Position numbers and translations under genes: made by a program
Shown here: one piece after another, positions 1 through 64,000 of the stretch
How positions within the stretch are numbered: position 1 is the first letter of the stretch
Layout of the letters: each line of letters starts with the position of its first letter
The notes under the pieces: generated by a model
Database searches by the model: none
The model's input: only the letters and a program-made list of their open reading frames with translations
Told to the model about the DNA's origin: nothing
Assembly (NCBI GenBank): GCA_016782865.1
Contig: JADHXR010000012.1
Span: 1-64,000 of the forward strand
Reading direction: 5' to 3'
Length of the DNA stretch: 64,000 nt
Origin: Phycisphaerae bacterium
GTDB taxonomy: Bacteria; Planctomycetota; Phycisphaerae; Sedimentisphaerales; Anaerobacaceae

Positions 1-41
1 AAGCCTTTTTTCATTTTCCTTGTGATTTTTGAAAAATGGTC

Positions 42-686
42 TCAAATGTGGGATTGGGTGGCGATTATTGCATATTTCGGAATGACAGAGTGGCTAAAGC
101 ATTGCGTAGTGGGTAAAATCGGCTTTGAATTTGGGTCTTGTATCCTCATGAAAACCGGAACCATGAATCGCAGGACAGAAGCGACGTTCGACGCGCCATC
201 GGTTCTGGGCCGTATCGAGGCGACAATCCCGGCACAGGAGAATGCGCGGCTGCTACGAGGGACCCTCAGCATCAGCTTCACGGGAATCGTCTGCAGCGGG
301 CCGACCGTGACAGTGGAATGACTGAGTCTCAGTGCATCTTTGCAGGAAGCCAGCGTGGATCTATCGAAGTCGGAATTCGGTTCGATGATCTGCCAGGCCC
401 CAGTTTTCTCATCTTGCGTCAGGTCGACCAGGCTCAAATCTATGGTATGTGTTTCGTTGGGATCCAGGCTTTGGATCTGGACAACGGATGTGGCCACCCT
501 GCCCGGGCGCACTTGGAGATCGATTTTCATCGGCTGAACTTTGAACTGAGCGAGCGCAGGGCCCGCCGATACAAGCACGACCACACCGAGCACGACAGCC
601 CAAGCCAAGCCGGCCCCACCGTTGCGGCGTCCGCTGGTCCAGTGGACGTCCAGGCATGAATCCATTCTATTGTTTCTGTACCGCAT
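42..686 (-). CDS. exported hypothetical protein, probably 3'-truncated
   Basis: The start at 686 is chosen because GGGAGG lies about nine bases upstream; a longer frame to 809 lacks such a site. The protein is about 214 residues. A hydrophobic stretch (AWAVVLGVVVLVSAG) ending in PALAQ looks like a signal peptide, with the mature protein starting near QFKVQPMKIDL. The mature part reads like a beta-rich domain of the type seen in pilus-chaperone-like or Ig-fold periplasmic proteins, but I cannot name a family with confidence. The last 30 or so residues, after FMVPVFMRIQ, change to an uncharacteristic composition and the DNA becomes AT-rich, so the original 3' end may be lost. It is the last gene of a minus-strand series that begins at 8676. 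Function unknown. Confidence 0.6.
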   Translation of the reverse strand: MRYRNNRMDSCLDVHWTSGRRNGGAGLAWAVVLGVVVLVSAGPALAQFKVQPMKIDLQVRPGRVATSVVQIQSLDPNETHTIDLSLVDLTQDEKTGAWQIIEPNSDFDRSTLASCKDALRLSHSTVTVGPLQTIPVKLMLRVPRSSRAFSCAGIVASIRPRTDGASNVASVLRFMVPVFMRIQDPNSKPILPTTQCFSHSVIPKYAIIATQSHI

Positions 687-812
687 TTTTGTACCTCCCA
701 GCAAGAGAAACCAAAATGTCGAATTCAAGTCGGTATTTTCCATATACACTTCATAGAAACACTTGCACGACCTTCCGATCGCCTGGGCCACTCTGTTCAA
801 CAAAATCATTGA

Positions 813-2618
813 CTATTTTTCTTCGATTAGAGTCTGCCCTTTCCCTTGTTCTACCGCAATGCCCGAGATTGAGTTGTAAATTCTGGCACCTTCGGGGAAG
901 TTGATTTCAAACAAAGACTCCGGTATATCTTCTCGTTGAATCGTAATACTCTTGACGTCGACCACTATGTGGTAAAGCCGCTGATGAGGTCGTGGTTTCT
1001 GACGATATGATACCCGAGTACCCTCGACCGGAAACCAGCCGCCATTCGGCAGTTGATGCAACTTGATCCCAATAACTTCGCTCTGTGGTCTTGCATTGCT
1101 GGAACTCGGATCATCGAAGCCATAGTGTTGTATCTTGAGGGGCATGTAGCGCTCACGATCAATCCATATCCTGGCATAGTAAGGAGGTTCCTTAAATGGC
1201 CTTTTTGCGTCAATTACATAAGCTTCTCTATCGCCTATTAATTCCATCTCTTTGTGCAAGACCGCATTCTCCGGCGCAAGAAGTTCGCTTAGTTTGTAGT
1301 ACCCGAGAGGTCTTAATCCCAAATGCTGTGGTCCTATACGGCTCCATCTAAACTTTTCCATGTTGTCAATTCCGCCCCGCATAAGGTCCGGCTTAGCTGC
1401 CTGCTTCATTACCTCTCCATTAACAATAGACACACTACAGTTTCCTGGATTATCCGGACCGTAGTAAGAATCAAGGCTGGAATGTTGCTTTACACCATCT
1501 TGTGCCCAGATCCCAACATTATACGAATATGTACGACCTCCAATTTTTCGCCCAGCTGTATACCTTTCGATTTCCAGTTCGGATTTTGGGATCGTATAAT
1601 CGAACTGAGTTCCATAACTCATCTTTATTAGATTGAATGATCTCTCATTCCGCATTACCTGGTCTCGAATATCCTCCATCAGGCTTATCGGCGCTGTATA
1701 ACGATAGTGCACACCCGCAATCTTGTCGTTCACGCGCATTCCGTCGGGGACATCCATTCCGTCCAATGTAAACTCCTTGTCGGAAACCTCCACATTGGGG
1801 CTGAACTTCTTAACCGTGCCAACGGTGTGGCGGTGGTTGCTCGGAAGGTTTTCGCATTCAAAGGCCGATACGTACCATGCAGAGCCAAACTTGGCCCACT
1901 GGAGATTTGCCCGCCTTGCGTACCAGGAGCCGTCTGAGTACTTGACTCTAATTTCAAAAGAAACAGGCCTAAGTCCCTCTTGTGTATCAAATGTAATCGT
2001 GTCTTCCGCGTCGTATTCTTTGGCCGCACGACCGGGGCGCTTTGGCAAGACAACGTGGATCCGAACCGAGAAGCGGAGTACACCATCATCGTCCAGCTCC
2101 ACGGATATCACCCGAGGCTCCGGGGGATCCAGTTGATACTCAAACCAGTCCACCAACCGCATGCCCCCAAGAAATGTGAAGAATGTATCGGGGTGGAAAT
2201 CCTGCCCAACGTTGTCGGGGTAGAACTCGAGGCGGTCAACAAAGACCTCATGCTGCAGTACGTTTAGGAAGCCCTTGTCCGACCTGGCTATGGCCTGTAA
2301 TCTTGAGCCTCTGCCCTCAGCCTCAGATTCGAAAATATCCACTCTTGACTTGTGATCCTTGAACGCAAAATCTACTGTTAGGTCTTTGCCCTCAAAAGGC
2401 GCACCAATATTCTCGATCTTCATCGTGGCGGTGCCTCGTCCGGTAGCTGGCTGCTCGATAGCTTTGACCGCCGAAAGCAGCATTTTCATAACAGCATTGG
2501 GATCGTCCAGGGGCAGCTTGTCCGGTTCCCGTGCTCCACACGGACGACAAATCATGCCCACAACAACCAGTGATAAACACAAAGACGGGTACTTTCGCAG
2601 GACTCTACAACCAGACAT
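813..2618 (-). CDS. exported protein with two LolA-like (outer-membrane lipoprotein-sorting-like) modules
   Basis: The start at 2618 is supported by GAGGAGG six bases upstream and by a signal peptide immediately after it (CLSLVVVGMICRPCGA); the open frame runs further upstream to 2816 without a ribosome site. The 601-residue product has two similar halves, each with a mix of beta strands and phrases typical of LolA/DUF-type proteins of planctomycetes (for example GMRVNDKIAGVHYRYTAP closing the first half and WFPVEGTRVSYRQKP in the second). Family knowledge: such domains bind acyl chains or act in the envelope. The protein is predicted to be periplasmic or lipid-facing. It lies 278 bases downstream of the lipoprotein gene, on the same strand, and may share its transcript. 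The specific role is not known. Confidence 0.7.
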   Translation of the reverse strand: MSGCRVLRKYPSLCLSLVVVGMICRPCGAREPDKLPLDDPNAVMKMLLSAVKAIEQPATGRGTATMKIENIGAPFEGKDLTVDFAFKDHKSRVDIFESEAEGRGSRLQAIARSDKGFLNVLQHEVFVDRLEFYPDNVGQDFHPDTFFTFLGGMRLVDWFEYQLDPPEPRVISVELDDDGVLRFSVRIHVVLPKRPGRAAKEYDAEDTITFDTQEGLRPVSFEIRVKYSDGSWYARRANLQWAKFGSAWYVSAFECENLPSNHRHTVGTVKKFSPNVEVSDKEFTLDGMDVPDGMRVNDKIAGVHYRYTAPISLMEDIRDQVMRNERSFNLIKMSYGTQFDYTIPKSELEIERYTAGRKIGGRTYSYNVGIWAQDGVKQHSSLDSYYGPDNPGNCSVSIVNGEVMKQAAKPDLMRGGIDNMEKFRWSRIGPQHLGLRPLGYYKLSELLAPENAVLHKEMELIGDREAYVIDAKRPFKEPPYYARIWIDRERYMPLKIQHYGFDDPSSSNARPQSEVIGIKLHQLPNGGWFPVEGTRVSYRQKPRPHQRLYHIVVDVKSITIQREDIPESLFEINFPEGARIYNSISGIAVEQGKGQTLIEEK

Positions 2619-2812
2619 GACAGACCTCCTCGGCTTGGCGCCGGAAATGAATGATGTTTTCATAACGCTCCTCACTTGTAACTGCGCCGGATGGACACAC
2701 TCCAACCGATCCAAAGAGAAACACATCCGCCACCAATCAGTATAATACATTGCCGGTACTGGATTTGCAAGAAGAATCTTGTCGCCCGCCGACTTCGTCT
2801 GACGTCTGATCC

Positions 2813-2845
2813 TCATGCACCCTCTTATGCACCCTTATGCACCTC
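2813..2845. repeat. short decamer tandem repeat in an intergenic gap
   Basis: Read on the minus strand, the unit GGTGCATAAG occurs twice in direct succession and is followed by a diverged third copy containing GGTGCATGAG. It sits between two minus-strand genes. It belongs with the other ten-base-period repeats of this window in form, though its sequence differs. Confidence 0.6.
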
Positions 2846-2896
2846 CGATCCACCCCCGTCCTGCGGATTGTCTCTTGGGCAGTTGTGTATGTTCTG

Positions 2897-3049
2897 CTAG
2901 TCCCGACATATCACGACCTGGCACGTCGCTTCTATCTTGCCGTACAGTTGCCGGGTGTCGTATATCACCCGGACATCGAAGGTCTCTTCGTTTCCGCTGA
3001 GTTTGAGGTCTTTCGGCACTCGCCACGAGTACCCGCAGGTGCCATCTCA
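2897..3049 (-). other. in-frame coding continuation beyond a TGA codon
   Basis: Reading through the TGA at 3047-3049 in the same frame gives 49 more residues before a TAG at 2897-2899. The stretch is protein-like: it opens with DGTCGYSWRVPKDLKLSGNE and contains ETFDVRVIYDTRQLYGKIEA. This is most simply the true C-terminus of the upstream lipoprotein, separated from it by a nonsense change. Recoding of TGA cannot be excluded from sequence alone. Confidence 0.6.
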
Positions 3050-4462
3050 CCCGAAGGGCATGACGCCATCGGCCAGCTTTTCACCGTCTGCTCCTGTGAT
3101 GACGACCTGGGGATCGAGCGACTGGAGTTTCGGGTAGGGTCGTCTTCTGCCATTGGAGTCGTACCCATCTATCATTACTCTGAGGTCTCTGATCATGATG
3201 TCCAGTTCCGGGTCGGTCAGCACCGCCTTCACTGTCAGCTCTTGCCCCAATTTGACCCGATGGTTTAGAGTCGGCAGAGCGAACATTACCTCCGGCTCAT
3301 TCGAGAGATCCAATATGTAAGCATCGTTCTTCCTGATGTTTATCGAGTAGACCCTAGGACGTGCCGCCATATCCAGAGGTTTTCCATCCGAGTGGTAGTT
3401 TTCAGAAATGCTGATGCGAAGCGGACCATACTCAATTTCCAGGGACCTTGGCAAGTAATCACCGACAGGAATCAAACAACTTTGTACTGGCTGGGGCCAT
3501 CCATCTTTGAGTTTGCCTCCGACAGCTACGGCAGCATCTCTCGAACTCAACGAACCCCGCACATTTGTCTTCTGAATGTCGCGGCCGCCCGCGCCGATTT
3601 CGAATATGCCAAAGTCACCGTCATAAGGCCGCACAGTCAATTTGTCACCCGACGGCGTGGCGGAAAAGCGATAGTGCGTTTGCCCGATCTTATGTATCGC
3701 CATCAGTCGATCCGATCCCCACCAACTCGGCGAGTAGCTGGAGGCGTCTTCGGCAATAAGATGCAAAGGGGTCAGGGGACGATCAAACTGACCACCGACC
3801 ATATAGTTGTGTCCCAGGAAAACATCGTAACGCTGACCAGAAATCCTAATCCTGCCCTTCCGCGCCTCAGTTGCTACGAAAGACAGATTTGCATGTCCAC
3901 TACCATAAATCATCAACCGCGGCATAATGTCCAGAGGACGCTGCCCGGCAGAACCAGGCTCAAAGTCAACAGGGAGATAATTGAAGCACGTTTGCTGTTT
4001 GAGCTGCGAGTTCTGAAGAGTCGCTCCTTTTGGTGGGCGTTTCAGAGGTGCCCGTGGTTCGTCATTTGCCAGGTCGAGATCACGATCAAGGTCGAAGTAT
4101 AGCCGGTCATACCCCTTGCCCGTGCCTCGTGATTCATCCACGGCGAAGTGATACAGGATTCCGGAGTCCTCCTGGTCGTACCCACCTCCAAACCTGATCG
4201 CGCCATAGAGCGGCTTGTCAGATTTGAATGCCGGATACGTTCTAACCTCGGACTCAGGTTGCTCATCGCATGTGCTCAGTTGTCCACGGACAAATTGCGG
4301 GAGCAATGCTCTGTCAACTTTGAAGGCCGATATCTTCCTCAGCCTGGACACGCCATCCTTGGTCTTGTGCTTACAGCCCAATCCAACTACCAATAGCAAA
4401 AAGCACAACAGCACTGGACCGTTGGCGGTCAAGAATCTGGGACAAATCGCTTTTCCTTTCAT
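3047..4462 (-). CDS. predicted lipoprotein of unknown function, interrupted near its end by TGA
   Basis: The start at 4462 has AAAGGA about ten bases upstream; a GTG 18 bases further up is possible. Residues 1-31 form a lipoprotein signal (hydrophobic VLLCFLLLVVGLG followed by Cys). The mature protein is about 440 residues, rich in beta-type sequence, with a DLDRDLDLANDE stretch that resembles an acidic calcium-binding loop. Towards the end (ELTVKAVLTDPELDIMIRDL) it looks like an Ig-like domain. The frame ends at TGA just after GVMPFG, but clear coding continues in the same frame for 49 codons. It belongs to the minus-strand group running from 8676 to 42. I do not recognise a named family. 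It could be a recent pseudogene or produce a protein lacking its last strands. Confidence 0.7.
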   Translation of the reverse strand: MKGKAICPRFLTANGPVLLCFLLLVVGLGCKHKTKDGVSRLRKISAFKVDRALLPQFVRGQLSTCDEQPESEVRTYPAFKSDKPLYGAIRFGGGYDQEDSGILYHFAVDESRGTGKGYDRLYFDLDRDLDLANDEPRAPLKRPPKGATLQNSQLKQQTCFNYLPVDFEPGSAGQRPLDIMPRLMIYGSGHANLSFVATEARKGRIRISGQRYDVFLGHNYMVGGQFDRPLTPLHLIAEDASSYSPSWWGSDRLMAIHKIGQTHYRFSATPSGDKLTVRPYDGDFGIFEIGAGGRDIQKTNVRGSLSSRDAAVAVGGKLKDGWPQPVQSCLIPVGDYLPRSLEIEYGPLRISISENYHSDGKPLDMAARPRVYSINIRKNDAYILDLSNEPEVMFALPTLNHRVKLGQELTVKAVLTDPELDIMIRDLRVMIDGYDSNGRRRPYPKLQSLDPQVVITGADGEKLADGVMPFG

Positions 4463-4607
4463 ATCCAATTCCTTTCGCACAAACGGTCCAATAAGCTCAA
4501 GTCTGCTACCATCGAGTTCTCCGGTTGGCGCTTTCGTCCAACGTTTCTACGGATAGTACCACGCTCCGTTGCACTCCAACCAGTTCGGCTCATATTCGTT
4601 GTCTCAA

Positions 4608-4733
4608 TCACAGGACATACCCTGTCAACTTGATGTACGCTTCTGCATTTGTGGCATCTGCCCACACAAGTCTCGGAGCAACAAATAGGATGTCCATTAA
4701 GATGCAGCAGATAATATGAGTACGTAGATTCAT
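4608..4733 (-). CDS. small secreted ORF (41 residues), possibly a degenerate gene
   Basis: A perfect GGAGG lies eight bases before the ATG at 4733, in the gap after the thioredoxin-like gene that ends at 4766. The peptide begins MNLRTHIICC and has a hydrophobic segment ending in WADA, like a signal peptide with cleavage site. It stops after YIKLTGYVL. Just downstream another frame reads NEYEPNWLECNGAWYYP before a stop, which also looks like protein, so the small ORF may be the front of a longer secreted protein broken by frameshift and TGA. Too short to assign a function. Confidence 0.4.
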   Translation of the reverse strand: MNLRTHIICCILMDILFVAPRLVWADATNAEAYIKLTGYVL

Positions 4734-4765
4734 GTTATTAACCTCCACACCATAGATAGTTATAC

Positions 4766-7234
4766 TTAGCGATTGGAGTTACTATTGAGCCTCTGATCAA
4801 ATTCAGCCATACTGAAACCTTCGGCGGTCACAATATGCCGTTCATCCGTCAGGATCAGCCAGGGAAGCGATCGCACACCCAGTGCAAAGCGGGTTTTCTC
4901 GTGGTCTGTAGCTATCGCTCCGACCGGAAAGGAGATATTATACTTCTTCACCCATTCGCTAAGTTCATCTTCATCAACCTTAGCAGCCTGCACGGACACA
5001 ACAATCACACCCCTTTCGCCTAATTGCTCGGCACGTTTGGCAAGCTGTGTGATGCAGTGCCTTGACGGCCGCTGGTTCATGTCCCAAAAGCATACGAGAA
5101 TCACCTTATCTTTCGTCTGATTGGAATCAGAGGCAATTCCATATTTCTTCAGATCCGGTAACGGTCTACCTGCGAGCAAAGGCGGCTGTTTCGGCACATA
5201 GCGCGGGCGCGACGACCTCTCGCTTAATACGATCCGGGCGTCGGTTGTCCCGACATCGGCAATGACAGAACCGTGCAAGCTTGTACCGAACTTGGTTGCC
5301 AGGATCACTGTTCTTCCGGCACAAACTCCATCGAGTATGAATCTTCCATCGGCATCCGTGTCTGCACGGCGACTCGGCTGGTTGCTGCTATAGGTGTTGA
5401 CTCTTACACCGGCGACAGGGCTATCATTGTCATCAACGACCACGCCCGAGACTGAGAGATTCGCTACGGCCAGCGTCATATTTCCCATGTCAAGCCGATT
5501 GCCTGCGACATTATCTGCGTTGATTTCCTCAGAGGTGTTTCTGCCGTGTCCTTTGGCTTCCACATGGAGACTATACTTGTGGCCGGTCGGCACAGCCTTG
5601 ATTCTAAATCTTCCAGCTTCATCCGTTGCTGTCCGGTTGCGTCCTGTTGGTCCTATCGGCCAGCTCAAACCTGGCGTGTGCAAATCCAAACGCAGCCTGG
5701 CCCCTCCAATGCCTTTGCCGTCAGGATCTACCACCTTGCCGGTAAAGGTGACGCCGGGCTTGAGCGTGATGTCAAGCGTTCGCATGTCTCCGTCGATTTG
5801 CAGGGCGCAAGCCAGATTACCTTCTTCGTATCGACAGAGAATCAACACCGGGACTCCATCGCCGGACAGATTTTGCACTTCATAGGCAAGTGTGAATTTC
5901 CCTTGAGCATCCGCAACGACCTGTTTCTGCCTCTCCGAAGGCCAGACCATCAGTGTCGCGCCTGCCGTAGGCCTGCCTCTTTCACTCCGCACTGTGCCCG
6001 TGATTTTTGAGTCGGGAAAAAACGCATATTCCCTGCGCTCGGTTCTGCCGTCCTCTATTGTGATCGTATCATTAACGGCCTGCGGTGAATAACCTTGCTT
6101 GGTAACGCCGTCCAACAGTACATATTCCCCAGGCAATAGTCGGATCTGTGCAATGCCATCTTTGCCGGAAAGGCTCTGGTTGAACTGTCTCCGCATTTCA
6201 TACCAAACACCCATGTGTGCCTTCTCGACCGGTTCTCCACTGATAGCATCAGTGACCACAACCTCAAATACACCGCCCTTGCTCACTTCGACTCTAACGC
6301 CACTTCTGGTTTTGCCCGTCTCGGTCAATAAATCCACCGGTTCGGCGACCCATTGCGCCAGTTTCTCCATCGGCGGCATCAGCTCCAGTCTATATCTGCG
6401 CCGGGCAAGAGAAGCTATGCTGAATGTTCCATCATCCCTGGAGTCAAAGGGTTCCTGCGCCCAGTGATTCCGGTCATCCTTCACAAGGAGCCTGACCCCG
6501 GATACCGGTTTGCCCGTTGCCTTTTCCAAAACAACACCGTGGATTCTCGCTTCCGGCGGCAGCACAAGCTTGATACCACTCTGGCCGACCGCATAAGTCA
6601 ACCTAGCGCTCGTTGTCCAGGTATCGATCTTAGCGCGGCCCTCTTTTGTGAACAAGAAGTCTGCCGTCGCCTCGGCCGGCAGATTTGTGAATGTGAAGTT
6701 CCCTTTCCGGTCCGTATGAGTCGTGAACAGTTTTGACGCCACATGCTTGGGCAGATATTGCCCCTTCCCTTCTTCGCCGGTCTTCAACATATAGACGCTG
6801 ACCTTTGCCTGCGGAACAGGTTTGTTGTTCTCATCGACAACCGTTCCCATCAGAGCCTCCGGCCGGCCGAGTTCAAGCCCGATCTCTATGCTGCCCTTGC
6901 GCATGTTCCAATTGGCCCAACTCAGTGCGAGCCCCTCTTTCTCAGCAACGATATATCCATACAGGCCTCTGTCGCCCTCAGAACTCCCGCTAAAAGAGAA
7001 TTTGCCATCGGCTTCAGTTGTTACCTCTCCTTCCAGCGCAGTGTCGGATGTATGGGTTGCTCTGTTGTACACCAGTTGATGAAAAGAGACTGTTGCCCCC
7101 GCTATTGGCCGGCCTTTGGCATCAGCTACCTTGCCTGTGCATGTCATCACCTCTGACTCGCGCGCGAGATTGATTCCACAAAAACAAAGGGATATGAGAA
7201 GAACGATTAGTTTGTCTACTTTGCTCCCGATCAT
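4766..7234 (-). CDS. exported multi-domain protein: carboxypeptidase-regulatory repeats plus thioredoxin-like domain
   Basis: An 822-residue protein with an N-terminal signal (LIVLLISLCFCGINLA). It carries about seven carboxypeptidase-regulatory-like beta-sandwich repeats, recognisable from lines such as GKVADAKGRPIAGATVSF near residue 34, GTVVDENNKPVPQAKVSV near 130 and GVVVDDNDSPVAGVRVNT near 600. The last 115 or so residues are thioredoxin/TlpA-like: a strand VILVCFWD, then QRPSRHC where a CxxC motif is expected, and a cis-proline-type SLPW later. Only the second of the two redox cysteines is kept, so ordinary disulphide exchange is unlikely. Its ATG overlaps the stop of the upstream gene by four bases (ATGA), which indicates translational coupling. 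The upstream partner ends in a homologous thioredoxin-like domain. Location is probably periplasmic. Exact role unknown. Confidence 0.8.
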   Translation of the reverse strand: MIGSKVDKLIVLLISLCFCGINLARESEVMTCTGKVADAKGRPIAGATVSFHQLVYNRATHTSDTALEGEVTTEADGKFSFSGSSEGDRGLYGYIVAEKEGLALSWANWNMRKGSIEIGLELGRPEALMGTVVDENNKPVPQAKVSVYMLKTGEEGKGQYLPKHVASKLFTTHTDRKGNFTFTNLPAEATADFLFTKEGRAKIDTWTTSARLTYAVGQSGIKLVLPPEARIHGVVLEKATGKPVSGVRLLVKDDRNHWAQEPFDSRDDGTFSIASLARRRYRLELMPPMEKLAQWVAEPVDLLTETGKTRSGVRVEVSKGGVFEVVVTDAISGEPVEKAHMGVWYEMRRQFNQSLSGKDGIAQIRLLPGEYVLLDGVTKQGYSPQAVNDTITIEDGRTERREYAFFPDSKITGTVRSERGRPTAGATLMVWPSERQKQVVADAQGKFTLAYEVQNLSGDGVPVLILCRYEEGNLACALQIDGDMRTLDITLKPGVTFTGKVVDPDGKGIGGARLRLDLHTPGLSWPIGPTGRNRTATDEAGRFRIKAVPTGHKYSLHVEAKGHGRNTSEEINADNVAGNRLDMGNMTLAVANLSVSGVVVDDNDSPVAGVRVNTYSSNQPSRRADTDADGRFILDGVCAGRTVILATKFGTSLHGSVIADVGTTDARIVLSERSSRPRYVPKQPPLLAGRPLPDLKKYGIASDSNQTKDKVILVCFWDMNQRPSRHCITQLAKRAEQLGERGVIVVSVQAAKVDEDELSEWVKKYNISFPVGAIATDHEKTRFALGVRSLPWLILTDERHIVTAEGFSMAEFDQRLNSNSNR

Positions 7235-8676
7235 TTGTCATCCAACCTTTCCAGCTTGTCGTCTAGCTCTGCGATGTTCAATCCTTCCGACGCTACTACG
7301 TGCTGCTTATTCGTAAGAATCAACCAGGGAAGTGATCGGACGCCCCATGTGAATCTGGTTCTCTCAACATCTTCGGTGATCGTTCCTACAGGGATGGGAA
7401 TGTTGTGCTTCTTCACCCACTCATTGAGTTCGGTCTCATCAGCTCTTGAGGCATGGATCGCAACAATGAGCACTTCGCTCGCCGCAAGTTCATGCCTTCT
7501 CGCTCGCAACTGCTGCAGGCAGTTCCGTGACGGCCGCTGCTCCATATCGAAAAAGCAAAGCAGGATTGCCGTGTCTTGGATCTGCTCGGCAGGTCGTTCG
7601 AGTTCGATGCTTTCGAACGTTGGCAGCGGTTTGCCGGCGCCGACCAGGATATACCAATCCTCGGGCACATATGGAATGCTGTTGCTCAATTTGTCCGCCA
7701 CGAACTTCATTCCTTTGCGCCATTTGTGCGTCTTCCTTGAGTTCTTGTCCAAAACCCGCGTTCCCTCGATATAGTTAAGTCGAAAAGTGTCTTCGTCGAT
7801 TTTAACGTTGGGCACAAAATCCATTACGGTCAATTCATTCTTTATCGTTCCAAATCTGTCACTACATGTGGTTCTATAGGCCTTCTGTGGATACCAAACA
7901 CTTCCGCCGTCCAGGTTGACCTCCGCGATCTTCTTGATCTCAATTTCACTTCGAACCTTGCCATTCCACGCATTTTGATATTTCATCAAACACATTCCCT
8001 TGTCATGGGCCATCCAATACACCTTTTTGCCTTGTCGGGCACTGTTTGGATCTGAAATCTCAACTACGTGGCACGATTGACCTGCCACGTACTCCAGTTT
8101 CGGGCGCACGACTACTTTCGCCCTGAGCTTTCCAACCCTGAACGAGTAAGCAAGTTCAGGCATGCCGTTAGGATATTCGTCCTTTAGAACATCCGGTGTC
8201 TTATGATTCATTAGAAACATAAATTCTTTCGGCATGTTCATCGTTTCTTCACTTCCACCCCTCTGCTCCAGAGACACCCCACCGCGTTGAGTGCTGCCCA
8301 TATACTTCTGGGTGATCTCGCCGTCAAACGCATATTCCACAAGCCACTCGCGGTTGTTCAAACCGTCTGCGGCAAGTGAGTAGCGGACGTGATAAAGTCT
8401 GCCCTGTTCAGTCCTTTCGACCTCACTGTGTTTGACAGGACTTGGAGGTTCTTCATCCGGCTCGTCGCCCTGGATCTCCGGCGGTCGGAATTCGACCAGA
8501 AGAGTACGGTATGAAACGCGCATGCTCCTTATCCTCCCGTAGGTTTTCTCCCATCGGGCTAATATCTCAACATCATCTAGAAAGGATTTCGCCTGATCGG
8601 ACTGGGCCCGGGCCGGACCGACACAAAACACAGTCGCCAGAACCATGCAAAGAAATGCTGTCCTGTTTATGCGCAT
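7231..8676 (-). CDS. exported LolA-like protein with C-terminal thioredoxin-like domain
   Basis: The start at 8676 is set by GAGGAG five bases upstream and by the signal peptide that follows (FLCMVLATVFCVGPARAQ). The product is 481 residues. Residues 30-330 resemble the LolA-like domain of the other exported proteins in this block (VWYPQKAYRTTCSDRFGT and DEDTFRLNYIEGTRV fit the end of that fold). Residues from about 365 on are a thioredoxin-like domain with CFFDMEQRPSRNC in place of the usual active site, closely matching the CFWDMNQRPSRHC of the next gene, and ending in GVRSLPWLIL as there. The two genes overlap by four bases and share this domain, which suggests that they work together or arose by domain sharing. 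Substrate not known. Confidence 0.8.
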   Translation of the reverse strand: MRINRTAFLCMVLATVFCVGPARAQSDQAKSFLDDVEILARWEKTYGRIRSMRVSYRTLLVEFRPPEIQGDEPDEEPPSPVKHSEVERTEQGRLYHVRYSLAADGLNNREWLVEYAFDGEITQKYMGSTQRGGVSLEQRGGSEETMNMPKEFMFLMNHKTPDVLKDEYPNGMPELAYSFRVGKLRAKVVVRPKLEYVAGQSCHVVEISDPNSARQGKKVYWMAHDKGMCLMKYQNAWNGKVRSEIEIKKIAEVNLDGGSVWYPQKAYRTTCSDRFGTIKNELTVMDFVPNVKIDEDTFRLNYIEGTRVLDKNSRKTHKWRKGMKFVADKLSNSIPYVPEDWYILVGAGKPLPTFESIELERPAEQIQDTAILLCFFDMEQRPSRNCLQQLRARRHELAASEVLIVAIHASRADETELNEWVKKHNIPIPVGTITEDVERTRFTWGVRSLPWLILTNKQHVVASEGLNIAELDDKLERLDDK

Positions 8677-9073
8677 AGTGACTCCTCGGCAGCACCTGCC
8701 GTCCGGCAATTCGTATTTCCCGCGGGTCCTTCAGCGACAAAATGTGTTTCTCCTTTATTATAGATGCGGCAAACACGGATATGTAACAGTAATTCTTCAA
8801 GAAATGCGCAAAAAACCGAGTCTGCCAATCCTGAGTTAATGCTCTTGAAGCATGCCTGATCCTCGGTAGCTGTACTGTCTCGCTTTTCAAAGAACTTGTG
8901 TTAAGTTTGCAAAACACACTGTTGCGTTTGCCAAGGTCAATAGCTAAAATAGTCTTCATTGCCAGATGCTCCTTAAGTAAACTTATCAGACTAAATCTTG
9001 TGACGCCTCTGTGGCGATCACGCGAAGGCGATTATAACGAACTAGCCTCCGAGCATCTCGCTTTCATAGTTTC
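8677..9073. other. intergenic region carrying an IS remnant
   Basis: Apart from the transposase start fragment described next, I see no gene, terminator or clear promoter in this 397-base gap between the M56 fusion gene and the LolA/thioredoxin-like gene. The gap breaks the otherwise tight minus-strand run, so the downstream genes may have a separate promoter here. Confidence 0.5.
8879..8959 (-). pseudogene. 5' remnant of an IS110-family transposase gene
   Basis: The first 27 codons read MKTILAIDLGKRNSVFCKLN followed by TSSLKSE, which is the typical opening of IS110-family DEDD transposases, with the first catalytic Asp in AIDLGK. AAGGAG precedes the ATG by nine bases, so the original start signals survive. 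After SLKSE the frame stays open to 8573 but no longer resembles a transposase, and no second catalytic region is present nearby. It marks an old insertion in the gap between the BlaI/M56 pair and the genes downstream. Confidence 0.65.
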
Positions 9074-12000
9074 TTAATGCTCCCGTTCGAACTTCTCTCG
9101 GAGTTTCTTTGCGAACGGATCGTCGGGGTCCAAAGGCGGAGGCGCTGTCTTTGGATTGACGGTTGTCTTGACCATTATCAGCAGCGTCCTCGGCTCGGCT
9201 GTTATGCCGGAAGCGCGAAATGCTCTTCCGATGGCTGGCAGCTCGCCCAATATCGGCACGCTCCGTTCGGATTCAACGTACCACGTGAGCTTCTTGCCGC
9301 CGATGAGGAGCGTCTTGCCTTCGGGAATCACGGCGGTAGTCTTTACGTTGTCCACGGCGATCAGAGGGAACTTGTGTTTCTTCTTGTCCGGGCCGGCGCG
9401 CTGGTCGAAGCCTCGGAGCTGACGAAGCTCCCATTCAAAATCCAGGCGGACGTTCGTGGTGTCAGCTAACGCATCCGGCGTGAGCCGAACGGACATGCCC
9501 ACCTCGATGGGTTCCGGTTTCGGTTTGGCCCTTCCCGAAGGATCATTTGGATCGCTCGGAGTTGGGAAGTAATACTCATCTCTGACCGCTTTCATTCGGG
9601 CTTGTCTGCCGTCCGCTGCCGACACCTGGGGTGCAGCGAGCATTTTGGTGCCCTCATGAGCCCGGATTGCCTTGAGAAGGAGACTCGCGTTGAGTTCATC
9701 GAGAATGAGGCGATACGGTTGAGAGTTCGGCTCGGCGGCGGAATCGGCGAGAAGATGCTCCGACCATATCTCGGATGTGCGCACGGAATTTGCGTCGAGT
9801 CCGACATCTTTAAGGAAATCATCGGCTACCGTCAGAATCTGTGTTTTGATCAAGATGGAAGTCTTGTTGATGTTCAGATCGCTCAGTCTTTCAGGGCCGG
9901 CAAACTCAACGTGGCCGTCGTTGAACAGAACATTCGTTCCCTTTCCGTAATGCTCCAGTCCGATGTCATAATATATTACGATGTCCGGCCGGTCGGCGGT
10001 TGTTCTTCCTCCTGCAAGGTATGCGGGCTGTTGGGGCCGTGCGAATATTTCGTCCTTCAAATACTCTCGCAATTCATGTAGCCTGACCCTATCCGGGTAT
10101 TTGCCGTCGTGGTCGTTTGCGTAGACGCGCATTGCTCTGCCGAAAGACATTAGCTTCTCGGCAGAATCCTTGACCCGGCGGTCGAGTCCGACCAGCTTCT
10201 TGATCTGTGATGGATACATCGACTCCAGGTGGCCGTCCGAAAACAGCACGCTCGTGAACCCGTCGTTCGCAAACGGCTCTTTCTCACAGGCGATCGGCGC
10301 CCAGTTCTGCATCAGACCCAAATGCCTGCCCGGCGACAGATACTTGAGGTCTTCCATAATCCACTGGAAGCATCGCTCGCTGACAACATAAGGTTTCAAT
10401 GCGTCGAGCGTATCCGGCAGCTTGCCGTTATGTCCTTTTGCGTACGTCTTCATGGCAACGTACAATGGCCCCCACCTGTCATTCATCGCAGCGGCCGCGA
10501 GCGACCTGTAGTAAACACCCAGTCGCTTGAGTTCATTTCTCCTGATGCGGCGCACGCTGAAATCTGCAAACAGCGCATACGTGTCAGAGTCTTTTGCGAG
10601 CAATGCCGCGTCGTAGGCTATCGGCAATTGGAAAGTGTTGGGCTGGGCCGACTTGCCTCGCAGCACAAACTGCACATCGTCCAGAGCCCATTTGAGGTCT
10701 GCCTCGTTTGGCATATAGGGTTTCAACTCCAGTGCGGTGTTGGGCAGAGTCTCATCGTGCTCGCGGACATACAAGGCGACAGCCGAGGCAAGTCTGCTCA
10801 TCCTTTGAAACTCGTACTCGGCCTCCACTTCATCGATGGTTTTGGGGATGTTACGTCGAAAGATGAATCTGTCGCCACGTTTCTTCGCTTCCTCCAATTC
10901 AGCCTGCGAATACTTTCGAATCTTGAACTCAACTTCGACAGTCTGATCCTCGGCTACCTCGACCCAGCGGCTTGCAGGAGTGACCGTCGCTTCTTCCCTG
11001 CGCCAGTTATCACCTGGTCTCAGATAGATGCGATTTTGCCCCGGTGCTACGCGAATGCGAAATGAGCCGTCTTCGCGAAGACGAGACACTTCCACAGCCG
11101 CTCCACTATCGGGACGCGATGGTCCGTGAATAGATACGTCGGATGCGGCGCCGGGCTTGACAGGCTTGCCGGTCGCCTCATCGACAACTCGTCCCGTGAT
11201 AAATCCGCCTTCGATTAGAAGAAGGTCCGGCGCCTGTTGCGTTTGGCCTGTCTCGACCTTAAAAGAATCCAGGGCAACCATTGTAAAGCCCTCGGCCTGC
11301 GCCCAGATATTGTACCGGTTGCCGCCCAGAGATTCGAGTTTGTATTGGCCTTGATCGTCTGTCACTGTTTTCGCCCAGTTTACCATCATGCCTCCCGGGA
11401 TCGAGACGTGTTCAACTCCCTGGGCCTGGACTTTCACGCCGGCAGCGGGTTTTCCCGTCTTGGTGTACAGTACCCGGCCCGTTACAACTGCTGCGGGCTG
11501 TACGTTAATCACAACGTCCTTGCCCGGCTTGACATAAGTAAGGCTCCCGGCAAAGTCGCCGTGCGATACGAACAATTGAATTCTTGCGCCATCGGGGACG
11601 CCCGCAATTCGGAAAGCCCCGTCACTGTCCGTCGTGGAGGACCAACCGGGCAGCGGCGCCGACGTAAAGAAATCGTTGACTCCCGACCGCGGGTCTTCAG
11701 TCGCTCCCGGAGGTACTATCTGTCTCACCCACACCTGCGCCCCGGCCACCGGTTCGGAATCCTCAGTGACAATCGTGCCGGAAACTTCTGCCGATTCATA
11801 AGTCTTCAAATTCAGCGGACTCACGGTCTGCTCACAACTGTAGATACGTTTCCATGCAGGGCCGTGGCCGTCTGCGGGCACGAAAACGAGGTATCTTCTG
11901 CGCCCTGTATCTTCGGTCAGCGAAGCGACCGGCCCCAACCTGAATTGGCCCCTGAAGTAGGTTCTGCTCTCGGCTGCCAGTTCCGCAGTGTCGTCCACGG

Positions 12001-15000
12001 AAAAGACCAGCACGCGGGTGTCCGAGAGTGGGCGCCCCGCCGAATCGACACATCGCCCTAGGATTGTCATCTGTCGGGGAAATTCCGCCGGAACAGACTC
12101 GGCGCCGGAGCGCACTTTCTCCAGCAAGCGTTGGATTGCTCGATGATTCATGGGGGTCTGGAAGATGGCGAGTTTCGTCGGGTGTTGAATCGGATAAGGT
12201 GTTGCGGTGCCTTCGCCTGCATCATTAATATCGTACCAACTCTCAGACTCGACTCGCTTTTGGATGAACCGCACGAGATTGTTCGCCTGCATCATGGGAC
12301 TCATCCCACCGTGATCGTCAGGATCGTCGATGAGGTCGGTAACGTAGTAAACGCGAGCCATCATCTTTTGCGGCAGTTCCTTTGTTGTCGCTATCACAAT
12401 CACGCCGCCGTCCACCACGTAACTGACCTTTGTCGATTCGCTCGAAACGCCGGCCAGCAAAATCTCCAGAGCCTCGCCGACGAACTTGACGTCCCTCAGC
12501 GGATCCATCCTGACCGGGGTTGTCTGCTCCAGACCGACAGTTTCTCGTAAGTCCCTCCAGTTGGGTTGTATCTGCAAGGGAGGGTCGAAGGTGTTTTCCA
12601 AATCCTCTATTACCGCGCCGAAAGGCATTTCGGCCGAGAAGTCCGGCAGATCGACAATATCCTCCAGGCGTTTGTGCACCCGGGCATCCTCTTCGTCTAA
12701 TTGTTCGAGCAGCCAAATCTTGTCTTCCAACCCTTCCTTTATTTGCCGCGCCTGGATATCCTCTGGATCAATTGTGAGCAGGGCTTTCAACTGACCGACA
12801 GCCTCCTCATATCGTTGTTGTCTGAGATAGGCGTGTGCATTCTGCATCAGTTCAGCCAGTCTGTTCAGCCTGTCGGTCTCCATCCGCTCTCTGAACTGCC
12901 GCTGTGTTTCTCCTTCTATCTTCCGTTTTTCCTGCTCACGGTCGGCCTTATCTGGCGGTTTGACCGTGCCCACTATGGTTGGAGTCAGAATGAAGAGAAG
13001 CTCCCCCGCTTGCTCGGCGGGGGCGTTCGGATCACTGTCGATCTTAGTGTTCTTCCCAGGTTTGTTCTTGCCGTACATTATCAAGCTCATGCCGCCGATG
13101 ATGCGGGCCTGGGTAGAAATGCTGGTCTCGATCATACCCGGTGCCTGCCCTTCGCTCTTCGGCGCCGATAGTCTGGTGAAGGTTCCTTCGGCCGACAGCA
13201 TTATGTTGCCGTCGTCGAGGACCTTGGGGGTAATCCGAAGGTAGTCGATCACGTCCATGTACTCCGATTGAGTCGAGGGCGTGGTTGCCTTGCCCATCGG
13301 AACCTTCTGTTTTGATGAAACTTCGGCCTTTCCGCCGCTGACTACTTCGAGCGTTGGGTTCAACAAGATTTTCACCCAGCCTCTTGAAGCCAGCAGGTCG
13401 ACCATCGTGCGCAGTTTTTGTGTCGCCTGTGGGTCCTCGGTCACGAAGGAGGAATCGCCTACTGACCGCGCTGCCCCGGCTGCTTCCCTGATCAACTCTT
13501 TGACTGTCAGCTTCTCGCCCGTTCGCGCCGACTTGCCGGAGACCCTATATCTGCGAGTTAGCACTCCCTCTCTCCCTTCCGGGGTAGAAGTCGTTATTGT
13601 CGCCAGGAGATTCTCTATTGCTATCTGTGTCTCTCTGTCTATTTTCCCAGGAGGATAGATTTCGAGGATGCGTAAGTCAACTTGAATGATGGGCTTGTCC
13701 TCGCCTGGCGATGTTGGGCTTTTTGCAATTACCGGGCTGCGCGCAACACTCTCGGCCGATGACTCTTGTTTTCCGATAGACCATTTCTTGACCGGATCGA
13801 TCTGTTCCTCTTCGGTGGACGACTTCTGCGATTCATTGGGATCATGCGCATGATCTTCCACTTGCTTATCCTTGGGCTGGTCTTCTTCAACGTATCCGAA
13901 GTCGAATGCCGGATCGTTTATCTTGATTTGACTCGATTTGAAGGTGGATTTGCGGAGCACCGATTCAGGGGCGTATATCTGTTTCTTTCCGCTGATTGGG
14001 AACCAGACGCCGTCAGCTATCTCCTCGTACTTGGCAGTGGCGCGGCTGGTAAGATGCCCTTGCTTATCATAGTTTTCCCGCAGGGCGCACGTGTAGCCTT
14101 TGGACGGATCGATTACGGCAACTATTCTGCTGGTCCTGTAGTCAAATGCAATGCGATACGTGCCGTCCTTCAGTTTGCCGACGTCCACTTGCTTTTCAGC
14201 CGTGATGGTCTCGCCCAGGAACTTGCAGAGAATGCCGGTGAATACCCTCCAGGGGTGACCAAGATTGGGCATGTTCTGAGGTCCATATAATGACCCTCTG
14301 CCCGGCGTCCTCTTGCCCGATGAATCGTAAGATCCCGAGGTCAGTTCAATCTTTCTGCGACCGGCGTCGTCGATCCTGCATCTCAGAACCTGGTAGCTGA
14401 ACTCGGGAATCCGGCTCATGGATTCTCCTAATCTCTCCAATTGCTGCTCCGGAATACCCTTTTCCCTCTTTCTCTTTATTTGGATTTCAATCGCGTCTTC
14501 TCTTGCGGCGGGGTCACACCAGATTTCATATTCCGCGACATATTCAAGAGTTTTGACCCTCGAGCGATGCTCCAACATTTTGTCCAGTAGGAATTCGGCG
14601 GAATCTTCCGTCTCACTACGAGCGGTCAAGGCAAAGGTGGTCGGTATGACGATTGCCGCTATCAGCAGGATAGTGATTGCCGAGGGTATCCAACTGACCC
14701 GGCTGCCGTCGGTCGAGTCTTTGCCGAGAAGACGGCCTATTCGCCTGAGCAAATTGCCTCCGCTTGCTGCTATCGCCAATTCGCTCTGGCTGGATCGGAT
14801 TTCTTCCATCGAGGCCAGGGCTCTGGCGTAGCCGACCCGATCGCCTGATACGCCGACGGCCAGATCATCACAACAGTTCTCTCGCTCGGCGCGAATTCTG
14901 TGCGAGACCCACCACACGGCCGGATGATAGAAACCGAGCGTCTCGACGATCGTTTGCAGCATATTGACGAGATAATCATGTCTGCGGATGTGCGCCAGCT

Positions 15001-15700
15001 CGTGTGCCAGGATCGCCTCCAACTGATCCGTGCTGAGGCCCGTCAGGGCGATGGCGGGCAGTAGTATCACCGGGCGCAACCAGCCGACGACAGTCGGAAT
15101 CTGCACCAGGGCCGATTCGGTCAGTTGGACTGCTCGCGTGACGCCGAGTTTTTCCGCCAGCTCGTCCAGCTTTGCCAGCAGCGACGCATCCACCGGCTTG
15201 ACCATTCTTCTTCGCAGCCTCTGCAGTTGCGTCCAGCCGCCCAAGTGCCATAGAGAAAGGGCGAATACGCCGAAAAGCCATCCCGAGACTACGGAGGGCA
15301 GGGCGGGCTCAAGCCGATCGGAAGCGCGCTGCCTCCACGGAATCGCCGGAAGTGCTCTAGGCTCTTTGGATTTCGCGGGAACCTCAACTGCCGGCATTTC
15401 AGCCATCGGTATTTCTTCGACTTGCTCGGTGCGCAGAACGACGGGCGCCGACGCCGGCACAGCGGTCGGCTGCGCCGCCGAGACGCCTACCAACTGCATT
15501 GTCACGACTGGCAGTAGGACGATTAGCCCCAATGCCAGGCATGAAATTGTGTAACGCAGATTGGAAGAGGCTTTTCTCAATGCCGCCAGCATGATGGCTA
15601 GCAGTAACGCTGCCGCCGCTGCCTGCCAGACAAAGTGCAGCAGCGTCCAGCCGAGTCTTTGGATGACTTCCTGCGAAAGAATGCTCTCCAAGGCCGTCAT
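9074..15700 (-). CDS. giant M56 (BlaR1-like) peptidase fused to secretin-like, carboxypeptidase-regulatory and pseudopilin-tail-like regions
   Basis: A 2208-residue protein. Residues 1-370 are an M56 metallopeptidase: membrane helices near 18-42, 50-72, 139-155 and 338-360, the zinc motif HELAH at 233-237, then RAERENCCDDLAVG as in BlaR1. BlaR1 would next have a penicillin-binding sensor. Here there is instead a LolA-like region (about 370-600), a secretin-like region (about 660-920, ending LLFILTPTIVGTV), a helical stretch, an STN-like part (about 1020-1110), carboxypeptidase-regulatory repeats (about 1210-1580), two DGH tails like those of pseudopilins (SVLFSDGHLESM near 1817, NVLFNDGHVEF near 1924), and a second secretin-like end (GKTLLIGGKKLTW, VPILGELPAIG). 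The ATG follows the blaI stop after two bases, with GGGAGA before it. It is likely a membrane sensor-protease relieving BlaI repression. What it senses is unknown. Confidence 0.8.
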   Translation of the reverse strand: MTALESILSQEVIQRLGWTLLHFVWQAAAAALLLAIMLAALRKASSNLRYTISCLALGLIVLLPVVTMQLVGVSAAQPTAVPASAPVVLRTEQVEEIPMAEMPAVEVPAKSKEPRALPAIPWRQRASDRLEPALPSVVSGWLFGVFALSLWHLGGWTQLQRLRRRMVKPVDASLLAKLDELAEKLGVTRAVQLTESALVQIPTVVGWLRPVILLPAIALTGLSTDQLEAILAHELAHIRRHDYLVNMLQTIVETLGFYHPAVWWVSHRIRAERENCCDDLAVGVSGDRVGYARALASMEEIRSSQSELAIAASGGNLLRRIGRLLGKDSTDGSRVSWIPSAITILLIAAIVIPTTFALTARSETEDSAEFLLDKMLEHRSRVKTLEYVAEYEIWCDPAAREDAIEIQIKRKREKGIPEQQLERLGESMSRIPEFSYQVLRCRIDDAGRRKIELTSGSYDSSGKRTPGRGSLYGPQNMPNLGHPWRVFTGILCKFLGETITAEKQVDVGKLKDGTYRIAFDYRTSRIVAVIDPSKGYTCALRENYDKQGHLTSRATAKYEEIADGVWFPISGKKQIYAPESVLRKSTFKSSQIKINDPAFDFGYVEEDQPKDKQVEDHAHDPNESQKSSTEEEQIDPVKKWSIGKQESSAESVARSPVIAKSPTSPGEDKPIIQVDLRILEIYPPGKIDRETQIAIENLLATITTSTPEGREGVLTRRYRVSGKSARTGEKLTVKELIREAAGAARSVGDSSFVTEDPQATQKLRTMVDLLASRGWVKILLNPTLEVVSGGKAEVSSKQKVPMGKATTPSTQSEYMDVIDYLRITPKVLDDGNIMLSAEGTFTRLSAPKSEGQAPGMIETSISTQARIIGGMSLIMYGKNKPGKNTKIDSDPNAPAEQAGELLFILTPTIVGTVKPPDKADREQEKRKIEGETQRQFRERMETDRLNRLAELMQNAHAYLRQQRYEEAVGQLKALLTIDPEDIQARQIKEGLEDKIWLLEQLDEEDARVHKRLEDIVDLPDFSAEMPFGAVIEDLENTFDPPLQIQPNWRDLRETVGLEQTTPVRMDPLRDVKFVGEALEILLAGVSSESTKVSYVVDGGVIVIATTKELPQKMMARVYYVTDLIDDPDDHGGMSPMMQANNLVRFIQKRVESESWYDINDAGEGTATPYPIQHPTKLAIFQTPMNHRAIQRLLEKVRSGAESVPAEFPRQMTILGRCVDSAGRPLSDTRVLVFSVDDTAELAAESRTYFRGQFRLGPVASLTEDTGRRRYLVFVPADGHGPAWKRIYSCEQTVSPLNLKTYESAEVSGTIVTEDSEPVAGAQVWVRQIVPPGATEDPRSGVNDFFTSAPLPGWSSTTDSDGAFRIAGVPDGARIQLFVSHGDFAGSLTYVKPGKDVVINVQPAAVVTGRVLYTKTGKPAAGVKVQAQGVEHVSIPGGMMVNWAKTVTDDQGQYKLESLGGNRYNIWAQAEGFTMVALDSFKVETGQTQQAPDLLLIEGGFITGRVVDEATGKPVKPGAASDVSIHGPSRPDSGAAVEVSRLREDGSFRIRVAPGQNRIYLRPGDNWRREEATVTPASRWVEVAEDQTVEVEFKIRKYSQAELEEAKKRGDRFIFRRNIPKTIDEVEAEYEFQRMSRLASAVALYVREHDETLPNTALELKPYMPNEADLKWALDDVQFVLRGKSAQPNTFQLPIAYDAALLAKDSDTYALFADFSVRRIRRNELKRLGVYYRSLAAAAMNDRWGPLYVAMKTYAKGHNGKLPDTLDALKPYVVSERCFQWIMEDLKYLSPGRHLGLMQNWAPIACEKEPFANDGFTSVLFSDGHLESMYPSQIKKLVGLDRRVKDSAEKLMSFGRAMRVYANDHDGKYPDRVRLHELREYLKDEIFARPQQPAYLAGGRTTADRPDIVIYYDIGLEHYGKGTNVLFNDGHVEFAGPERLSDLNINKTSILIKTQILTVADDFLKDVGLDANSVRTSEIWSEHLLADSAAEPNSQPYRLILDELNASLLLKAIRAHEGTKMLAAPQVSAADGRQARMKAVRDEYYFPTPSDPNDPSGRAKPKPEPIEVGMSVRLTPDALADTTNVRLDFEWELRQLRGFDQRAGPDKKKHKFPLIAVDNVKTTAVIPEGKTLLIGGKKLTWYVESERSVPILGELPAIGRAFRASGITAEPRTLLIMVKTTVNPKTAPPPLDPDDPFAKKLREKFEREH

Positions 15701-15702
15701 GA

Positions 15703-16086
15703 TTATTCTCCCTCAAATTCATCGAGCATTTTTCTGATGCTCGCCAGCTCGCTTGCCGAGATCTTCTTCGCCGACAGTGCCCGCAACACCAGTTTCTCCG
15801 CTGAGCCGCAGAACGCTCTTTCGAGCATGTCCCCGACCAATTGCTTTTGAGCTTTTGCCTCTGTCAGCGCGGGCTTGAAGACGTGCTTGAACTGAGAATC
15901 ATCTCGGCGCAGCAGACCCTTGTCGGTCATTATCTGCATCAGTTTGAGAGTCGTGGTGTACCCCGTGCTGCCGTCGGCGTTCATCGCTTCGTTTACCTGC
16001 CGAACCGTGCAGGGACCGCTATCCCAAAGAATGCGCAGGATTGTCAGCTCTCTGTCCGTCGGACGTGGTGTCTTGCTCCGTGCCAT
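15703..16086 (-). CDS. BlaI/MecI/CopY-family transcriptional repressor
   Basis: The start at 16086 is preceded by AGGAGA at the right distance; the frame extends upstream but through the operator region. The 127-residue length is normal for the family. It begins MARSKTPRPTDRELTILRIL, then carries the winged-helix motif VRQVNEAMNADGSTGYTT, the family's DNA-recognition region, and a helical C-terminal dimerisation part with AFCGSAEKLVLRAL. Known members repress their own operon as dimers and are cleaved when a partner M56 protease is activated. The partner gene follows after two bases. Two dyads and a sigma-70-type promoter lie immediately upstream, so autoregulation is very likely. Confidence 0.9.
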   Translation of the reverse strand: MARSKTPRPTDRELTILRILWDSGPCTVRQVNEAMNADGSTGYTTTLKLMQIMTDKGLLRRDDSQFKHVFKPALTEAKAQKQLVGDMLERAFCGSAEKLVLRALSAKKISASELASIRKMLDEFEGE

Positions 16087-16129
16087 CTCTAAATCTCCTG
16101 TAGTTCGCTTTATTAGCCTATATCGGCAA

Positions 16130-16157
16130 AGTATACGAATACCTTCGTAGAAATCAA
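16130..16157 (-). promoter_or_regulatory. sigma-70-type promoter of the blaI-M56 operon
   Basis: On the minus strand TTGATT (16152-16157) and TATACT (16130-16135) are separated by 16 bases. The expected start lies about 35-40 bases before the blaI ATG. The repressor dyads cover both elements. Confidence 0.65.
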
Positions 16158-16171
16158 CGAAAAAATTCGTA
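16134..16171. promoter_or_regulatory. pair of BlaI-type operator dyads
   Basis: The inverted repeat TACGAA-N4-TTCGTA occurs perfectly at 16134-16149 and with one mismatch (AACGAA-N4-TTCGTA) at 16156-16171. The centres are 22 bases apart, about two helical turns, so two dimers would bind on one face of the DNA. The left dyad overlaps the -10 element and the right one touches the -35 element. The half-site differs from the staphylococcal TACA/TGTA type but has the same layout. Confidence 0.7.
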
Positions 16172-16584
16172 GTTTTCGGAAAAACTTCTTCATATGGCCC
16201 TTTTGGCCCAAAATCACGGTTCAATGCCTCTGCAGGCTGATTCTTGTCGGGGATCGCGGACTCCTGGAGGACCGCCCGACGTGACTCAAGAGCAGATTAC
16301 TCGTGTAGGTGTCGTCGCGGGATGCTCTGACTTCCGCACACGAATTTGTGTATCCTGCAAAATTCCTCGGGTGGCCGATTTCGCAAGCAGGCAAACACCG
16401 GTACATCCAAGAAAGTTCAGACTTGATGTGAATCCTGAACCTCTATCTGTTATCTGACCGACGACTTGATCATACTTCGCTCGCACGACTGGGCACTCGG
16501 AAGCATTCACTGCAGTGTGGCTTCAGTCAGAGAAGACCGTGGTAATCCGGCTTGCCTTGTTCACGGAATCCGGGCAAGGGCCGG
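16172..16584. other. intergenic stretch without recognisable gene
   Basis: I see no convincing coding sequence on either strand here. Short frames exist but have no ribosome sites or family features. The stretch separates the blaI promoter from a rearranged sigma-factor fragment. Confidence 0.5.
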
Positions 16585-16839
16585 TTATTCCCCCATTTCC
16601 GCTTCGATGTTTCTAAACAGCCTGCGGATTCTGCTCAGCCCTTCACAAACATACGCTCTGAGCGTCTTGCTGTTGACGCCCATTTCCTCCGCCGCCTCTT
16701 TTGCATCGTATTGTTTTCGATATCGCAGGGCAAGGGCTCGGGCTTCGCCGTTTGGCAGCCGCGTATCCATGAGTCTTGAGATTCTCTCTGCCTCCTCTGT
16801 CTGGATGAGCAGTTCGTGCGGGGTCTTCTGCTTGGCCGG
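16585..16839 (-). pseudogene. C-terminal fragment of an ECF-type RNA polymerase sigma factor
   Basis: Only the region 4 part remains: about 84 residues from TPHELLIQTEEAERISRL through EARALALRYRKQYDAKEAAE to SKTLRAYVCEGLSRIRRLF, a helix-turn-helix typical of sigma-70 family region 4 in planctomycetes. Region 2, needed for core and -10 contacts, is absent. Upstream of codon KQKTP the reading frame passes into the antisense of an RHS-repeat sequence, so the gene was cut by a rearrangement and has no proper start. It is most likely non-functional as a sigma factor. Confidence 0.75.
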
Positions 16840-17211
16840 CTCACCAAGGTCACCGACGCCGAGAACAACGTTACCGAGACGAGGTATTTTCCGGACGGCC
16901 AGGTCTGGAGGGTGATCGACGCCGAGGACCACAATAACGTCACCAACACCTACGATGCCAACGGATATCTAATAAAGGTCGAGGACGCCAAGGGCAACGC
17001 CACCGAGTATGAATACAACGGCTTCGGCGGACTCGAAAAGACCATCTACGCCGACGGCACCTACACAGAACCCAGCTACAGCTCGATCAGGGAAACAAGA
17101 TCGATCAGGACCCGCGCCGGAGACACCATCACGATGTGGTACGACGATCTGAACCGCGTCAAGAGAAAGAACACGCCCGACAAAGGTAACAAAGGCGGCA
17201 AGAAGAAGTAG
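16831..17211 (+). pseudogene. RHS/YD-repeat fragment
   Basis: The frame encodes YD-type repeats, visible as GRLTKVTDAENNVTETRYFP, NTYDANGYLIKVEDAKGNAT, EYEYNGFGGLEKTIYADGTY and WYDDLNRVKRKNTPD. RHS proteins are normally thousands of residues long, secreted, and end in variable toxin or effector tips. Here only about 120 residues remain, with no start codon of its own and a basic end (GNKGGKKK). It joins the sigma-factor fragment tail to tail at 16831-16840. A likely transcription terminator follows 40 bases after the stop, which suggests this was the 3' end of a larger RHS gene brought here by recombination. Confidence 0.75.
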
Positions 17212-17249
17212 AACCAGTCGCTCCTGATACACTCCAGGTTGTAAATACA

Positions 17250-17290
17250 GGGCTGTGAGTTCAATACTTGCAGCCCTTCTTCTTTTTTGG
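17250..17290 (+). terminator. rho-independent-type terminator after the RHS fragment
   Basis: GGGCTG at 17250-17255 pairs with CAGCCC at 17271-17276, followed by a T-rich run (TTCTTCTTTTTT). The stem is short with a 15-base loop. Confidence 0.5.
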
Positions 17291-17502
17291 ATTTAGCGCT
17301 TTATGCCAACGGTATGGATGTTTACAATAGACATGCCGGCAGTGCTCAGGTTCAATAGATTAGCGAAAAGTTGTTGTTGCGTAACTTGTTGTGACAATTG
17401 TGCTAAATCCGAAATCGGAATATCGACAACTCCGGTGCCGGTACCGGATGTCTGTTGCCCGGCGTTGTCCCGGAAACTCGACAGTATAGGAATTTGTGTT
17501 AG

Positions 17503-17540
17503 ACACTGATTAACACTGATGAACACTGATGAACACGGTT
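17503..17540. repeat. decamer tandem repeat, unit ACACTGATGA
   Basis: Four consecutive ten-base units: ACACTGATTA, ACACTGATGA, ACACTGATGA and a diverged ACACGGTTTA. The period is exactly ten, about one helical turn. Confidence 0.8.
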
Positions 17541-17658
17541 TAAAGAAGAGAAGGATGAAGAATTCGTAATACAGTCTTTGACCTTCTCTTTTTTGTGCGC
17601 GTTTCGGAAAAGGCTATTTTCTAACTTGTTATGAAAGAATATCTTATGTCAAAAATTC

Positions 17659-17724
17659 AATCCGCGAAAATCCGCGTTAATCCGCGGTTTCAATTTCGTG
17701 TTCATTCGTGCTAATTCGTGGCTC
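17659..17724. repeat. two adjoining decamer tandem repeats
   Basis: Three units of the form AATCCGCGNN are followed directly by three units of the form TTCGTGNNNN (TTCGTGTTCA, TTCGTGCTAA, TTCGTGGCTC). Both have a ten-base period. They lie just upstream of the protease gene. Confidence 0.8.
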
Positions 17725-17772
17725 GGATTTCCACGATTCTGTGGTGTGGTAGTACTTATTCAAGGATGACAC

Positions 17773-18774
17773 ATGTTTACAAACAGAACAAATAGCAGCA
17801 CATGTCGAAGGTGGTTCAGCGCTCTTGTGCTCTTTTGCACTTGTGCACTTTGTTTCGCCGATAAGATCGTCCTCAAGGAAGGCCAGACGATCACTGGCGA
17901 TATTCTTGTGGAAAAGCAGGCGCAGTTGTACATCGATATCGGGATAACGGTCCTGACTATTCCAAAGGACAAGATACTCACGTACGAATATACCAAAGCG
18001 GGCGAGGACGCTGAGGATTCGCAAGCGAAGGTCGGCGAGGGGCCGCGGGTCACAAGCGGGCCCGAGCGGTTATACAAGACCGCCGAGCTTAAGAAGACCA
18101 CAATCGAAAAAAACGTGGCGACGGTTTCCGAGTCCGTCGTGATGATCTCCAGCCCGGGCGGCTCGGGATCGGGCTTTTTCATAAACGATCAGGGGTACCT
18201 GATAACCAACTATCATGTGATAGAGCGAGAAACGAGAATCGAAGTCACGATGTTCCAGAAAACCAAGAACGGCTTCGAGAGAAAGAAATTCAAGAAGGTC
18301 AAGATCGAAGCGATGAATCCCTTTGTCGACCTGGCCCTGCTGAAAGTCGAAGACCTCGGCGAGACAAAGATCAAGGCCGCTTACCTCGGCGACGTGGACC
18401 GCATCAAAGCGGGCGAAGACGTCTTTGCCATCGGCAATCCGCTCGGCCTGGAAAGGACCATCACCAACGGCGTCATCAGCACCAAGAACCGGGCCTTCGA
18501 GGGGCTCACTTATATCCAGACCAACGCCGACATCAACCCGGGCAATTCCGGCGGCCCGCTGTTCAATCTGGCCGGTGAGGTCATCGGCGTCACCAACATG
18601 GGATACATATTTCTCGGCGGGCTCGGGTTTGCCATTCCGGTCGACTATGTAAAGCATTTCATCGAAAACCGCGAAGCCTTCGCCTATGACTATGATCACC
18701 CGAACAGCGGCTATAGATACCTCCAGCCCGTCCGAAGACGCAACAAGGCCAAGCCAAAGTTAGGCTCTTTCTGA
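17773..18774 (+). CDS. HtrA/DegP-like trypsin-fold serine protease lacking PDZ domains
   Basis: AAGGA lies six bases before the ATG. The 333-residue protein has a signal peptide (WFSALVLFCTCALCFA), a small N-terminal domain (DKIVLKEGQTITGDILVEKQ onward, residues 30-75), then the protease domain from about residue 115. The catalytic triad is clear: His148 in TNYHVI, Asp186 in NPFVDLALLKV and Ser259 in NPGNSGGPLF. After the protease fold the chain ends in a short basic tail (RRRNKAKPKLGSF); there is no PDZ domain, unlike DegP or DegS. It is expected to act in the periplasm on misfolded or specific envelope proteins. It stands alone between rearranged DNA and thiC on the other strand. Confidence 0.85.
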   Translation: MFTNRTNSSTCRRWFSALVLFCTCALCFADKIVLKEGQTITGDILVEKQAQLYIDIGITVLTIPKDKILTYEYTKAGEDAEDSQAKVGEGPRVTSGPERLYKTAELKKTTIEKNVATVSESVVMISSPGGSGSGFFINDQGYLITNYHVIERETRIEVTMFQKTKNGFERKKFKKVKIEAMNPFVDLALLKVEDLGETKIKAAYLGDVDRIKAGEDVFAIGNPLGLERTITNGVISTKNRAFEGLTYIQTNADINPGNSGGPLFNLAGEVIGVTNMGYIFLGGLGFAIPVDYVKHFIENREAFAYDYDHPNSGYRYLQPVRRRNKAKPKLGSF

Positions 18775-19015
18775 AAACTCCGTCGTCGGCCCGAGAGCGA
18801 GCGGTTTTTCGCCTGGCAAAGACGGCGAAGCAGGCGATATTGGTTTTATCGTCGATGCAGTTCCCGGCGCGCCGGGACAGTCAGGCGGAAAACAAGCCGT
18901 TGCGAAGCCAGATCGAGTTTCCAGACAGAGCCTGTGCGAGAGCACCAAAAGGTGACATGCGATATTTCGCACCATTTTCCTAATCGGTCTTCCAGGGCCA
19001 GGGAATCACTCTTGC
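18775..19015. other. convergent intergenic region
   Basis: No gene seen. It contains a perfect 14-base palindrome CCCGGCGCGCCGGG at 18863-18876, between the 3' ends of the protease gene and of the thiC side. Confidence 0.4.
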
Positions 19016-19057
19016 TCAGAACCCATAGCCGGCTCCGCGAATTGTCTCGATGCGGCT
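19016..19057 (-). pseudogene. possible remnant of an OmpR-type response regulator C-terminus
   Basis: Directly after the thiC stop, in the same frame, the codons read SRIETIRGAGYGF and then stop. This matches the last strand and wing of OmpR/PhoB winged-helix proteins (typically ...IxTVRGxGYxF). Nothing upstream of it survives because thiC occupies that sequence. It may be debris from a replaced gene, or chance. Confidence 0.35.
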
Positions 19058-20380
19058 TTAAGTCCGCGCCGTTCCCTGGGGTTTGAACGCTTCGCGGATT
19101 TCCTTGTTAATCCTGACGCTGCACCAGGCCTTACCGCACATCGAGCAATAATCGGCCGACGACGATTCGCCGGCGTTGATTTCCCTGCAGACCTCGTCGT
19201 GCATCCTTTCGGCGGTTTGCGGATCGAGCGACTCGCCTAGATGAGTCTTCCAGTTCAAATCCGTCCGGGCGATGCTCAGTTTCCTGTCACGCTCGGCGGC
19301 GCCTTTTAAGCCGCGAGCAACATCGGCAGCATGGCCGGCGATCTTCGCCGCGATCACGCCGACCCGAACGTCATCGGCATTGGGAAGACCGAGATGCTCT
19401 CTCGGCGTGACATAGCACAGGAACGATGCGCCGTAAAACGCAGCGGCCGTTCCGCCGATCGCCGAGGTTATGTGGTCGTAGCCCGGAGCAATATCGGTCA
19501 CCAGCGGACCCAGCACGTAGAACGGGGCGCCGTGACAAATCTCCTGCTGGATTTCCATATTGTGCTGTATTTGGTCGAACGGAACATGGCCGGGTCCCTC
19601 AACCATGACCTGGCAGCCTCGTTCCTGCGCTCGTTGCGTAAGCTCTCCGAGGGTCCTTAGCTCCGCGATCTGCGCCTCGTCGGTGGCGTCCGCGATTGCG
19701 CCGGGCCGAAGGCCGTCGCCCAGAGAAAAACACACATCGTACTCGGCCAGAATGTCACACAAATCGTCGAACATCTCATACAAAGGATTCTGCTTGTTAT
19801 GGTAAAGCATCCACTTGGCCAACAGCGCTCCGCCCCGGCTGACGATGCCAGCCACGCGATTTTCGAGCAAAGGCAGATGCTCCTTCAGGACGCCCGCGTG
19901 AATCGTGAAAAAATCCACGCCCTGCCTGGCCTGCTTTTCGATTATCTTCAGGATGATCCCGCTGTCTATGTCCTCGACGCCTCGGTCCTCGATGATCTGG
20001 TAGATCGGCACCGTCCCGAAAGGAACCGGACACTGCGACAGCAACTGCTTGCGAATTTCGTCGAGGTTTCCCCCCGTGCTCAAATCCATAATCGCATCGG
20101 CGCCGGCGTCCAGGGCGGCCTGCATCTTTTCGAGTTCTCCCTCGACCGAACTGCGAACGTTGCTCGTACCGATATTGGCGTTGACCTTCGTGCTGAGCAC
20201 CCGTCCTATCCCGGCAGGCGCGAGATTAGTCTTCAGATGCAGCTTGTTGGCGGCAATCACCAACCGACCGGCGGCAAGCTCGTCGCGAATAATCTCGGCA
20301 TCAACATTCTCGGCATTGGCGACGAATCTAACCTCGTCGCTGACTGTCCCGCCTCGTGCAATATCTAATTGTGTAGCCAT
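19058..20380 (-). CDS. thiC: phosphomethylpyrimidine synthase (thiamine biosynthesis)
   Basis: Radical-SAM enzyme that rearranges aminoimidazole ribotide to hydroxymethylpyrimidine phosphate, the pyrimidine half of thiamine. The 440 residues match the usual length of the shorter ThiC type. Recognisable stretches are [72 protein letters not shown] and the iron-sulphur cluster motif CSMCGKAWC near the C-terminus. GAGGAAC lies upstream of the ATG. The gene is preceded by a TPP riboswitch and a terminator-like hairpin, so it should be switched off when thiamine pyrophosphate is abundant. No other thiamine genes are in the window. Confidence 0.97.
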
Positions 20381-20527
20381 TTGTTGTTCCTCGTCTATAG
20401 TTCTACCGCAGAGCCCGCTGAGAATCAGGATAGTTGTTCACCATTCTGATGATTCCACTCTTGAGTACTTTGACGTTGAAATTGGTCGATAGAATCACCA
20501 ATGATGCTATCTGTTATGCTGTCCAGC

Positions 20528-20572
20528 TTCTCTCTCTCTGTCATCTCAGCGTTCTCCGCGTTCTCGGCGGTT
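20528..20572. repeat. nine-base-period repeat in the thiC leader
   Basis: Read on the minus strand the leader contains CCGAGAACG, CGGAGAACG, CTGAGATGA and CAGAGAGAG in succession, a degenerate nine-base tandem repeat. It lies between the riboswitch terminator and the thiC start. Confidence 0.6.
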
Positions 20573-20582
20573 AACATAAAGC

Positions 20583-20609
20583 AAAAAATCGCTCCTGCTC
20601 CGAAGCGAT
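20583..20609 (-). terminator. riboswitch-associated intrinsic terminator
   Basis: On the minus strand ATCGCT (20604-20609) pairs with AGCGAT (20588-20593) and is followed at once by a run of six T. It starts about 43 bases after the aptamer, where the expression platform of a transcription-terminating riboswitch would be. Confidence 0.6.
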
Positions 20610-20651
20610 CAAATCTGGCGATCCTCAATTCATAGACATTAGCCAATCACT

Positions 20652-20747
20652 TTCCTACGCAGGCCTAGCCGCCTTCTCCGGCGACCGTCCTGATCAGGTT
20701 CAAAGGGTTGTTTCTCAGGCCCGGCTATTCGCGGGCCACCCCTAGCG
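20652..20747 (-). promoter_or_regulatory. TPP (THI-box) riboswitch controlling thiC
   Basis: The minus strand shows the conserved TPP aptamer blocks in order: GGGGTG, then CTGAGA, then ACCCTTTGAACCTGATC, with a GCGTAGG closing segment. The aptamer lies between the end of the FAD-dependent oxidoreductase gene and thiC, on the thiC strand, with a terminator hairpin following. TPP binding would favour termination before thiC. Confidence 0.95.
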
Positions 20748-20757
20748 AACGCTCTCA

Positions 20758-22701
20758 TTATAGCCGGGCGCCGACCGGAGTCAAACAAATCCCTGCCCTG
20801 GACAGCTCACCGTTTTTGGTTGTCTGCAGGTGCAGGATAGAACGGTACTTGCTCACATCATAATTCGACGATACCGAAACCTCGGCCTCCAGCGCCAAAT
20901 TGCGCCCTGCCCTCTCGAACCATTTAGCCGCGTCCTCGCCGAGCATCAGTTTCTTGAGTGTCTCAAGGTGGTCTGCATACACGCCGCGAGGAGTTGCGTT
21001 GTGTTTCTTGCACAGAGAAGCCGCCAGGCCAACCACTTCGCCCATCATGCCGCAGGTCCGCATCACCCGCACCGCCCCGAGGGCCTCGTGTGTGACGCTG
21101 ATGTCGCGACCCGCCATGAACAGATTCCGGATATTCCGCGAGTACAGGCACCGGTACGGAACCCAGTATGGTTTGTCGAAGTGCGTGTAGTATGCCTTTG
21201 AGATGAACTCGTCGCCCTCAAAGCCCTTGTCGTACAGCGGGTCCGGCAGATGCAGGTCTATGCTCCACGTAGCCGGAACACATCGATCCGGATACTCGAC
21301 ATTATTGACGATGTCCTCTTTGCACAGAACGACGTCTCCCAACAGACGCCGCGACTCTCGCTTGCCCGATATGTACGCCGCCCAGTTCAGCTTGTGATTC
21401 GGGTACAGGCCGCGGGCATTTTTCAGCGCATCCCACGCGCCGTACATCGCCCGGAAATTCAGGTCCCGGATGTGCTCGCTCTTTTCGATAGGATCGTGGT
21501 AGAAGCCGCTCTCCCAGTACCAGCCGCCCAGGTTCAGCTCCTTGTCCGGAAAGGGCTTGTCGCTCAAATCAATCGCCCACGGACACCGGGGGAAAGAGAC
21601 AGGCTTGCCCGTGTCGATAACATTCCACAGGTTGCATCGACCCATGTGACCGTCGAGGGTCATCTCGTGATCGGCGCCGGCTAAGAAACCGATGCAGCCG
21701 TCACCGGTGCAATCTACGAAATACCTGCCGGCAAAACGCAACTTCTCGCCGGTCTTTGTATGCTGGGCGACCACCGCGGCGATTTCCTTATCCCGCGTCT
21801 CGACCCGGTTGGCGCGGTAGTTCAGGAACAATGTTATGTTCTTCTCGGCCCGGACCAGATCGATTCTTCGTTGATCTTCGTAAAGGTCCGCCGTGTTCGT
21901 CGGGCCGTAGTGTGCCCGCCGGGCTGGCTCGAGTTCAGCGACAATATCGCCGATTAGCGGATACGGCTCATAGTTGGTCTCGCCACCCAGCCACACGCGC
22001 ACCTCCGAGCTGTTGTTGCCGCCCAATACCGGCCGGTCCTGGATCAGGGCCACCTTCACTCCACGCCGTGCCGCGTTTATCGACGCACAGGTTCCGGCGA
22101 TTCCTCCACCGACAACTACCAGATCGTACTGACCCGCCTCGATCGGACCGGCGGGCAGACCAAGTAGTCTTCGCCGCCACGTCGTCATGGCTGGATCGCT
22201 GTTGGGCGGTTTGAAATCAAGGTCCTTTGTGAACAGAATCGCGTCGCAGCGTCCCTCGAAACCGGTCAGATCGTGGAGACCCAGCGTAACGGCCCGCCCC
22301 TCTATGTTGACGGTCCCGCCATCCTGCCAATGCCACTCGGCATTTCTTGTGCCGAACGTCGCGGTCAGCGTCCTGCCCGCAACGCTTACCTGAAATCGCC
22401 CCGGAGAGTCCGGGACTTTCCATTGAGCAACCCAGTCGCGCGTTCTGACCCAGACCCTGTATGTCCCCCGTTCCGGGAACAGAACGTCGGTAGTCGCATC
22501 GGCTATCGGCGTCCCTAATCCATGAGCCATGACGAAAGGCGATCCCATCTGGTCCATGAACTGCTGATCAACGACCCATCCGCCCAGGTTGTCAAAGCTC
22601 TCGGCTTCAACGAGCAGTTCTGCCGCCGGAGCCGGCCTCGCCGCTAAACAGGTCCGAAGAGTCAATCCACAAAGCAGTATGGAAACGATTCTAAATCTCA
22701 T
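20758..22701 (-). CDS. exported FAD-dependent oxidoreductase (xanthan-lyase-associated type), 3'-truncated
   Basis: The start at 22701 is chosen for GGAGG nine bases upstream and the signal peptide that follows (MRFRIVSILLCGLTLRTCLA). The 647-residue product has an N-terminal beta-sandwich (about 25-180, AELLVEAESFDNLGGW onward), then an FAD-binding Rossmann domain opening YDLVVVGGGIAGTCASINAA with a later LFMAGRDISVTHEALGAVRV. This arrangement is common in planctomycete polysaccharide-degradation genes annotated as FAD-dependent oxidoreductases. The end, LALEAEVSVSSNYDVSKY, looks like the first strands of an F5/8 type C carbohydrate-binding domain that is cut short, just before the thiC riboswitch. 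It is divergently arranged with a pseudopilin gene. Substrate unknown. Confidence 0.8.
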   Translation of the reverse strand: MRFRIVSILLCGLTLRTCLAARPAPAAELLVEAESFDNLGGWVVDQQFMDQMGSPFVMAHGLGTPIADATTDVLFPERGTYRVWVRTRDWVAQWKVPDSPGRFQVSVAGRTLTATFGTRNAEWHWQDGGTVNIEGRAVTLGLHDLTGFEGRCDAILFTKDLDFKPPNSDPAMTTWRRRLLGLPAGPIEAGQYDLVVVGGGIAGTCASINAARRGVKVALIQDRPVLGGNNSSEVRVWLGGETNYEPYPLIGDIVAELEPARRAHYGPTNTADLYEDQRRIDLVRAEKNITLFLNYRANRVETRDKEIAAVVAQHTKTGEKLRFAGRYFVDCTGDGCIGFLAGADHEMTLDGHMGRCNLWNVIDTGKPVSFPRCPWAIDLSDKPFPDKELNLGGWYWESGFYHDPIEKSEHIRDLNFRAMYGAWDALKNARGLYPNHKLNWAAYISGKRESRRLLGDVVLCKEDIVNNVEYPDRCVPATWSIDLHLPDPLYDKGFEGDEFISKAYYTHFDKPYWVPYRCLYSRNIRNLFMAGRDISVTHEALGAVRVMRTCGMMGEVVGLAASLCKKHNATPRGVYADHLETLKKLMLGEDAAKWFERAGRNLALEAEVSVSSNYDVSKYRSILHLQTTKNGELSRAGICLTPVGARL

Positions 22702-22729
22702 TGAAGTACACCTCCACAAAGCTATTTTC

Positions 22730-22758
22730 TGTACAAATTGCATCCACTCGGTTATACT
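22730..22758 (+). promoter_or_regulatory. candidate promoter of the first pseudopilin gene
   Basis: TGTACA (22730-22735) and TATACT (22753-22758) are 17 bases apart, in the 100-base gap between divergent genes. The -35 match is only four of six. Confidence 0.45.
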
Positions 22759-22801
22759 ATTATTGTTTCGCATCATCAAGACTCGGGCCTGAGGAGGCCG
22801 C

Positions 22802-23578
22802 ATGGGGACCATGAAAAAGACGAGAGCCTTCACTCTCATAGAGCTTCTGGTAGTCATCGCTATCATCGCACTGTTGCTCGCGATCCTGATGCCGGGCCTC
22901 CGCCAAGCTAAAGAACTGGCCAGAGAGGTAGTCTGTAAGAGCCATCTACAGCAATGGGCTATCTGCATGGAGATGTACACCTCCGAGTACGACGGCAAGT
23001 TCATGCCCGGCATTGACGAGGACTGGGCCACGGGTCAATACTCCTGGATATATACCCTGATTCCATATTACAACGACACGGACATCCGCCTCTGCCCCAA
23101 GGCCAAACGCACCGTCGAGCAGGGCGGCACGCTACCCTACTCCGCGTGGGATGTCAGCAAGACCAATCCCGACTCTTTTTCGCTACTCATCGAGCCGACG
23201 TTCAAGATCGGCAGCTACGGTATCAACTGGTGGGTCAACGACAGCGATCTGGTCAACGGCAACCACGACGTTAAGAACAAATGGCGACGCACCGGCCAGA
23301 AGATGCCCGGCGAGATTCCCGTCCTGATGGACTGCGGCTTCATGCTCGCCCGGCCAGAGCCCTCGGACCCGGCGCCGGCCAACGACGGAGAATTCCTCTG
23401 GGCCTTCGGCGGCGGCATGAGGCGCGTCTGCACGAGCCGCCACACGGGCGAAGTCAACATACTTTTCATGGACTTGGCCACGCGCAAGATACGCCTGAAG
23501 CAACTATGGCGCCTCAAGTGGCACCGCACGTTTACTGCGGCCGAACCTCAATGGCCCCAGTGGATAGAGAGGCTGTAG
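22802..23578 (+). CDS. pseudopilin-like protein with prepilin N-terminal methylation motif
   Basis: GAGGAGG lies five bases before the ATG. The 258-residue protein begins MGTMKKTRAFTLIELLVVIA, a type IV prepilin/pseudopilin leader with the cleavage-site-plus-Glu5 pattern (A-FTLIE) and a single N-terminal helix. The body is the globular domain that is common in planctomycete prepilin-like proteins (CKSHLQQWAICMEMYTSEYDG, FPxxDxxLCPKA-like LCPKAKRT) and ends with a variant DG-type tail (NILFMDLATRKIRL, with DL in place of DG). Such proteins are highly multiplied in these genomes; most are thought to be secreted or surface-displayed by a type II-like system. It shares an intergenic promoter region with the FAD-dependent oxidoreductase. 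Confidence 0.85.
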   Translation: MGTMKKTRAFTLIELLVVIAIIALLLAILMPGLRQAKELAREVVCKSHLQQWAICMEMYTSEYDGKFMPGIDEDWATGQYSWIYTLIPYYNDTDIRLCPKAKRTVEQGGTLPYSAWDVSKTNPDSFSLLIEPTFKIGSYGINWWVNDSDLVNGNHDVKNKWRRTGQKMPGEIPVLMDCGFMLARPEPSDPAPANDGEFLWAFGGGMRRVCTSRHTGEVNILFMDLATRKIRLKQLWRLKWHRTFTAAEPQWPQWIERL

Positions 23579-23765
23579 AGCAGGAAAATCCGAAGCTCGA
23601 AACCCTAAATCCGAGACAATATCGAATGTTCAAAGCACGAATTCCAAAACATCTGATCGAACGCCGTTTTGAATTTCGGTAATTTAGTGTTTGAATCCAT
23701 TCGGCGCTGCTCAGGACAAGCTTGTTTCGTATTTCGATATTCGGATTTCGTGCTTGCCAACCCGT
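23579..23765. repeat. imperfect inverted-repeat element (about 190 bases)
   Basis: Between two convergent genes lies a stretch whose left part (AAATCCGAAGCTCGAAACCC, then AATATCGAAT) is roughly complementary to its right part (CGTATTTCGATATTCGGATT), with GTTTTGAATTTCG and CCAAAACATC flanking the middle. The right part also holds CGCTGCTCAGGACAAG, similar to segments seen in other spacers here. I interpret it as a non-coding interspersed palindromic repeat. Short open frames in it are not genes. Confidence 0.6.
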
Positions 23766-24916
23766 TACGGCCTCTGCAAAAAGACGCGCACGCCCTTTTT
23801 GTTCGATGTCACGATATCGAGCGTGCCGTCGCCGTTCATGTCGATAACCTCGAACTGTGTCCCTACCCCTGAGTCGTCGTCGATCTCGTGCAGTACGAAC
23901 TCGGGTGCGCCTGTCTCGGGGCGGCGCAGCTCGAACCAATAGAGCATCGCCGGGTCAAGACCTCCGGGGTCTTTGCCCTGATGCGCAAGGTGACGTTTGC
24001 CTGTCACCAGGTCCATGACGCCGTCGCGGTTCATGTCAGCCAGAATAATCGCGTGCGGCTGGGAATATTTCTTCGAGATCAGGTGCTGCTTGAAGTCCGA
24101 GCCGTCCTGCTCGAACCACCAGATGCCGTATCTGTGAGCCGAACTGGAGATCACATCGCTGTCGCCGTCACCATCCACATCGTAGACAAGCATGTTGGCG
24201 CAGTCCTCGCCGAGGTTGGCCGGGTGAAACTTCCAGTTGGCGCGGGTGCGCTTCCGCGGGGCCTGCCACCATCCTTCGTTGACGAGAACGTCGCATCGTC
24301 CGTCGCCGTTGATATCGCCGGCGCCGAGGCCGTGGCTGTACTTCTCCGTCCCCGGGGCATCCGGACCGGAGGCGATGATGTTCATCTCCCACAGACCCTC
24401 GAGGTCCTTGGGAATGCCGAACCATGCCATCTGCCCTTTGGGCCTGACCGCGAACACCAACGCGGGCTTGCCATCACCCAGCAGGTCGGCAAAGATCGGC
24501 GTCTCGTTGCACGCGCTACCGACGACCATGCGTTCCTTCCAGTGGCCGGCTCTGTTCTTCGGGTTCTCGTACCACAGACACGGCCCGTCCGGCAGGCCGA
24601 TGACGATCGAATCTATCCACCCGTCGCCGTTGACGTCCTGGGCGAAGTTAGCAAAGCAATTGCTGTAACCCTTCGTGCCGTCGTAGGCGCCAACCTTACG
24701 GACTTCGCTCATCTTCTTGAAGTCAGGCCCGGCGTACCACACGTCGCCCGAGAGGATATCAAGCTTGCCGTCGTGGTTGACATCCCCGACCGCGACACCT
24801 TCGGCGCGGAAGGTCCTGTCCACGACAATTCTCTCGAAGCTCACCTTCGGTGCCGACGTCGAGATGCTGCACAAAAGCGATAATACCACCAATAGAGACA
24901 CCCATGCTGCTTTCAT
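23765..24916 (-). CDS. exported FG-GAP/VCBS repeat protein
   Basis: The start at 24916 has GGAGG six bases upstream and begins a signal peptide (MKAAWVSLLVVLSLLCSIST). The 383-residue protein carries seven FG-GAP-type calcium loops: GDVNHDGKLDIL, QDVNGDGWIDS, a diverged ADLLGDGKP, GDINGDGRCDVL, YDVDGDGDSDVI, ADMNRDGVMDLV and IDMNGDGTLDIV. These form a beta-propeller like the integrin alpha N-terminal domain. No catalytic motif is visible, so a binding or structural role outside the cytoplasm is likely. The neighbouring pseudopilin genes and the adjoining interspersed repeat give no functional link. Confidence 0.85.
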   Translation of the reverse strand: MKAAWVSLLVVLSLLCSISTSAPKVSFERIVVDRTFRAEGVAVGDVNHDGKLDILSGDVWYAGPDFKKMSEVRKVGAYDGTKGYSNCFANFAQDVNGDGWIDSIVIGLPDGPCLWYENPKNRAGHWKERMVVGSACNETPIFADLLGDGKPALVFAVRPKGQMAWFGIPKDLEGLWEMNIIASGPDAPGTEKYSHGLGAGDINGDGRCDVLVNEGWWQAPRKRTRANWKFHPANLGEDCANMLVYDVDGDGDSDVISSSAHRYGIWWFEQDGSDFKQHLISKKYSQPHAIILADMNRDGVMDLVTGKRHLAHQGKDPGGLDPAMLYWFELRRPETGAPEFVLHEIDDDSGVGTQFEVIDMNGDGTLDIVTSNKKGVRVFLQRP

Positions 24917-25072
24917 AATAACCTCCATCTTGCCCAGTTCCAAAATTCCGGTTGCGAACAGCCGTCATTATAGTGCCTCGCGCCCCCGGGGCAAACAAAT
25001 ATCTGAGCCTTGAGTTGGGTCCTCGCATCTGCAAATTCCCAAGAAAATCAGCCGAATATGCCGAAAGTTTGA

Positions 25073-25101
25073 TTGACATGAGAACACTTTTGTGATATAA
25101 G
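25073..25101 (+). promoter_or_regulatory. strong sigma-70-type promoter of the pseudopilin-Hint gene
   Basis: A perfect TTGACA (25073-25078), a 17-base spacer and TATAAG (25096-25101). Transcription would start near 25108, leaving an untranslated leader of about 520 bases before the ATG at 25631. Confidence 0.7.
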
Positions 25102-25129
25102 CGTAGTTAGCTGTAGGTAGGTTCGCGGC

Positions 25130-25420
25130 TATTTATATCTTGAGTCGTTATCATATTTGTTCGTCATATCATATCTTGACCGCACCTGCCTGATGAGACG
25201 TTCTTTTTCAGTTTGGCCTATACTTTAGTCGAGGGTTGCTTTGCGCAAACGATTTGCGCCGTCATGGGAAAGACCGACGAGAGTAGGCAGGTCTGAAAAG
25301 CCTATCATAATTCAAGTTGTCATCATATTTGCCTGTCGTTTCATATCTTCGACCTGCCTGTCACAGATTTGATTCGGCCTTTGCGGCCTGCGGCGCGCAG
25401 ATTGCGCGGAGTCTCTCAGG
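25130..25420 (+). ncRNA. candidate structured leader RNA made of two diverged tandem copies
   Basis: The leader holds two related segments. Both have CATATTTG (25152 and 25324), then a TCATATCTT block, then a CTGCCTG block, then a GGCCT segment, then a hairpin: GCGCAAA-CGA-TTTGCGC at 25243-25259 in the first, CGCGCA-GAT-TGCGCG at 25394-25408 in the second. The two hairpins keep pairing and a three-base loop with different bases, as expected for a conserved RNA structure. I do not recognise it as a known riboswitch class. It precedes the pseudopilin-Hint gene. Confidence 0.45.
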
Positions 25421-25630
25421 ATTCTGAGCTGGTTTGAACCGACCGTTTTTGAGCGAAGAAAGTAGAACAATGGAGATTCGCCAAGAAGCGGCGTTGAGTT
25501 AGTTTTGGCAGGGACTTTTTTGATGCGATCCTGGTAGTCTATTTGCACTTATCTTTATCGAAGCGATTGAAAAAACGTGCTCACAAACGGTCGGCCAAGC
25601 GAATCTCCGAAGGCATTAAGGAGAAAGAAA

Positions 25631-26917
25631 ATGAAACGCAAAGGTTTTACATTGGTCGAGCTGCTGGTCGTGATTGCGATCATAGCTCTGTTGATGGGCA
25701 TTCTGATGCCCGCCCTGTCCAGGGTCAGGCAGATCGCCTTTCGGATGGTCTGCGGGACGAACCTCTCGGGGATCGGCAAGGCGATGCTTATCTACAGCAA
25801 CGATTACGACGATGAGTTGCCGCGTTCCGGCGGTCGAAACAGCCCGTGGGCTCCGAAAATACCCAACTGGCAGGCGACGAATCGATACGGCGCCTACGGA
25901 GTATTGGCCAACGGTGAAGGCGGGGTGGGAAGTATCTCGTCCTGCTTTTACCTGCTGGTAAAGTACGCCGAGGTGACGCCCAAATCGTTTCTCTGCAAGG
26001 GCGATACCGGGACCAGCGAGTTCAAGCCTGGCAATTATGGTGCGGGCGCCAGGGATTTAATGGACTTGTGGGATTTTGGTCCGGAGCCGAAAGAGCATTG
26101 CAGCTACGCCTATCACATGCCTTTCGGACGGTACGCTCTGACCACGTCGGGCGAGCCCGGCATGGCGGTGGCGGCGGACAGAAACCCATTCACTGTGTCT
26201 CCAATGGCCGAGCCCAAGGATATAAGTTTGTTCGTGCCTGAGGGCGGCAGAGAGGCTATTAAGTTCGGCAATGCCAATCAGCACCAGGAAGACGGGCAGA
26301 ACGTGCTGTTCCTGGACAGCCACGTGAGTTTTGAGAAGACTCCGTACTGCGGCATCAACGATGATAACATTTACACCTACTGGGACGGCGGCGACATCCG
26401 ACGTGGCAGCGTGCCTATCCTTACGAGTGAGCCCCAGTCCAGAACGGATTCAATGGTGGTACATGATGCTGAAGGCGGACCTGACGAGCCGAAAGGCAGG
26501 ACTTGTTTTGTTGCTGATACCGGTGTCTGGGTAGACGGGGCGCTCGTGCAGATCTCAGAAGTTGCGCCAGGACAAACGGTCGGCAAGCTTCTCTGTGCGG
26601 CCCAGACAGCCCCTCTGGAGCAGATTGAGAAGGTCCAGGAACACAAAGGGACGTTCGAATGTCGCGACATTTTGCTCGAAAGCGGAAATCGCATCAGTGT
26701 TGTGGATGCACACCGCTTCATGCTCGATTCCGGAAGGTGGATCGCAGCACAGGATTTGCGAAGTGGCCTCAGATTGAAAACACTGACCGGCACTATCGGC
26801 ATCAAGAGCGTCGCGGTGAGAACGGCACCTTATACCGGTAAGGTCTACAATCTTAAGGTCACCAACAGCGAGCAGTATTTAGTGGGTAAAGATGGGGCAA
26901 TTGTACGTGATTGGTGA
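25631..26917 (+). CDS. pseudopilin-like protein with C-terminal Hint (hedgehog/intein-type) domain
   Basis: AAGGAG lies seven bases before the ATG. The 428-residue protein begins with a prepilin leader (MKRKGFTLVELLVVIAIIAL) and a pseudopilin body with the usual ending (NVLFLDSHVSFEKTPYCG). After a short linker, residues 292-428 form a Hint domain: Cys292 in GRTCFVADTGVWVDG, a block-B-like His in VVDAHRFM, WIAAQDLRSGLRL, and a last strand VYNLKVTNSEQYLVGKDG. Inteins end in His-Asn; this one ends VRDW, so C-terminal splicing chemistry is not expected, but N-terminal acyl shift at Cys292 could still cleave the protein or join it to a nucleophile, as in hedgehog proteins. It has its own promoter, long leader and terminator. 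The biological role is unknown. Confidence 0.85.
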   Translation: MKRKGFTLVELLVVIAIIALLMGILMPALSRVRQIAFRMVCGTNLSGIGKAMLIYSNDYDDELPRSGGRNSPWAPKIPNWQATNRYGAYGVLANGEGGVGSISSCFYLLVKYAEVTPKSFLCKGDTGTSEFKPGNYGAGARDLMDLWDFGPEPKEHCSYAYHMPFGRYALTTSGEPGMAVAADRNPFTVSPMAEPKDISLFVPEGGREAIKFGNANQHQEDGQNVLFLDSHVSFEKTPYCGINDDNIYTYWDGGDIRRGSVPILTSEPQSRTDSMVVHDAEGGPDEPKGRTCFVADTGVWVDGALVQISEVAPGQTVGKLLCAAQTAPLEQIEKVQEHKGTFECRDILLESGNRISVVDAHRFMLDSGRWIAAQDLRSGLRLKTLTGTIGIKSVAVRTAPYTGKVYNLKVTNSEQYLVGKDGAIVRDW

Positions 26918-26980
26918 CAACCCGCGGTGACAGCGTCCCATCTTTTGATAACAGGATCGCGAGAAAACAGTACTTGCTAC

Positions 26981-27025
26981 GGCGGCCTTGTGGAATTGAG
27001 CGCAAGGCCGCCTGTTTAATTGATT
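26981..27025 (+). terminator. intrinsic terminator after the pseudopilin-Hint gene
   Basis: GGCGGCCTTG (26981-26990) pairs perfectly with CAAGGCCGCC (27003-27012), followed by TGTTTAATTGATT. Confidence 0.75.
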
Positions 27026-27123
27026 ATTGATTAATGATGATTGATCATTCAATGGAATGGCAGAATTTGTCTTTGGCCGTCATTTGTGTTAGACTACCCG
27101 CTTTGATTCTAAGGGGTACAATA

Positions 27124-29097
27124 TTGGGACAGCCACTTGTTTACAAAATACTCGGCTCGCATCTCGTTGAGGGCGAGATTGCGGCCGGCGAGCAGATTGG
27201 AATTCGGATCGACCAGACGCTTACGCAGGATGCCACGGGAACGACGGCGTTCCTGCTCTACGAATCGATGGGGGCCGCGACAGTCAAGACCGATTTGTCT
27301 GTCAGCTACATCGACCATAATATGGCGGGTTTCGGCCCTGAGAACCATAACGATCACTTGTACCTTCAGACGATCGCTGCCAGGTCGGGCGTCTATCATT
27401 CGCGGGCGGGCAACGGCATTTGCCATCAGGTCCATCTGGAGCGCTTCGGCAAACCCGGCGCTACACTATTGGGCAGCGATTCGCACACCCCCACCGGCGG
27501 TGGAATCGGCATGTTAGCCATCGGGGCCGGCGGAATGGACGTGGCGGTCGCTATGGCGGGCGGGCCCTTCTACCTGAAGTGTCCCAAGGTCCTGGGAGTA
27601 AAACTCACCGGCGAGCTCAACGATTGGGTGGCCGCCAAGGACGTTATTCTCAAGCTGCTGAGCATCCTGACAACCAAGGGCAATGTCGGCTGGGTCGTCG
27701 AGTACTTCGGCGACGGTGCAGAAAGGCTATCGGTACCACAGCGGGCGACGATAACGAATATGGGGGCCGAATTAGGCGTAACGACGAGTATCTTCGCCAG
27801 CGATGAGCAGACAAGACAATTCCTGGCCGCCCAGAGGCGGCAGCAAGACTATCAGCAATTGACAGCCGATTCTGACGCCGACTATGACCGCGTCATTGAG
27901 ATCGACCTGCCTGGACTTGAGCCGATGGCGGCCTGCCCGTCTTCGCCGGACAACGTCAAGACGGTCCGTGACATAGCCGGTATGGGGGCCGGCCAGGTGG
28001 TTGTAGGCAGTTGCACAAATTCGAGTTTTGCCGACTTGATGATGGTGGCCGGCGTTCTGAAAGGTCGGCGCATCAATAATATGATCGAGTTCGCAATCGC
28101 TCCGGGAAGCAGGGAAGTCTTGAACATGCTGGCCGAGAACAGGGCGTTGGCTGACATGATCTCTGCGGGCGCGAGGATTCTGGAATCGGGCTGCGGTCCC
28201 TGCATCGGACAGGGCTTTTCGCCCGCAGATGATGTGGTGACTCTGCGCACCTTCAATAGGAACTTTGCGGGGCGCACCGGGACAAAGGGTGATCGAGCCT
28301 TTCTGGTAAGCCCTGAGACAGCGGTCGCCTCAGCCCTGACCGGTCGGATTACGGACCCGCGCGACGTGCCGGAATTGTTTGGACTGCAATACCCCAAGGT
28401 AGAGATGCCGGGCGAATGTTACGTTGACGACAGCATGATCGAGCAGCCTTTGAGCGAAGAGGAGGCTGCGAAGGTAGAGATCCTGCGCGGGCCCACGATT
28501 GTTGTGCCTGAATCGCCGAGCCCACTGCCGCAGGGGTTGACAGGCAGAGTGCTGCTCAAATGCGGCGACAAGATAACCACAGATCACATCATGCCGGCGG
28601 GGACGTTTCTGAAACTTCGCTCGAATGTGCCAGAGTACGCCAAGGTGGTTTTCAATTGCTTCAGTGAAGAGGGCAGGCCAACATTTGCCGAGCGTGCACT
28701 CGCGCTAAAAGAGAGGGCTATAGGAGGTATCATCGTAGCGGGTGAAAGCTACGGCCAGGGTTCATCGAGAGAGCACGCGGCACTTTGCCCGATGTATCTC
28801 GGCGTCAGGGTGGTGATCGCAAAGAGCATCGAGCGAATCCATAAGGCGAATCTGATTAACTTCTGCATAGTTCCAATCGAATTTGCCGATCCGACCGACT
28901 ATGATAGGATCGAACCCGGCGACGAACTCCAGATCGATGGTTTGCTCGACGCGGTAAGGAGCAGCAAAACAGTCAAGGTTGCCAAGGCGGACGGCTCGCT
29001 CGAATTTGTCGGTAAGCTGGAACTTTCCGAAAGAGAAAGAGATATCTTGCTTTCAGCAGGGCTTTTGAATCGCACGCGAAGAACCGCTTTCAAGTGA
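27124..29097 (+). CDS. aconitate hydratase (aconitase family)
   Basis: Interconverts citrate and isocitrate through a [4Fe-4S] cluster in the TCA cycle. The likely start is the TTG at 27124, because AAGGGG lies seven bases upstream and the protein then begins with GQPLVYKILGSHLVEGE as family members do; an ATG start at 27034 would add 30 unlikely residues. The 657-residue product is the shorter aconitase type. Cluster cysteines lie in GSCTNSSF and GCGPCIGQG, and substrate residues in LGSDSHTPTGGG and GESYGQGSSREHAA are present. It is the first gene of a plus-strand series reaching hisD. It could in principle act on a related substrate such as homoaconitate, but aconitase is the simplest reading. 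Confidence 0.88.
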   Translation: MGQPLVYKILGSHLVEGEIAAGEQIGIRIDQTLTQDATGTTAFLLYESMGAATVKTDLSVSYIDHNMAGFGPENHNDHLYLQTIAARSGVYHSRAGNGICHQVHLERFGKPGATLLGSDSHTPTGGGIGMLAIGAGGMDVAVAMAGGPFYLKCPKVLGVKLTGELNDWVAAKDVILKLLSILTTKGNVGWVVEYFGDGAERLSVPQRATITNMGAELGVTTSIFASDEQTRQFLAAQRRQQDYQQLTADSDADYDRVIEIDLPGLEPMAACPSSPDNVKTVRDIAGMGAGQVVVGSCTNSSFADLMMVAGVLKGRRINNMIEFAIAPGSREVLNMLAENRALADMISAGARILESGCGPCIGQGFSPADDVVTLRTFNRNFAGRTGTKGDRAFLVSPETAVASALTGRITDPRDVPELFGLQYPKVEMPGECYVDDSMIEQPLSEEEAAKVEILRGPTIVVPESPSPLPQGLTGRVLLKCGDKITTDHIMPAGTFLKLRSNVPEYAKVVFNCFSEEGRPTFAERALALKERAIGGIIVAGESYGQGSSREHAALCPMYLGVRVVIAKSIERIHKANLINFCIVPIEFADPTDYDRIEPGDELQIDGLLDAVRSSKTVKVAKADGSLEFVGKLELSERERDILLSAGLLNRTRRTAFK

Positions 29098-29119
29098 CAG
29101 AGAGGCAAAGAGGCGAAGC

Positions 29120-30538
29120 ATGAAAAATGTGCGAATCCTGCCAATGATCCTCGCAGTCTTCTGCGCCGGCATTTCCCTGTGCGACTGCTCGGTTGCAGGT
29201 CGGGCCGATGACACCGGCATCTGCGATTTCGCCCGTCGGCTCGAGTCGGCTTGCCTTGTCGCCAAGAAATCCCTCTGGCATGGTTATGATCACTATAAGA
29301 AGCTTGGCGGCAAGATCGCCGTTATTCGCAAGCCCGGCGTGGACCATCACCCTCACAGCCTTGAGGATCCGCAGCCTATTGTTGATTTCATACTGTCTCA
29401 TACAACGGCTGATTACGACAAGTACCATTTCAATTTGCGGCAAGGTCTGACAAACTGCCGTATCAAATTCCAACGGGAAAAGAAAGGCCGCGTGGCCTTT
29501 CTGGGAGGTTCCATCACCTATAACTCCGGGTGGCGGGATATGCTCTGTCAGTACCTGAAACAGCGTTTCCCTGAGACGAGATTTGAATTCATCGCCGCGG
29601 GGATACCTTCGACGGGTTCGACGCCGGGAGCTTTTCGTCTTACACGGGACATCTTCAAGAACGGTCCGGTGGATTTGCTTTTTGAGGAAGCCGCCGTCAA
29701 CGATGCGACCAATGGTCGCACCGACATCGAACAAATTCGCGGCATGGAAGGAATCGTCCGGCACGCTCTTATGCTCGACCGGCGCATCGACATTGTTCTG
29801 ATGCACTTCGTCGATCCTGAGAAAATGAAAATCTACAACGAAGGTTCCGTCCCGGCAGTAATTCGCAACCATGAAAAAGTAGCCGGACATTATCAGTTGC
29901 CCTCGTTGAACCTGGCGCTCGAGGTAAATGAGCGCATCAATGCCAAGCAGTTTGACTGGCCGAATGATTTTCGCAATCTGCATCCTTCGCCTTTCGGGCA
30001 GAACGTCTATTTCCGTTCGATGAAGCATCTGCTGGATGCCGCATGGGCCGGGCCGTTGCCTGAAAAAGTCAAACCGGCGCCCTACGCCATGCCCGCTGAA
30101 CCTCTTGATCGTTTCAGTTATTATCGAGGTCGCTATGTGGGTATTGATAATGCCGAACTAGTCGAAGGCTTTGTCCATGACGCCGCCTGGAAACCCGGAG
30201 ACGGCGTTGGAGTGCGGAAGGGTTTTGTCGACGTGCCTGTGCTCAAAGCCGACCGGCCCGGCGCCCTGCTCAAGCTCAAATTCACGGGTACTGCCGTCGG
30301 TGTTTTTGTTACTTGCGGTCCCGATGTCGGCATCATCGAATACAGCGTAGATAATTCGTCTTTTCGTCAAGTCGACCAGTTCACTCGATGGAGTGCCAAT
30401 CTTCACTTGCCGTGGGCCTATGTACTTGACGCCGAGTTGAACTCGGGCGTCCACGAGCTTACCCTCAGAACAACAGACCGGAGGAATCCAAATAGCCGTG
30501 GTTATGCGTGCCGTATTGTGCATTTCCTGGCAAATTGA
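29120..30538 (+). CDS. exported SGNH-type hydrolase with an alpha/beta-hydrolase C-terminal scrap at its N-terminus
   Basis: GAGGCG precedes the ATG, 22 bases after the aconitase gene. The 472-residue protein has a signal peptide, then residues 45-95 that match the last helix and catalytic-His loop of planctomycete alpha/beta-hydrolases (KLGGKIAVIRKPGVDHHPHS, then LEDPQPIVDFIL). The hydrolase core with the Ser nucleophile is missing. From about residue 115 it is an SGNH/GDSL-like domain: block I GRVAFLGGSITYNSG, an Asn-containing EEAAVNDATNG block, and HPSPFGQNVY with the catalytic His. A beta-rich end (300-470) follows. It probably de-esterifies a polysaccharide outside the cytoplasm. The mixed architecture suggests an internal deletion between two fused enzymes. 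Confidence 0.75.
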   Translation: MKNVRILPMILAVFCAGISLCDCSVAGRADDTGICDFARRLESACLVAKKSLWHGYDHYKKLGGKIAVIRKPGVDHHPHSLEDPQPIVDFILSHTTADYDKYHFNLRQGLTNCRIKFQREKKGRVAFLGGSITYNSGWRDMLCQYLKQRFPETRFEFIAAGIPSTGSTPGAFRLTRDIFKNGPVDLLFEEAAVNDATNGRTDIEQIRGMEGIVRHALMLDRRIDIVLMHFVDPEKMKIYNEGSVPAVIRNHEKVAGHYQLPSLNLALEVNERINAKQFDWPNDFRNLHPSPFGQNVYFRSMKHLLDAAWAGPLPEKVKPAPYAMPAEPLDRFSYYRGRYVGIDNAELVEGFVHDAAWKPGDGVGVRKGFVDVPVLKADRPGALLKLKFTGTAVGVFVTCGPDVGIIEYSVDNSSFRQVDQFTRWSANLHLPWAYVLDAELNSGVHELTLRTTDRRNPNSRGYACRIVHFLAN

Positions 30539-30543
30539 CTCAG

Positions 30544-31071
30544 ATGATGTCCAGAAAGACAGTCACAATTTTCGGCACCAGCAGGGCCAAGGCGGGCGAT
30601 TCGACGTTTGCGCTGGCCCTGGAGACGGGCAGGTTGTTGGCACGAGCCGGTTTCACCATCGCCAATGGTGGATATGGCGGGACGATGTTAGCTGCTGCTA
30701 AAGGGGCAGCCGAGGCGGGCGGCCTGATTGTTGGCGTCACGTGCTCGGCCTTTAAGTCCGGCAGGGCCAACGAATATGTTAGCCGCGAGATCGTTACCGA
30801 TTCGCTCGACGAACGTCTCGATACGCTGATAGAGCTGGGTCAGGCGTATGTCGCGTTGCCGGGCGGAACGGGAACTCTCCTGGAATTGGCGAAAGTCTGG
30901 GAGCTGAGGAACAAAGGCTTTCTCAAGGGCGACAAACCGATTATACTTGTGGGCGAGTTCTGGAAGCCGCTGGTCGAGCTTATCGGCATCGACGATCCCG
31001 AAAGCAGCCGATATGTGGAGCTAGCGGATGATCCGCAGCAGGCGGTTGAAATGATTAGTGATGATTGTTGA
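30544..31071 (+). CDS. LOG-family (Rossmann-fold) protein
   Basis: A 175-residue cytoplasmic protein starting MMSRKTVTIFGTSRAKAGDS, with the Rossmann-like GGYGGTMLAAAKGA and the family signature PGGTGTLLELAKVWEL. LOG proteins are typically cytokinin-activating phosphoribohydrolases or nucleotide-binding proteins whose bacterial roles vary. Two ATGs in tandem are possible starts, with only weak ribosome signals. It follows the SGNH gene by five bases and overlaps the alternative starts of the next gene, so it is probably co-transcribed. A precise substrate cannot be assigned. Confidence 0.8.
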   Translation: MMSRKTVTIFGTSRAKAGDSTFALALETGRLLARAGFTIANGGYGGTMLAAAKGAAEAGGLIVGVTCSAFKSGRANEYVSREIVTDSLDERLDTLIELGQAYVALPGGTGTLLELAKVWELRNKGFLKGDKPIILVGEFWKPLVELIGIDDPESSRYVELADDPQQAVEMISDDC

Positions 31072-31072
31072 T

Positions 31073-32008
31073 ATGAGCAAGATACCTGGACTTTGGGCTT
31101 TGGTATTTTTTGTGAGCGTTGCTCTGGGGGTGTCGGGATTCGACACGACTATCACTGCCGAACCTCCGCTGCTGCGGGACGGTTTTGTCCTCAGGGGTGT
31201 TGATGGTAAATTGAGCGGTCCCGACAGTAACGGCGCCTGGTTTTTTGAGATCACATCGGATGTCAATGATTACAGGGCGGTCATCGAGGCGGGGACAAAA
31301 CTGGAATTGTTGCCCTCGTCGGCACTGGAAAAGATGATTGCCGACGCGAAGATGCGTTCCAAACTGACGTATCGTCTCTGGAACGGCAGGGTCACAAGGT
31401 ACAAGGGCAGAAACTTCATATTCGCCACATTCTTTCTGCCGTTGAGCCCGATCAAGAAGCCCGAGCCCAAGATAACCGCCGAGCCTCAGCAAGAACAGAT
31501 CGAACCAGTTGAGGCGCCGCATGCGGCCGAGCGTGAAATCGAACCGATCGTCCGGGATCCGAACGACGTGCTTGCCATACCGCCGGACATATTAGAGAAA
31601 CTCAGAGCCAGGCGAGAAGAAATGGCGACGAGCATGCAACCGATAGTCGACAGTAACAGAGTTTCGGTTGATGACCCGAACCTTGCGGCCGAAGAGCAAA
31701 AGCAGCCGGCCCCTGAGCACTACAGCCGGGGCGCCGACTCGGTCTTTGTAGACAGGACCGCGCTGCTGGTCGGTCAGGCTGATGGCCGGCTTGTCTTTGC
31801 ACTTGATGCGCTTGGTCGAAACATTCAGCAGCTATCTCTGCGCCTGTTGCCGTGCGAGGTGCTGGAGCTTGCCGAGCAGAAGCGATCTGCCGAACTCGAG
31901 CCGGTACGATTCAAGATAGCAGGCATTCTCACGAAATACGAAGGCCAAGACTACCTCCTGCTGCAAAAGGCGACGCAGACTTACAGCCACGGCAACTTCG
32001 GCAGATAA
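31073..32008 (+). CDS. exported protein of unknown function with an internal duplication
   Basis: Starts at 31058 (GTG), 31061 or 31073 are possible; 31073 lies two bases after the LOG stop and opens MSKIPGLWALVFFVSVALGV, a signal peptide. The product is about 311 residues. Residues 35-120 and 220-305 resemble each other: a strand set (FVLRGVDGKLSGPDSNG against ALLVGQADGRLVFALDA), then an LxLLP element followed by an LE helix (LELLPSSALEKM against LRLLPCEVLELA), then GRVTRYKGRNFIF against GILTKYEGQDYLLLQ. An acidic, proline-rich linker joins them. I do not recognise the family. Its position between the LOG gene and hisD gives no clear clue. Confidence 0.7.
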   Translation: MSKIPGLWALVFFVSVALGVSGFDTTITAEPPLLRDGFVLRGVDGKLSGPDSNGAWFFEITSDVNDYRAVIEAGTKLELLPSSALEKMIADAKMRSKLTYRLWNGRVTRYKGRNFIFATFFLPLSPIKKPEPKITAEPQQEQIEPVEAPHAAEREIEPIVRDPNDVLAIPPDILEKLRARREEMATSMQPIVDSNRVSVDDPNLAAEEQKQPAPEHYSRGADSVFVDRTALLVGQADGRLVFALDALGRNIQQLSLRLLPCEVLELAEQKRSAELEPVRFKIAGILTKYEGQDYLLLQKATQTYSHGNFGR

Positions 32009-32019
32009 AGGACAAATGC

Positions 32020-33336
32020 ATGCCCCACGAACTCGATAAGATCCTCATCTCCTGCTGCGACGCCGATTTCGAAAAGAGGATGCAGAAACTCCGCTCAAAG
32101 CTTGCTCTCGCGGCACGGTTCGCAGACTATGGAAGCTCAGAAAATCAGCAAGTCGTTGACATCCTTCGCAATGTTGCCGATCACGGCGACAAAGCTGTCG
32201 CAAAGTACACTGCGGAATTCGACCAGGTCAAATTGAAACCCGATCAATTCCGAGTCGGAGAAGAAGATCTGGAAAAAGCCCGCCGCCAAATCGACAACGA
32301 CATTCTGGCTTCGCTGCGCCAGGCGATTGATAATGTGTGGGCATATCAGCGGGACATCCTGATCACCAAAGACAACTTGCCGCGCGGGATTAGGTACACG
32401 CCGATAAAAAGGGTCGGCATCTGTGTGCCGGGGGCGTCAGCCCCTCTGCCCTCGACGGTTATCATGACGGCGGTCCCCGCGCAGGTGGCTGGCGTCAAGG
32501 AAATTGCTGTCGTTTCGCCGCCGAGGCATGAAGGAAGTATCCATCCGGTGATTCTGGCCGTTTGCTGCGAACTGGGAATCGGTGAGGTCTATAGAATAGG
32601 CGGAGCCCAGGCAGTCGCCGCTTTGGCGACCGGGACTGAGACCATCGGAAAGGTCGACAAGATCGTGGGTCCTGGCAACAAGTGGGTCCAGTCGGCCAAG
32701 AAAAATGTCTCGGGTGACTATGTCGGGATCGATTCGATTGCCGGACCGAGCGAAGTCTTGATCATCGCAAGCGAGCAGGCCAACCCGGCGTGGATTGCCG
32801 CCGACATGTTGAGCCAGGCCGAACATGCAGCCGACAGCAGCGCGATTGTTGTAACCGATTCACAGCAGCTTGCAAAAGAAACGCTCGGAGAGCTGAAAAG
32901 ACAGGTGGCCGAATTGCCGAGAGCGGACGCTGCAATAAACTCCCTGAAGAAGTTCGGCGCCATTGTGGTCGTAGAGGATATCGCAGCAGCGATTGAGATG
33001 GCGGACGAATTCGCCCCCGAACATTTGGAAGTCCAATGCGGCCGGGAGAGCAGAAAAATCGCCGACAAGATAAGCAACGCCGGGGCGATATTCATCGGTT
33101 CTTACACCCCCGTAGCGGTCGGAGACTATTGGGCCGGCCCGAGCCATACTCTGCCCACCGGCATGAGGGCAAAGTTTGCCAGTGCGCTTACTTGCAATGA
33201 CTTCCTGAAGTCTACGAGTATCATCGAATACGACGCAGAAATGCTGGCCGCCAGTGCCGACGACATCATTCGGTTGGCGCAAGTCGAAGGGCTCGATGCC
33301 CATGGCAAGAGCGTGAGAATCCGCCAGCAAGGGTGA
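32020..33336 (+). CDS. hisD: histidinol dehydrogenase
   Basis: Catalyses the last two steps of histidine biosynthesis, oxidising histidinol to histidine with NAD and zinc. AAAGGA lies just upstream of the ATG at 32020; a longer open frame overlaps the previous gene and is not needed. The 438-residue length is standard. Signature stretches are YTPIKRVGICVPGASAPLPS, RIGGAQAVAALATGTETI, GPGNKWVQSAKKNVSG, AGPSEVLIIAS and LSQAEHAADSSAIVVT, the last with the Gln and His zinc ligands, and AGPSHTLPTG near the end. It is the last gene of the plus-strand series. No other his gene is present in the window. Confidence 0.97.
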   Translation: MPHELDKILISCCDADFEKRMQKLRSKLALAARFADYGSSENQQVVDILRNVADHGDKAVAKYTAEFDQVKLKPDQFRVGEEDLEKARRQIDNDILASLRQAIDNVWAYQRDILITKDNLPRGIRYTPIKRVGICVPGASAPLPSTVIMTAVPAQVAGVKEIAVVSPPRHEGSIHPVILAVCCELGIGEVYRIGGAQAVAALATGTETIGKVDKIVGPGNKWVQSAKKNVSGDYVGIDSIAGPSEVLIIASEQANPAWIAADMLSQAEHAADSSAIVVTDSQQLAKETLGELKRQVAELPRADAAINSLKKFGAIVVVEDIAAAIEMADEFAPEHLEVQCGRESRKIADKISNAGAIFIGSYTPVAVGDYWAGPSHTLPTGMRAKFASALTCNDFLKSTSIIEYDAEMLAASADDIIRLAQVEGLDAHGKSVRIRQQG

Positions 33337-33350
33337 GCCGGCGTTAGTCT

Positions 33351-34427
33351 TCAGACCTCCCAGTTAAGTTTCTCCTGATACCGCCAATAAAAGCGGCCGA
33401 GCAAGTGTGCCACGACAAACGCCATGTAGATCAGCAGGCAGGAGAACACTGCGCCCAGAATCTTCGCACCAATTCCCATCTGTCTGGCCTCTTCCGGTTC
33501 GCCTATACCTATCAGAGCCAGGAATGCCAAGGCGATCCCGCTGACAAGCAATACCAGCCCACAGTATTGGAAGAAGGTACTGAATATGGAACCGATCCAC
33601 AGAAGAGGATTGAAAGCGGAGCTGGTGTCAAACATCACGGCAGCTAACAAACCCATTGGAAAAAAGAAGACAGCGTAGGCCACAAGAGCCCAGAAGATAC
33701 TGTCTGTTCTATTGGCATACGTGAAGTAGAAGGCGGCGGGTAGCACAAAGATCGCATAGCAAGCGGCCAGGTATAGCCACTGTCCGAACATGGTGCCCAT
33801 ATCGGCATCTGCAAAGACTTCCGGAGCCCGGACATGGCCGGCGGCACTGTCGCGCACACATTCGGCAAAGTACCAACACATATAGAAACCGAGCAGGAGA
33901 TTTATGATAAGACCCGGGAACAACAGTATTAGACCAAGTGGTCCGAGTAGCTGGCGTATGAGATGGATTAGAAACGGTATGCCGATAAAGATCGCAAGAT
34001 GTGTCAGTCCCGGCGCGCTGGTCGGATAAAGGAATATATCGATGATCCACGGTAGCTTGCGCCCGCTGTCGGATTCGGCTTCTTCTTCAGATTCCTGCTC
34101 CTGTTCAAAGGCTTGCTCAAGCGTGCAGGATTGACTCACCTGCTGATCCTGAATCTTGTATTCCTTCCGGACGTCCAGAAGAGTCAAATCATGTGCGGCT
34201 GGAACGACCAGCGTAGACTTGCATTTGGGACATTTGCCTTCTTTACCTGCGTGAGTGTGGAGAGCGCCGATTTTCTCACCACAGTTTTCACAAAGGAAGT
34301 TTATGAGGATAGTTTTTTCCGGCACTGTTATCACGCTGCCACATCCGGGACACTTGCCCCGCTTACCCGCCTGTTCATCCGAGGTACGGATATTGTGACC
34401 ACAGTTGTCGCAGCGAAACTTGATCAT
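33351..34427 (-). CDS. membrane protein with two N-terminal zinc ribbons
   Basis: The start at 34427 puts the first zinc ribbon at the N-terminus (MIKFRCDNCGHNIRTSDEQA); GAGGG lies about 12 bases upstream. Two CxxC...CxxC knuckles follow one another (CDNCG...CPGCG and CENCG...CPKCK, residues 6-70), then an acidic linker rich in Glu and about six membrane helices from residue 140 to the end. The 358-residue arrangement, a double zinc ribbon joined to a multi-helix membrane domain, is frequent in planctomycetes but its function is not known to me. It converges with hisD, leaving 14 bases between the stops. It could be co-transcribed with alaS only if read the other way, which it is not. Confidence 0.7.
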   Translation of the reverse strand: MIKFRCDNCGHNIRTSDEQAGKRGKCPGCGSVITVPEKTILINFLCENCGEKIGALHTHAGKEGKCPKCKSTLVVPAAHDLTLLDVRKEYKIQDQQVSQSCTLEQAFEQEQESEEEAESDSGRKLPWIIDIFLYPTSAPGLTHLAIFIGIPFLIHLIRQLLGPLGLILLFPGLIINLLLGFYMCWYFAECVRDSAAGHVRAPEVFADADMGTMFGQWLYLAACYAIFVLPAAFYFTYANRTDSIFWALVAYAVFFFPMGLLAAVMFDTSSAFNPLLWIGSIFSTFFQYCGLVLLVSGIALAFLALIGIGEPEEARQMGIGAKILGAVFSCLLIYMAFVVAHLLGRFYWRYQEKLNWEV

Positions 34428-34597
34428 GACGTCTGCTGCCCTCGCACGTTCCCGGCTCACGCCTGGCAGTCATCTTATGTTCAAGAACTGCACCACAGAT
34501 TCGTTCTATGAGACAAGACGCCCGGGATTCGGATTTTCTTCAGAGAAAATCGTCAGCAAGCACGAATTTCCTGGAAATCAGCTTGTTGACGGACTGA

Positions 34598-37378
34598 TCA
34601 ACCGCCCAGCTTTTCTCTTATCAGCTCGGCGGCTCTGGTGAGCGCATCACCTATCTTCCTGGGGTCTTTCCCGCCGGCCTGGGCCATCTGCGGCCGACCT
34701 CCGCCACCTCCGTCAACGATCGGCGCGATTTCCTTGACGATGTCTCCTGCCTTCAGGCCCTTGTCGATCAAATCATTTGTGACACCCGCCAGCAGCGTTG
34801 CCTTGCCGTTATCGTCGAAACCAAAAACGACAGCGGCGGATCTTGCCTTTTTCTTGAGCATGTCGACAGCTTCTCGCGCCTGCTCCACTGAGGCTGCCGA
34901 GAGTTGGTGTATGATTATGGAGGTCTCGCCGATTTTCTCGCACTTTTGAAGGAGCTGCCTCGCCTCGGCCATAGCGTCCGAGCCAGACTGGCGGGCGGCC
35001 GCCTTGAGTTCTTTGGACAGCTTCTTATTGTCCTTGATCAACTGGCCCACCCTCTCGACCAGCGATTCGGATGGGACCTTTAGCACAGCCGACAACTCAT
35101 CGACAACATCTCTGGCTTCTTCGAGGTAGTCGGCGAGCCCCTCGCCGGTCAACACCGTAATCCTGCGCACGCCGGCGGATATGCTCTCGGCCTTGACGAT
35201 CTTGAAGCCGCCTATCGAGCCAAGCCTGTCGACATGCGTACCGCCGCAGAACTCCCGGCTGAAAGCCTCGTTAATCCGGTCCTTATCTTCGGCGCCGACA
35301 GCAACGACGCGGACTTGGTCCCCGTACTTCTCGCCGAACAATGCCATCGCGCCAAGTTGCCTGGCTTGGTCTATAGGCATCACCGTCCAGGAGACAGGCA
35401 GATCCGCGGCGATTTTTTCTTTCACCAGGCTTTCCGCCTCCTTCAACTGCTCGGCGGCAGGCGCCTTATGATAGGTGAAGTCGAATCTCAGATAGTCCGG
35501 CCCCACAAAACTGCCCTGCTGGACAACTGAATCGCCGAGCACCTGCTGCAGCGCCCACTGGAGCAGGTGAGTCGCCGTGTGGTTCTTCTTTATGCCTTGT
35601 CGGTCGGAGCTTACGGCGGCGGTGACGGTGTCACCTACCCGAAACATGCCCTTCTCAAGCCTGCCCCAATGTGCAATGCAATCACCCAACTTATCCGTCG
35701 AATTGACAATAAACCTGCCGGTTTCAGACTCGATAACGCCTGAGTCGCCAACCTGACCACCTGCCTCCGAGTAGAAGCAAGTTTCGCGAAGCACTAGTGC
35801 AATTTCATTGTCTTCGCCCGCTATTTCCTTGTAATCAGGTTCCAAGCGGAGTTCTAATCCGAATGCGCCCTTGTCGTGATAAAATGACCCACCCTCGTGA
35901 GTATCGACTGGGTCAAAGTGGCCCAATATCTCAGTTTGACATTCATCTGCGTGATACTTTTGGGAATCATCTGTGACCGGAAGTTTCATTCCGGCGAAGC
36001 CCGACTTCAAAGAGGTGCTTTTCTGCGCGGCCCGAGCACGTTCTTTCTGCTCCTTCATCAGCTTTTGGAAACGTTCAAAATCCACCTGGAGACCTCGTTC
36101 CTGGGCCATAAGCTGCGTCAAGTCCAGTGGAAAGCCGTACGTATCGTAAAGCTGGAAGGCATTCTCGCCGTCAATTATCTTGTCCTTCGATTTCTGCGCC
36201 CGTTTGGCGGCGGTGTTGAATATTTCGATACCTCTGTCGAGCGTCCTGCCGAAGCTCGCTTCTTCGGATTCGATTACCGTTGAGACGAAGTCGGCTCGTT
36301 CTCTTATCTCGCCGAATGCCTCACCAAGGCAATCAACGACTACCGGCACGAGTTTATGAATAAACGGCTCGTGCATTCCCAATTCTCTGCCGAACCGCGA
36401 AGCCCGGCGGAGGATTCGGCGAATCACGTACCCCCGGCCCTCGTTGGAGGGCGCAGCGCCGTCGGTTATCGCAAAGACAAGAGCACGGACGTGATCGGCT
36501 ATCACTCTGAAGGCATTATCTGTTTTGTTGCCGAGTTGTGACGTGTACTTATGACCGGTTATCTCACCTGTAAAATCGATTATGGGCATGAACAAGTCGG
36601 TATCGTAATTGCTCGCTTTGTTCTGGAGCACCGCAACGATTCTCTCGAGGCCTGCGCCGGTATCGACGTATTTGGCTCTCAGCGGTGTCATCACCCCGCC
36701 GGGCCGGCGATTGAACTGTATGAAAACAAGATTCCACAATTCGATGTACCTTGCGCAGCCTGCGTTGACCCGGCATTGATGGGCCGGGACGTTTTTCATG
36801 TCACACCTCTCCGGGCCGAGGTCGATGTGCAGTTCACTGCATGGACCGCAGGGGCCTGTATCGCCCATCTCCCAGAAATTATCCTTCTTGCCGCACGCCA
36901 GGACTCTCTCGGCAGGCAGCGATGTCACTTTGGGCCACAGTTCTGCGGCCTCTCTGTCTTCAGGCAGGCCGTCCGCTTCGTCGCCGGCAAAAAACGTTGC
37001 CCATAGCCGGTCGGGGTCGATGCCCCAGACTTCGGTAAGAAGCTCCCAGGCCCACTCGATGGCCTCGGCTTTGAAATAATCGTCGAACGACCAGTTGCCC
37101 AACATTTCAAAGAATGTGTGGTGATACGTGTCCTTGCCCACCTCTTCCAGGTCGTTGTGTTTGCCGCTCACGCGGAGGCACTTCTGGCTGTTGGCCACCC
37201 GCGGGTACCGGGCCGTCGCCAATCCCAGGAAGACATCCTTGAACTGGTTCATTCCCGCGTTGGCAAAAAGCAGGGTCTCGTCATCATGTGGAACTATAGG
37301 CGAGCTGGCGACGAATTCGTGCTCTTTGCCCTTGAAAAAATCGATGAACTCACTTCTTATTTGTTTTGCAGTTCTCAT
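34598..37378 (-). CDS. alaS: alanyl-tRNA synthetase
   Basis: Charges tRNA-Ala and edits mischarged products. The ATG at 37378 gives 926 residues; a TTG six bases further up is also possible, and neither has a clear ribosome site. Domain order is standard: class II catalytic core (MRTAKQIRSEFIDFFKGKEH, FANAGMNQFKDVFLG, HHTFFEMLGNWSFDDYF), tRNA recognition, editing domain with HTATHLLQWAL and FCGGTHVDRLGSIGG supplying the zinc-type residues, and a DHHA1 end with the Gly-rich DGGGGGRPQMAQAGG. The gene follows recA, as in many bacteria, but a palindromic repeat lies between them. Confidence 0.98.
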   Translation of the reverse strand: MRTAKQIRSEFIDFFKGKEHEFVASSPIVPHDDETLLFANAGMNQFKDVFLGLATARYPRVANSQKCLRVSGKHNDLEEVGKDTYHHTFFEMLGNWSFDDYFKAEAIEWAWELLTEVWGIDPDRLWATFFAGDEADGLPEDREAAELWPKVTSLPAERVLACGKKDNFWEMGDTGPCGPCSELHIDLGPERCDMKNVPAHQCRVNAGCARYIELWNLVFIQFNRRPGGVMTPLRAKYVDTGAGLERIVAVLQNKASNYDTDLFMPIIDFTGEITGHKYTSQLGNKTDNAFRVIADHVRALVFAITDGAAPSNEGRGYVIRRILRRASRFGRELGMHEPFIHKLVPVVVDCLGEAFGEIRERADFVSTVIESEEASFGRTLDRGIEIFNTAAKRAQKSKDKIIDGENAFQLYDTYGFPLDLTQLMAQERGLQVDFERFQKLMKEQKERARAAQKSTSLKSGFAGMKLPVTDDSQKYHADECQTEILGHFDPVDTHEGGSFYHDKGAFGLELRLEPDYKEIAGEDNEIALVLRETCFYSEAGGQVGDSGVIESETGRFIVNSTDKLGDCIAHWGRLEKGMFRVGDTVTAAVSSDRQGIKKNHTATHLLQWALQQVLGDSVVQQGSFVGPDYLRFDFTYHKAPAAEQLKEAESLVKEKIAADLPVSWTVMPIDQARQLGAMALFGEKYGDQVRVVAVGAEDKDRINEAFSREFCGGTHVDRLGSIGGFKIVKAESISAGVRRITVLTGEGLADYLEEARDVVDELSAVLKVPSESLVERVGQLIKDNKKLSKELKAAARQSGSDAMAEARQLLQKCEKIGETSIIIHQLSAASVEQAREAVDMLKKKARSAAVVFGFDDNGKATLLAGVTNDLIDKGLKAGDIVKEIAPIVDGGGGGRPQMAQAGGKDPRKIGDALTRAAELIREKLGG

Positions 37379-37385
37379 ACTCAAA

Positions 37386-37433
37386 TCGAAAATTAAGAAT
37401 CAAAAATCAAAACTACATTGTAAAATGCAAGAA
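37386..37433. repeat. AT-rich interspersed repeat copy
   Basis: Contains AAGAATCAAAAATCAAAA and TGTAAAATGCAA in the alaS upstream region. The second motif recurs at 41960-41971 in a similar context, which marks both as copies of one AT-rich repeat type. Confidence 0.45.
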
Positions 37434-37443
37434 TGATACAGGC

Positions 37444-37537
37444 TGTCATTGCGAGGAGCAAAGCGACGAAGCAATCTCGACTGTCTGCGAATCAGAGATT
37501 GTCACGCCCGCACCTCGTTTGCTCCTCGCGATGACAT
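37444..37537. repeat. palindromic REP/MITE-like element between alaS and recA
   Basis: The left arm begins TGTCATTGCGAGGAGCAAAG and ends GCAATCTC at 37478. The right arm, read in reverse complement from 37537, begins TGTCATCGCGAGGAGCAAAC and ends GACAATCTC. The arms face each other with a short spacer and would fold into a long hairpin. No coding sequence. The type is widespread among unrelated bacterial genomes. Confidence 0.75.
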
Positions 37538-37569
37538 TTACATCTTACTTCTTGTTTCTTGCTTCGCAC

Positions 37570-38592
37570 TCACGCAAGACCTTTGGCGGCGAGGACTCTG
37601 CCCTTTATCTCTTCGGCCAGGTCTCTGTTTTCGATAAGGAATTTCTTGGCGTTTTCACGCCCCTGGCCCAGCCTGACGGTGCCGTAATTCAACCAGGCGC
37701 CGCTTCTTTCGACGACATCGCAACTCGCGGCCAGATCGAGAAGATCACCCTCGTAGCTGATTCCGCTGTCGAACATGATGTCGAACTCGGTGTCGCGGAA
37801 GGGCGGGGCTATCTTGTTTTTCACCACTCTGGCCCTGACCCTCGAGCCTATGGCGCCGGTGCCGTCTTTTATGGTCGTTATTCGTCTCAGATCGAGTCGC
37901 ACGGAGCTGTAGAACTTCAGGGCCCTGCCGCCGGTCGTGGTCTCCGGATTGCCGAACATGACGCCGATTTTCATACGGATTTGATTTATGAAAATAAGGG
38001 CCGTCTTGCTCTTGCCAATGACGGCGGTGAGCTTGCGCATCGCCTGACTCATCAATCTGGCGTGCAATCCCATGTGGCTGTCGCCCATCTCGCCTTCGAT
38101 CTCTGCCTTCGGTGTCAGTGCAGCGACGGAGTCCACGACTATGACATCCACGGAATTGGAGCTTACCAACATTTCGACAATCTCGAGCGCCTGCTCACCC
38201 GTGTCGGGCTGGCTGACGAGCAAGCTGCTGACATCGACGCCCAACCTCTTGGCCCAGGTAGTGTCCAGGGCGTGCTCGGCGTCGATAAACGCAGCCACGC
38301 CGCCCGCACGTTGAGCGTTGGCGATAACGTGAAGTGCGAGAGTTGTCTTGCCCGACGATTCCGGCCCGTAAAGTTCGGTGACTCTTCCTCGCGGGATACC
38401 CCTGCCGCCGAGTGCTATGTCCAAAGATATCGCGCCGGTGTCGATGCCTTCGACCTTGGCATACAGGTGCTCATCCATCTGCATGATGGCGCCTTGGCCG
38501 TACTGCTTTTCGATCTGCGAAATCACACGTTGCAGGGCATCCTCGCTGCCGGTCGCTTTCGGTTTTGTCGCAACTTTTTTCGTTTTTGCCAT
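37570..38592 (-). CDS. recA: RecA recombinase
   Basis: Central protein of homologous recombination and the SOS response, forming ATP-dependent filaments on single-stranded DNA. The 340 residues match the usual length. Walker A is GPESSGKTT, Walker [11 protein letters not shown], loop L1 [13 protein letters not shown] and loop L2 [20 protein letters not shown], followed by the C-terminal DNA-binding region. AAAGG and AGGAGA lie before the ATG. An antisense frame of more than 400 codons covers the gene but is a coding shadow. recA lies downstream of thpR on the same strand with a 54-base gap in which I see no obvious LexA box. Confidence 0.98.
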
Positions 38593-38646
38593 TTCTGCCT
38601 TTCTCCTATATAGTCTCTCGCTTCAAGCCTTACGTTTTTCGCATCA

Positions 38647-39210
38647 CTATAACGGGTAATTTCCCAAGGTCACATAAATCGGGCCTTGTGGCGTCAGTTC
38701 GCTCTGGTACACCGAGACTTCCCTGGCCACCATAGTGCCAAGCTTATAGTCCTGGTATTGCCTGCTGATCTGTCCCAGTGTGATACCTGCTTTCGAGTTT
38801 CTTATTCTGCACAAGGTCAGATGCGCTGAGAATTTCCGAGCGTCCTTCGGCCAGCCGGCCAGATCCAATTGCTGCTCAAGGTCTTCCTGCAGTTGCAGCA
38901 GCTTGTCGCTGCCCCGCCCTGTGCCTATCCACATGACCCTGGCGCTTCTGCCGCCGAAGTGGCTGACCGATTCGACATCCAAATCGAATCTCTTGTGCCT
39001 GCTCGCGACGTCCTTTGTTATGTTACATACCTCGACGACTTGCTCGTCTTTGATCTCGCCGAGAAACTTCAACGTCAGATGTGTTACGTCGGGGCGTACC
39101 CACTTGACGTCGCCTTTTCTAATATCAACCTTTTTCCGCAACTCGTCCTGCAGATTGCTCAGACCCTTTCTGATTGTCTCGTCGATATCTATCGCTATAA
39201 AGCATCGCAT
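38647..39210 (-). CDS. thpR: RNA 2',3'-cyclic phosphodiesterase (LigT/ThpR family)
   Basis: Two-histidine 2H phosphoesterase that opens 2',3'-cyclic phosphates on RNA ends to 2'-phosphates. The 187-residue protein starts MRCFIAIDIDETIRKGL and carries the two HxTx motifs: HLTLKFLGE near residue 44 and HLTLCRIR near 131, each followed by the expected strand. The gene begins 15 bases after the PfkB-kinase gene and precedes recA by 54 bases, in a tight minus-strand series gltX-pfkB-thpR-recA. Confidence 0.93.
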   Translation of the reverse strand: MRCFIAIDIDETIRKGLSNLQDELRKKVDIRKGDVKWVRPDVTHLTLKFLGEIKDEQVVEVCNITKDVASRHKRFDLDVESVSHFGGRSARVMWIGTGRGSDKLLQLQEDLEQQLDLAGWPKDARKFSAHLTLCRIRNSKAGITLGQISRQYQDYKLGTMVAREVSVYQSELTPQGPIYVTLGNYPL

Positions 39211-39225
39211 TGCAGAGTCAAACCG

Positions 39226-40131
39226 CTAAAATCGTGTCATGTTCCGCAGCATCTGAAATCTTTTGTTCACACTGCTTCTTTTTGTGAGAGTTAGCCCACT
39301 TAGTGAAAAATCGCCGATCGAAAAGGAAGAGACGACCGTTCCGTACGCAACCGCTGTTTTCAACGTCTCAAAATCGGTATTGCCGCTCTTTGCCAGATAG
39401 CCCATGAATCCGCCTGCGAAACAGTCGCCCGCTCCGGTGGGGTCCTTGACGTCGGCGGTCGGAAAGGCAGGCAGAATAAACATATCGCCGTCAGTGTTGC
39501 ACATCATTGAGCCTGATGCGCCCTTCTTGATGACCACGACACTGGGGCCCATATACAACATTTTCTTTGCCGCTCTGGCCAGATTGTGGTCGTCGGCCAG
39601 CATCCTTGCTTCGTCTTCGTTGATCACCAGGCAGTTAATCTTTTTCAGCAGCGCCTCCAAATCATCCCGATGCTCCGCAATCCACAAGTTCATCGTATCG
39701 GCGGCCACGAAGACCGGCTCGTCGACCTGCTCAAGCAACTCGTGCTGAAGCGAAGGCGCCGTGTTTGCAAGGAAGAGAAATTTGCTGTCCTTGAACGCTT
39801 CAGGAATTTTGGGCGGCGCCTCTGCGAGAACATTCAGTTCCACATAATCGGTAGTTCTTTCCTTCAGGTTGTCACTGTATGTTCCGGACCAGCGAAAAGT
39901 CTTACTCGCCGGTCGCACTTCCAGGCCTGTCAGATCAACGTCTTTGCCGGCGAAGACCTCAGCCAGGTCAAACGGGCAATCCGAGCCAATAACACCTATA
40001 AACCTGACCGGCGAAAAAAGACTTGCCGCCATGCTGAAATAAACCGCCGAGCCGCCAAGACAATCCGTGCTGACACCATAAGGTGTCTTCACCGTATCAA
40101 TTCCAATAGAACCTGTTACGAGTAGTGACAT
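39226..40131 (-). CDS. PfkB-family carbohydrate/nucleoside kinase
   Basis: A 301-residue ribokinase-fold enzyme. It opens MSLLVTGSIGIDTVKTPYGV, has the Gly-rich GGSAVYFSMAAS near the N-terminus, and the C-terminal PfkB signature DPTGAGDCFAGGFMGYLA, whose Asp is the catalytic base and whose GAGD forms the anion hole. The ATG lies three bases after the gltX stop, with GAGGAG at the gltX end acting as its ribosome site, so the genes are coupled. The substrate (adenosine, ribose or another sugar) cannot be told from sequence. Confidence 0.88.
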   Translation of the reverse strand: MSLLVTGSIGIDTVKTPYGVSTDCLGGSAVYFSMAASLFSPVRFIGVIGSDCPFDLAEVFAGKDVDLTGLEVRPASKTFRWSGTYSDNLKERTTDYVELNVLAEAPPKIPEAFKDSKFLFLANTAPSLQHELLEQVDEPVFVAADTMNLWIAEHRDDLEALLKKINCLVINEDEARMLADDHNLARAAKKMLYMGPSVVVIKKGASGSMMCNTDGDMFILPAFPTADVKDPTGAGDCFAGGFMGYLAKSGNTDFETLKTAVAYGTVVSSFSIGDFSLSGLTLTKRSSVNKRFQMLRNMTRF

Positions 40132-40134
40132 GAC

Positions 40135-41844
40135 CTATGCTTTCTCCTCATAAATGTGTGTTCCGAATTTCCTCAGTGTATTATCTATCCTTGTCAGGGC
40201 GTTCTCTTTGCCCAGCATTTCAACCGAATCGAAGATCGGCAGGCTGATAGTAGTCCCACAGATAGCCACGCGCAAAGGCTGAGCGACCTTGCCGAGACCT
40301 ACCTGCTTTTCCTCGGCCAACGAGCGGAGCATGTCCTCTATAGCCTGGTCTGTAAGTTCATTCATTACGGCGAGCTTATCGCGGACAACAGCCAGGACGC
40401 CCAGACCATCGTTTTTGAGCAGAACCTTTTTGACCGCTTTGTCATCGTATTCAATCTCGTCGTTGTCCAGAAACAGGAATCTGCACTTGCGCTCGATGTC
40501 AGCCAGCGTACGCGCCCCTTCGCACAGTCTGACGATTCTTGAAAGGAGCTGATCCTCCGCACAAGCCACGGGTGATTCGACCTCTTCGAGATAATTCTTG
40601 AAATGCATCAGGAGCGTCTCGCCTGGAACCAGCCGGGCGTGTTCGGTGTTGAAGGCCAGAAGCTTCTGGCGGTCGAACAAGCTGTTGGCCTTTGCCAGGC
40701 GCGCAAGATCGAAGGCTTCGATCAGCTCGTCGAGCACCATGACTTCGCGATTGTCACCTGGATTCCAGCCCAGCAGTGCAAGGAAATTCACCATCGCCTC
40801 TGGCAAATAACCGCTCTTGAAAAAGTCAACTATGTTGATCTCCGGCAGGGCAACGCCAAGATATTGAGCCATCGCGCCGACGATGGGCATGTCCGGTGTG
40901 GTGTCCCCATTGACGAAAGAATCGAGCTGCTCACGAGCAATGCCCCCGGCCTCGGCGAGTCTGTCGAGATCGACCCCTGCTTTCGCAGGGGGGGCCTGCG
41001 CGGGGTCCTGCATCGTCCCTTCGGCTACGCTCAGGGCATGCCTGATTGCGGTGCGAAGGGCTTTCGGGCGTTCGCGTTTAGAGAGTTTGCCACCGGTGTC
41101 GCTAACGGTGACGGACATGTGGGCGTATTTGGGCAGCGGTTCATCCGAAAATAGGGCCTGCCACAAAGCCTGCTGGCCAGGCGTATTGTTGAGATGTTCC
41201 TGGCCGCGAATTATGTGTGTGACATTCATCAAACGGTCATCGACCACACAGGCAAAATTGTACGTGGGAAAGCCGTCGCTTTTTCGTATGATAAAGTCGC
41301 CAATTTCACCGGCTGCAAAAGTGATTACGCCGCGCACTATGTCCTGCACCATCACAGACTCATCCGGCACGGCAAAGCGAACCGTCACAGGCCGGCCCCG
41401 GGCACGGGCCTTCTCGGCATCTTCGGTACTGGGGAACTCTGTCGGCCGCCGATAGACAAAACCCTGTTTCTGCGCCTCGGCTTGCTTGCGGAGCGTATCA
41501 AGCTCCTCAGCCGTCTCGAAGCAGTAATAGGCTTTTTTCTTGTCGAGCAATTCCTTGATGTATTTATCGTAGATGTCTCTTCGCTGAGATTGAAGATAGG
41601 GCCCATTGTCTCCGCCGGCTTCGGGGCCTTGGTCCCACTGGATCCCGAGCCATCTCAGGTCGTCCATGACCTGCTGTGCTGCGGTCGGCGTATTTCGCTT
41701 CTGGTCCGTGTCTTCGATGCGGAGTATGAAAGTGCCGCCCGTGTGCCGCGCCCAGAGCCAGTTGAAAAGGGCCGTTCTGGCGCCACCTACGTGTAAATAG
41801 CCCGTCGGCGACGGTGCAAAACGCGTTACTATCCTCTCCTGCAT
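40135..41844 (-). CDS. gltX: glutamyl-tRNA synthetase with an extra in-frame segment
   Basis: Class I synthetase for tRNA-Glu, 569 residues (about 100 more than the E. coli enzyme). The HIGH-type motif is APSPTGYLHVGGARTALFNW, the catalytic KLSKR lies at 253-257. After KLSKR there is a lineage-type insertion before the C-terminal anticodon domain; inside it residues 268-291 (RHALSVAEGTMQDPAQAPPA and on) are encoded by sequence resembling the window's interspersed repeats and a perfect hairpin. The frame is kept and downstream parts (INIVDFFKSGYLPEAMVNFL) are normal. GAGGA lies about ten bases before the ATG. It is first in the gltX-pfkB-thpR-recA series. Confidence 0.95.
   Translation of the reverse strand: MQERIVTRFAPSPTGYLHVGGARTALFNWLWARHTGGTFILRIEDTDQKRNTPTAAQQVMDDLRWLGIQWDQGPEAGGDNGPYLQSQRRDIYDKYIKELLDKKKAYYCFETAEELDTLRKQAEAQKQGFVYRRPTEFPSTEDAEKARARGRPVTVRFAVPDESVMVQDIVRGVITFAAGEIGDFIIRKSDGFPTYNFACVVDDRLMNVTHIIRGQEHLNNTPGQQALWQALFSDEPLPKYAHMSVTVSDTGGKLSKRERPKALRTAIRHALSVAEGTMQDPAQAPPAKAGVDLDRLAEAGGIAREQLDSFVNGDTTPDMPIVGAMAQYLGVALPEINIVDFFKSGYLPEAMVNFLALLGWNPGDNREVMVLDELIEAFDLARLAKANSLFDRQKLLAFNTEHARLVPGETLLMHFKNYLEEVESPVACAEDQLLSRIVRLCEGARTLADIERKCRFLFLDNDEIEYDDKAVKKVLLKNDGLGVLAVVRDKLAVMNELTDQAIEDMLRSLAEEKQVGLGKVAQPLRVAICGTTISLPIFDSVEMLGKENALTRIDNTLRKFGTHIYEEKA
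40972..41043. repeat. interspersed repeat absorbed into gltX
   Basis: The segment contains a perfect hairpin CCCCTGC-TTTC-GCAGGGG at 40974-40991 and CCTTCGGCTACGCTCAGGGC, which resembles repeat sequences in non-coding spacers of this window (23720, 55935). It adds about 24 codons without breaking the frame. Confidence 0.55.
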
Positions 41845-41940
41845 AGTCTAAAAGTCCTCATTCACAGCGGAAAAAACGAGAAAAGAGTTAGCATAAGCTG
41901 CACAGGAAATGTTGTCAAGCTCCAGCACCATCCAGAGACA

Positions 41941-42046
41941 GAAAAATCGAGAATCAAAGTGTAAAATGCAAAATTGAGGAAATCATCGCGGCTTGCCGCG
42001 ATTCCGCTATTTTGATTCTTGGTATTTGATTTTTGCGTTTTCTCGA
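41941..42046. repeat. AT-rich inverted repeat with central hairpin
   Basis: Two AT-rich arms (left with GAGAATCAAAG and TGTAAAATGCAA, right with GATTCTTGG and TTTGATTTTTGCG) flank a perfect hairpin ATCGCGG-CTTG-CCGCGAT at 41985-42002. It lies between gltX and the LamG gene and has no coding potential. Confidence 0.6.
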
Positions 42047-42049
42047 GGC

Positions 42050-42092
42050 AAAAACAAGCGGGGCCTATACCGAGCTTCTCAGTATAGGCCCC
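42050..42092 (-). terminator. strong intrinsic terminator of the LamG gene
   Basis: GGGGCCTATAC and GTATAGGCCCC form an 11-base perfect stem with an 11-base loop (42060-42092); on the minus strand GCTTGTTTTT follows. It lies about 60 bases after the LamG stop. Confidence 0.85.
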
Positions 42093-42151
42093 GAACAGAT
42101 GCGCGTCTGCTTCACGAGCAGATCCATCATAGGTGCCAGTTGAATCCTATC

Positions 42152-45100
42152 TTACGGCTGCTCCGGAGCGGGCCGATACAGCCGAATATCATCAAAAAAC
42201 AGAGTTCCTGAACCGCCGGTTGCGTTTGCATCGCCCGCGGCGCCCAGGCCAATGGCGATCTTGTCCACGTTGGCCAGGTTCACGCCCTGATCGGCAAAGA
42301 ACTGCAGATCGATCAGCCACTCGGTCCAGACGTCGGTGACGGCTGCGTTGGCATCGTCATTGACCACCACCGCTGCTGTGCCGTTGGCATTGGAAAGCGA
42401 AACGTACATCGGCTCGACAGCGTTACCGAGTATGCCGACGTCCTGGTTCGACCACTGCAGGCCGACCGTCCCGGTCGTCGAGACATTCGAGAACTTTGCC
42501 TCGCACGTCGCACTTGCATCGTGGCTGGTTACCGCCAGGCCAATGTAGACATCCGAGGTCATCGGGATGTTCGTCGGAACGGAGTTCTGCACCGGCACCC
42601 AGGAAGAGCCGTCCGTCGAATGAGAGACTGTGAAGTAGCCCCCAGCGTCACGCTCTAACTTGACCCAATGCGGCGCAACAATCCCGGCCTCGGTCGTGCC
42701 GAAAGCACTGGTAGCCGTGTCCGTGCGACCCTGGAAAGCAACGCCCCTGTCCGCTGTGACAACCGCGATGGCATACTTCGAGTCCGCATCGAGCGTCTCG
42801 CGAATCATGATGCCCGCCTTGGCCGAGACGTGGGTATTCTCAATGCTGTCGACCCTGGCAACTATCGTGCCGGGACCGGTGAGCGTCTTGTAAGCATAGC
42901 GGAACTGATCGGCGGTGCCCCAGATATCGGCGCCCGAGCCGGTCATCGTAAATGTGCCGACGGGACCCTCTGTGAAGCTGCCTACCGACGGCGGATAACC
43001 TCTGAACCACAGCGACAATACTCCGACGCCATGTTTGGTCCAGTCACGCGGAGCGATAAGCGTCAGCTCGACCTCGGAGTTTCTCACACCGGCGCGGTTG
43101 TCATAAACCAGCGGCATAGACTGCCCGCCGCCGTTGATGATCGTCGGCTCGGCGTACGGCGGCACTAAATAGCCCGCCTGCGCGCCATTAGTTGGAACGC
43201 CGAAGCCGTCGGTCCAAAATTGCCAGATGGCTTCGTTGGCCGCGTCGTCATCGGTGTAGCTCTCGAAGTCGTCAACGAGAATGAAGTCCGAAACGGTGAA
43301 GCTCCATACTCTGCCCTTGGTGACCGTGCCGTCGGTGTTGTTCTCGTCGATGCGCCAGTAGTAGGGTCCGCCGCCCCATTCGACACCTTCGGCAGGAGTG
43401 AAGCTGGCGCCGCTCTGGCTGCCTCTGTATACTCCCGTCGCATCAGACGTGTCGGCATCCTTCACGGCATCTCTGTCGGTGCTGAAGTACACATCGTGGC
43501 GGCTAACTTCATCTCCGGCAGACCAGGTCAGAGGCGTTGCGTTTTCAATGTCCGGCATTGATCCGTCAGCCGGATTCGGTTTCCAGGCGAGCAGCGGATC
43601 GCCTCGCATGACCAGAGCGATCTCATCCTGCTTCAGCGCCCTGCTGTAGATGCGTATGTCATCCATCTCGCCGGAAACAGCAGTACCGCCGGCCCGGCTT
43701 CCGTTGAAGCTCGTCGCTTCGGAGTTGGCGCCAATGAAGCCAAACCGGGTGCTCCCTGTGCCGAAAGTCGGGCCTCCGGTGGCCGAAGGCTCTGCGACCC
43801 CGTCGATATAGATGGTCAACCTCCCGTTGTCGAATACGGCGCAAACATGGTGCCAGAGCCTATCATCGATCCGCGAGTTGCTGCTGTGGTCAACCTGCCC
43901 GGTACTGGTCATTACATGGAAGCCGACCTGGCCCGGGCCGGCACCGTTGGTGTTGATTGCCAAGCGCCAGTACTGGTCGCGATCAAACGAGGCAATGTAC
44001 TGCTGGCTCCAAACCTCCGTCCGGATCCAGGCGCACACGGTAAGCTCGGCATATTCCGCACCGGCGTAGTGGAGGTTCTGAATCGCCACGGAGCCGCCTC
44101 CCTTGAAGCTCAGCGCGGCATCACCAAGCAGACCGGGGATGATCCACCTCGAACCGATCAGCGTCCCGTGATTGCCATGACCGGACCAGTCAAGGGCGGT
44201 CGAGCCCATGCCTTCGTCAAACGTCCACAAGGCAACAAGATTTGGGTCATCGGCAAGTGGAATGACAGGCATGGTTTTCAGGGTCCAAACATCGCCCTTG
44301 TGTGTGGTGATGCCGTCGAATTCATCGACTCGCCAGTAGTAGGTTTTGTCCAATTCGAGCGTGCCGGGAGTGAAAATCGCATCGGTCTGCGGCAGAGCCC
44401 CGGCGGCATTGCTTACTTCGTCAAAGTTGTCGCCAAAGTACACGTGGTGCAGTTTCGTACCGAAACCTGCCGTCCAGGTGAGGGTCACGTCAGGCTCAAC
44501 GAACCTTGCATCGTCCACGGGGTCGGGCTCGTAGGCCTTCTTCGGCGGAACCCAGAAACTCCAGATCTTGCCTTTCCACGGGCTGTTGGGGTCGGCGTCA
44601 TTGACCTCGTCGATTCTCCAGTAGTAAGTGTTGCCGGCGGCAAGGCCATCCGGGAAGGCAAACCCGGGAAAACCTGCTACATAAAATACACCGGTCTGAT
44701 TGCCTCGGAAGGTATCGCCGAGACCGTCGTTCACATCGTCGAAATTGTCGCCCATGTATATGTCGTGTGAGACCGCGAGTTCTCCCGGAATCCATCTTAG
44801 GGTTACCCAAGTGGCCTCGATGATCGCACCGTCAGCCGGTTCGGGACGAAGAGCAAAGGGATTGCTCCCGATCAACTGATCTCTTCCCAACTCCATGTTT
44901 ATCTTGACTTCTTCGTCACTTAAAGCTCTGTCCCATAGCCTGACTTCGTCGATTATGCCGGACCAGTACTCATTCGAGCCGGCGCCGGCGGCGTTTACAA
45001 TGTTGCCGACGCAGACGGGATCCGGCGTAACGTTTATTTGGCCGGTTGCCGCGGTCCTGCCTACCGGCTCGCCGTCAATGTATAGTATCAGCTCCGCGCC

Positions 45101-45610
45101 GTCATACGTTCCCGCTATGTGATACCACGTGCCCTCTACAAGCGTTGGCCCCAGAACGTACTGCCAACCGCCAAGATTGACCGAAAACCGCAGTATGCCG
45201 GTGTTGTCCGTCCTGAAGTCATAGGAAAATGTGGTCTGGCCCAATACGCTCGTAGGCGACTTTCCAACAATCGTTCGCCAATCTGCCGTCAGGTTGGCTC
45301 CCGGCTGGATCCAGGCCATCATCGTGATCTGGTCCTGGATATCCAGCGTTGCATTGGACGGCACGACAACCTGATCGTCGCTCGCGTCAAATGTGAACGC
45401 ATTGCCGAACTGGCCGGCTACCGCCGCCGGATCGCCTCCAATCACCCCATTATTGCCATATACAGAATGATCCGCCGCTTCGCCCGCCACGTCGTTATCG
45501 AACGAAAAGTACAGAACCAAGGATGGATCCTGTGCATTTAGGGTGGACGACAGCACCACCAGGACAAAAACCAGAAATGCGCCCATTTGCTTGCTCAGTT
45601 GCTCACGCAT
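42152..45610 (-). CDS. large exported LamG-domain protein
   Basis: GGAGG lies before the ATG and residues 1-26 form a signal peptide (FLVFVLVVLSSTLNAQ). The 1152-residue protein has a LamG/concanavalin-type domain (about 27-235), two fibronectin-like modules with the shared line PxPxDGA...LTWxxG...HxVYFGDNFD (about 245-455), a second LamG (465-675), a further module of the same type (678-775) and a C-terminal jelly-roll region (785-1150). In the latter an inner beta-sandwich (GTFTMTGSGADIW to FSNVSTTG, similar to DUF1349-type domains) appears inserted within an outer domain that resumes at MYVSLSNANGTAAVV. It probably binds carbohydrate at the surface. Its own promoter, leader and terminator mark it as a single transcription unit. 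Confidence 0.85.
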   Translation of the reverse strand: MREQLSKQMGAFLVFVLVVLSSTLNAQDPSLVLYFSFDNDVAGEAADHSVYGNNGVIGGDPAAVAGQFGNAFTFDASDDQVVVPSNATLDIQDQITMMAWIQPGANLTADWRTIVGKSPTSVLGQTTFSYDFRTDNTGILRFSVNLGGWQYVLGPTLVEGTWYHIAGTYDGAELILYIDGEPVGRTAATGQINVTPDPVCVGNIVNAAGAGSNEYWSGIIDEVRLWDRALSDEEVKINMELGRDQLIGSNPFALRPEPADGAIIEATWVTLRWIPGELAVSHDIYMGDNFDDVNDGLGDTFRGNQTGVFYVAGFPGFAFPDGLAAGNTYYWRIDEVNDADPNSPWKGKIWSFWVPPKKAYEPDPVDDARFVEPDVTLTWTAGFGTKLHHVYFGDNFDEVSNAAGALPQTDAIFTPGTLELDKTYYWRVDEFDGITTHKGDVWTLKTMPVIPLADDPNLVALWTFDEGMGSTALDWSGHGNHGTLIGSRWIIPGLLGDAALSFKGGGSVAIQNLHYAGAEYAELTVCAWIRTEVWSQQYIASFDRDQYWRLAINTNGAGPGQVGFHVMTSTGQVDHSSNSRIDDRLWHHVCAVFDNGRLTIYIDGVAEPSATGGPTFGTGSTRFGFIGANSEATSFNGSRAGGTAVSGEMDDIRIYSRALKQDEIALVMRGDPLLAWKPNPADGSMPDIENATPLTWSAGDEVSRHDVYFSTDRDAVKDADTSDATGVYRGSQSGASFTPAEGVEWGGGPYYWRIDENNTDGTVTKGRVWSFTVSDFILVDDFESYTDDDAANEAIWQFWTDGFGVPTNGAQAGYLVPPYAEPTIINGGGQSMPLVYDNRAGVRNSEVELTLIAPRDWTKHGVGVLSLWFRGYPPSVGSFTEGPVGTFTMTGSGADIWGTADQFRYAYKTLTGPGTIVARVDSIENTHVSAKAGIMIRETLDADSKYAIAVVTADRGVAFQGRTDTATSAFGTTEAGIVAPHWVKLERDAGGYFTVSHSTDGSSWVPVQNSVPTNIPMTSDVYIGLAVTSHDASATCEAKFSNVSTTGTVGLQWSNQDVGILGNAVEPMYVSLSNANGTAAVVVNDDANAAVTDVWTEWLIDLQFFADQGVNLANVDKIAIGLGAAGDANATGGSGTLFFDDIRLYRPAPEQP

Positions 45611-45830
45611 TCTAATTCCTCCAAAATATGGTTAACTTGAAATGACACCAAGGCGATCTCTCGCCTTGACAATGCTTTACAGGGATTTGCCCGGGGCAAT
45701 CACCCTAGCCATCAGGCTTACCTCCATCGGTCACGGGATACTGCTTGCGGGCCAAATCGCAGGATGAGAACGGCACGCAGGCAGGAACTCCGCTTGCCGG
45801 AATATCCTTGAACGTACTGACTTAGCTAAC
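45611..45830 (-). promoter_or_regulatory. structured leader of the LamG gene with a possible leader peptide
   Basis: The roughly 220-base untranslated region contains a perfect hairpin CAAGGCGA-GAGA-TCGCCTTG (45649-45668), whose GAGA is a GNRA-type tetraloop, just before the ribosome site. Upstream of it a self-complementary GATTGCCCCGGGCAAATC lies inside a tiny reading frame MARVIAPGKSL preceded by GGAGG. This may be an attenuator or a ligand-sensing leader. No known riboswitch class is recognised. Confidence 0.4.
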
Positions 45831-45836
45831 ACTAAA

Positions 45837-45866
45837 TTCATACCACATTAGGCATGTCTACGTCAA
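45837..45866 (-). promoter_or_regulatory. candidate promoter of the LamG gene
   Basis: On the minus strand TTGACG (45861-45866) and TATGAA (45837-45842) are 18 bases apart. Confidence 0.5.
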
Positions 45867-45897
45867 GGAAAATATCGGTTTTTCCACTGAAAATACG

Positions 45898-46119
45898 CTA
45901 ATTGTGTGGTCTGGCATTCATTACAGCGGCCAGGAGGATATGTCTCAACCTGTCCACGCTGAGGCGGTTGAGGTAGTCTTCGGTGAAATCCAACCTGAAT
46001 CGACCTCTGAAATTCTTGATTCGTCTTTCAAGTTCGTGTCTTCCCAAAGCAGCAATTGAAGTCGCTTCTCTCTCAAAACATTTGCTCGCAGCCATCTCCA
46101 TCACCTTCGAAAAAGCCAT
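45898..46119 (-). CDS. small conserved-looking protein of unknown function
   Basis: A 73-residue protein; later ATGs at 46101 and 46095 are alternative starts. The C-terminal half, KNFRGRFRLDFTEDYLNRLS followed by VDRLRHILLAAVMNA, has the look of a small helical protein that I have seen repeated in planctomycete genomes, but I know no function for it. The sequence is basic at the front and amphipathic behind. It lies divergent from queA, 151 bases away, and does not overlap the LamG promoter. Confidence 0.5.
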   Translation of the reverse strand: MAFSKVMEMAASKCFEREATSIAALGRHELERRIKNFRGRFRLDFTEDYLNRLSVDRLRHILLAAVMNARPHN

Positions 46120-46248
46120 TGTTATAAGTTGGATTCATGTGATCTGTATCGTCTGCTGCGCTCGACCACTTCTGCGAGAAATTCCGTACGATCTGCCTAC
46201 ATGCAGAATTGGTTTATTATTGGTTCATTTTTTTTTGTCATTACGACG

Positions 46249-46268
46249 AGAAGTCTGATAACTTCTCA
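46249..46268 (+). promoter_or_regulatory. hairpin abutting the queA start codon
   Basis: GAGAAGT-CTGATA-ACTTCTC forms a seven-base stem that ends three bases before the GTG. No ribosome site is visible between it and the start, so folding may govern initiation. It does not match the preQ1 riboswitch. Confidence 0.35.
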
Positions 46269-46270
46269 TC

Positions 46271-47323
46271 GTGAAAACAGAGAAGCTCAACTACGATTTG
46301 CCGTCTGAATTGATTGCTCAGCAGCCTCTGAGAGTCCGAAGCGACTCACGGCTGCTGGTTCTGAATCGCTGCGCCGGTGACATCCAGGACAGTCGATTTC
46401 GGCGGCTCGGCCATTTCCTTTTCCCGGGCGATTGCCTCGTGCTAAACGATACGAAAGTCGTGCCCGCTCGCTTTTTTGCCCGGCGCAGCAGCGGCGCCAG
46501 ACTCGAAGGATTGTTCCTGGACGAAAACACCGATGGCGTCTGGACCGTGTATCTAAAAGGCGCCCGCAAGGTTAGGCCCCGCGAGCAACTGTATTTAAAG
46601 GATAGACAAGACGCCGATTTCTGCACCGCTGAACTGCTCGAAAAGACAGATTTCGGCAGATGCAAGCTCAAGCTCGGCATAGACGCCGGCGCCCGGACGG
46701 TGCTTGAGAGAATCGGCTTTCCGCCGCTGCCTCCGTATATCAAGCGAGACCCCGGCGCGCCGGGGTTGGCGGCCGACGACGAACTGCGATATCAAACGGT
46801 TTATGCCCGCAAAGCCGGAGCAGTCGCGGCGCCGACCGCCGGGCTGCATTTCACCGAGACGCTAATCGAGCGGCTGAAGCATGCCGGCATTCGTTTCGCA
46901 TTCATCACGCTGCACGTCGGAGCGGGAACCTTCAAGCCGGTTGCCACCGAATACCTCGAAGATCACCAGATCCACAGCGAGCAATTCAGCATCGACGAAG
47001 AAAATGCGGGGATAATAGAGGCGGCCAGAAACGGGGGCGGGCGAATAGTCCCCGTAGGCACAACTTCAATGCGAGTCCTTGAGACGGTCGCTGCCGGCTC
47101 AGAAATCAGGGCCACCACCGGAGCGACGGAGTTGTTCATAACGCCCGGCTACGAATTCAAGATAGCCGATGCGATGATAACGAATTTCCACCTGCCCAAA
47201 TCCACACTATTAGCACTGGTAGCGGCCTTTGCGGGGCTGGAAAATGTACTCGCCGCCTACGACCACGCTATCGAGCAGCAATACCGCTTCTACTCCTACG
47301 GCGACGCAATGCTGATTGTCTAG
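46271..47323 (+). CDS. queA: S-adenosylmethionine:tRNA ribosyltransferase-isomerase
   Basis: Transfers and isomerises the ribosyl part of S-adenosylmethionine to make epoxyqueuosine in tRNA. The 350-residue product fits the family and starts at GTG with MKTEKLNYDLPSELIAQQPL, a near-universal opening. Other family stretches are GDCLVLNDTKVVPARFF, AAPTAGLHFTETL, FITLHVGAGTFKPV, VGTTSMRVLE and MITNFHLPKSTLLALV. It lacks a normal ribosome site and has a hairpin immediately upstream. The frame converges with the ABC permease gene. Confidence 0.97.
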   Translation: MKTEKLNYDLPSELIAQQPLRVRSDSRLLVLNRCAGDIQDSRFRRLGHFLFPGDCLVLNDTKVVPARFFARRSSGARLEGLFLDENTDGVWTVYLKGARKVRPREQLYLKDRQDADFCTAELLEKTDFGRCKLKLGIDAGARTVLERIGFPPLPPYIKRDPGAPGLAADDELRYQTVYARKAGAVAAPTAGLHFTETLIERLKHAGIRFAFITLHVGAGTFKPVATEYLEDHQIHSEQFSIDEENAGIIEAARNGGGRIVPVGTTSMRVLETVAAGSEIRATTGATELFITPGYEFKIADAMITNFHLPKSTLLALVAAFAGLENVLAAYDHAIEQQYRFYSYGDAMLIV

Positions 47324-47368
47324 CGATAAGAAAGCCTGACCTGCACGTGATCGCCGTGCCGCACGGGG

Positions 47369-48670
47369 TCACTCCACCTCTTTGGTGACCACTTCGAGTA
47401 TTCGCCGTTCACGTCGCTGCAACAGTTCGCCAAGAGGAACCAGACTGAGCTTGTACAAAAGTCCAAGCAATCCGGCCAATACCGCCGAGAACAAGAGGTT
47501 CACGGGCGCGGCAGGCAACCAGCCGACACGGGATATGAGCAGACCCAGGCCCGGAGGAACAAACAGCACAACCATACCCCCGAAGAACAGCAGCATAAGG
47601 AAATTGGTCGCCATTGCCATTTTCACTTCCGGAGCCCGCATCAGGGAGCGAAAGAATACCGACGCCAGCGCCATCGCCTCGTCGGGGATACCCGGTAGAC
47701 TTCTCTCGAACAGGCCCCTCCTTGCAGCGGCGACCTTGGGCACCTTATGCTTTGGGGCGGACTTCTTGATCGCTGCCTGTCCCCAGTAGAAACCAATAGT
47801 GGTCTTGTGCGCACGCCTCAGGCCCAGTCCCCCAATGCCGAACGCACCGGCGGCGCCCAACACGGCGGGCCAGACACTGCCTGCGGCCAGTGACATCGCC
47901 CCGTTGCCAACCCACAGGAAAGGCACGTACTTGTGTGCCGCCAGGACCACGGGCGAAAGGCTAGGCCTGTCGCCTTCGGCGGTACGGGTCGCGGTCTGTT
48001 TGTCCGCCGGCGCCGATTTGGTCGTCCGGGGCCGATGCCTCTGCCGATCGTGCATTAGGTTGCCGAGGAGATTTGGAAGCTGGCAGAGCAAAATGAATCC
48101 AAAGGTGATGCCGGCGACGATGACGCGGCGCCGCCGCTTGTTCACCATCAGCGCGGCCAGCCATCCGCGCAGGCAATAGGTCCAGGCCGTGACCATGAAG
48201 ACCACGCCGAGCACCAGCGGAAACATCAAGACCATTGACCATCGCCCGCCGAGGATCAGTCCCAGGCACAAACCGAGCATCGCGGGCAAAAACAGAATGA
48301 TGCTGAGGGTTAGATGCGAGGCAAGGTAATTCACCAGGAAGATGTCTCTGAGCGAGACCGGCAGATGCATCATCCGGCCGATATCGATCGTCTCGGAGCG
48401 CTGAAGTTCGGTGACCAGGCCGATCATCCAGAAAAGCAGAAACGCCGCAACGATCAGGTCCCACACAATCAGCATGACCGGAGGCTCTGCTTTCGCCAGG
48501 GCAAAAACGCCCGCGAGCACACCGCCGAGACCTCCCGCCGCCGCGATGACAAATCCGACCCACACGGCGATCATGGTCAGCACGGCGTTGAACCCACCGC
48601 TGCGGGACCATTGATTTCGGATCAGACGCCCGCGCAGCCAGACGATTGTGCGAAGTTGGCCCCAGTCCAT
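47369..48670 (-). CDS. ABC transporter permease (ABC-2/exporter type)
   Basis: A 433-residue membrane protein with roughly eight to ten hydrophobic segments (for example MIAVWVGFVIAAAGGLGGVL, LIVAAFLLFWMIGLV, LASHLTLSIILFLPAMLGL). The end LQRRERRILEVVTKEVE is typical of planctomycete ABC exporter permeases paired with an ABC ATPase. Compared with my memory of the family (around 550 residues) a central portion seems to be missing, which is an impression only. The ATG directly abuts the stop of the ATPase gene (TAGATG), with GGAGGAG just before, so the two were translated together. Confidence 0.75.
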   Translation of the reverse strand: MDWGQLRTIVWLRGRLIRNQWSRSGGFNAVLTMIAVWVGFVIAAAGGLGGVLAGVFALAKAEPPVMLIVWDLIVAAFLLFWMIGLVTELQRSETIDIGRMMHLPVSLRDIFLVNYLASHLTLSIILFLPAMLGLCLGLILGGRWSMVLMFPLVLGVVFMVTAWTYCLRGWLAALMVNKRRRRVIVAGITFGFILLCQLPNLLGNLMHDRQRHRPRTTKSAPADKQTATRTAEGDRPSLSPVVLAAHKYVPFLWVGNGAMSLAAGSVWPAVLGAAGAFGIGGLGLRRAHKTTIGFYWGQAAIKKSAPKHKVPKVAAARRGLFERSLPGIPDEAMALASVFFRSLMRAPEVKMAMATNFLMLLFFGGMVVLFVPPGLGLLISRVGWLPAAPVNLLFSAVLAGLLGLLYKLSLVPLGELLQRRERRILEVVTKEVE

Positions 48671-49434
48671 CTACTCCTCCAGCCAGCTTAACCTCTGCCG
48701 CTCCACCTGGTCGCTGCCGACGGCTTCCAGGAACCGTTCCTCCAGCGAGCCAGCGGCGCAAATCTCGTCCATCGAGCTTTGATGCACGAGCTCGCCCTCT
48801 GCAATAATCCCGACGTCCGTGCAGAGCCTTTCCACGATCTCCAGAACGTGCGACGTCAGGAAGACCGTGGCACCGCGCGCTGCACGCAGCGCTTCAGTGT
48901 GTCCCGCAGAACGCGAGAGGCCACGGCGTCCACGCCCTCGAAAGGTTCGTCGAGAAACAACAGGTCCGGGTTCGGAATCAGCGCCGCCGCGAGGGTGAGC
49001 TTTTTCTTCATCCCATGCGAGTATTCGAGGGTGAGTTTCTTCTCCTGGTCATCCAGATCCATCATGGCCAACAACTCCCGCGAGCGTTCGTCGACCGTCG
49101 CTCCAGGCAGCTTATGCATGCGGCCGATGAACGTGAGATACTCACGCCCCGTCAGATTGTCGAACAGAGCCAGCTCCTCCGGGACGACGCCAACACGCCG
49201 CTTGATCAGCCTGGCTTTGTCGGGGTCATCCACTTGCTCGCCCAGGATGCGCATCGTGCCGCTCGTGGGGGCCAGCAGACCTGTAAGCATTTTGATAGTG
49301 GTCGATTTTCCCGCGCCGTTGGGGCCGAGAAAACCGTAGAACTTTCCCGCTTCGACCCGCAGATCAAGACCGTCCACTGCGCGCAGATCGCCAAAGCAGC
49401 GGGTCAGTCCGCTTGTTTCGATAGCAAGAATCAT
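48671..49434 (-). pseudogene. ABC transporter ATPase, frameshifted
   Basis: From the ATG at 49434 the first part encodes an ABC ATPase with Walker A GPNGAGKST, signature YSHGMKKKLTLAAAL and Walker B LLFLDEPFEGVD. The frame then stops soon after RCVQRAVPRSS. The rest of the protein, with the H-loop (ATVFLTSHVLEIVERLCTDV) and the end LEERFLEAVGSDQVERQR, lies in another frame down to the TAG at 48671. The shift lies at a GCGCGC run near 48880-48890 and needs one inserted or two deleted bases. It is either a recent mutation or an assembly error; the permease directly downstream would lose its partner if it is real. Confidence 0.8.
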
Positions 49435-49489
49435 CACGGCGGTCGAGTCTATCGGCCTGAGTCTGCAAAAGCAAGGCTGCTTTTGCAGC

Positions 49490-50203
49490 TTAGAATCCGG
49501 CGTTGGTGGCCGATTCTCGCACCCGCACCCACTGCTCTGTCTCGAAATCATACTTCTTGATCACTTTCGCCGGATTTCCGACGGCGACGCTGTAGGGGGG
49601 GATGTTGCTGACGACCACGGAACCGGCGCCGATGACTGAATTGTTCCCTATTTTGACTCCGGGAAGTATCACACAGTTGGAACCGATCCACGCGTCCTTT
49701 TGAATGATTACCGGCGCGATTTGAAAACCCTGTCTCCGGAAGTTCTTCGAGATATCTTCGTAAAGGTGGGATTGCCCGCTAATGAAGCAGTTTTGAGCGC
49801 ACGCAGCGTTCTCTCCTATCTGAACCGGGCCTACTACAATGCTGCCTATTCCCACGCTGGCGCCTTCTTCGAGAATGACGTCCCCGTGCCACGTACAGAC
49901 CACACAATACGTCTCGATGAGCGAGTGCTTTCCCAATGAAAGTCGATGTCGCTCGCGGCCTGGCGTTCGCGGCACCACGTCAAGCCTGGCTCTCAGACGT
50001 ATTGAGGATGGGATTTCCCTCTCGACGCAGACAAGCCTCGTGTAGAGCTGGATCCCAGCCAGATAGATGGCCTTTACTATGTCGCGAACGAATCCCAAAA
50101 CCGATTCGACCACGGCATAAGAACTGCCGGCGTACTCGATGGCTGGGAGAAGGATGCGTCTTGCTCTCTTCACTCCAACATCTTTTGCCTCAGTTTCCCA
50201 CAT
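49490..50203 (-). CDS. left-handed beta-helix (hexapeptide repeat) acyltransferase
   Basis: A 237-residue protein whose C-terminal half is a hexapeptide-repeat helix (VILEEGASVGIGSIVVGPVQ, WIGSNCVILPGVKIGNNSVI, ending GAGSVVVSNIPPYSVAVGNP and AKVIKKY), the pattern of WcaF/maltose-O-acetyltransferase-type enzymes. The N-terminal part is basic with one hydrophobic segment. It would transfer an acyl group, usually acetyl, to a sugar. It is followed 124 bases away, upstream on the strand, by a membrane acyltransferase gene, which suggests a surface-glycan role. The exact acceptor is not known. Confidence 0.82.
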   Translation of the reverse strand: MWETEAKDVGVKRARRILLPAIEYAGSSYAVVESVLGFVRDIVKAIYLAGIQLYTRLVCVEREIPSSIRLRARLDVVPRTPGRERHRLSLGKHSLIETYCVVCTWHGDVILEEGASVGIGSIVVGPVQIGENAACAQNCFISGQSHLYEDISKNFRRQGFQIAPVIIQKDAWIGSNCVILPGVKIGNNSVIGAGSVVVSNIPPYSVAVGNPAKVIKKYDFETEQWVRVRESATNAGF

Positions 50204-50327
50204 TACCTACTATTACCATATTTCCTATATTGACGTCAAGGGAAATTTTAGGAATTCTGAGAAAATGCGATTATCGTCCGAAAGAATGCGATCAGGCGGG
50301 ATTATTGCTTGATACAGGGGAGTAAGA

Positions 50328-51467
50328 TTACAGGATTCTTTTTGCCAACGGCAGCTTTCTGATGACGTTGCCCAGCAAAAAGCATAGAGGCACACAAATC
50401 AGGCCGGTCAAAGCAAATTTCAAGAGCGGATACAGTGTGACATTTCTGATCGCCAGGGTTATAAGCACCACAACCGGTGCGTGAATAATGTAGGCTGTGT
50501 AGGCACTTGCAGACATTGTCTTGGCCAGTTTTCCCTGATGATTGAAGCGCTTGGCGAACAAGTACAACAGGGCAATAATCATTGCCATACAGAGGAACTG
50601 TTCCCACAGTGCGTATGCGAGGCATTGCCAGTGAAGGCCTCCGGTAAATGAATCCGTATCGCCTGTGAGTGCCCCGCCCAGCGCGAACAGAGCAGGAAAG
50701 AGTATCAAAACAAAGACCAGAGTGATGCAGAGCCAGAGTCTGCCCATCCCATCGGCAATGCGCGTCAGCCAGTTGCGGTGATATGCAACGATTCCGACAA
50801 TGAACAGACAGATGTACTGACCGAAGAAGGGCAATTGCAGATTCAGAGGTGCAAAGCCCCAGCCAATGGGAAGCCATATCCGCACAATGAAGCTGATTAT
50901 GCCCATAGCAAGGGCCAAGATCATAACCGCCCTGTTGTCAAACATCTTGCCGTTGTTCTGCCCGGTCGGTGCTGTTGCTTTGGCCAGGTGCCGCCAGAGA
51001 ACATATAGGACGGCAAATATCAACAAAGTCTCGACAAACCACAACGGCCCCGTGCCCAAATGAAAGCTGCTGTAGTAGCCGGCAAGAAAATCCAAATAGG
51101 TGCCCTCGACATCTAACGAGCCGACCCGAATCAGCGGGTATGCCAGGAGCGGGCCGATGACAAAATCGTAGCACAACATAGGTATGCCCAGGCGCAGCAG
51201 CCGATCTCTCAGGAAGCCCCAGGGCCCCTTGCGGTCGTACGAGCCGGGCGTGAAGTAGCCGGATATCAGGAAGAGAAAACCCATGAAGAAGGCCTGGTTC
51301 GTCGCGTTGTTCCATGTGAGCACAACAAATGAAACCGTATCCGGCTGGCCCTCCTTGTAGTACCAGCCGCCGACACCGCCGTAGGTAACGGACAAGTGCA
51401 GCAGGATGACCAGCGCGATCAGCAGAATCCGCAGGTTGTCGACGAAGAATAGGCGCGACTTTTCCAT
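50328..51467 (-). CDS. membrane acyltransferase 3 (OafA/YrhL-type)
   Basis: A 379-residue protein with about ten membrane helices. It opens MEKSRLFFVDNLRILLIALV and contains the family's early Arg and His (NLRILLIALVILLHLSVT), later FFMGFLFLISGYFTPGSYDRKG and LWFVETLLIF. Members O-acylate polysaccharides, peptidoglycan or small sugars at the inner membrane. Start-site signals are weak. Neighbours are the beta-helix acyltransferase and xylA; linkage to either is uncertain. Confidence 0.85.
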   Translation of the reverse strand: MEKSRLFFVDNLRILLIALVILLHLSVTYGGVGGWYYKEGQPDTVSFVVLTWNNATNQAFFMGFLFLISGYFTPGSYDRKGPWGFLRDRLLRLGIPMLCYDFVIGPLLAYPLIRVGSLDVEGTYLDFLAGYYSSFHLGTGPLWFVETLLIFAVLYVLWRHLAKATAPTGQNNGKMFDNRAVMILALAMGIISFIVRIWLPIGWGFAPLNLQLPFFGQYICLFIVGIVAYHRNWLTRIADGMGRLWLCITLVFVLILFPALFALGGALTGDTDSFTGGLHWQCLAYALWEQFLCMAMIIALLYLFAKRFNHQGKLAKTMSASAYTAYIIHAPVVVLITLAIRNVTLYPLLKFALTGLICVPLCFLLGNVIRKLPLAKRIL

Positions 51468-51564
51468 AGCTTATTGCCGGACCCCAATTGCCGCACATCT
51501 CTTCGAGATAGCGCCAAACAGCGACAGTTTCGTCAAGCCGGTAGCGAATGTTCCCGGTCTTCCT

Positions 51565-52875
51565 TTAGATGTAATCGTTCAGTAGATTCTCGAGCAGCTC
51601 CTGGCGACCGCTTTGCAGTTCCGGCTCGCCGTTGGCAAGGATGTAGGCCTCAAGCTCCTCAAATCCAGCCTTTCCGCCTTCAATCTTGGAGCCAAGCTCC
51701 TGGCTCCAACCGCTATAGCGCTGGTCAACAGCGTTCTGGAAGACCTTGTCTTCGATCATCTTCGCGGCGTTCTTCAGTCCCCTGGCGAAAACATCCATCG
51801 CGCCTATATGGCCGTGGAAGAGATCGACCGGATCTATCGATTGACGTCTCACGTGTGCATCGAAATTGAGGCCGCCGGTTGTGAAGCCGCCGCCTTTTAG
51901 AATTATGTACATAGCGAGTGTCGTTTCGTAGACGTCGTTCGGGAACTGATCCGTGTCCCAACCCAAAAGCATGTCGCCCCGATTCGCATCGACCGAGCCA
52001 AGTATGCCGTTGGCCACACAAAATGCCAGCTCGTGGCAAAAATCGTGCCCGGCCAGCGTCGCGTGGTTGGCCTCGATGTTTAACTTAAAGTCGCCGAGCA
52101 GATCGTATTTCTGCAGGAACGCGAAACAACTGCCTGCGTCAGAATCATATTGATGTTTCGTCGGTTCCTTCGGTTTTGGCTCGATATAGAACTGGCCCTC
52201 AAAACCGATTCTCTTCTTGTAATCGACCGCCAACTGCAGGAGCAGAGCCATGTGATCCAGCTCGCGTTTCATGTCCGTATTGAGCAATGTATCGTAACCT
52301 TCACGTCCGCCCCAGAAGACATAACCGGCTCCGCCAAGTTCTTTTGTTATCTCGATGGCTTTCTTAATCTGACTTGCAGCGTAAGCGAAGACCTCCGGCG
52401 ACGGATTGGTACCCGCACCGGCCATGAACCGACGATGTGAAAAGGCGTTCGTCGTGCCCCAAAGCAGCTTGACTCCCGTGTCAGCCTGAAGCTTCCCGGC
52501 CTTCTGCACGATCTTGTCGAGACGCTTGTTGGTCTCAGCCAGGTCGTCCGCCTCGGGAGCAATGTCCCTGTCATGGAAGCACCAGAACCCAACACCTAAC
52601 TTGGCAAAGAACTCGAAGGCCGCCTCCAGGGTCATATCCGCAATTTTCATCGGATCGGATGAATCATTATAATCACGAATAATGGTGCCCGGCCCAAACT
52701 GGTCTCCGCCGAGGTTTTTGAGGGTGTGCCAGTAGCAGACCGCGAAACGCAGATGTTCGGCCATTGTTTTGCCAAGAACAACCTCATTTGGATTATAATG
52801 CCTGAATGCAAGAGGATTCTTCGAGCCGGGCCCCTCATATTTTATCTGTTTTACGCCGGGAAAGTACTCTGCCAT
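51565..52875 (-). CDS. xylA: xylose isomerase (class II)
   Basis: Converts D-xylose to D-xylulose with two divalent metal ions. GGAGC lies before the ATG and the 436-residue length is that of class II enzymes. His101 and Asp104 in WCFHDRDIAPE are the catalytic pair; metal ligands lie in YIEPKPKEPTKHQYD, NIEANHATLAGHDF and SVDANRGDMLLGWDTD, the order and spacing being the family's. xylB lies 57 bases upstream on the same strand, so the two form a xylose-use operon. No xylose transporter or regulator is visible beside them. Confidence 0.98.
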   Translation of the reverse strand: MAEYFPGVKQIKYEGPGSKNPLAFRHYNPNEVVLGKTMAEHLRFAVCYWHTLKNLGGDQFGPGTIIRDYNDSSDPMKIADMTLEAAFEFFAKLGVGFWCFHDRDIAPEADDLAETNKRLDKIVQKAGKLQADTGVKLLWGTTNAFSHRRFMAGAGTNPSPEVFAYAASQIKKAIEITKELGGAGYVFWGGREGYDTLLNTDMKRELDHMALLLQLAVDYKKRIGFEGQFYIEPKPKEPTKHQYDSDAGSCFAFLQKYDLLGDFKLNIEANHATLAGHDFCHELAFCVANGILGSVDANRGDMLLGWDTDQFPNDVYETTLAMYIILKGGGFTTGGLNFDAHVRRQSIDPVDLFHGHIGAMDVFARGLKNAAKMIEDKVFQNAVDQRYSGWSQELGSKIEGGKAGFEELEAYILANGEPELQSGRQELLENLLNDYI

Positions 52876-52932
52876 TTTGCTGCTCCTTTCTGATAGCTCG
52901 CACTCAAAGTCTCACGAGATACGATTCACGAT

Positions 52933-54429
52933 TCACACGTTCAATTGTTGATTCAAAACGTCTTCCCATCTTTCATAGGCTTGCTTGTACACAGAAGCGA
53001 GTTTTTCATTAGGCTCGACAGTTCTGACAGGCTCGAGGCCCACGAACGCATCTTCGGGGCCGCCGTAGAGCCCCGCGCCGATTCCCGCCCCCCGTGCGGC
53101 GCCTTGCGAGCCGTCGGTGTTGTAGAGTTCGACCCCAGCCTGCGTCACGGTTGCGAAGGCCTCGGCGAACAGCGGGCTCAGGAACATGTTGGCGTCGCCC
53201 GCTTTGACCGTGGTCAGCTCGATCCCCATCTGGCGCATAATGCCGAGGCCGTAATTCAGGGCAAAGACGATTCCTTCCTGGGCGGCGCGCAGGAAATGTG
53301 CCTTCTTGTGAACGTTGAAGTTCCATCCGTGGACGGAGGCGCCGATGTTCTTGTTCTCCAGGGTTCTCTCTGCACCGTTTCCATAGGGCAGTATTGCCAG
53401 TCCCTCGGAACCGACTGGAACCTGCGCCGCCAGATCATTCATCTGCTCGTAATCAAGCCCGTCGCCGGCTACGAAATTGTGCTTGAGCCAGCTATTGAGA
53501 ATCCCCGTCCCGTTGAGGCACAGCAATACCCCATACCTGGGATCGGCCGCCGAATGATTGACGTGCACAAACACGTTCACCCTCGAGAGAGGGTCGTAGT
53601 TCTTCTTGTCGCCGACTCCATATACTACGCCGGATGTCCCCGCCGTGACGGCAATTTCGCCGGGCTCGAGGACACTGAGCGACAGAGCGTTGTTTGGCTG
53701 ATCGCCCGCACGGTAGCTGATCTTTGTCCCGGCTCTCAGTCCCAGTTCATCGGCGGCAGCCTTGGTCAGCTCGCCCTGGACGGAAAACGTCGGGACCGTC
53801 TCGGCGATCAGATCGCCCGAGATGCCGTAGTTATCGAGCACGAAGTCGGCTAACCGGTCGCCTTCGAAATCCCACATTATCCCTTCAGACAAACCACAGG
53901 GCGTTGTCTTTATCTCGCCCGTCATCTTCATCGCGATATAATCACCGGGCAGCATTATCTTGTGAATCTTATCGTACAGCTCAGGCTCATTCTCTTTGAC
54001 CCACCTGAGCTTCGACGCGGTGAAATTACCCGGCAGGTTGAACAGCTTCCTGAGGCACTTATCGCAACCGATGTCCTTGGCAGCCTGCTCGCCGATTTGT
54101 ACCGCCCGGCTGTCGCACCAGATTATCGCCGGTCGCAGCACGTTCTTATTCTCATCGACAACAACCAGCCCGTGCATCTGATACGATATCCCGATTGCCG
54201 CGACGTCGCCGGCGTCGAACTTAGTCTGAGCGTTTATCTTCTGCGTCGCTTTTACGACATGTTCCCACCAGACCGAAGGCCTCTGCTCGGCCCAGCCAAT
54301 CTCGGCAGCAACAATCTCCAGCTCCTTCTCGGGCGAAGTCGCCGAAGCCAGCACGTTGCCCGTCCCGGCATCCATCAGCGTAGCCTTTATCGACGAGCTT
54401 CCGACATCGTATCCTAATAATAGCGCCAT
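52933..54429 (-). CDS. xylB: xylulokinase (FGGY family)
   Basis: Phosphorylates D-xylulose to xylulose 5-phosphate, which enters the pentose phosphate pathway. The 498 residues start MALLLGYDVGSSSIKATLMD and show FGGY features: SYQMHGLVVVDENKNVLRPA, IIWCDSRAV, GDYIAMKMTGEIKTTPCGLS, GTSGVVYGVG and NGTGILNSWLKHNF. AAAGGA lies upstream of the ATG. It precedes xylA, and the pairing makes xylulokinase more likely than another FGGY sugar kinase. Confidence 0.95.
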   Translation of the reverse strand: MALLLGYDVGSSSIKATLMDAGTGNVLASATSPEKELEIVAAEIGWAEQRPSVWWEHVVKATQKINAQTKFDAGDVAAIGISYQMHGLVVVDENKNVLRPAIIWCDSRAVQIGEQAAKDIGCDKCLRKLFNLPGNFTASKLRWVKENEPELYDKIHKIMLPGDYIAMKMTGEIKTTPCGLSEGIMWDFEGDRLADFVLDNYGISGDLIAETVPTFSVQGELTKAAADELGLRAGTKISYRAGDQPNNALSLSVLEPGEIAVTAGTSGVVYGVGDKKNYDPLSRVNVFVHVNHSAADPRYGVLLCLNGTGILNSWLKHNFVAGDGLDYEQMNDLAAQVPVGSEGLAILPYGNGAERTLENKNIGASVHGWNFNVHKKAHFLRAAQEGIVFALNYGLGIMRQMGIELTTVKAGDANMFLSPLFAEAFATVTQAGVELYNTDGSQGAARGAGIGAGLYGGPEDAFVGLEPVRTVEPNEKLASVYKQAYERWEDVLNQQLNV

Positions 54430-54629
54430 CTTGCATGTCCTTTCCGGTACAGACTCCTGTCATTGCCCGAGATTATAACCGTTACCGCCGATCCTACAAG
54501 ATTTGTTTGGAGCGTCGGTCAAAATGCGCCGAATCGCGCTTTTCAACGCTGTTATGGCGGGTCTCAGAGACTGCGTGAGGGGCATTCTGTGCTGTTTCTC
54601 GGCGCTATCCGGGGACGCTCTGAAGCCGA

Positions 54630-55673
54630 TTATTCGGTGGCATTGAAGGAGCCGGCCTCACCTGCCTCGGCTGGTTCGACTCTGAGCACTACGCGGCTGC
54701 CCGACGGGTCCCAGTCATCGTGGTTCAGCACATGGATGTGAAAGCCAATTTCATAGATTTCGTCGGCCGCCACCGGTGTTTTTGCCGTCACGGTTTTTTC
54801 CGAAGCCGCCAGGCTGAGCGTAACCGGCTCGTAACCGGTCAGACGACCCTCGGCGGTCGGACCGAACACCGCGCCGGCCATGAGTTTCTGCTTCAAAGCC
54901 GGGTCACTGCGTCCATTGACAGAAACCAGAGTCAACTTCAGGGCAAATACATCATAGCCGCGTACATCAGTCCCCACCAGGCTGCCTCTTCCCCCCGCGC
55001 CGGTGGAGACAAAACTCAGCGAACAACTGCCGGGACTATTGCTCGGAAAGTAAATGGCGAATTCAACGCCCGGACCGCCCACAGGCCTTTTGCCCTCCAC
55101 ACGGGCCCCGCGGCGATTCGATCTGTGCCAGTCCAGCAAGATGAGCTGTTGCTCCGACAACGTCAAAATCCGGCCGACCGGGCCTACCAAAGGCTCGTCC
55201 ACGACAGCCGGTTTCTTGGAACTGAGTGCCAACGTTTTCTTAATCCGCTCGGTCTCAGCACTCTGCAATTTCTTCATTTCTTGCAATTCAGTCTGCTTCT
55301 CATCCGGCGCTTTGTTCTCTTGGCTGCCTGCAACATCCGCGAGGGCCTTTGGTTCATCCTTGGGCTGAACGAATACCACGCGCCGATCTGTCCTATTTAT
55401 TGTAATCCTGATCAATTTGTCGCTCTTTTTCTCCGGACCGGTTGGCCAACGCACCGTCAATCCCTTTGCGTTGAGGTATCCTGCTTCTATGGCCTCTGCG
55501 TTGAGATCATACCACAGCACCTTCGGGCAAGGCCCCCAGAGTCTACCATCTTGTTCGTACAATGTCCCGCCCGGAGGGTCCGACAGAAAAGTCACCTTAA
55601 CTTGCTGCTTCTGGGCACAGCCGACCGCCAACATCAGTAGGACAAGAATTACAACTGCATTGCCGTGTTTCAT
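54630..55673 (-). CDS. lipoprotein with N-terminal PEGA-like domain
   Basis: The ATG at 55673 has AAAGGA six bases upstream; the longer open frame to 55841 is not supported. Residues 1-19 form a lipoprotein signal (HGNAVVILVLLMLAVGC). A PEGA-like stretch follows (VKVTFLSDPPGGTLYEQDGR), then an acidic, charged helical linker (EKQTELQEMKKLQSAETERI) and a beta-rich C-terminal half from about residue 190. The product is 347 residues. No catalytic motif is seen. Upstream lies the promoter region of a DUF11 lipoprotein on the other strand. Role unknown, presumably an envelope protein. Confidence 0.7.
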   Translation of the reverse strand: MKHGNAVVILVLLMLAVGCAQKQQVKVTFLSDPPGGTLYEQDGRLWGPCPKVLWYDLNAEAIEAGYLNAKGLTVRWPTGPEKKSDKLIRITINRTDRRVVFVQPKDEPKALADVAGSQENKAPDEKQTELQEMKKLQSAETERIKKTLALSSKKPAVVDEPLVGPVGRILTLSEQQLILLDWHRSNRRGARVEGKRPVGGPGVEFAIYFPSNSPGSCSLSFVSTGAGGRGSLVGTDVRGYDVFALKLTLVSVNGRSDPALKQKLMAGAVFGPTAEGRLTGYEPVTLSLAASEKTVTAKTPVAADEIYEIGFHIHVLNHDDWDPSGSRVVLRVEPAEAGEAGSFNATE

Positions 55674-56221
55674 CTTCATTCCTTTCTGTGGCGAACAGAC
55701 AGAACTCGTCATTGTATGGCAGCGGCCACATCTGCGACTCTCTACGATACAAGGGCAAGTCGCAAACCTTGCCCCGCCTGCTTTCCACTTCCTTTGGTTT
55801 GTAGCTACGAGCATCATATTGCTGCCGTGTACGGGTGTCAAGTAAAAAACGCCGTCTCCCGGCTTCTATATCTCTCTGAGCGGCGTCGAATGGAGTCAAT
55901 TTCGGACCAAGTCCAGAGCCTGCCCCTGAGTTGATCGAAGGGGTAGACTTTGCCGAAGGGGCTCTGAGCCGTTTGGGCCGGCTCCCATATTGGTCAAATG
56001 GGACAGAATTTGAAGACTTCCCTTGCTTGTGCCGATACGCTATAATATAGGCAAGCAGCTATTTCGCTTTTTTGTTAACTTGGCTAAACCATATACCGAT
56101 ATAGCACTGTAAATACGAAAATTGTACCTGCTCGAATAGAACAGCTACGGATAAGGTTTGGAGATATATGGGATTATCTTCTTCCGTTGGACTGCATGAA
56201 GGTACGACAAGGAGATACGCA
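55674..56221. other. divergent intergenic region with repeat and promoter
   Basis: This 548-base gap holds a repeat-like segment near 55915-55965 (GCCCCTGAGTTGATCGAAGG and GCCGAAGGGGCTCTGAGCC), similar to interspersed repeats elsewhere in the window, and the -10 element listed next. No gene is visible. Confidence 0.45.
56041..56046 (+). promoter_or_regulatory. candidate -10 element for the DUF11 gene
   Basis: A perfect TATAAT, about 180 bases before the start codon. The -35 region 17 bases upstream (TTCCCT) is poor, so confidence is limited. Confidence 0.4.
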
Positions 56222-57880
56222 ATGAAAAAGTTTCTAAATATTTCGCTTCTTTTACTGGGGTTGGGTTTGTCCTGCTCGCTTGGCTGCAGGAGTTGGCTGG
56301 GCCCCACCGAGGCCGTGCAGGCAGAGCCGGGCCTCACCGCCGGCGAATACCTGGAGGCAAGGACCAGCAAACATCCGGCAACTGCGCCGGTTCGAACGAC
56401 GTCTGCGCCGACACCAGAGGTGCAACTCGTCAGAGAAGAACCGCCCATGGGTATCAGGCCCGAAATGGTAGCTGTAAGCCAGTCCGGGTCGTCCATAGTG
56501 TCAAGAACTTATCCGTGGGCCGAATGCGGGGTCGTGCAGGTGGACAAGGTCATGCCGAAGGAAGTCGGCCTGAACAAGCCGTTCACTTACACCATCAAAG
56601 TGGCGAATCTAACGAACACGGCACTAACCGATATCACAATTAACGAAGATTTGCCGGATAATTTCAAGTTTCTAAGCGCCAGTCCGGCGGCGAGGGGAGA
56701 TGAAGACAACCTTCTGTCCTGGGAGATCCCGACTCTCGGGCCGAAATCCGTCATACAGATCACGATTTCCGGCCTGGCCACCTACATCGATTCTCTCAAG
56801 CATTGCACAACGGTCATTACACCTGTGATCCCGGCCTGTGCCACCGTACAAGTCATCCAGCCGGAGCTGAAGCTGACAAGAACGGCGCCGGAGGAAGTTC
56901 TGCTGTGCGACCCGATTCAGGTCAGATACATTGTGACCAACTCGGGAACAGGTTATGTGCCAAACGTCAAGATCGTGGAGACCCTTGCCTCGGGCCTGCG
57001 GACAACCGGCGGCCGGAGCGAAGTCGTGTTTGACGCCGGCACGCTGATGGCGGGCCAGTCGCAACAGTTTTCGGCGGAGCTGCGAGCCACGAAAACGGGA
57101 GAATATGTCAGCAAGGCCGTGGCCAATTCAACCACCGGCCTGCGGACCGAGTCTGATCAGACCAGGACGGTCGTGAGCCTGCCTATATTGGCTATTAGCA
57201 AGACAGGCCCCGATCGCCAATATATTGGCCGTCCTGTTAGCTATCAGATAACGGTTACCAACAAGTCAGACGTGGCGGCGAGAAACACTGTTATCGAAGA
57301 CATGATTCCCGAGGGAGTGATATCGGTAAAGGGAACTGCCGGCGCAAAGCTGTTGGGACCCAAACTCGTCTGGGAAATCGGCACGCTTGAGCCCGACACT
57401 TCCGAGACGGTGCGGGTATCCCTGACGCCGACCAAAGCGGGCACACTGATCAATAGCGCAACTGCAAGTGCCTACTGTGCAGATGCCGTTACTTCCACTG
57501 TCAGGACCCTGGTAAAGGGCATTCCCGCGGTGCTCATGGAAGTAATTGACGTAGACGACCCTGTCAGAGTGGGTGAGCGTGCGACATACGTGATCCGAGT
57601 GAAGAATCAGGGATCGGCTCACGCCACGAACATACGTGTTTCCTGCATCCTGGAAGACTACGTTCGATATGTCTCGTCAGCCGGTGCAACTTCCGGCTCA
57701 CAAGAGGGCCAGACAGTAAGATTTCTGCCGCTGGGCACTCTCGCGCCGGGGGCCGAGGTGGGCTGGCGCGTAGTTGTCGAGGCTGTAAGAGTGGGAGATA
57801 TGCGATTCAAGGCCATACTGAATATGGACGAGCTTAGCCGACCGGTCGAGGAAACGGAGTCTACGCACCTGTACGAGTAG
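56222..57880 (+). CDS. lipoprotein with four DUF11 repeats
   Basis: The start at 56222 has AAGGAG seven bases upstream; an earlier ATG at 56168 lacks one. The signal (FLNISLLLLGLGLSCSLGC) is a lipoprotein type. The 552-residue protein then carries four DUF11-like Ig-fold repeats of about 90 residues: one from KEVGLNKPFTYTIKVANLTN, one from LLCDPIQVRYIVTNSGTGYV, one from YIGRPVSYQITVTNKSDVAA and one from RVGERATYVIRVKNQGSAHA. Such repeats are found in large surface or matrix proteins. The role is probably structural at the cell surface. Convergent with the aminotransferase gene. Confidence 0.85.
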   Translation: MKKFLNISLLLLGLGLSCSLGCRSWLGPTEAVQAEPGLTAGEYLEARTSKHPATAPVRTTSAPTPEVQLVREEPPMGIRPEMVAVSQSGSSIVSRTYPWAECGVVQVDKVMPKEVGLNKPFTYTIKVANLTNTALTDITINEDLPDNFKFLSASPAARGDEDNLLSWEIPTLGPKSVIQITISGLATYIDSLKHCTTVITPVIPACATVQVIQPELKLTRTAPEEVLLCDPIQVRYIVTNSGTGYVPNVKIVETLASGLRTTGGRSEVVFDAGTLMAGQSQQFSAELRATKTGEYVSKAVANSTTGLRTESDQTRTVVSLPILAISKTGPDRQYIGRPVSYQITVTNKSDVAARNTVIEDMIPEGVISVKGTAGAKLLGPKLVWEIGTLEPDTSETVRVSLTPTKAGTLINSATASAYCADAVTSTVRTLVKGIPAVLMEVIDVDDPVRVGERATYVIRVKNQGSAHATNIRVSCILEDYVRYVSSAGATSGSQEGQTVRFLPLGTLAPGAEVGWRVVVEAVRVGDMRFKAILNMDELSRPVEETESTHLYE

Positions 57881-58022
57881 CCGCGATCATGGGGGTTCGA
57901 CAAGTGAATATTTTGCCAACGATTTCACTTGACAGACACCGTGGCTATTCTCTATCATGTGACGTCGTAATCCCGCAGCTTGCCGATGGGTAAGAATCTC
58001 AGAGCCGAATGCGGGTGATGAT

Positions 58023-59114
58023 CTATTGGCGGATCTCGTCGTCGATCCAGCCGAGGAGTTGTTCCAGGTCGCCGAGCGTGATATCACCCATATGGGCGAT
58101 CCGGAAAGTCTGCTCTTTCAGCTTGCCGTAGCCGTTGCCGAAAATTGTATTGTGCTTGGCCTGTATCGCGGCGATAGTCTCGGCGACATTGATGCCGCGC
58201 GTGTTCTTGACCGTCGTGAGAGTATCGGAGGCATACTTCTGCTCGCAAAAGAGATCGAATTTCTCCAAAGCCCAGGTTCTTACATATTCGGCCATCTCCC
58301 TGTGACGCTGCCAGACGTTCTCCATCCCCTCGGCAAGGAGTTTGGTGCATTGATGATGCAGGGCCATGATATGCGGTATGTTCGGCGTCGTCGGTGTCTG
58401 GCTCTTTGCAGCATTCTTTGCGAATTGCTGGAAGTCGAAGTAGTAGCCCCGGCCCGGGACGCTCTTGCTCTTTTCCAGGGCCCTGTCGCTGACGACCGCC
58501 ACCGCCAAGCCGGGTGGAATTGCAAAGGCCTTTTGCACCGAGGCGAATGTCACGTCCCAACCCAGATCGTCGAAGTGCAGGGGCAGGCCGACCATCGCGC
58601 TGACCGCATCGACAAATACGAGCACGTCGGGATATTTGTCTTTCATCATCTCGCTGATCTGGTAGACCGGATTTGTCAGGCCGGTGCTCGTCTCATTGTA
58701 CACGATCGTAACAGCGGCGTATTTGCCCGCAGCGAGCTTCTCGTCAATCATCTCAGAGGTAGTCGCGCTACCCCAATCGACCTTCAACGCCTCTACGTTT
58801 CTAGCACAACTGGCGGCGACCTCCGCCCATTTATCGCTGAAAGCGCCGCAACAGGTACACAGGACGACCTCATCGGTATCGACGCAGTTGCGGATCGCGG
58901 CTTCCCAGATTCCTGAGGCAGAGGACGTCGAGAGGAAGACGTTCTGGTCCGTGAAAAGGATCTTCTTGAGCATATCAACCGTCTCGCCGTGAAGCTGAGC
59001 ATATTCGGCCCCGCGATGGCTCAACGTCGGGCGCGCGAGCTGCTGCAAAACTTCTTCGTCAACTTTTACCGGCCCGGGAATGAATAATCTCGGCGGTTTC
59101 TTCCAATCTACCAT
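58023..59114 (-). CDS. class V (alanine-glyoxylate/serine-type) aminotransferase
   Basis: A 363-residue PLP enzyme of fold type I. It starts MVDWKKPPRLFIPGPVKVDE, with STSSASGIWEAAIRN binding the phosphate, VFVDAVSAMVG carrying the Asp that holds the pyridine nitrogen, and the PLP lysine in FASVQKAFAIP. GGAGAT lies before the ATG. In planctomycetes this type is often part of serine biosynthesis beside a DUF1015 gene, which is the next gene upstream here, so phosphoserine or serine-glyoxylate transamination are the likely reactions. The exact substrate is not determined. Confidence 0.85.
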   Translation of the reverse strand: MVDWKKPPRLFIPGPVKVDEEVLQQLARPTLSHRGAEYAQLHGETVDMLKKILFTDQNVFLSTSSASGIWEAAIRNCVDTDEVVLCTCCGAFSDKWAEVAASCARNVEALKVDWGSATTSEMIDEKLAAGKYAAVTIVYNETSTGLTNPVYQISEMMKDKYPDVLVFVDAVSAMVGLPLHFDDLGWDVTFASVQKAFAIPPGLAVAVVSDRALEKSKSVPGRGYYFDFQQFAKNAAKSQTPTTPNIPHIMALHHQCTKLLAEGMENVWQRHREMAEYVRTWALEKFDLFCEQKYASDTLTTVKNTRGINVAETIAAIQAKHNTIFGNGYGKLKEQTFRIAHMGDITLGDLEQLLGWIDDEIRQ

Positions 59115-59138
59115 ATCATCTCCATTTTATTGTGTCAG

Positions 59139-59154
59139 TCCCGCAAAAGCGGGA
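59139..59154. repeat. short hairpin repeat TCCCGC-AAAA-GCGGGA
   Basis: A perfect six-base stem between the aminotransferase and DUF1015 genes, of the CCCGC-N4-GCGGG type common as interspersed repeats. It may also stabilise mRNA. Confidence 0.55.
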
Positions 59155-59177
59155 ACCCTTGTTTCTTACCGGACAGA

Positions 59178-60488
59178 TCATAACTTGTGAATCGTCAGAC
59201 CCGTATAGACCTTAGGATAGAAGTAAGTCGATTTCTGGGGCATTCTCTCGCCGGCCTCTGTTACCTTCATGAGCTGCTCCATCTTCACAGGATTCATGAA
59301 AAAGGCCGCCTGTTTGTGCCCTGCGTCTACCTGAGCGATTGAGTCATCAATCGCGTTGGGAGTATCTTTCACATACCGAACGTTCTCGTTTGCGGTGAGC
59401 CTCTCTTGGTCGATACCCAACAGCTCCTCCAAAATGAGCTTGTGCAGAACCGAAACATCAAGCGCCCTCCAGGCCAGACTCATCTCCGGGGCGACCGGAT
59501 CCATCGCACTTTGATCTTTCAAGACGGCGACATGGAAAGCATCGTCTGCGCCATATATCCCAAACGCGTTCTTGCCACCAGTGTACTGGGCCTTCATCCG
59601 GGCAAGCATCTCTTGTCTCGTGTCCGTTTTGGCCTGCGTCGAGTCGAACTTCAACTCACTAATCTCGAAATTCTCTCTGAGGTCCACAAGCAACCTTTCA
59701 AAACTGAAATCTTCGAGATTGCCGACGAGCCTGTGGGTGGGCAAGACGATCAGGCCCTTCTGACAGGTATTGGCAAAGGCAAGCATCTGATAGGCGGCGT
59801 TGGGATTGTTGCTTTCGGCGGCGTAGGTCAAACCGGTGGTGTAGCGATGATGTCCGTCGGCGATGACACAGCTCTTGGCGCCCATCATATTCACGATTTG
59901 CTCTATATCCTCGGCCGAGGCTATCGCAAAGAGCCGGTGCCGGACGTCTTGCTCGTCGACAAAATCGATAAGAGACTCGGCGGCCGCGGCCCGTTTCATG
60001 ATTTCATCTGCGATTCTTTCCTCGTCTTCGTAGAGCATAAAAACCAGACCGAAGCCCGCCGCGGTCGCCCTCTTGAGGTTGAGCCTGTCCGCCAGCGGCT
60101 TGCTGAGGACCCGTTCATGAGGTTTGACTACGTCGCCGAATTCTTCGAGCCTGGCCAAAGCGATAAAAGACAAACGCTGCAATCTCGTGGCCGCCCACTC
60201 GAAGTCCTGAACGTATGCATATATCGTCTCGGCCGAGTCCTGCCTCACCGCCCCCTGCTCTATCCATTTCCGGAGGTATTCCGAGGCTCTGGTGTATTGA
60301 TTGTGGTCGCCGTTGTCGCAAGCAGTGGTTTTGCCCTTGATTATGCGCACGATATTGTGCTCGCTCTTTTTGTAGAGCTGCTCCTGCTGCATGTCACTGA
60401 TCACGTCATACGGCGGGGCGATACAATCACCCACATCGCCAACAACGCCACCGTCGAATCTAAAGGCCTTAAAAGGCTTAACTTGCAT
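59178..60488 (-). CDS. DUF1015 family protein
   Basis: A 436-residue cytoplasmic protein that opens MQVKPFKAFRFDGGVVGDVG and carries the family's clearest motif IADGHHRYTTGLTYA, besides CIAPPYDVI near the N-terminus. The family is conserved but its biochemical role is not established; it is often found beside serine-pathway genes, and here follows that rule by standing before the class V aminotransferase. No ribosome signal stands out. Confidence 0.85.
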   Translation of the reverse strand: MQVKPFKAFRFDGGVVGDVGDCIAPPYDVISDMQQEQLYKKSEHNIVRIIKGKTTACDNGDHNQYTRASEYLRKWIEQGAVRQDSAETIYAYVQDFEWAATRLQRLSFIALARLEEFGDVVKPHERVLSKPLADRLNLKRATAAGFGLVFMLYEDEERIADEIMKRAAAAESLIDFVDEQDVRHRLFAIASAEDIEQIVNMMGAKSCVIADGHHRYTTGLTYAAESNNPNAAYQMLAFANTCQKGLIVLPTHRLVGNLEDFSFERLLVDLRENFEISELKFDSTQAKTDTRQEMLARMKAQYTGGKNAFGIYGADDAFHVAVLKDQSAMDPVAPEMSLAWRALDVSVLHKLILEELLGIDQERLTANENVRYVKDTPNAIDDSIAQVDAGHKQAAFFMNPVKMEQLMKVTEAGERMPQKSTYFYPKVYTGLTIHKL

Positions 60489-60604
60489 ATTTGCCGTCCA
60501 GTATCAATCTTGACATTAAGCTGCCTATCAGGGTTCTATGTATTGCCAAGGTGGGGATAATAGCAGGAAGAAGTGGAACTGTCAAACAGGAACGTGCGCC
60601 CGGT

Positions 60605-62122
60605 CTAATCTTCTTGTAAGAAGTAATCGGAAATGACTCCCATGAACGGATTATACTTGATGGCATAATGAGATAGCCCTTCCTCCGAAAGGTGTTTGGA
60701 GATCTCGCTGTCTTGCCTGTGAACGTCTGGCGCCACGCGATTCCAATGCTCTTGGTCCATGCTCATGATTTCTTCCACTTTTCCGCGGTACAAATCCGCT
60801 ACGGGCAGATCGGAATAGGCATTCACAAACCACGGCATGGCCCGCCCGACCTTCTTCAGGAAAAGGTTGTGTTCGGCCCCGAATTCCAGGCAGGATTCGT
60901 CTGTGAAATTCGTTAGTTCTTCCATCTTTTGAGCATCGATGAATCCGCCCTGCAGGGTAATTTCATGCGCCCTTGTCCCGGGAAATGGGAAGAAGAAAGT
61001 CCAGCGGAATCGCCCGGGTTTTGCCAGAGCCAGCAGCCGGACAGTCTCGAATATCTCTTGAGGTCCTTCGTGAGGAAAACCTATGATGATGAAAACAGAG
61101 CTGTGCATGCCGGCGTCTTTGACAATCCGAATGGCTCGGACGATGTCTTCGTTGCTCATGTAACGATTCAGGATAGTCTTGCGAATTCTCTCACTGCCCG
61201 ATTCGACCCCGAATTTCACGACCTTGCAGTTGGCGGCCCTCAGGCTGGAGGCGCATTCGGCATCAAAGAAATTGACATGCGCGTTGACTACGAACGGCAT
61301 GTCACATGTTTGCCTGTAAGCATGACAGAACTCCTTGACATACGACTTGTCAAATGTAAATAGATCGTCATCGAAAATAAACATCTTGATCCGGCGGTAA
61401 TTTTCTAAGAGAAACTTTATCTCGTGAATCATCTGATCCACAGTGAAACGCCGGATGTAATTAAGCTCTCGAAACGTGCACTTCAGGTCGTTTCTATAGG
61501 TCGCAACCATCTGATGGTTAAAGCAATAAGTACAGGAAAACGGGCAGCCCCGGGAAGCCATCAGCCCGACCCATCCTTTCTTTGCATCGATCAATCTCTG
61601 AAAATCCATCACCTCATAAAGCTTAAAAGGAAGACGCTCCAAATCCGGCAGCAGCCTGACCGGATTGATTTTTGTCTTCCCATCCCGGAGCAGGCCGAGG
61701 TTTTCGATATCTTCCACCGGCCCGCCGCAGCTCAATCTATCGACAAACTCGAGGAAGGCCTCTTCACTCTCTCCCCGAAAAATGTAGTCAAAGAGGCCGG
61801 TCTCCAGAATTTCCCGTCCGGCGGCGAGTGCGTGCACCCCTCCACAAACCACCGGAACAGACAGGACCTCTCGCGCCCACGCGGCCAGTTTCCTCGCGTA
61901 ATTCCACTGAGTGGTTACAATCGAAAAGGCAAGCAGATCCGGCGCCTCTTCCCCGAGCCTGCCTGCGAACTCCTCTCTGGTCGGCAAAGACACGAGAGAT
62001 TCGCAAAGCTGCCAGAATTTCACCTCATGGCCCGCACCAGCCAGGACAGCAGCGATATGGGCCACCCCGTAATTGAAACCAGCCTGGGAATCCGCGTTCG
62101 GGTAAATGAAGAGTATTTTCAT
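60605..62122 (-). CDS. B12-binding radical SAM protein
   Basis: A 505-residue protein with an N-terminal cobalamin-binding-like domain (MKILFIYPNADSQAGFNYGV, VVCGGVHALAA) and a radical SAM core starting SRGCPFSCTYCFNHQ with the three cluster cysteines. Later motifs are MFIFDDDLFTF and VKFGVESGSERIRKT. This architecture is that of methyltransferases and P-methylases of the B12-radical SAM group, with many unknown substrates. It stands between a family 9 glycosyltransferase gene and the DUF1015 gene, 49 bases after the former, and could modify a surface glycan or lipid. Confidence 0.87.
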   Translation of the reverse strand: MKILFIYPNADSQAGFNYGVAHIAAVLAGAGHEVKFWQLCESLVSLPTREEFAGRLGEEAPDLLAFSIVTTQWNYARKLAAWAREVLSVPVVCGGVHALAAGREILETGLFDYIFRGESEEAFLEFVDRLSCGGPVEDIENLGLLRDGKTKINPVRLLPDLERLPFKLYEVMDFQRLIDAKKGWVGLMASRGCPFSCTYCFNHQMVATYRNDLKCTFRELNYIRRFTVDQMIHEIKFLLENYRRIKMFIFDDDLFTFDKSYVKEFCHAYRQTCDMPFVVNAHVNFFDAECASSLRAANCKVVKFGVESGSERIRKTILNRYMSNEDIVRAIRIVKDAGMHSSVFIIIGFPHEGPQEIFETVRLLALAKPGRFRWTFFFPFPGTRAHEITLQGGFIDAQKMEELTNFTDESCLEFGAEHNLFLKKVGRAMPWFVNAYSDLPVADLYRGKVEEIMSMDQEHWNRVAPDVHRQDSEISKHLSEEGLSHYAIKYNPFMGVISDYFLQED

Positions 62123-62171
62123 GGCTCTTGTGTACGTCTTTGGGACCCGGTGTTTATAGCCGAGTTGAATC

Positions 62172-63758
62172 TCAATCCTTCACTGTCTGTTCGCTCCTGG
62201 GACGTACGGGTCGCGAAGTGCTCAGGTCTCGGACTCTCGGCTCCGAACCGGTTTTCAGCCGCTGCGACTGCGTCCGCTCATCCATAACACGGTCGACAAT
62301 TCCGTCAGGATCAATGCCCTGAGAACCAACCAGTGTATTGACGTGAACAATCTTGCAGGCGGTATCGCCGCAGGCGCTCCACCGCTGAACAAATCGCGGA
62401 TTGTTCGAGCCGGCAAATATGGTGATGGTGGGAACGGCCAGCGCTGCAGCTATATGCTGACACGCAGAATCGTACCCGATGAACTCGTCGCTCACGCTTA
62501 TCAACGCCGATATCTCTCCGATCGTACATTCCACAGCCAAAATACCATGGGCAAATCCGACCGGTTCCGGGCACCCTGAGGCTGCGTGGCGAACCTGATG
62601 CCCTTCGCTCATCAGTTGCTCGGTGATTTTCTGTGAATTCGCCGCCTCTTCGGCGCCGAAGCCCTTATCCAAAACAACAACAGTATCAGGCTCTTTCAGA
62701 AGCTCGCAGATCAGCTTCTTCTCGAAAGCAAGGCTCAGTCTTTTTCGCGGATTTCCACCCACACCAAAGTTGACAGTGGTAATCCTTCGGCAGCCGCTGC
62801 GCAGCAACGACTCTTTCAATTTCATGGCCCGAACCAACACGCCCGGCTCCTGCCAGACCCGCGGATAGCAGAAATCGGACGGGCCAAAGACTTTGTCCAT
62901 CCATCTGTTGGCAAGTTCTGCCATACAGGAACTGTCTGCGGAAGGCAGGCTACTGTGACTGTTGAAATACAGGTAATCTTCCCCTTCAATCAGGGGAAGA
63001 ATGCCCAGTTGTGAGATGCGAGAATCGGGATCGACCAGCAATGTCGTGTTTGACCGGCCGGTTGCCGTTTCTTCGGCCAGAACATCCAAAACGCTCCGCC
63101 AGCTTGCAAGACGTTCGAGCAGGCCGCCCCGGCGTTCATATCTGAGTTCTCGTATCCGAAGGCGCGGATTTCCTCCAAATATCTCTTTGAGTTTCAGACT
63201 GCCCATAATGATGATTTGGGCTTCGGGAAATATCCTTGCCAGACGCTGGACAATAACACTGACAATCGCCACGTCCGCTCCGACGGTTATTCGCGACAAT
63301 ATGAAAATCTTCCGCACCGCATTGTCCCGGACGTCAAAGGAGCGAATCCGGGTGTGAATCCCGCAGGCCCGCTTCATGATATCGTCTGCCGAGACAAGAT
63401 GAAATCTGTTCAGGTGTTTATTGAGTTCGCTGCCGGCCGGAAGATCGCGACAATACGACACTACTTGAGCCATCAATCGAGCGTATATCTCAAATTGAAA
63501 ATCCTCGTAGTCATCGCATAGTGCTTCGACAATAGAGCTGAAAAATATGGATGAGACCACGCCATTGGACCGGGCTTTCTCAAAAGAGGTTGCCATCTCG
63601 CAGAGCAGGTCAATATAGCCCTTTTCGTAATGCCCATCCTGGTAGTAATGATCCATAAAAGAATCTGCTACCCGCCTTGCCAATTCGGACAACGCGTGTT
63701 TGTCGGCAGTAGCGATTCTGAGGGCAATCCATTTATCTCTGTAGTACGACGGTTTCAT
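62172..63758 (-). CDS. glycosyltransferase family 9-like (heptosyltransferase-type) protein
   Basis: AGGAG lies before the ATG. The 528-residue protein has an N-terminal helical part (residues 1-150) not seen in LPS heptosyltransferases, then a GT-B fold that matches family 9: FILSRITVGADVAIVSVIVQ as the first strand-loop, and the donor-site region EFIGYDSACQHIAAALAVPT followed by ITIFAGSNNPRFVQRW. The usual D/G pattern near the sugar-nucleotide pocket is altered (GYDSACQH). It overlaps the end of the next glycosyltransferase by 26 bases, so they are translationally coupled. Probably transfers a sugar onto a surface glycan. The last residues (SEPRVRDLSTSRPVRPRSEQ) look like non-conserved tail. 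Confidence 0.75.
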   Translation of the reverse strand: MKPSYYRDKWIALRIATADKHALSELARRVADSFMDHYYQDGHYEKGYIDLLCEMATSFEKARSNGVVSSIFFSSIVEALCDDYEDFQFEIYARLMAQVVSYCRDLPAGSELNKHLNRFHLVSADDIMKRACGIHTRIRSFDVRDNAVRKIFILSRITVGADVAIVSVIVQRLARIFPEAQIIIMGSLKLKEIFGGNPRLRIRELRYERRGGLLERLASWRSVLDVLAEETATGRSNTTLLVDPDSRISQLGILPLIEGEDYLYFNSHSSLPSADSSCMAELANRWMDKVFGPSDFCYPRVWQEPGVLVRAMKLKESLLRSGCRRITTVNFGVGGNPRKRLSLAFEKKLICELLKEPDTVVVLDKGFGAEEAANSQKITEQLMSEGHQVRHAASGCPEPVGFAHGILAVECTIGEISALISVSDEFIGYDSACQHIAAALAVPTITIFAGSNNPRFVQRWSACGDTACKIVHVNTLVGSQGIDPDGIVDRVMDERTQSQRLKTGSEPRVRDLSTSRPVRPRSEQTVKD

Positions 63759-64000
63759 GTTGCTCCTGATCTTCCAACAACTTTCTCCCCGCCTCGAAGA
63801 CCATCTCGGGGGTAATATCTTTCATACAGCGGTGATCGGTAGGACAGACCTTCTTGTGGCAGGGCGAACAATCCAATTCCTTTCGAATCACGGTCGTTCT
63901 TTCCAGATTTGCACAAGTGTACCGAGGATCCGTCGGGCCCATGATCACTACCACCGGAACGTGGAAGGCAACCGCATAGTGCCGCGGGCCGGTGTCGTTG
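63733..64000 (-). CDS. glycosyltransferase family 9 (heptosyltransferase), partial
   Basis: Only the last 88 codons are inside the window. They read NDTGPRHYAVAFHVPVVVIM and then GPTDPRYTCANLERTT, the C-terminal donor-binding region of ADP-heptose:LPS heptosyltransferases, with a CSPCHKKVCPTDHRCM segment typical of the family. The gene continues beyond 64000. It is upstream of and overlaps the other GT9-like gene. Confidence 0.85.
   Translation of the reverse strand, partial: NDTGPRHYAVAFHVPVVVIMGPTDPRYTCANLERTTVIRKELDCSPCHKKVCPTDHRCMKDITPEMVFEAGRKLLEDQEQHETVVLQR

Follow-up and report, generated by a model that had tools for sequence, protein, structure and literature searches.

A pilin-gene leader of Sedimentisphaerales with tandem UCAUA units and a pseudoknot before the Shine-Dalgarno, a candidate regulatory RNA

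In the leaders of the S4/alpha operon and of S15 ribosomal-protein messages, as in preQ1 and SAM-II, an H-type pseudoknot by the Shine-Dalgarno (SD) sequence controls initiation, and the ompA message of E. coli, which encodes a surface protein, starts with a stabiliser leader whose stem lies a few nucleotides from the 5′ end. The regulons of c-di-GMP riboswitches comprise pilins and surface adhesins, among them pilA1 in Clostridioides difficile, which is under a c-di-GMP-II riboswitch (PMC6366702). Here we describe the 520-base leader of a planctomycete pilin gene that, on comparative evidence, is a genuine folded RNA, absent from existing catalogues and present order-wide in mostly uncultured planctomycetes. 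Comparison among relatives establishes its structure, from which we infer its function and trigger: with a probability of roughly 55%, we read the leader as a structured cis-regulatory RNA that would act mainly on pilin translation via a putative trans-acting factor reading its 5′-terminal units. Its main structure is a 3′ pseudoknot, which the initial annotation of this DNA overlooked.

The leader lies in a 64,000-nucleotide stretch of DNA, the whole of which is called the window hereafter, and its features are all on the forward (+) strand. It precedes a gene (25631..26917, +) for a 428-aa pseudopilin (Pfam N_methyl, 33.5 bits) with a C-terminal Hint-like extension (PT-HINT, 21.5 bits, under the cutoff of 27.7), after which a terminator-like hairpin with a 12-bp stem and a T-rich tail is found (26981..27012, +). 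The leader had been assigned to a pseudopilin-Hint gene; the pilin part of that assignment holds and the Hint part does not, since several homologues of the leader stand before pilins without Hint, and a tie to the Hint domain was rejected. The repeated unit described below also occurs on other surface-protein genes. The Hint-like domain itself (26500-26917, C-terminus of P0001) is added past the end of an otherwise complete pilin, Hint-less homologues ending near ..DSLLVTD, and it terminates in VRDW without the usual terminal Asn, which makes hedgehog-like or N-side-only autoprocessing of the pilin conceivable. The next gene downstream is aconitase-like (27034-29097), likewise in two relatives (G034 and G087; L034 and L046).

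Reading the sequence upstream, we found a sigma-70-type promoter at 25073..25101 (+), composed of TTGACA (25073-25078), a 17-nt spacer, and TATAAG (25096-25101), that matches 11 of 12 consensus positions and has an extended TGA before the −10; a promoter scan had not listed it because the scan requires T at the last −10 position. Promoter matches of at least 9/12 precede 81 of 101 first-copy units in relatives, against 10.5 in shuffles, with the end of the −10 mostly 11-14 nt from the unit, whereas none of 22 second-copy units in relatives has such a match; several homologues with a single unit and without Hint carry a TTGACA-17-TAAAAT-type promoter directly 5′ of that unit. The promoter proposed more than 500 nt upstream of the gene in the initial annotation is thus both present and conserved, and transcription very probably starts far upstream, near 25108 and ~7 nt 5′ of the first unit, rather than close to 25631.

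Minimum-free-energy folding left the leader unremarkable against shuffles (z = −0.06) and Rfam 15 returned no match to it, so that comparison had to decide whether it is structured. The only Rfam 15 element in the window is an unrelated TPP riboswitch (20635-20753, −; 54.4 bits, at gathering score) 5′ of a ThiC-like ORF (19058-20380). Searching the leader with E up to 5 gave one sub-threshold chance match, upstream of the leader, and neither the leader nor six diverged homologues matched any family at gathering score, glycine, c-di-GMP-I/II, TPP, and preQ1 riboswitches included; the element is as unlike the glycine, c-di-GMP, and TPP riboswitches as had been supposed. The 224 motifs of Weinberg 2017 have reportedly been taken largely into Rfam, and the paper on them lay outside our literature search, which found no paper on this leader. 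We conclude that the leader is a new family of structured leader RNA.

At its 5′ end the leader carries two copies of a 75-nt unit, each closed by a stem, P1. In copy 1 (25115..25191, +), recognised also as a repeat, P1 pairs AGGTAGGT (25115-25122) with ACCTGCCT (25184-25191), and in copy 2 (25285..25359, +) it pairs AGGCAGGT (25285-25292) with ACCTGCCT (25352-25359). The copies are homologous, since a covariance model of the unit scores them 48.4 and 92.2 bits, respectively; the stretches 25143-25177 and 25315-25349, offset by 172 nt, are 80% identical, bearing out the earlier description of a long leader with a diverged tandem element about 172 bases apart. A DNA-pattern search for the repeat in genome contigs gave no match. 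Compared for the age of the duplication, identities were 0.73 between first copies, 0.72 between second copies, and 0.75 within a locus.

Comparison of homologous leaders, in line with the check that the initial annotation had named, revealed covariation in P1 and in both helices of the pseudoknot. For P1, an alignment fitted to the covariance model (A4) has double changes in seven of nine pairs, with a covariation score reached in 0 of 500 shuffles and low values in slid controls; in a small MAFFT alignment (A3) by itself the P1 covariation is not significant. P1 is the only helix that RNAalifold finds in the unit, and candidate helices inside it were rejected on that result. The interior is poor in G and holds, in place of other conserved pairing, near-invariant UCAUA-like motifs most often spaced by 18 nt, represented in copy 2 by TATCATAAT, ATCATATTT, and TTCATATC with 18-nt spacing.

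The conserved RNA structure that had been postulated for this leader exists, but in P1 and in the pseudoknot rather than in the two three-base-loop hairpins on which the postulate was based. Both hairpins are present, GCGCAAA-CGA-TTTGCGC at 25243-25259 (+), 3′ of unit copy 1, and CGCGCA-GAT-TGCGCG at 25394-25408; most homologues with two units keep the GCGC/GCGC core of the first, only the 3′ half of the second (ATTGCGCGGA) is conserved, and the apparent copy-to-copy covariation is not real evidence. Alignment of homologues led us to reject the hairpins as a conserved core for copy 2. Some relatives (e.g., L015, L016, L043) have an extra hairpin, GCCAAA..UUUGGC, right after the P1 of unit 1, which the window lacks and which in L043 carries CCTAA/TTAGG.

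A DNA search found the leader ~70% identical in other genera of the family, 5′ of the orthologous pseudopilin, in relatives that, where named, are Sedimentisphaerales/Phycisphaerae metagenome genomes. In the genome that the window comes from, the first covariance model of the unit (R1) has four matches, of which one is weak and three are strong: both copies in the window and a third ahead of another pilin gene. It detects the unit in 71 of the 89 genomes searched in the family; a second pseudopilin-like ORF in the window (22802-23578, +; FTLIELLVVIAIIALLLAILMPGL) has no match before it. A broader model (R2) gives five matches in the own genome and finds the unit in 85 of the 161 genomes searched in the order, nine of these in other families, while among 392 sampled phylum genomes it had no match outside the order at E ≤ 1e-4, which served as a specificity control. 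The unit is always in sense orientation and has few copies per genome. An automatic test placed 90 of 123 distinct units upstream of a pilin ORF; most of the remainder stand before genes whose secreted products show beta-helix, GLUG, RCC1, macroglobulin, PEP-CTERM, or similar features, and for a few the gene encodes a fused MFS/spermidine synthase-type membrane protein. Diverged versions are present in four complete genomes of the order (G039, G044, G048, G058), so the system may be testable in cultured relatives. Weak matches in two genomes of family f2 (L188, L197) are not before a pilin. Both genomes have the stretch TGGCGGGC..GCCCACCG ahead of a reading frame with CxxxCxxC that looks like a radical-SAM protein; the matches may be false positives or may mark a diverged unit on a different gene.

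The strongest covariation of the leader lies in the predicted 3′ pseudoknot. Two helices of the pilin leaders, A (16-17 bp) and B (10 bp), interlock there in the order A-B-A′-B′; in the window the 5′ strands are CCGACCGTTTTTGAGC (25439..25454, +) and GGAGATTCGC (25472..25481, +), and the 3′ strands GCTCACAAACGGTCGG (25579..25594, +) and GCGAATCTCC (25599..25608, +), the last ending 9 nt before the SD AAGGAG (25618..25623, +), which is conserved in homologues. Helix A, visible as an inverted repeat, has double changes in 14 of 17 pairs, and helix B, 93.5% paired, in 5 of 10, so that 19 of 27 pairs are double-changed in an alignment of 51 homologues made without structure information (A5), in which 89.6% of cells are paired, many as G-U; none of 500 shuffles reached these values, and slid controls were far lower. 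This alignment excludes 4 of the 55 leaders with located helices because their A′ strand is shifted out of register; a further 17 sequences, a few of them outside this pilin family, could not be placed by the block search. The end of helix B is 9-11 nt from the SD in 47 of the 55 homologues. The element is thus an SD-proximal, H-type arrangement with covariation in both helices. Under a phylogeny-aware null applied to all 1596 column pairs, a test of low power, none reached E < 1, and helix A pairs held the four top ranks.

A search by geometry and complementarity alone placed the window above all shuffles (0/200), with p = 0.003 in a second scoring, and gave a combined p = 3e-9 for 12 leaders of other families, some of which share ancestry and are not all independent. 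Pairing with different letters was verified by hand in families f2, f4, f6, and f7, e.g., GTGCTGCCTTTCGGC/GCCGAAGACAGCAC with GAGAGATTTGC/GCAAATCTCTC in L187, CATTGCTCTCC/GGAGAGCGATG with GAGATTTGCTC/GAGCAAATTTC in L184, and CATTCTCTG/CAGAGAATG with TGAGTCTGT/ACAGATTCA in L213; the pseudoknot of L213/L214 was missed by the search and found by eye. An alternative pairing of the B′ strand with the SD (UCUCC/GGAGA) is possible in the window, at −6.2 kcal/mol, but has a median of −2.8, against −17.8 for helix B, and SD sequestration by B′ as a conserved switch was rejected as unsupported by covariation, variants such as UCCC being compensated in B and not in the SD.

The leaders of secreted-protein genes that bear the unit have no pseudoknot and instead carry GUCAUAAUAUAUUUAUCAUA-like boxes directly before the SD. 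UCAUA-type motifs occur there 20 times against 2.5 expected, paralogues included, whereas in pilin leaders one was observed near the SD against 2.7 expected, which counts against the favoured reading given below, in which unit and pseudoknot would have to be coupled; the repeated motif of the unit recurs at the ribosome-binding site (RBS) of secreted-protein genes and not at that of pilin genes. A pattern scan of seven genomes yielded 13 boxes, with none for the reversed pattern; ten have a unit ~240 nt upstream, and the genes behind the other three likewise seem to encode secreted proteins. In L200, L202, and L206 a UCAUA box stands before the SD with no unit detected, and in the latter two it seems to follow another ORF, so the box may act independently of the unit.

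Two beta-helix secreted-protein genes (L044, L153) have an apparent truncated pilin leader in which helices A and B are represented by their 5′ strands alone. In L048 and L049, the gene of the fused MFS/spermidine synthase type is headed by the two units of a pilin leader and by a portion of the 3′ domain that lacks the B′ strand; to judge from its sequence, this is a captured, broken pseudoknot. The two-unit leader of L037 resembles these.

From this comparison, the 5′-terminal position of the unit, P1, the motif spacing, the pseudoknot, its distance to the SD, and the association with pilin and surface-protein genes are predicted with confidence, and from them we infer binding of a trans-acting factor to the unit, an effect on translation, and a role of the pseudoknot as a platform. 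The factor, probably an RNA-binding protein, would read the UCAUA arrays of the 5′-terminal units, of which this gene has two, and adjust the translation or lifetime of the message. On pilin messages, the pseudoknot, whose helix B would end near the 5′ edge of the bound 30S subunit, may act as a platform presenting or restricting the SD, a role that in secreted-protein genes would fall to the UCAUA boxes directly before it. Since these genes lack the pseudoknot and have UCAUA at the SD, translational control by a unit-recognising trans factor is favoured. We give about even odds to the wider picture of an order-specific, post-transcriptional regulon, in which one regulator, or one metabolite acting on a new riboswitch class, would read the 5′-terminal UCAUA units and coordinate the pilin with part of the surface proteome, the order-wide, sequence-plastic pseudoknot at its fixed distance from the pilin SD acting as a translational platform.

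It is possible but unlikely that the unit serves as the aptamer in a new class of riboswitch, present here in tandem and perhaps sensing a second messenger of surface life, with the pseudoknot as translational expression platform. This reading would account for a conserved, P1-closed module at the 5′ end with tandem copies, for covariation in a 5′-leader RNA, for the fixed distance from pseudoknot to SD, and for a regulon of pilin and surface proteins comparable to pilA1 and the adhesins under c-di-GMP-II control in C. difficile (PMC6366702), but the G-poor interior has no conserved pairing within P1, no constant expression platform follows the unit, and UCAUA motifs recur at RBSs without P1. 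With the motif at the start of the message and at the SD of sister genes, an aptamer fits less well than an RNA-binding protein. The repetition of UCAUA and its reappearance at RBSs likewise point to a trans-acting factor.

A little less plausible, in our judgement, is that the leader, rather than acting as a switch, constitutively stabilises the mRNA and enhances its translation, its 5′ stem blocking decay and its AU-rich loops attracting S1 or another chaperone. P1 lies ~7 nt from the presumed 5′ end, AU-rich sequence precedes the SD, and messages for surface proteins could need to be long-lived; a stabiliser would nevertheless hardly require near-invariant loop letters or so elaborate a pseudoknot. 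Very improbable is the idea that the units work at the DNA level, as operators for a transcription factor 3′ of the promoter: they do contain direct repeats and span roughly +7 to +85 relative to conserved promoters, but P1 and helices A and B keep their pairing, including G-U cells, and the second unit and the RBS box are 170-250 nt from the promoter and always in sense. An operator also fits poorly with a motif that stands both at the message start and at the SD of sister genes. An ordinary interspersed repeat or chance similarity, which the direct and inverted repeats visible in one sequence and the unremarkable folding energy might suggest, is already refuted by conservation at orthologous genes order-wide, with few copies per genome and none in the sampled phylum genomes outside the order.

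Catalogues contain hardly any structured RNAs from planctomycetes, and this leader is strongly supported by comparison, absent from Rfam, and attached to one pilin family across an order. The unit, a module common to surface-protein genes, suggests that these bacteria, for which metagenomes are the main source of knowledge, have a regulatory system of surface life. The pseudoknot, which keeps its shape and its distance to the SD with hardly any letters in common between families, offers a clean case for the action of a leader pseudoknot on the 30S subunit.

Like the S4/alpha operon, S15, preQ1, and SAM-II pseudoknots, the one described here is of the H type and adjoins the SD, but it has helices of 16 and 10 bp, a loop of 49-119 nt, an SD outside the helices, and no sequence relation to them (no Rfam match). 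With the ompA leader it shares a stem within a few nucleotides of the 5′ end of the message and an association with surface-protein genes, and differs in its near-invariant loop, tandem copies, and additional 3′ pseudoknot. The STAXI and pan motifs (Weinberg 2010, PMC2864571) are further structured RNAs of bacteria that occur in tandem, their function being unknown or suspected to be protein binding; they differ in structure and gene neighbourhood, STAXI being a short repeated pseudoknot near DNA-manipulation genes. As with c-di-GMP-II in Clostridioides difficile (pilA1 and surface adhesins), a leader RNA is found on a major pilin and on surface proteins, where it would regulate from the 5′ UTR; unlike c-di-GMP-II, it matches neither c-di-GMP class in Rfam, has no conserved intrinsic terminator that we noticed, and combines a P1 enclosing unpaired UCAUA repeats with a pseudoknot at the SD.

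Follow-up and report, generated by a model that had tools for sequence, protein, structure and literature searches.

A terminal Hint domain without the splicing asparagine on pseudopilins and other exported proteins of Phycisphaerae

The Hint chemistry considered here is that of hedgehog proteins (PMC9163320) and of inteins and bacterial intein-like domains, or BILs (PMC5874633). In hedgehog, loss of the block-B Thr greatly reduces activity, and the D303H mutant keeps its activity and uses a broader range of acceptors (PMC9163320). BILs are internal domains that act on both of their ends by self-cleavage or splicing (PMC5874633). In polymorphic toxins, the HINT domain immediately precedes the toxin domain (PMC3482391). 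Burglin (2008) described C-terminal Hints in Myxococcus, Stigmatella, Serratia and other bacteria, some of them with signal peptides (PMC2362128). C-terminal modules on unrelated exported proteins of one genome are also a feature of the PEP-CTERM/exosortase, LPXTG/sortase and dockerin systems. Outside hedgehog-type proteins, we know of no well-established job for a Hint domain that has neither a C-terminal partner nor the splicing Asn.

Here we describe such a domain in a 64,000-nucleotide stretch of DNA (the window) from a Phycisphaerae bacterium. The Hint fold itself is known. What is new is the multi-head family without the Asn, a variant within the Hint superfamily whose mode of action may be hedgehog-like. 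In the open literature, we found no description of a terminal, asparagine-less, multi-head Hint family in planctomycetes.

A pseudopilin gene with a C-terminal Hint domain

The gene at 25631-26914 of the window, on the forward strand as are all its parts given below, is an intact frame of 428 codons with its stop codon at 26915-26917. Its N-terminus matches Pfam N_methyl at 2.7e-8 and TIGR02532 at 4.4e-7. With the prepilin leader GFxxxE and an N-terminal helix, the head is that of a type IV prepilin-like protein or T2SS pseudopilin. The leader MKRKG (residues 1-5) occupies 25631-25645, and the prepilin-peptidase site is expected before Phe6. At the leader, KGFTLVELLVVIAIIALLMGILMPAL is nearly identical across 20 aligned relatives. 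The leader is followed by a hydrophobic pilin helix (residues 6-34, 25646-25732; helix 8-41 in the AF2 model), a globular pseudopilin head (residues 35-265, 25733-26425) and a linker (residues 266-287, 26426-26491). The AF2 model of the full-length protein was poor (pLDDT 51), with the N-terminal helix and the Hint domain usable and the head not. Close pseudopilin paralogs, some of them in the same genomes as tagged forms (G036, G018, G028, G009), have the head without the Hint domain and stop after ...DSLLVHDPP, which is where the linker of the tagged forms starts.

Two other genes of the window were noted. A second prepilin-type gene, without Hint, lies at 22802-23575, about 2 kb upstream of the Hint gene. 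On the reverse strand, 9077-15700 holds an unusually long open frame of 2208 aa whose start resembles an M56/BlaR-type membrane peptidase.

The Hint domain spans residues 292-428 (26504-26914), and the protein ends with it. The first-pass annotation had called for a Hint profile search of this region. PT-HINT (PF07591) did match, with 21.5 bits (E 3e-4) on the whole protein and 24.2 bits (E 4.3e-5) on the domain alone, but both scores fall below the curated cut-off of 27.7 bits, so the profile evidence for this single sequence is suggestive only. The same profile matched 46 of 48 family members, and the best score seen (29.2 bits, a copy on L060) exceeds the cut-off. A profile built from the family matched 2lwy, a bacterial intein-like domain, at 2.5e-8.

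For residues 273-428, the AF2 model reached a pLDDT of 87.6. Compared with the PDB by VIA-align, it matched 2lwy with Z 17.9, inteins with Z of about 16 and hedgehog (1at0 and 6tyy) with Z 15.7 and 15.8. There were 88 PDB chains at Z >= 5 and 85 at Z >= 8, and the matches shown were all Hint proteins. The structural match places Cys292 on residue 1 of inteins and on Cys258 of hedgehog. The predicted structure is a horseshoe all-beta fold of about 130-150 residues counted from residue 1, and both the Cys nucleophile at position 1 and the block-B His occur in 48 of 48 copies. Going by the predicted structure and sequence profiles, residues 292-428 are a Hint domain that starts at Cys292; the PT-HINT matches across the family, the match of the family profile to 2lwy and the structure matches of the model together settle this assignment. 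A prepilin N-terminus and a Hint domain from Cys292 are thus joined in one protein, as had been read from the letters, with the Pfam and TIGR matches agreeing at the N-terminus.

Active site, flank and C-terminal end

Conservation was counted in an alignment of 48 Hint copies from one Sedimentisphaerales-like family, which are 37-73% identical to the window copy. Cys1, His338, His361, Asn407 and Asp427 are invariant in all 48; Asn407 and Asp427 are listed, with Gly403, among the invariant non-catalytic positions. Cys292 (26504-26506) is Hint residue 1 and the putative nucleophile of an N-S acyl shift, and His361 (26711-26713) is the block-B His. A second Cys, Cys344 (26660-26662), is near-invariant (45/48).

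His338 (26642-26644) stands at the N2 position. In the family profile it is aligned to the His that DnaE inteins have at N2, and its proposed equivalence to hedgehog D303/D46 rests on residue spacing to the block-B His. It probably takes the place of this general base. Since hedgehog D303H is active, a natural His at this position is credible, and it resembles the engineered mutant with wider acceptor use.

The first-pass annotation had listed the Cys, the block-B His and the VRDW end, and the protein sequence and the 48-copy alignment have all three. The active site is conserved in part. Cys292 and His361 are kept, but the Thr of the block-B TxxH motif is V or A in 46 of 48 copies and T in one, and the block-F Asp and His are replaced by Asn and by Asp or Glu. 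With these residues lost, catalysis could be weak or lost.

Just before Cys1 lies a conserved flank, P-P-P-K-G-R-x, of which the window protein has KGRT at residues 288-291 (26492-26503). Its K at -4 is found in 44/48 copies and its R at -2 in 45/48, and it is kept on unrelated heads. After cleavage, this flank would stay with the head-side product.

Where inteins have His-Asn-Cys/Ser/Thr, the window protein ends with Arg426-Asp427-Trp428 (26906-26914), and the Asp is present in 48/48 copies. Most copies (43/48) end with RD[YWFHN] and a stop, the last residue being mostly Tyr, Trp or Phe and rarely His or Asn. The other five end with LDC or VDC and a short tail. This subgroup has the pattern LDCS[KNQ]K.WE.LE.A.. 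or VDCSKLPKE (L059, L060:4286-7840, L061, L062 of G053 and L064 of G057), with a Cys at +1, and in one genome the ending occurs on subtilase, beta-helix and pilin heads alike. A distant member from another family, L199, ends with VVRDW like the window Hint.

Toxin-type Hints in 397 Phycisphaerae genomes have an HN end, mostly followed by a tail. Two other Phycisphaerae genomes have two to three tandem Hints divided by VHNKG in one open frame (L209, L215). Nearly terminal HN-type Hints with VHNKTEW, THNKPP and VHNKGP were seen in very large proteins (L206, L208 and L212).

Compared with the hedgehog Hog domain (1at0, and the D46H mutant 6tyy), the family is alike in that the Hint lies C-terminal to a secreted head and is followed by no C-extein, and in having Cys1, the block-B His and an N2-position residue that could act as general base. 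It differs in that the window protein ends at the Hint without a sterol-recognition region, the N2 residue is His in place of Asp, the block-B Thr is missing, the -1 residue is mostly Ala, Thr or Gly where hedgehog always has Gly, and the heads are many and unrelated. An hhalign comparison of the family with one hedgehog sequence, checked against 1at0/6td6, was not significant (probability 2.5), and in a plain MAFFT alignment with hedgehog the N2 region was placed wrongly.

BILs of types A and B (2lwy, from Clostridium thermocellum) are the nearest fold. They share the profile match, variable hosts and the lack of a homing endonuclease, but they have an HN C-terminus and an internal position with a C-flank, whereas this Hint is terminal and ends with RD and an aromatic residue. 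The intein ending of His and Asn/Gln, then Cys/Ser/Thr, is likewise replaced by RD-aromatic or LDC/VDC, with Asp in 48/48. The family therefore belongs neither to hedgehog, for want of the sterol-recognition region, nor to the inteins and BILs, for want of the HN. PT-HINT is the best Pfam family for 46/48 copies and is also found on bacterial exported proteins, but polymorphic toxins have a C-terminal toxin and an HN end, both absent here. The bacterial group of Burglin, compared by its description only, has a single N-terminal region in common, in which two Cys are conserved; by that description, the many unrelated heads, the KGRxCF start and the RD[WYF] end set the present family apart. Unlike the sorting tags, this module would carry a putative processing activity within itself.

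Distribution, heads and selection

Among 99 genomes (the window genome and relatives), 20 have Hint matches, of which 17 are strong, and all 17 strong ones belong to the window's own family. A genome holds up to six copies. An even sample of the phylum gave no further genome with a Hint match at 1e-12. A scan of contigs with a 13-row Hint alignment found matches in Sedimentisphaerales/Phycisphaerae MAGs, one Pirellulaceae and one record labelled Zixiibacteriota. The last copy (L102) lies in a 2.6 Mb chromosome record, CP070766, labelled Candidatus Zixiibacteriota, with synteny at 43-54% identity to a planctomycete; it is either an old transfer or a mislabelled bin.

The window genome has about 100 prepilin-type matches versus only four Hint copies, which are on two pseudopilins (76% identical), an FGE-sulfatase lipoprotein and a beta-helix protein. 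Across the family, at least nine unrelated types of exported head carry the Hint. These include pseudopilin, FGE-sulfatase with CarboxypepD_reg, Disaggr_assoc/beta-helix, subtilase, LRR, GLUG, VIT-VWA, PQQ propeller and a membrane protein encoded within a type II secretion operon. In every copy and across head types, the Hint is the last domain. Among non-pilin heads whose N-terminus is complete, nearly all have a hydrophobic signal or TM segment or a lipobox; the reading is ambiguous for L035, which is fused in frame downstream of a transposase-like stretch, and for L051. Beta-helix paralogs carry alternative C-ends, for example dockerin-like ones. The protein with a VIT-VWA head and a C-terminal Hint (L081:4274-7354, G041) resembles the eukaryotic VWA-Vint proteins (PMC2362128), possibly by convergence.

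The Hint is a mobile C-terminal module. Because the same tail occurs on a subtilase, on lipoproteins and beta-helix proteins and on further heads, it looks like a tag of general use on exported proteins and not like something peculiar to pilins. The search for prepilin-Hint fusions in other genomes, suggested in the first-pass annotation, did find them, but it also found the same Hint on many non-pilin exported heads. The idea of a self-processing pseudopilin is supported as to the Hint and its boundaries and too narrow about the proteins that carry it.

The Hint has changed heads repeatedly. On the Hint tree, nine changes of the pilin label are needed, at least five of them forced by starred branches. 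In genome G053, near-sister Hints are found on a subtilase, two beta-helix proteins and a pseudopilin. Between the window gene and a close same-genus homolog, dS is 1.64 in the Hint and 0.63 in the head; between two paralogs of G036, it is 0.78 and 0.18. Since the dS of the Hint is far above that of the head in both pairs, the Hint has swapped partners independently of the head. The dN/dS of the Hint, computed for seven pairs, was 0.10-0.19, and in five of them it was below that of the head. The Hint is under purifying selection.

The neighbourhoods of the Hint copies showed no dedicated partner gene, only housekeeping-type synteny, with one gene set around the window-type copies and another around the second pseudopilin. 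In G036 (L042:39-10821, C96), the gene for a Hint-tagged membrane protein lies between GspC-like genes and the GspD secretin of a T2SS operon, which also has GspK (PF03934), GspM (PF10741) and secretin (PF00263) families. A Hint-tagged membrane protein is also encoded in CP070766 (L102:2026-7113), a record labelled as a different phylum from G036. The presence of the tag on this T2SS-operon membrane protein, on pseudopilins and on secreted enzymes suggests that it may be a tag of proteins that use type II secretion. This type of operon was found in 8/10 Hint-positive versus 10/27 Hint-negative family genomes, a trend for which genome size and completeness are confounding factors. Nearly all relatives have exosortase, whether or not they carry the Hint tag, and its presence is uninformative on a link.

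Proposed processing and its alternatives

N-S acyl chemistry at Cys292, which had been proposed from the sequence, is plausible, because Cys1, His338 and His361 are invariant, an invariant Asp stands where the splicing Asn would be, and the domain is under purifying selection. By analogy with hedgehog, the Hint would be a reusable C-terminal self-processing tag that transfers its head to an outside nucleophile after export. We give this reading a probability of about 40%. The protein would be exported first, by the prepilin route for the window protein and by Sec or lipoprotein routes for other heads, and the Hint would then fold. Cys292, aided by His361 and His338, would attack the Thr291-Cys292 peptide bond to form a thioester. 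Neither splicing nor C-terminal cleavage would take place at the Hint end, because the Asn is replaced by Asp, only an aromatic residue follows and there is no C-extein. An outside nucleophile would resolve the thioester, so that the head leaves with its C-terminal ...KGRT joined to the acceptor and the Hint is shed. Candidate acceptors are a surface glycan, a small molecule or another protein. Sterols and hopanoids were considered and are unlikely acceptors, as nine of ten Hint-carrying genomes tested had no match to squalene/hopene cyclase and the Hint has no sterol-recognition region.

Cleavage, its timing after export, and transfer in place of plain hydrolysis are steps that we infer. The kept KGR flank implies a defined product and so weakly favours transfer over hydrolysis. 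Against attachment, many heads are already anchored at the N-terminus, which would make a second anchor superfluous. Held more tentatively than the general reading is a specific form of it, a bacterial counterpart of hedgehog processing in which the mobile tag (PPPKGRxCF...VRD[YWF]) would transfer many heads, a pseudopilin, lipoproteins and beta-helix proteins among them, via a thioester onto a surface acceptor after export.

A close rival to transfer, which we consider somewhat unlikely, is that water resolves the thioester; the tag would then be a timer or an aid to folding or export that is shed, leaving heads that end with KGRx. Release of this kind would need the same active-site residues as transfer, and it accords with a Hint that has no acceptor-recognition region and with neighbourhoods that have no partner gene. 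The thioesters of isolated Hints can hydrolyse, which gives a general precedent. However, the purpose of a KGR flank kept on the head side of unrelated heads is not obvious under hydrolysis, and a 130-residue domain under strong purifying selection would be a costly means of release when Hint-less paralogs do without it. Less probable again is that the Hint is never cleaved and its fold is kept as a stable binding or capping domain, such as a surface-anchoring or protein-protein module. The loss of the block-B Thr, the block-F Asp/His and the HN end agrees with this, as does the invariance of Asn407, Gly403 and Asp427, which are non-catalytic. But Cys1 and both active-site His residues are unchanged over 37-73% identical copies on many heads, and a structural role would be expected to allow some change of Cys1 among 48 copies.

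We regard it as improbable that the Hint is a remnant of an intein or BIL with splicing or C-end cleavage still active. The nearest fold is a bacterial intein-like domain, and the five copies with LDC or VDC and a tail look as if a C-extein with Cys+1 had survived. Yet Asp for Asn in 48/48 copies rules against splicing, the penultimate His is gone, a splice partner is absent in 43/48, and the Hint, as a terminal domain, is under purifying selection. Release of a C-terminal toxin by a polymorphic-toxin Hint is hardly credible in spite of PT-HINT being the best Pfam match for 46/48 copies: there is no C-terminal cargo, and toxin-type Hints of the class end with VHN, mostly with a tail. It is contradicted by the copies themselves, which have at most one residue past the Hint core in 43/48 and a short tail in five.

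A strictly kept active site on many exported bacterial heads offers a tractable system for the function of Hints of this kind. If the heads are transferred to an acceptor, this would be a new kind of protein sorting or surface attachment, and it would provide a natural handle for thioester labelling. Surface transfer by the Hint would then be self-contained sorting, without a sortase or exosortase.
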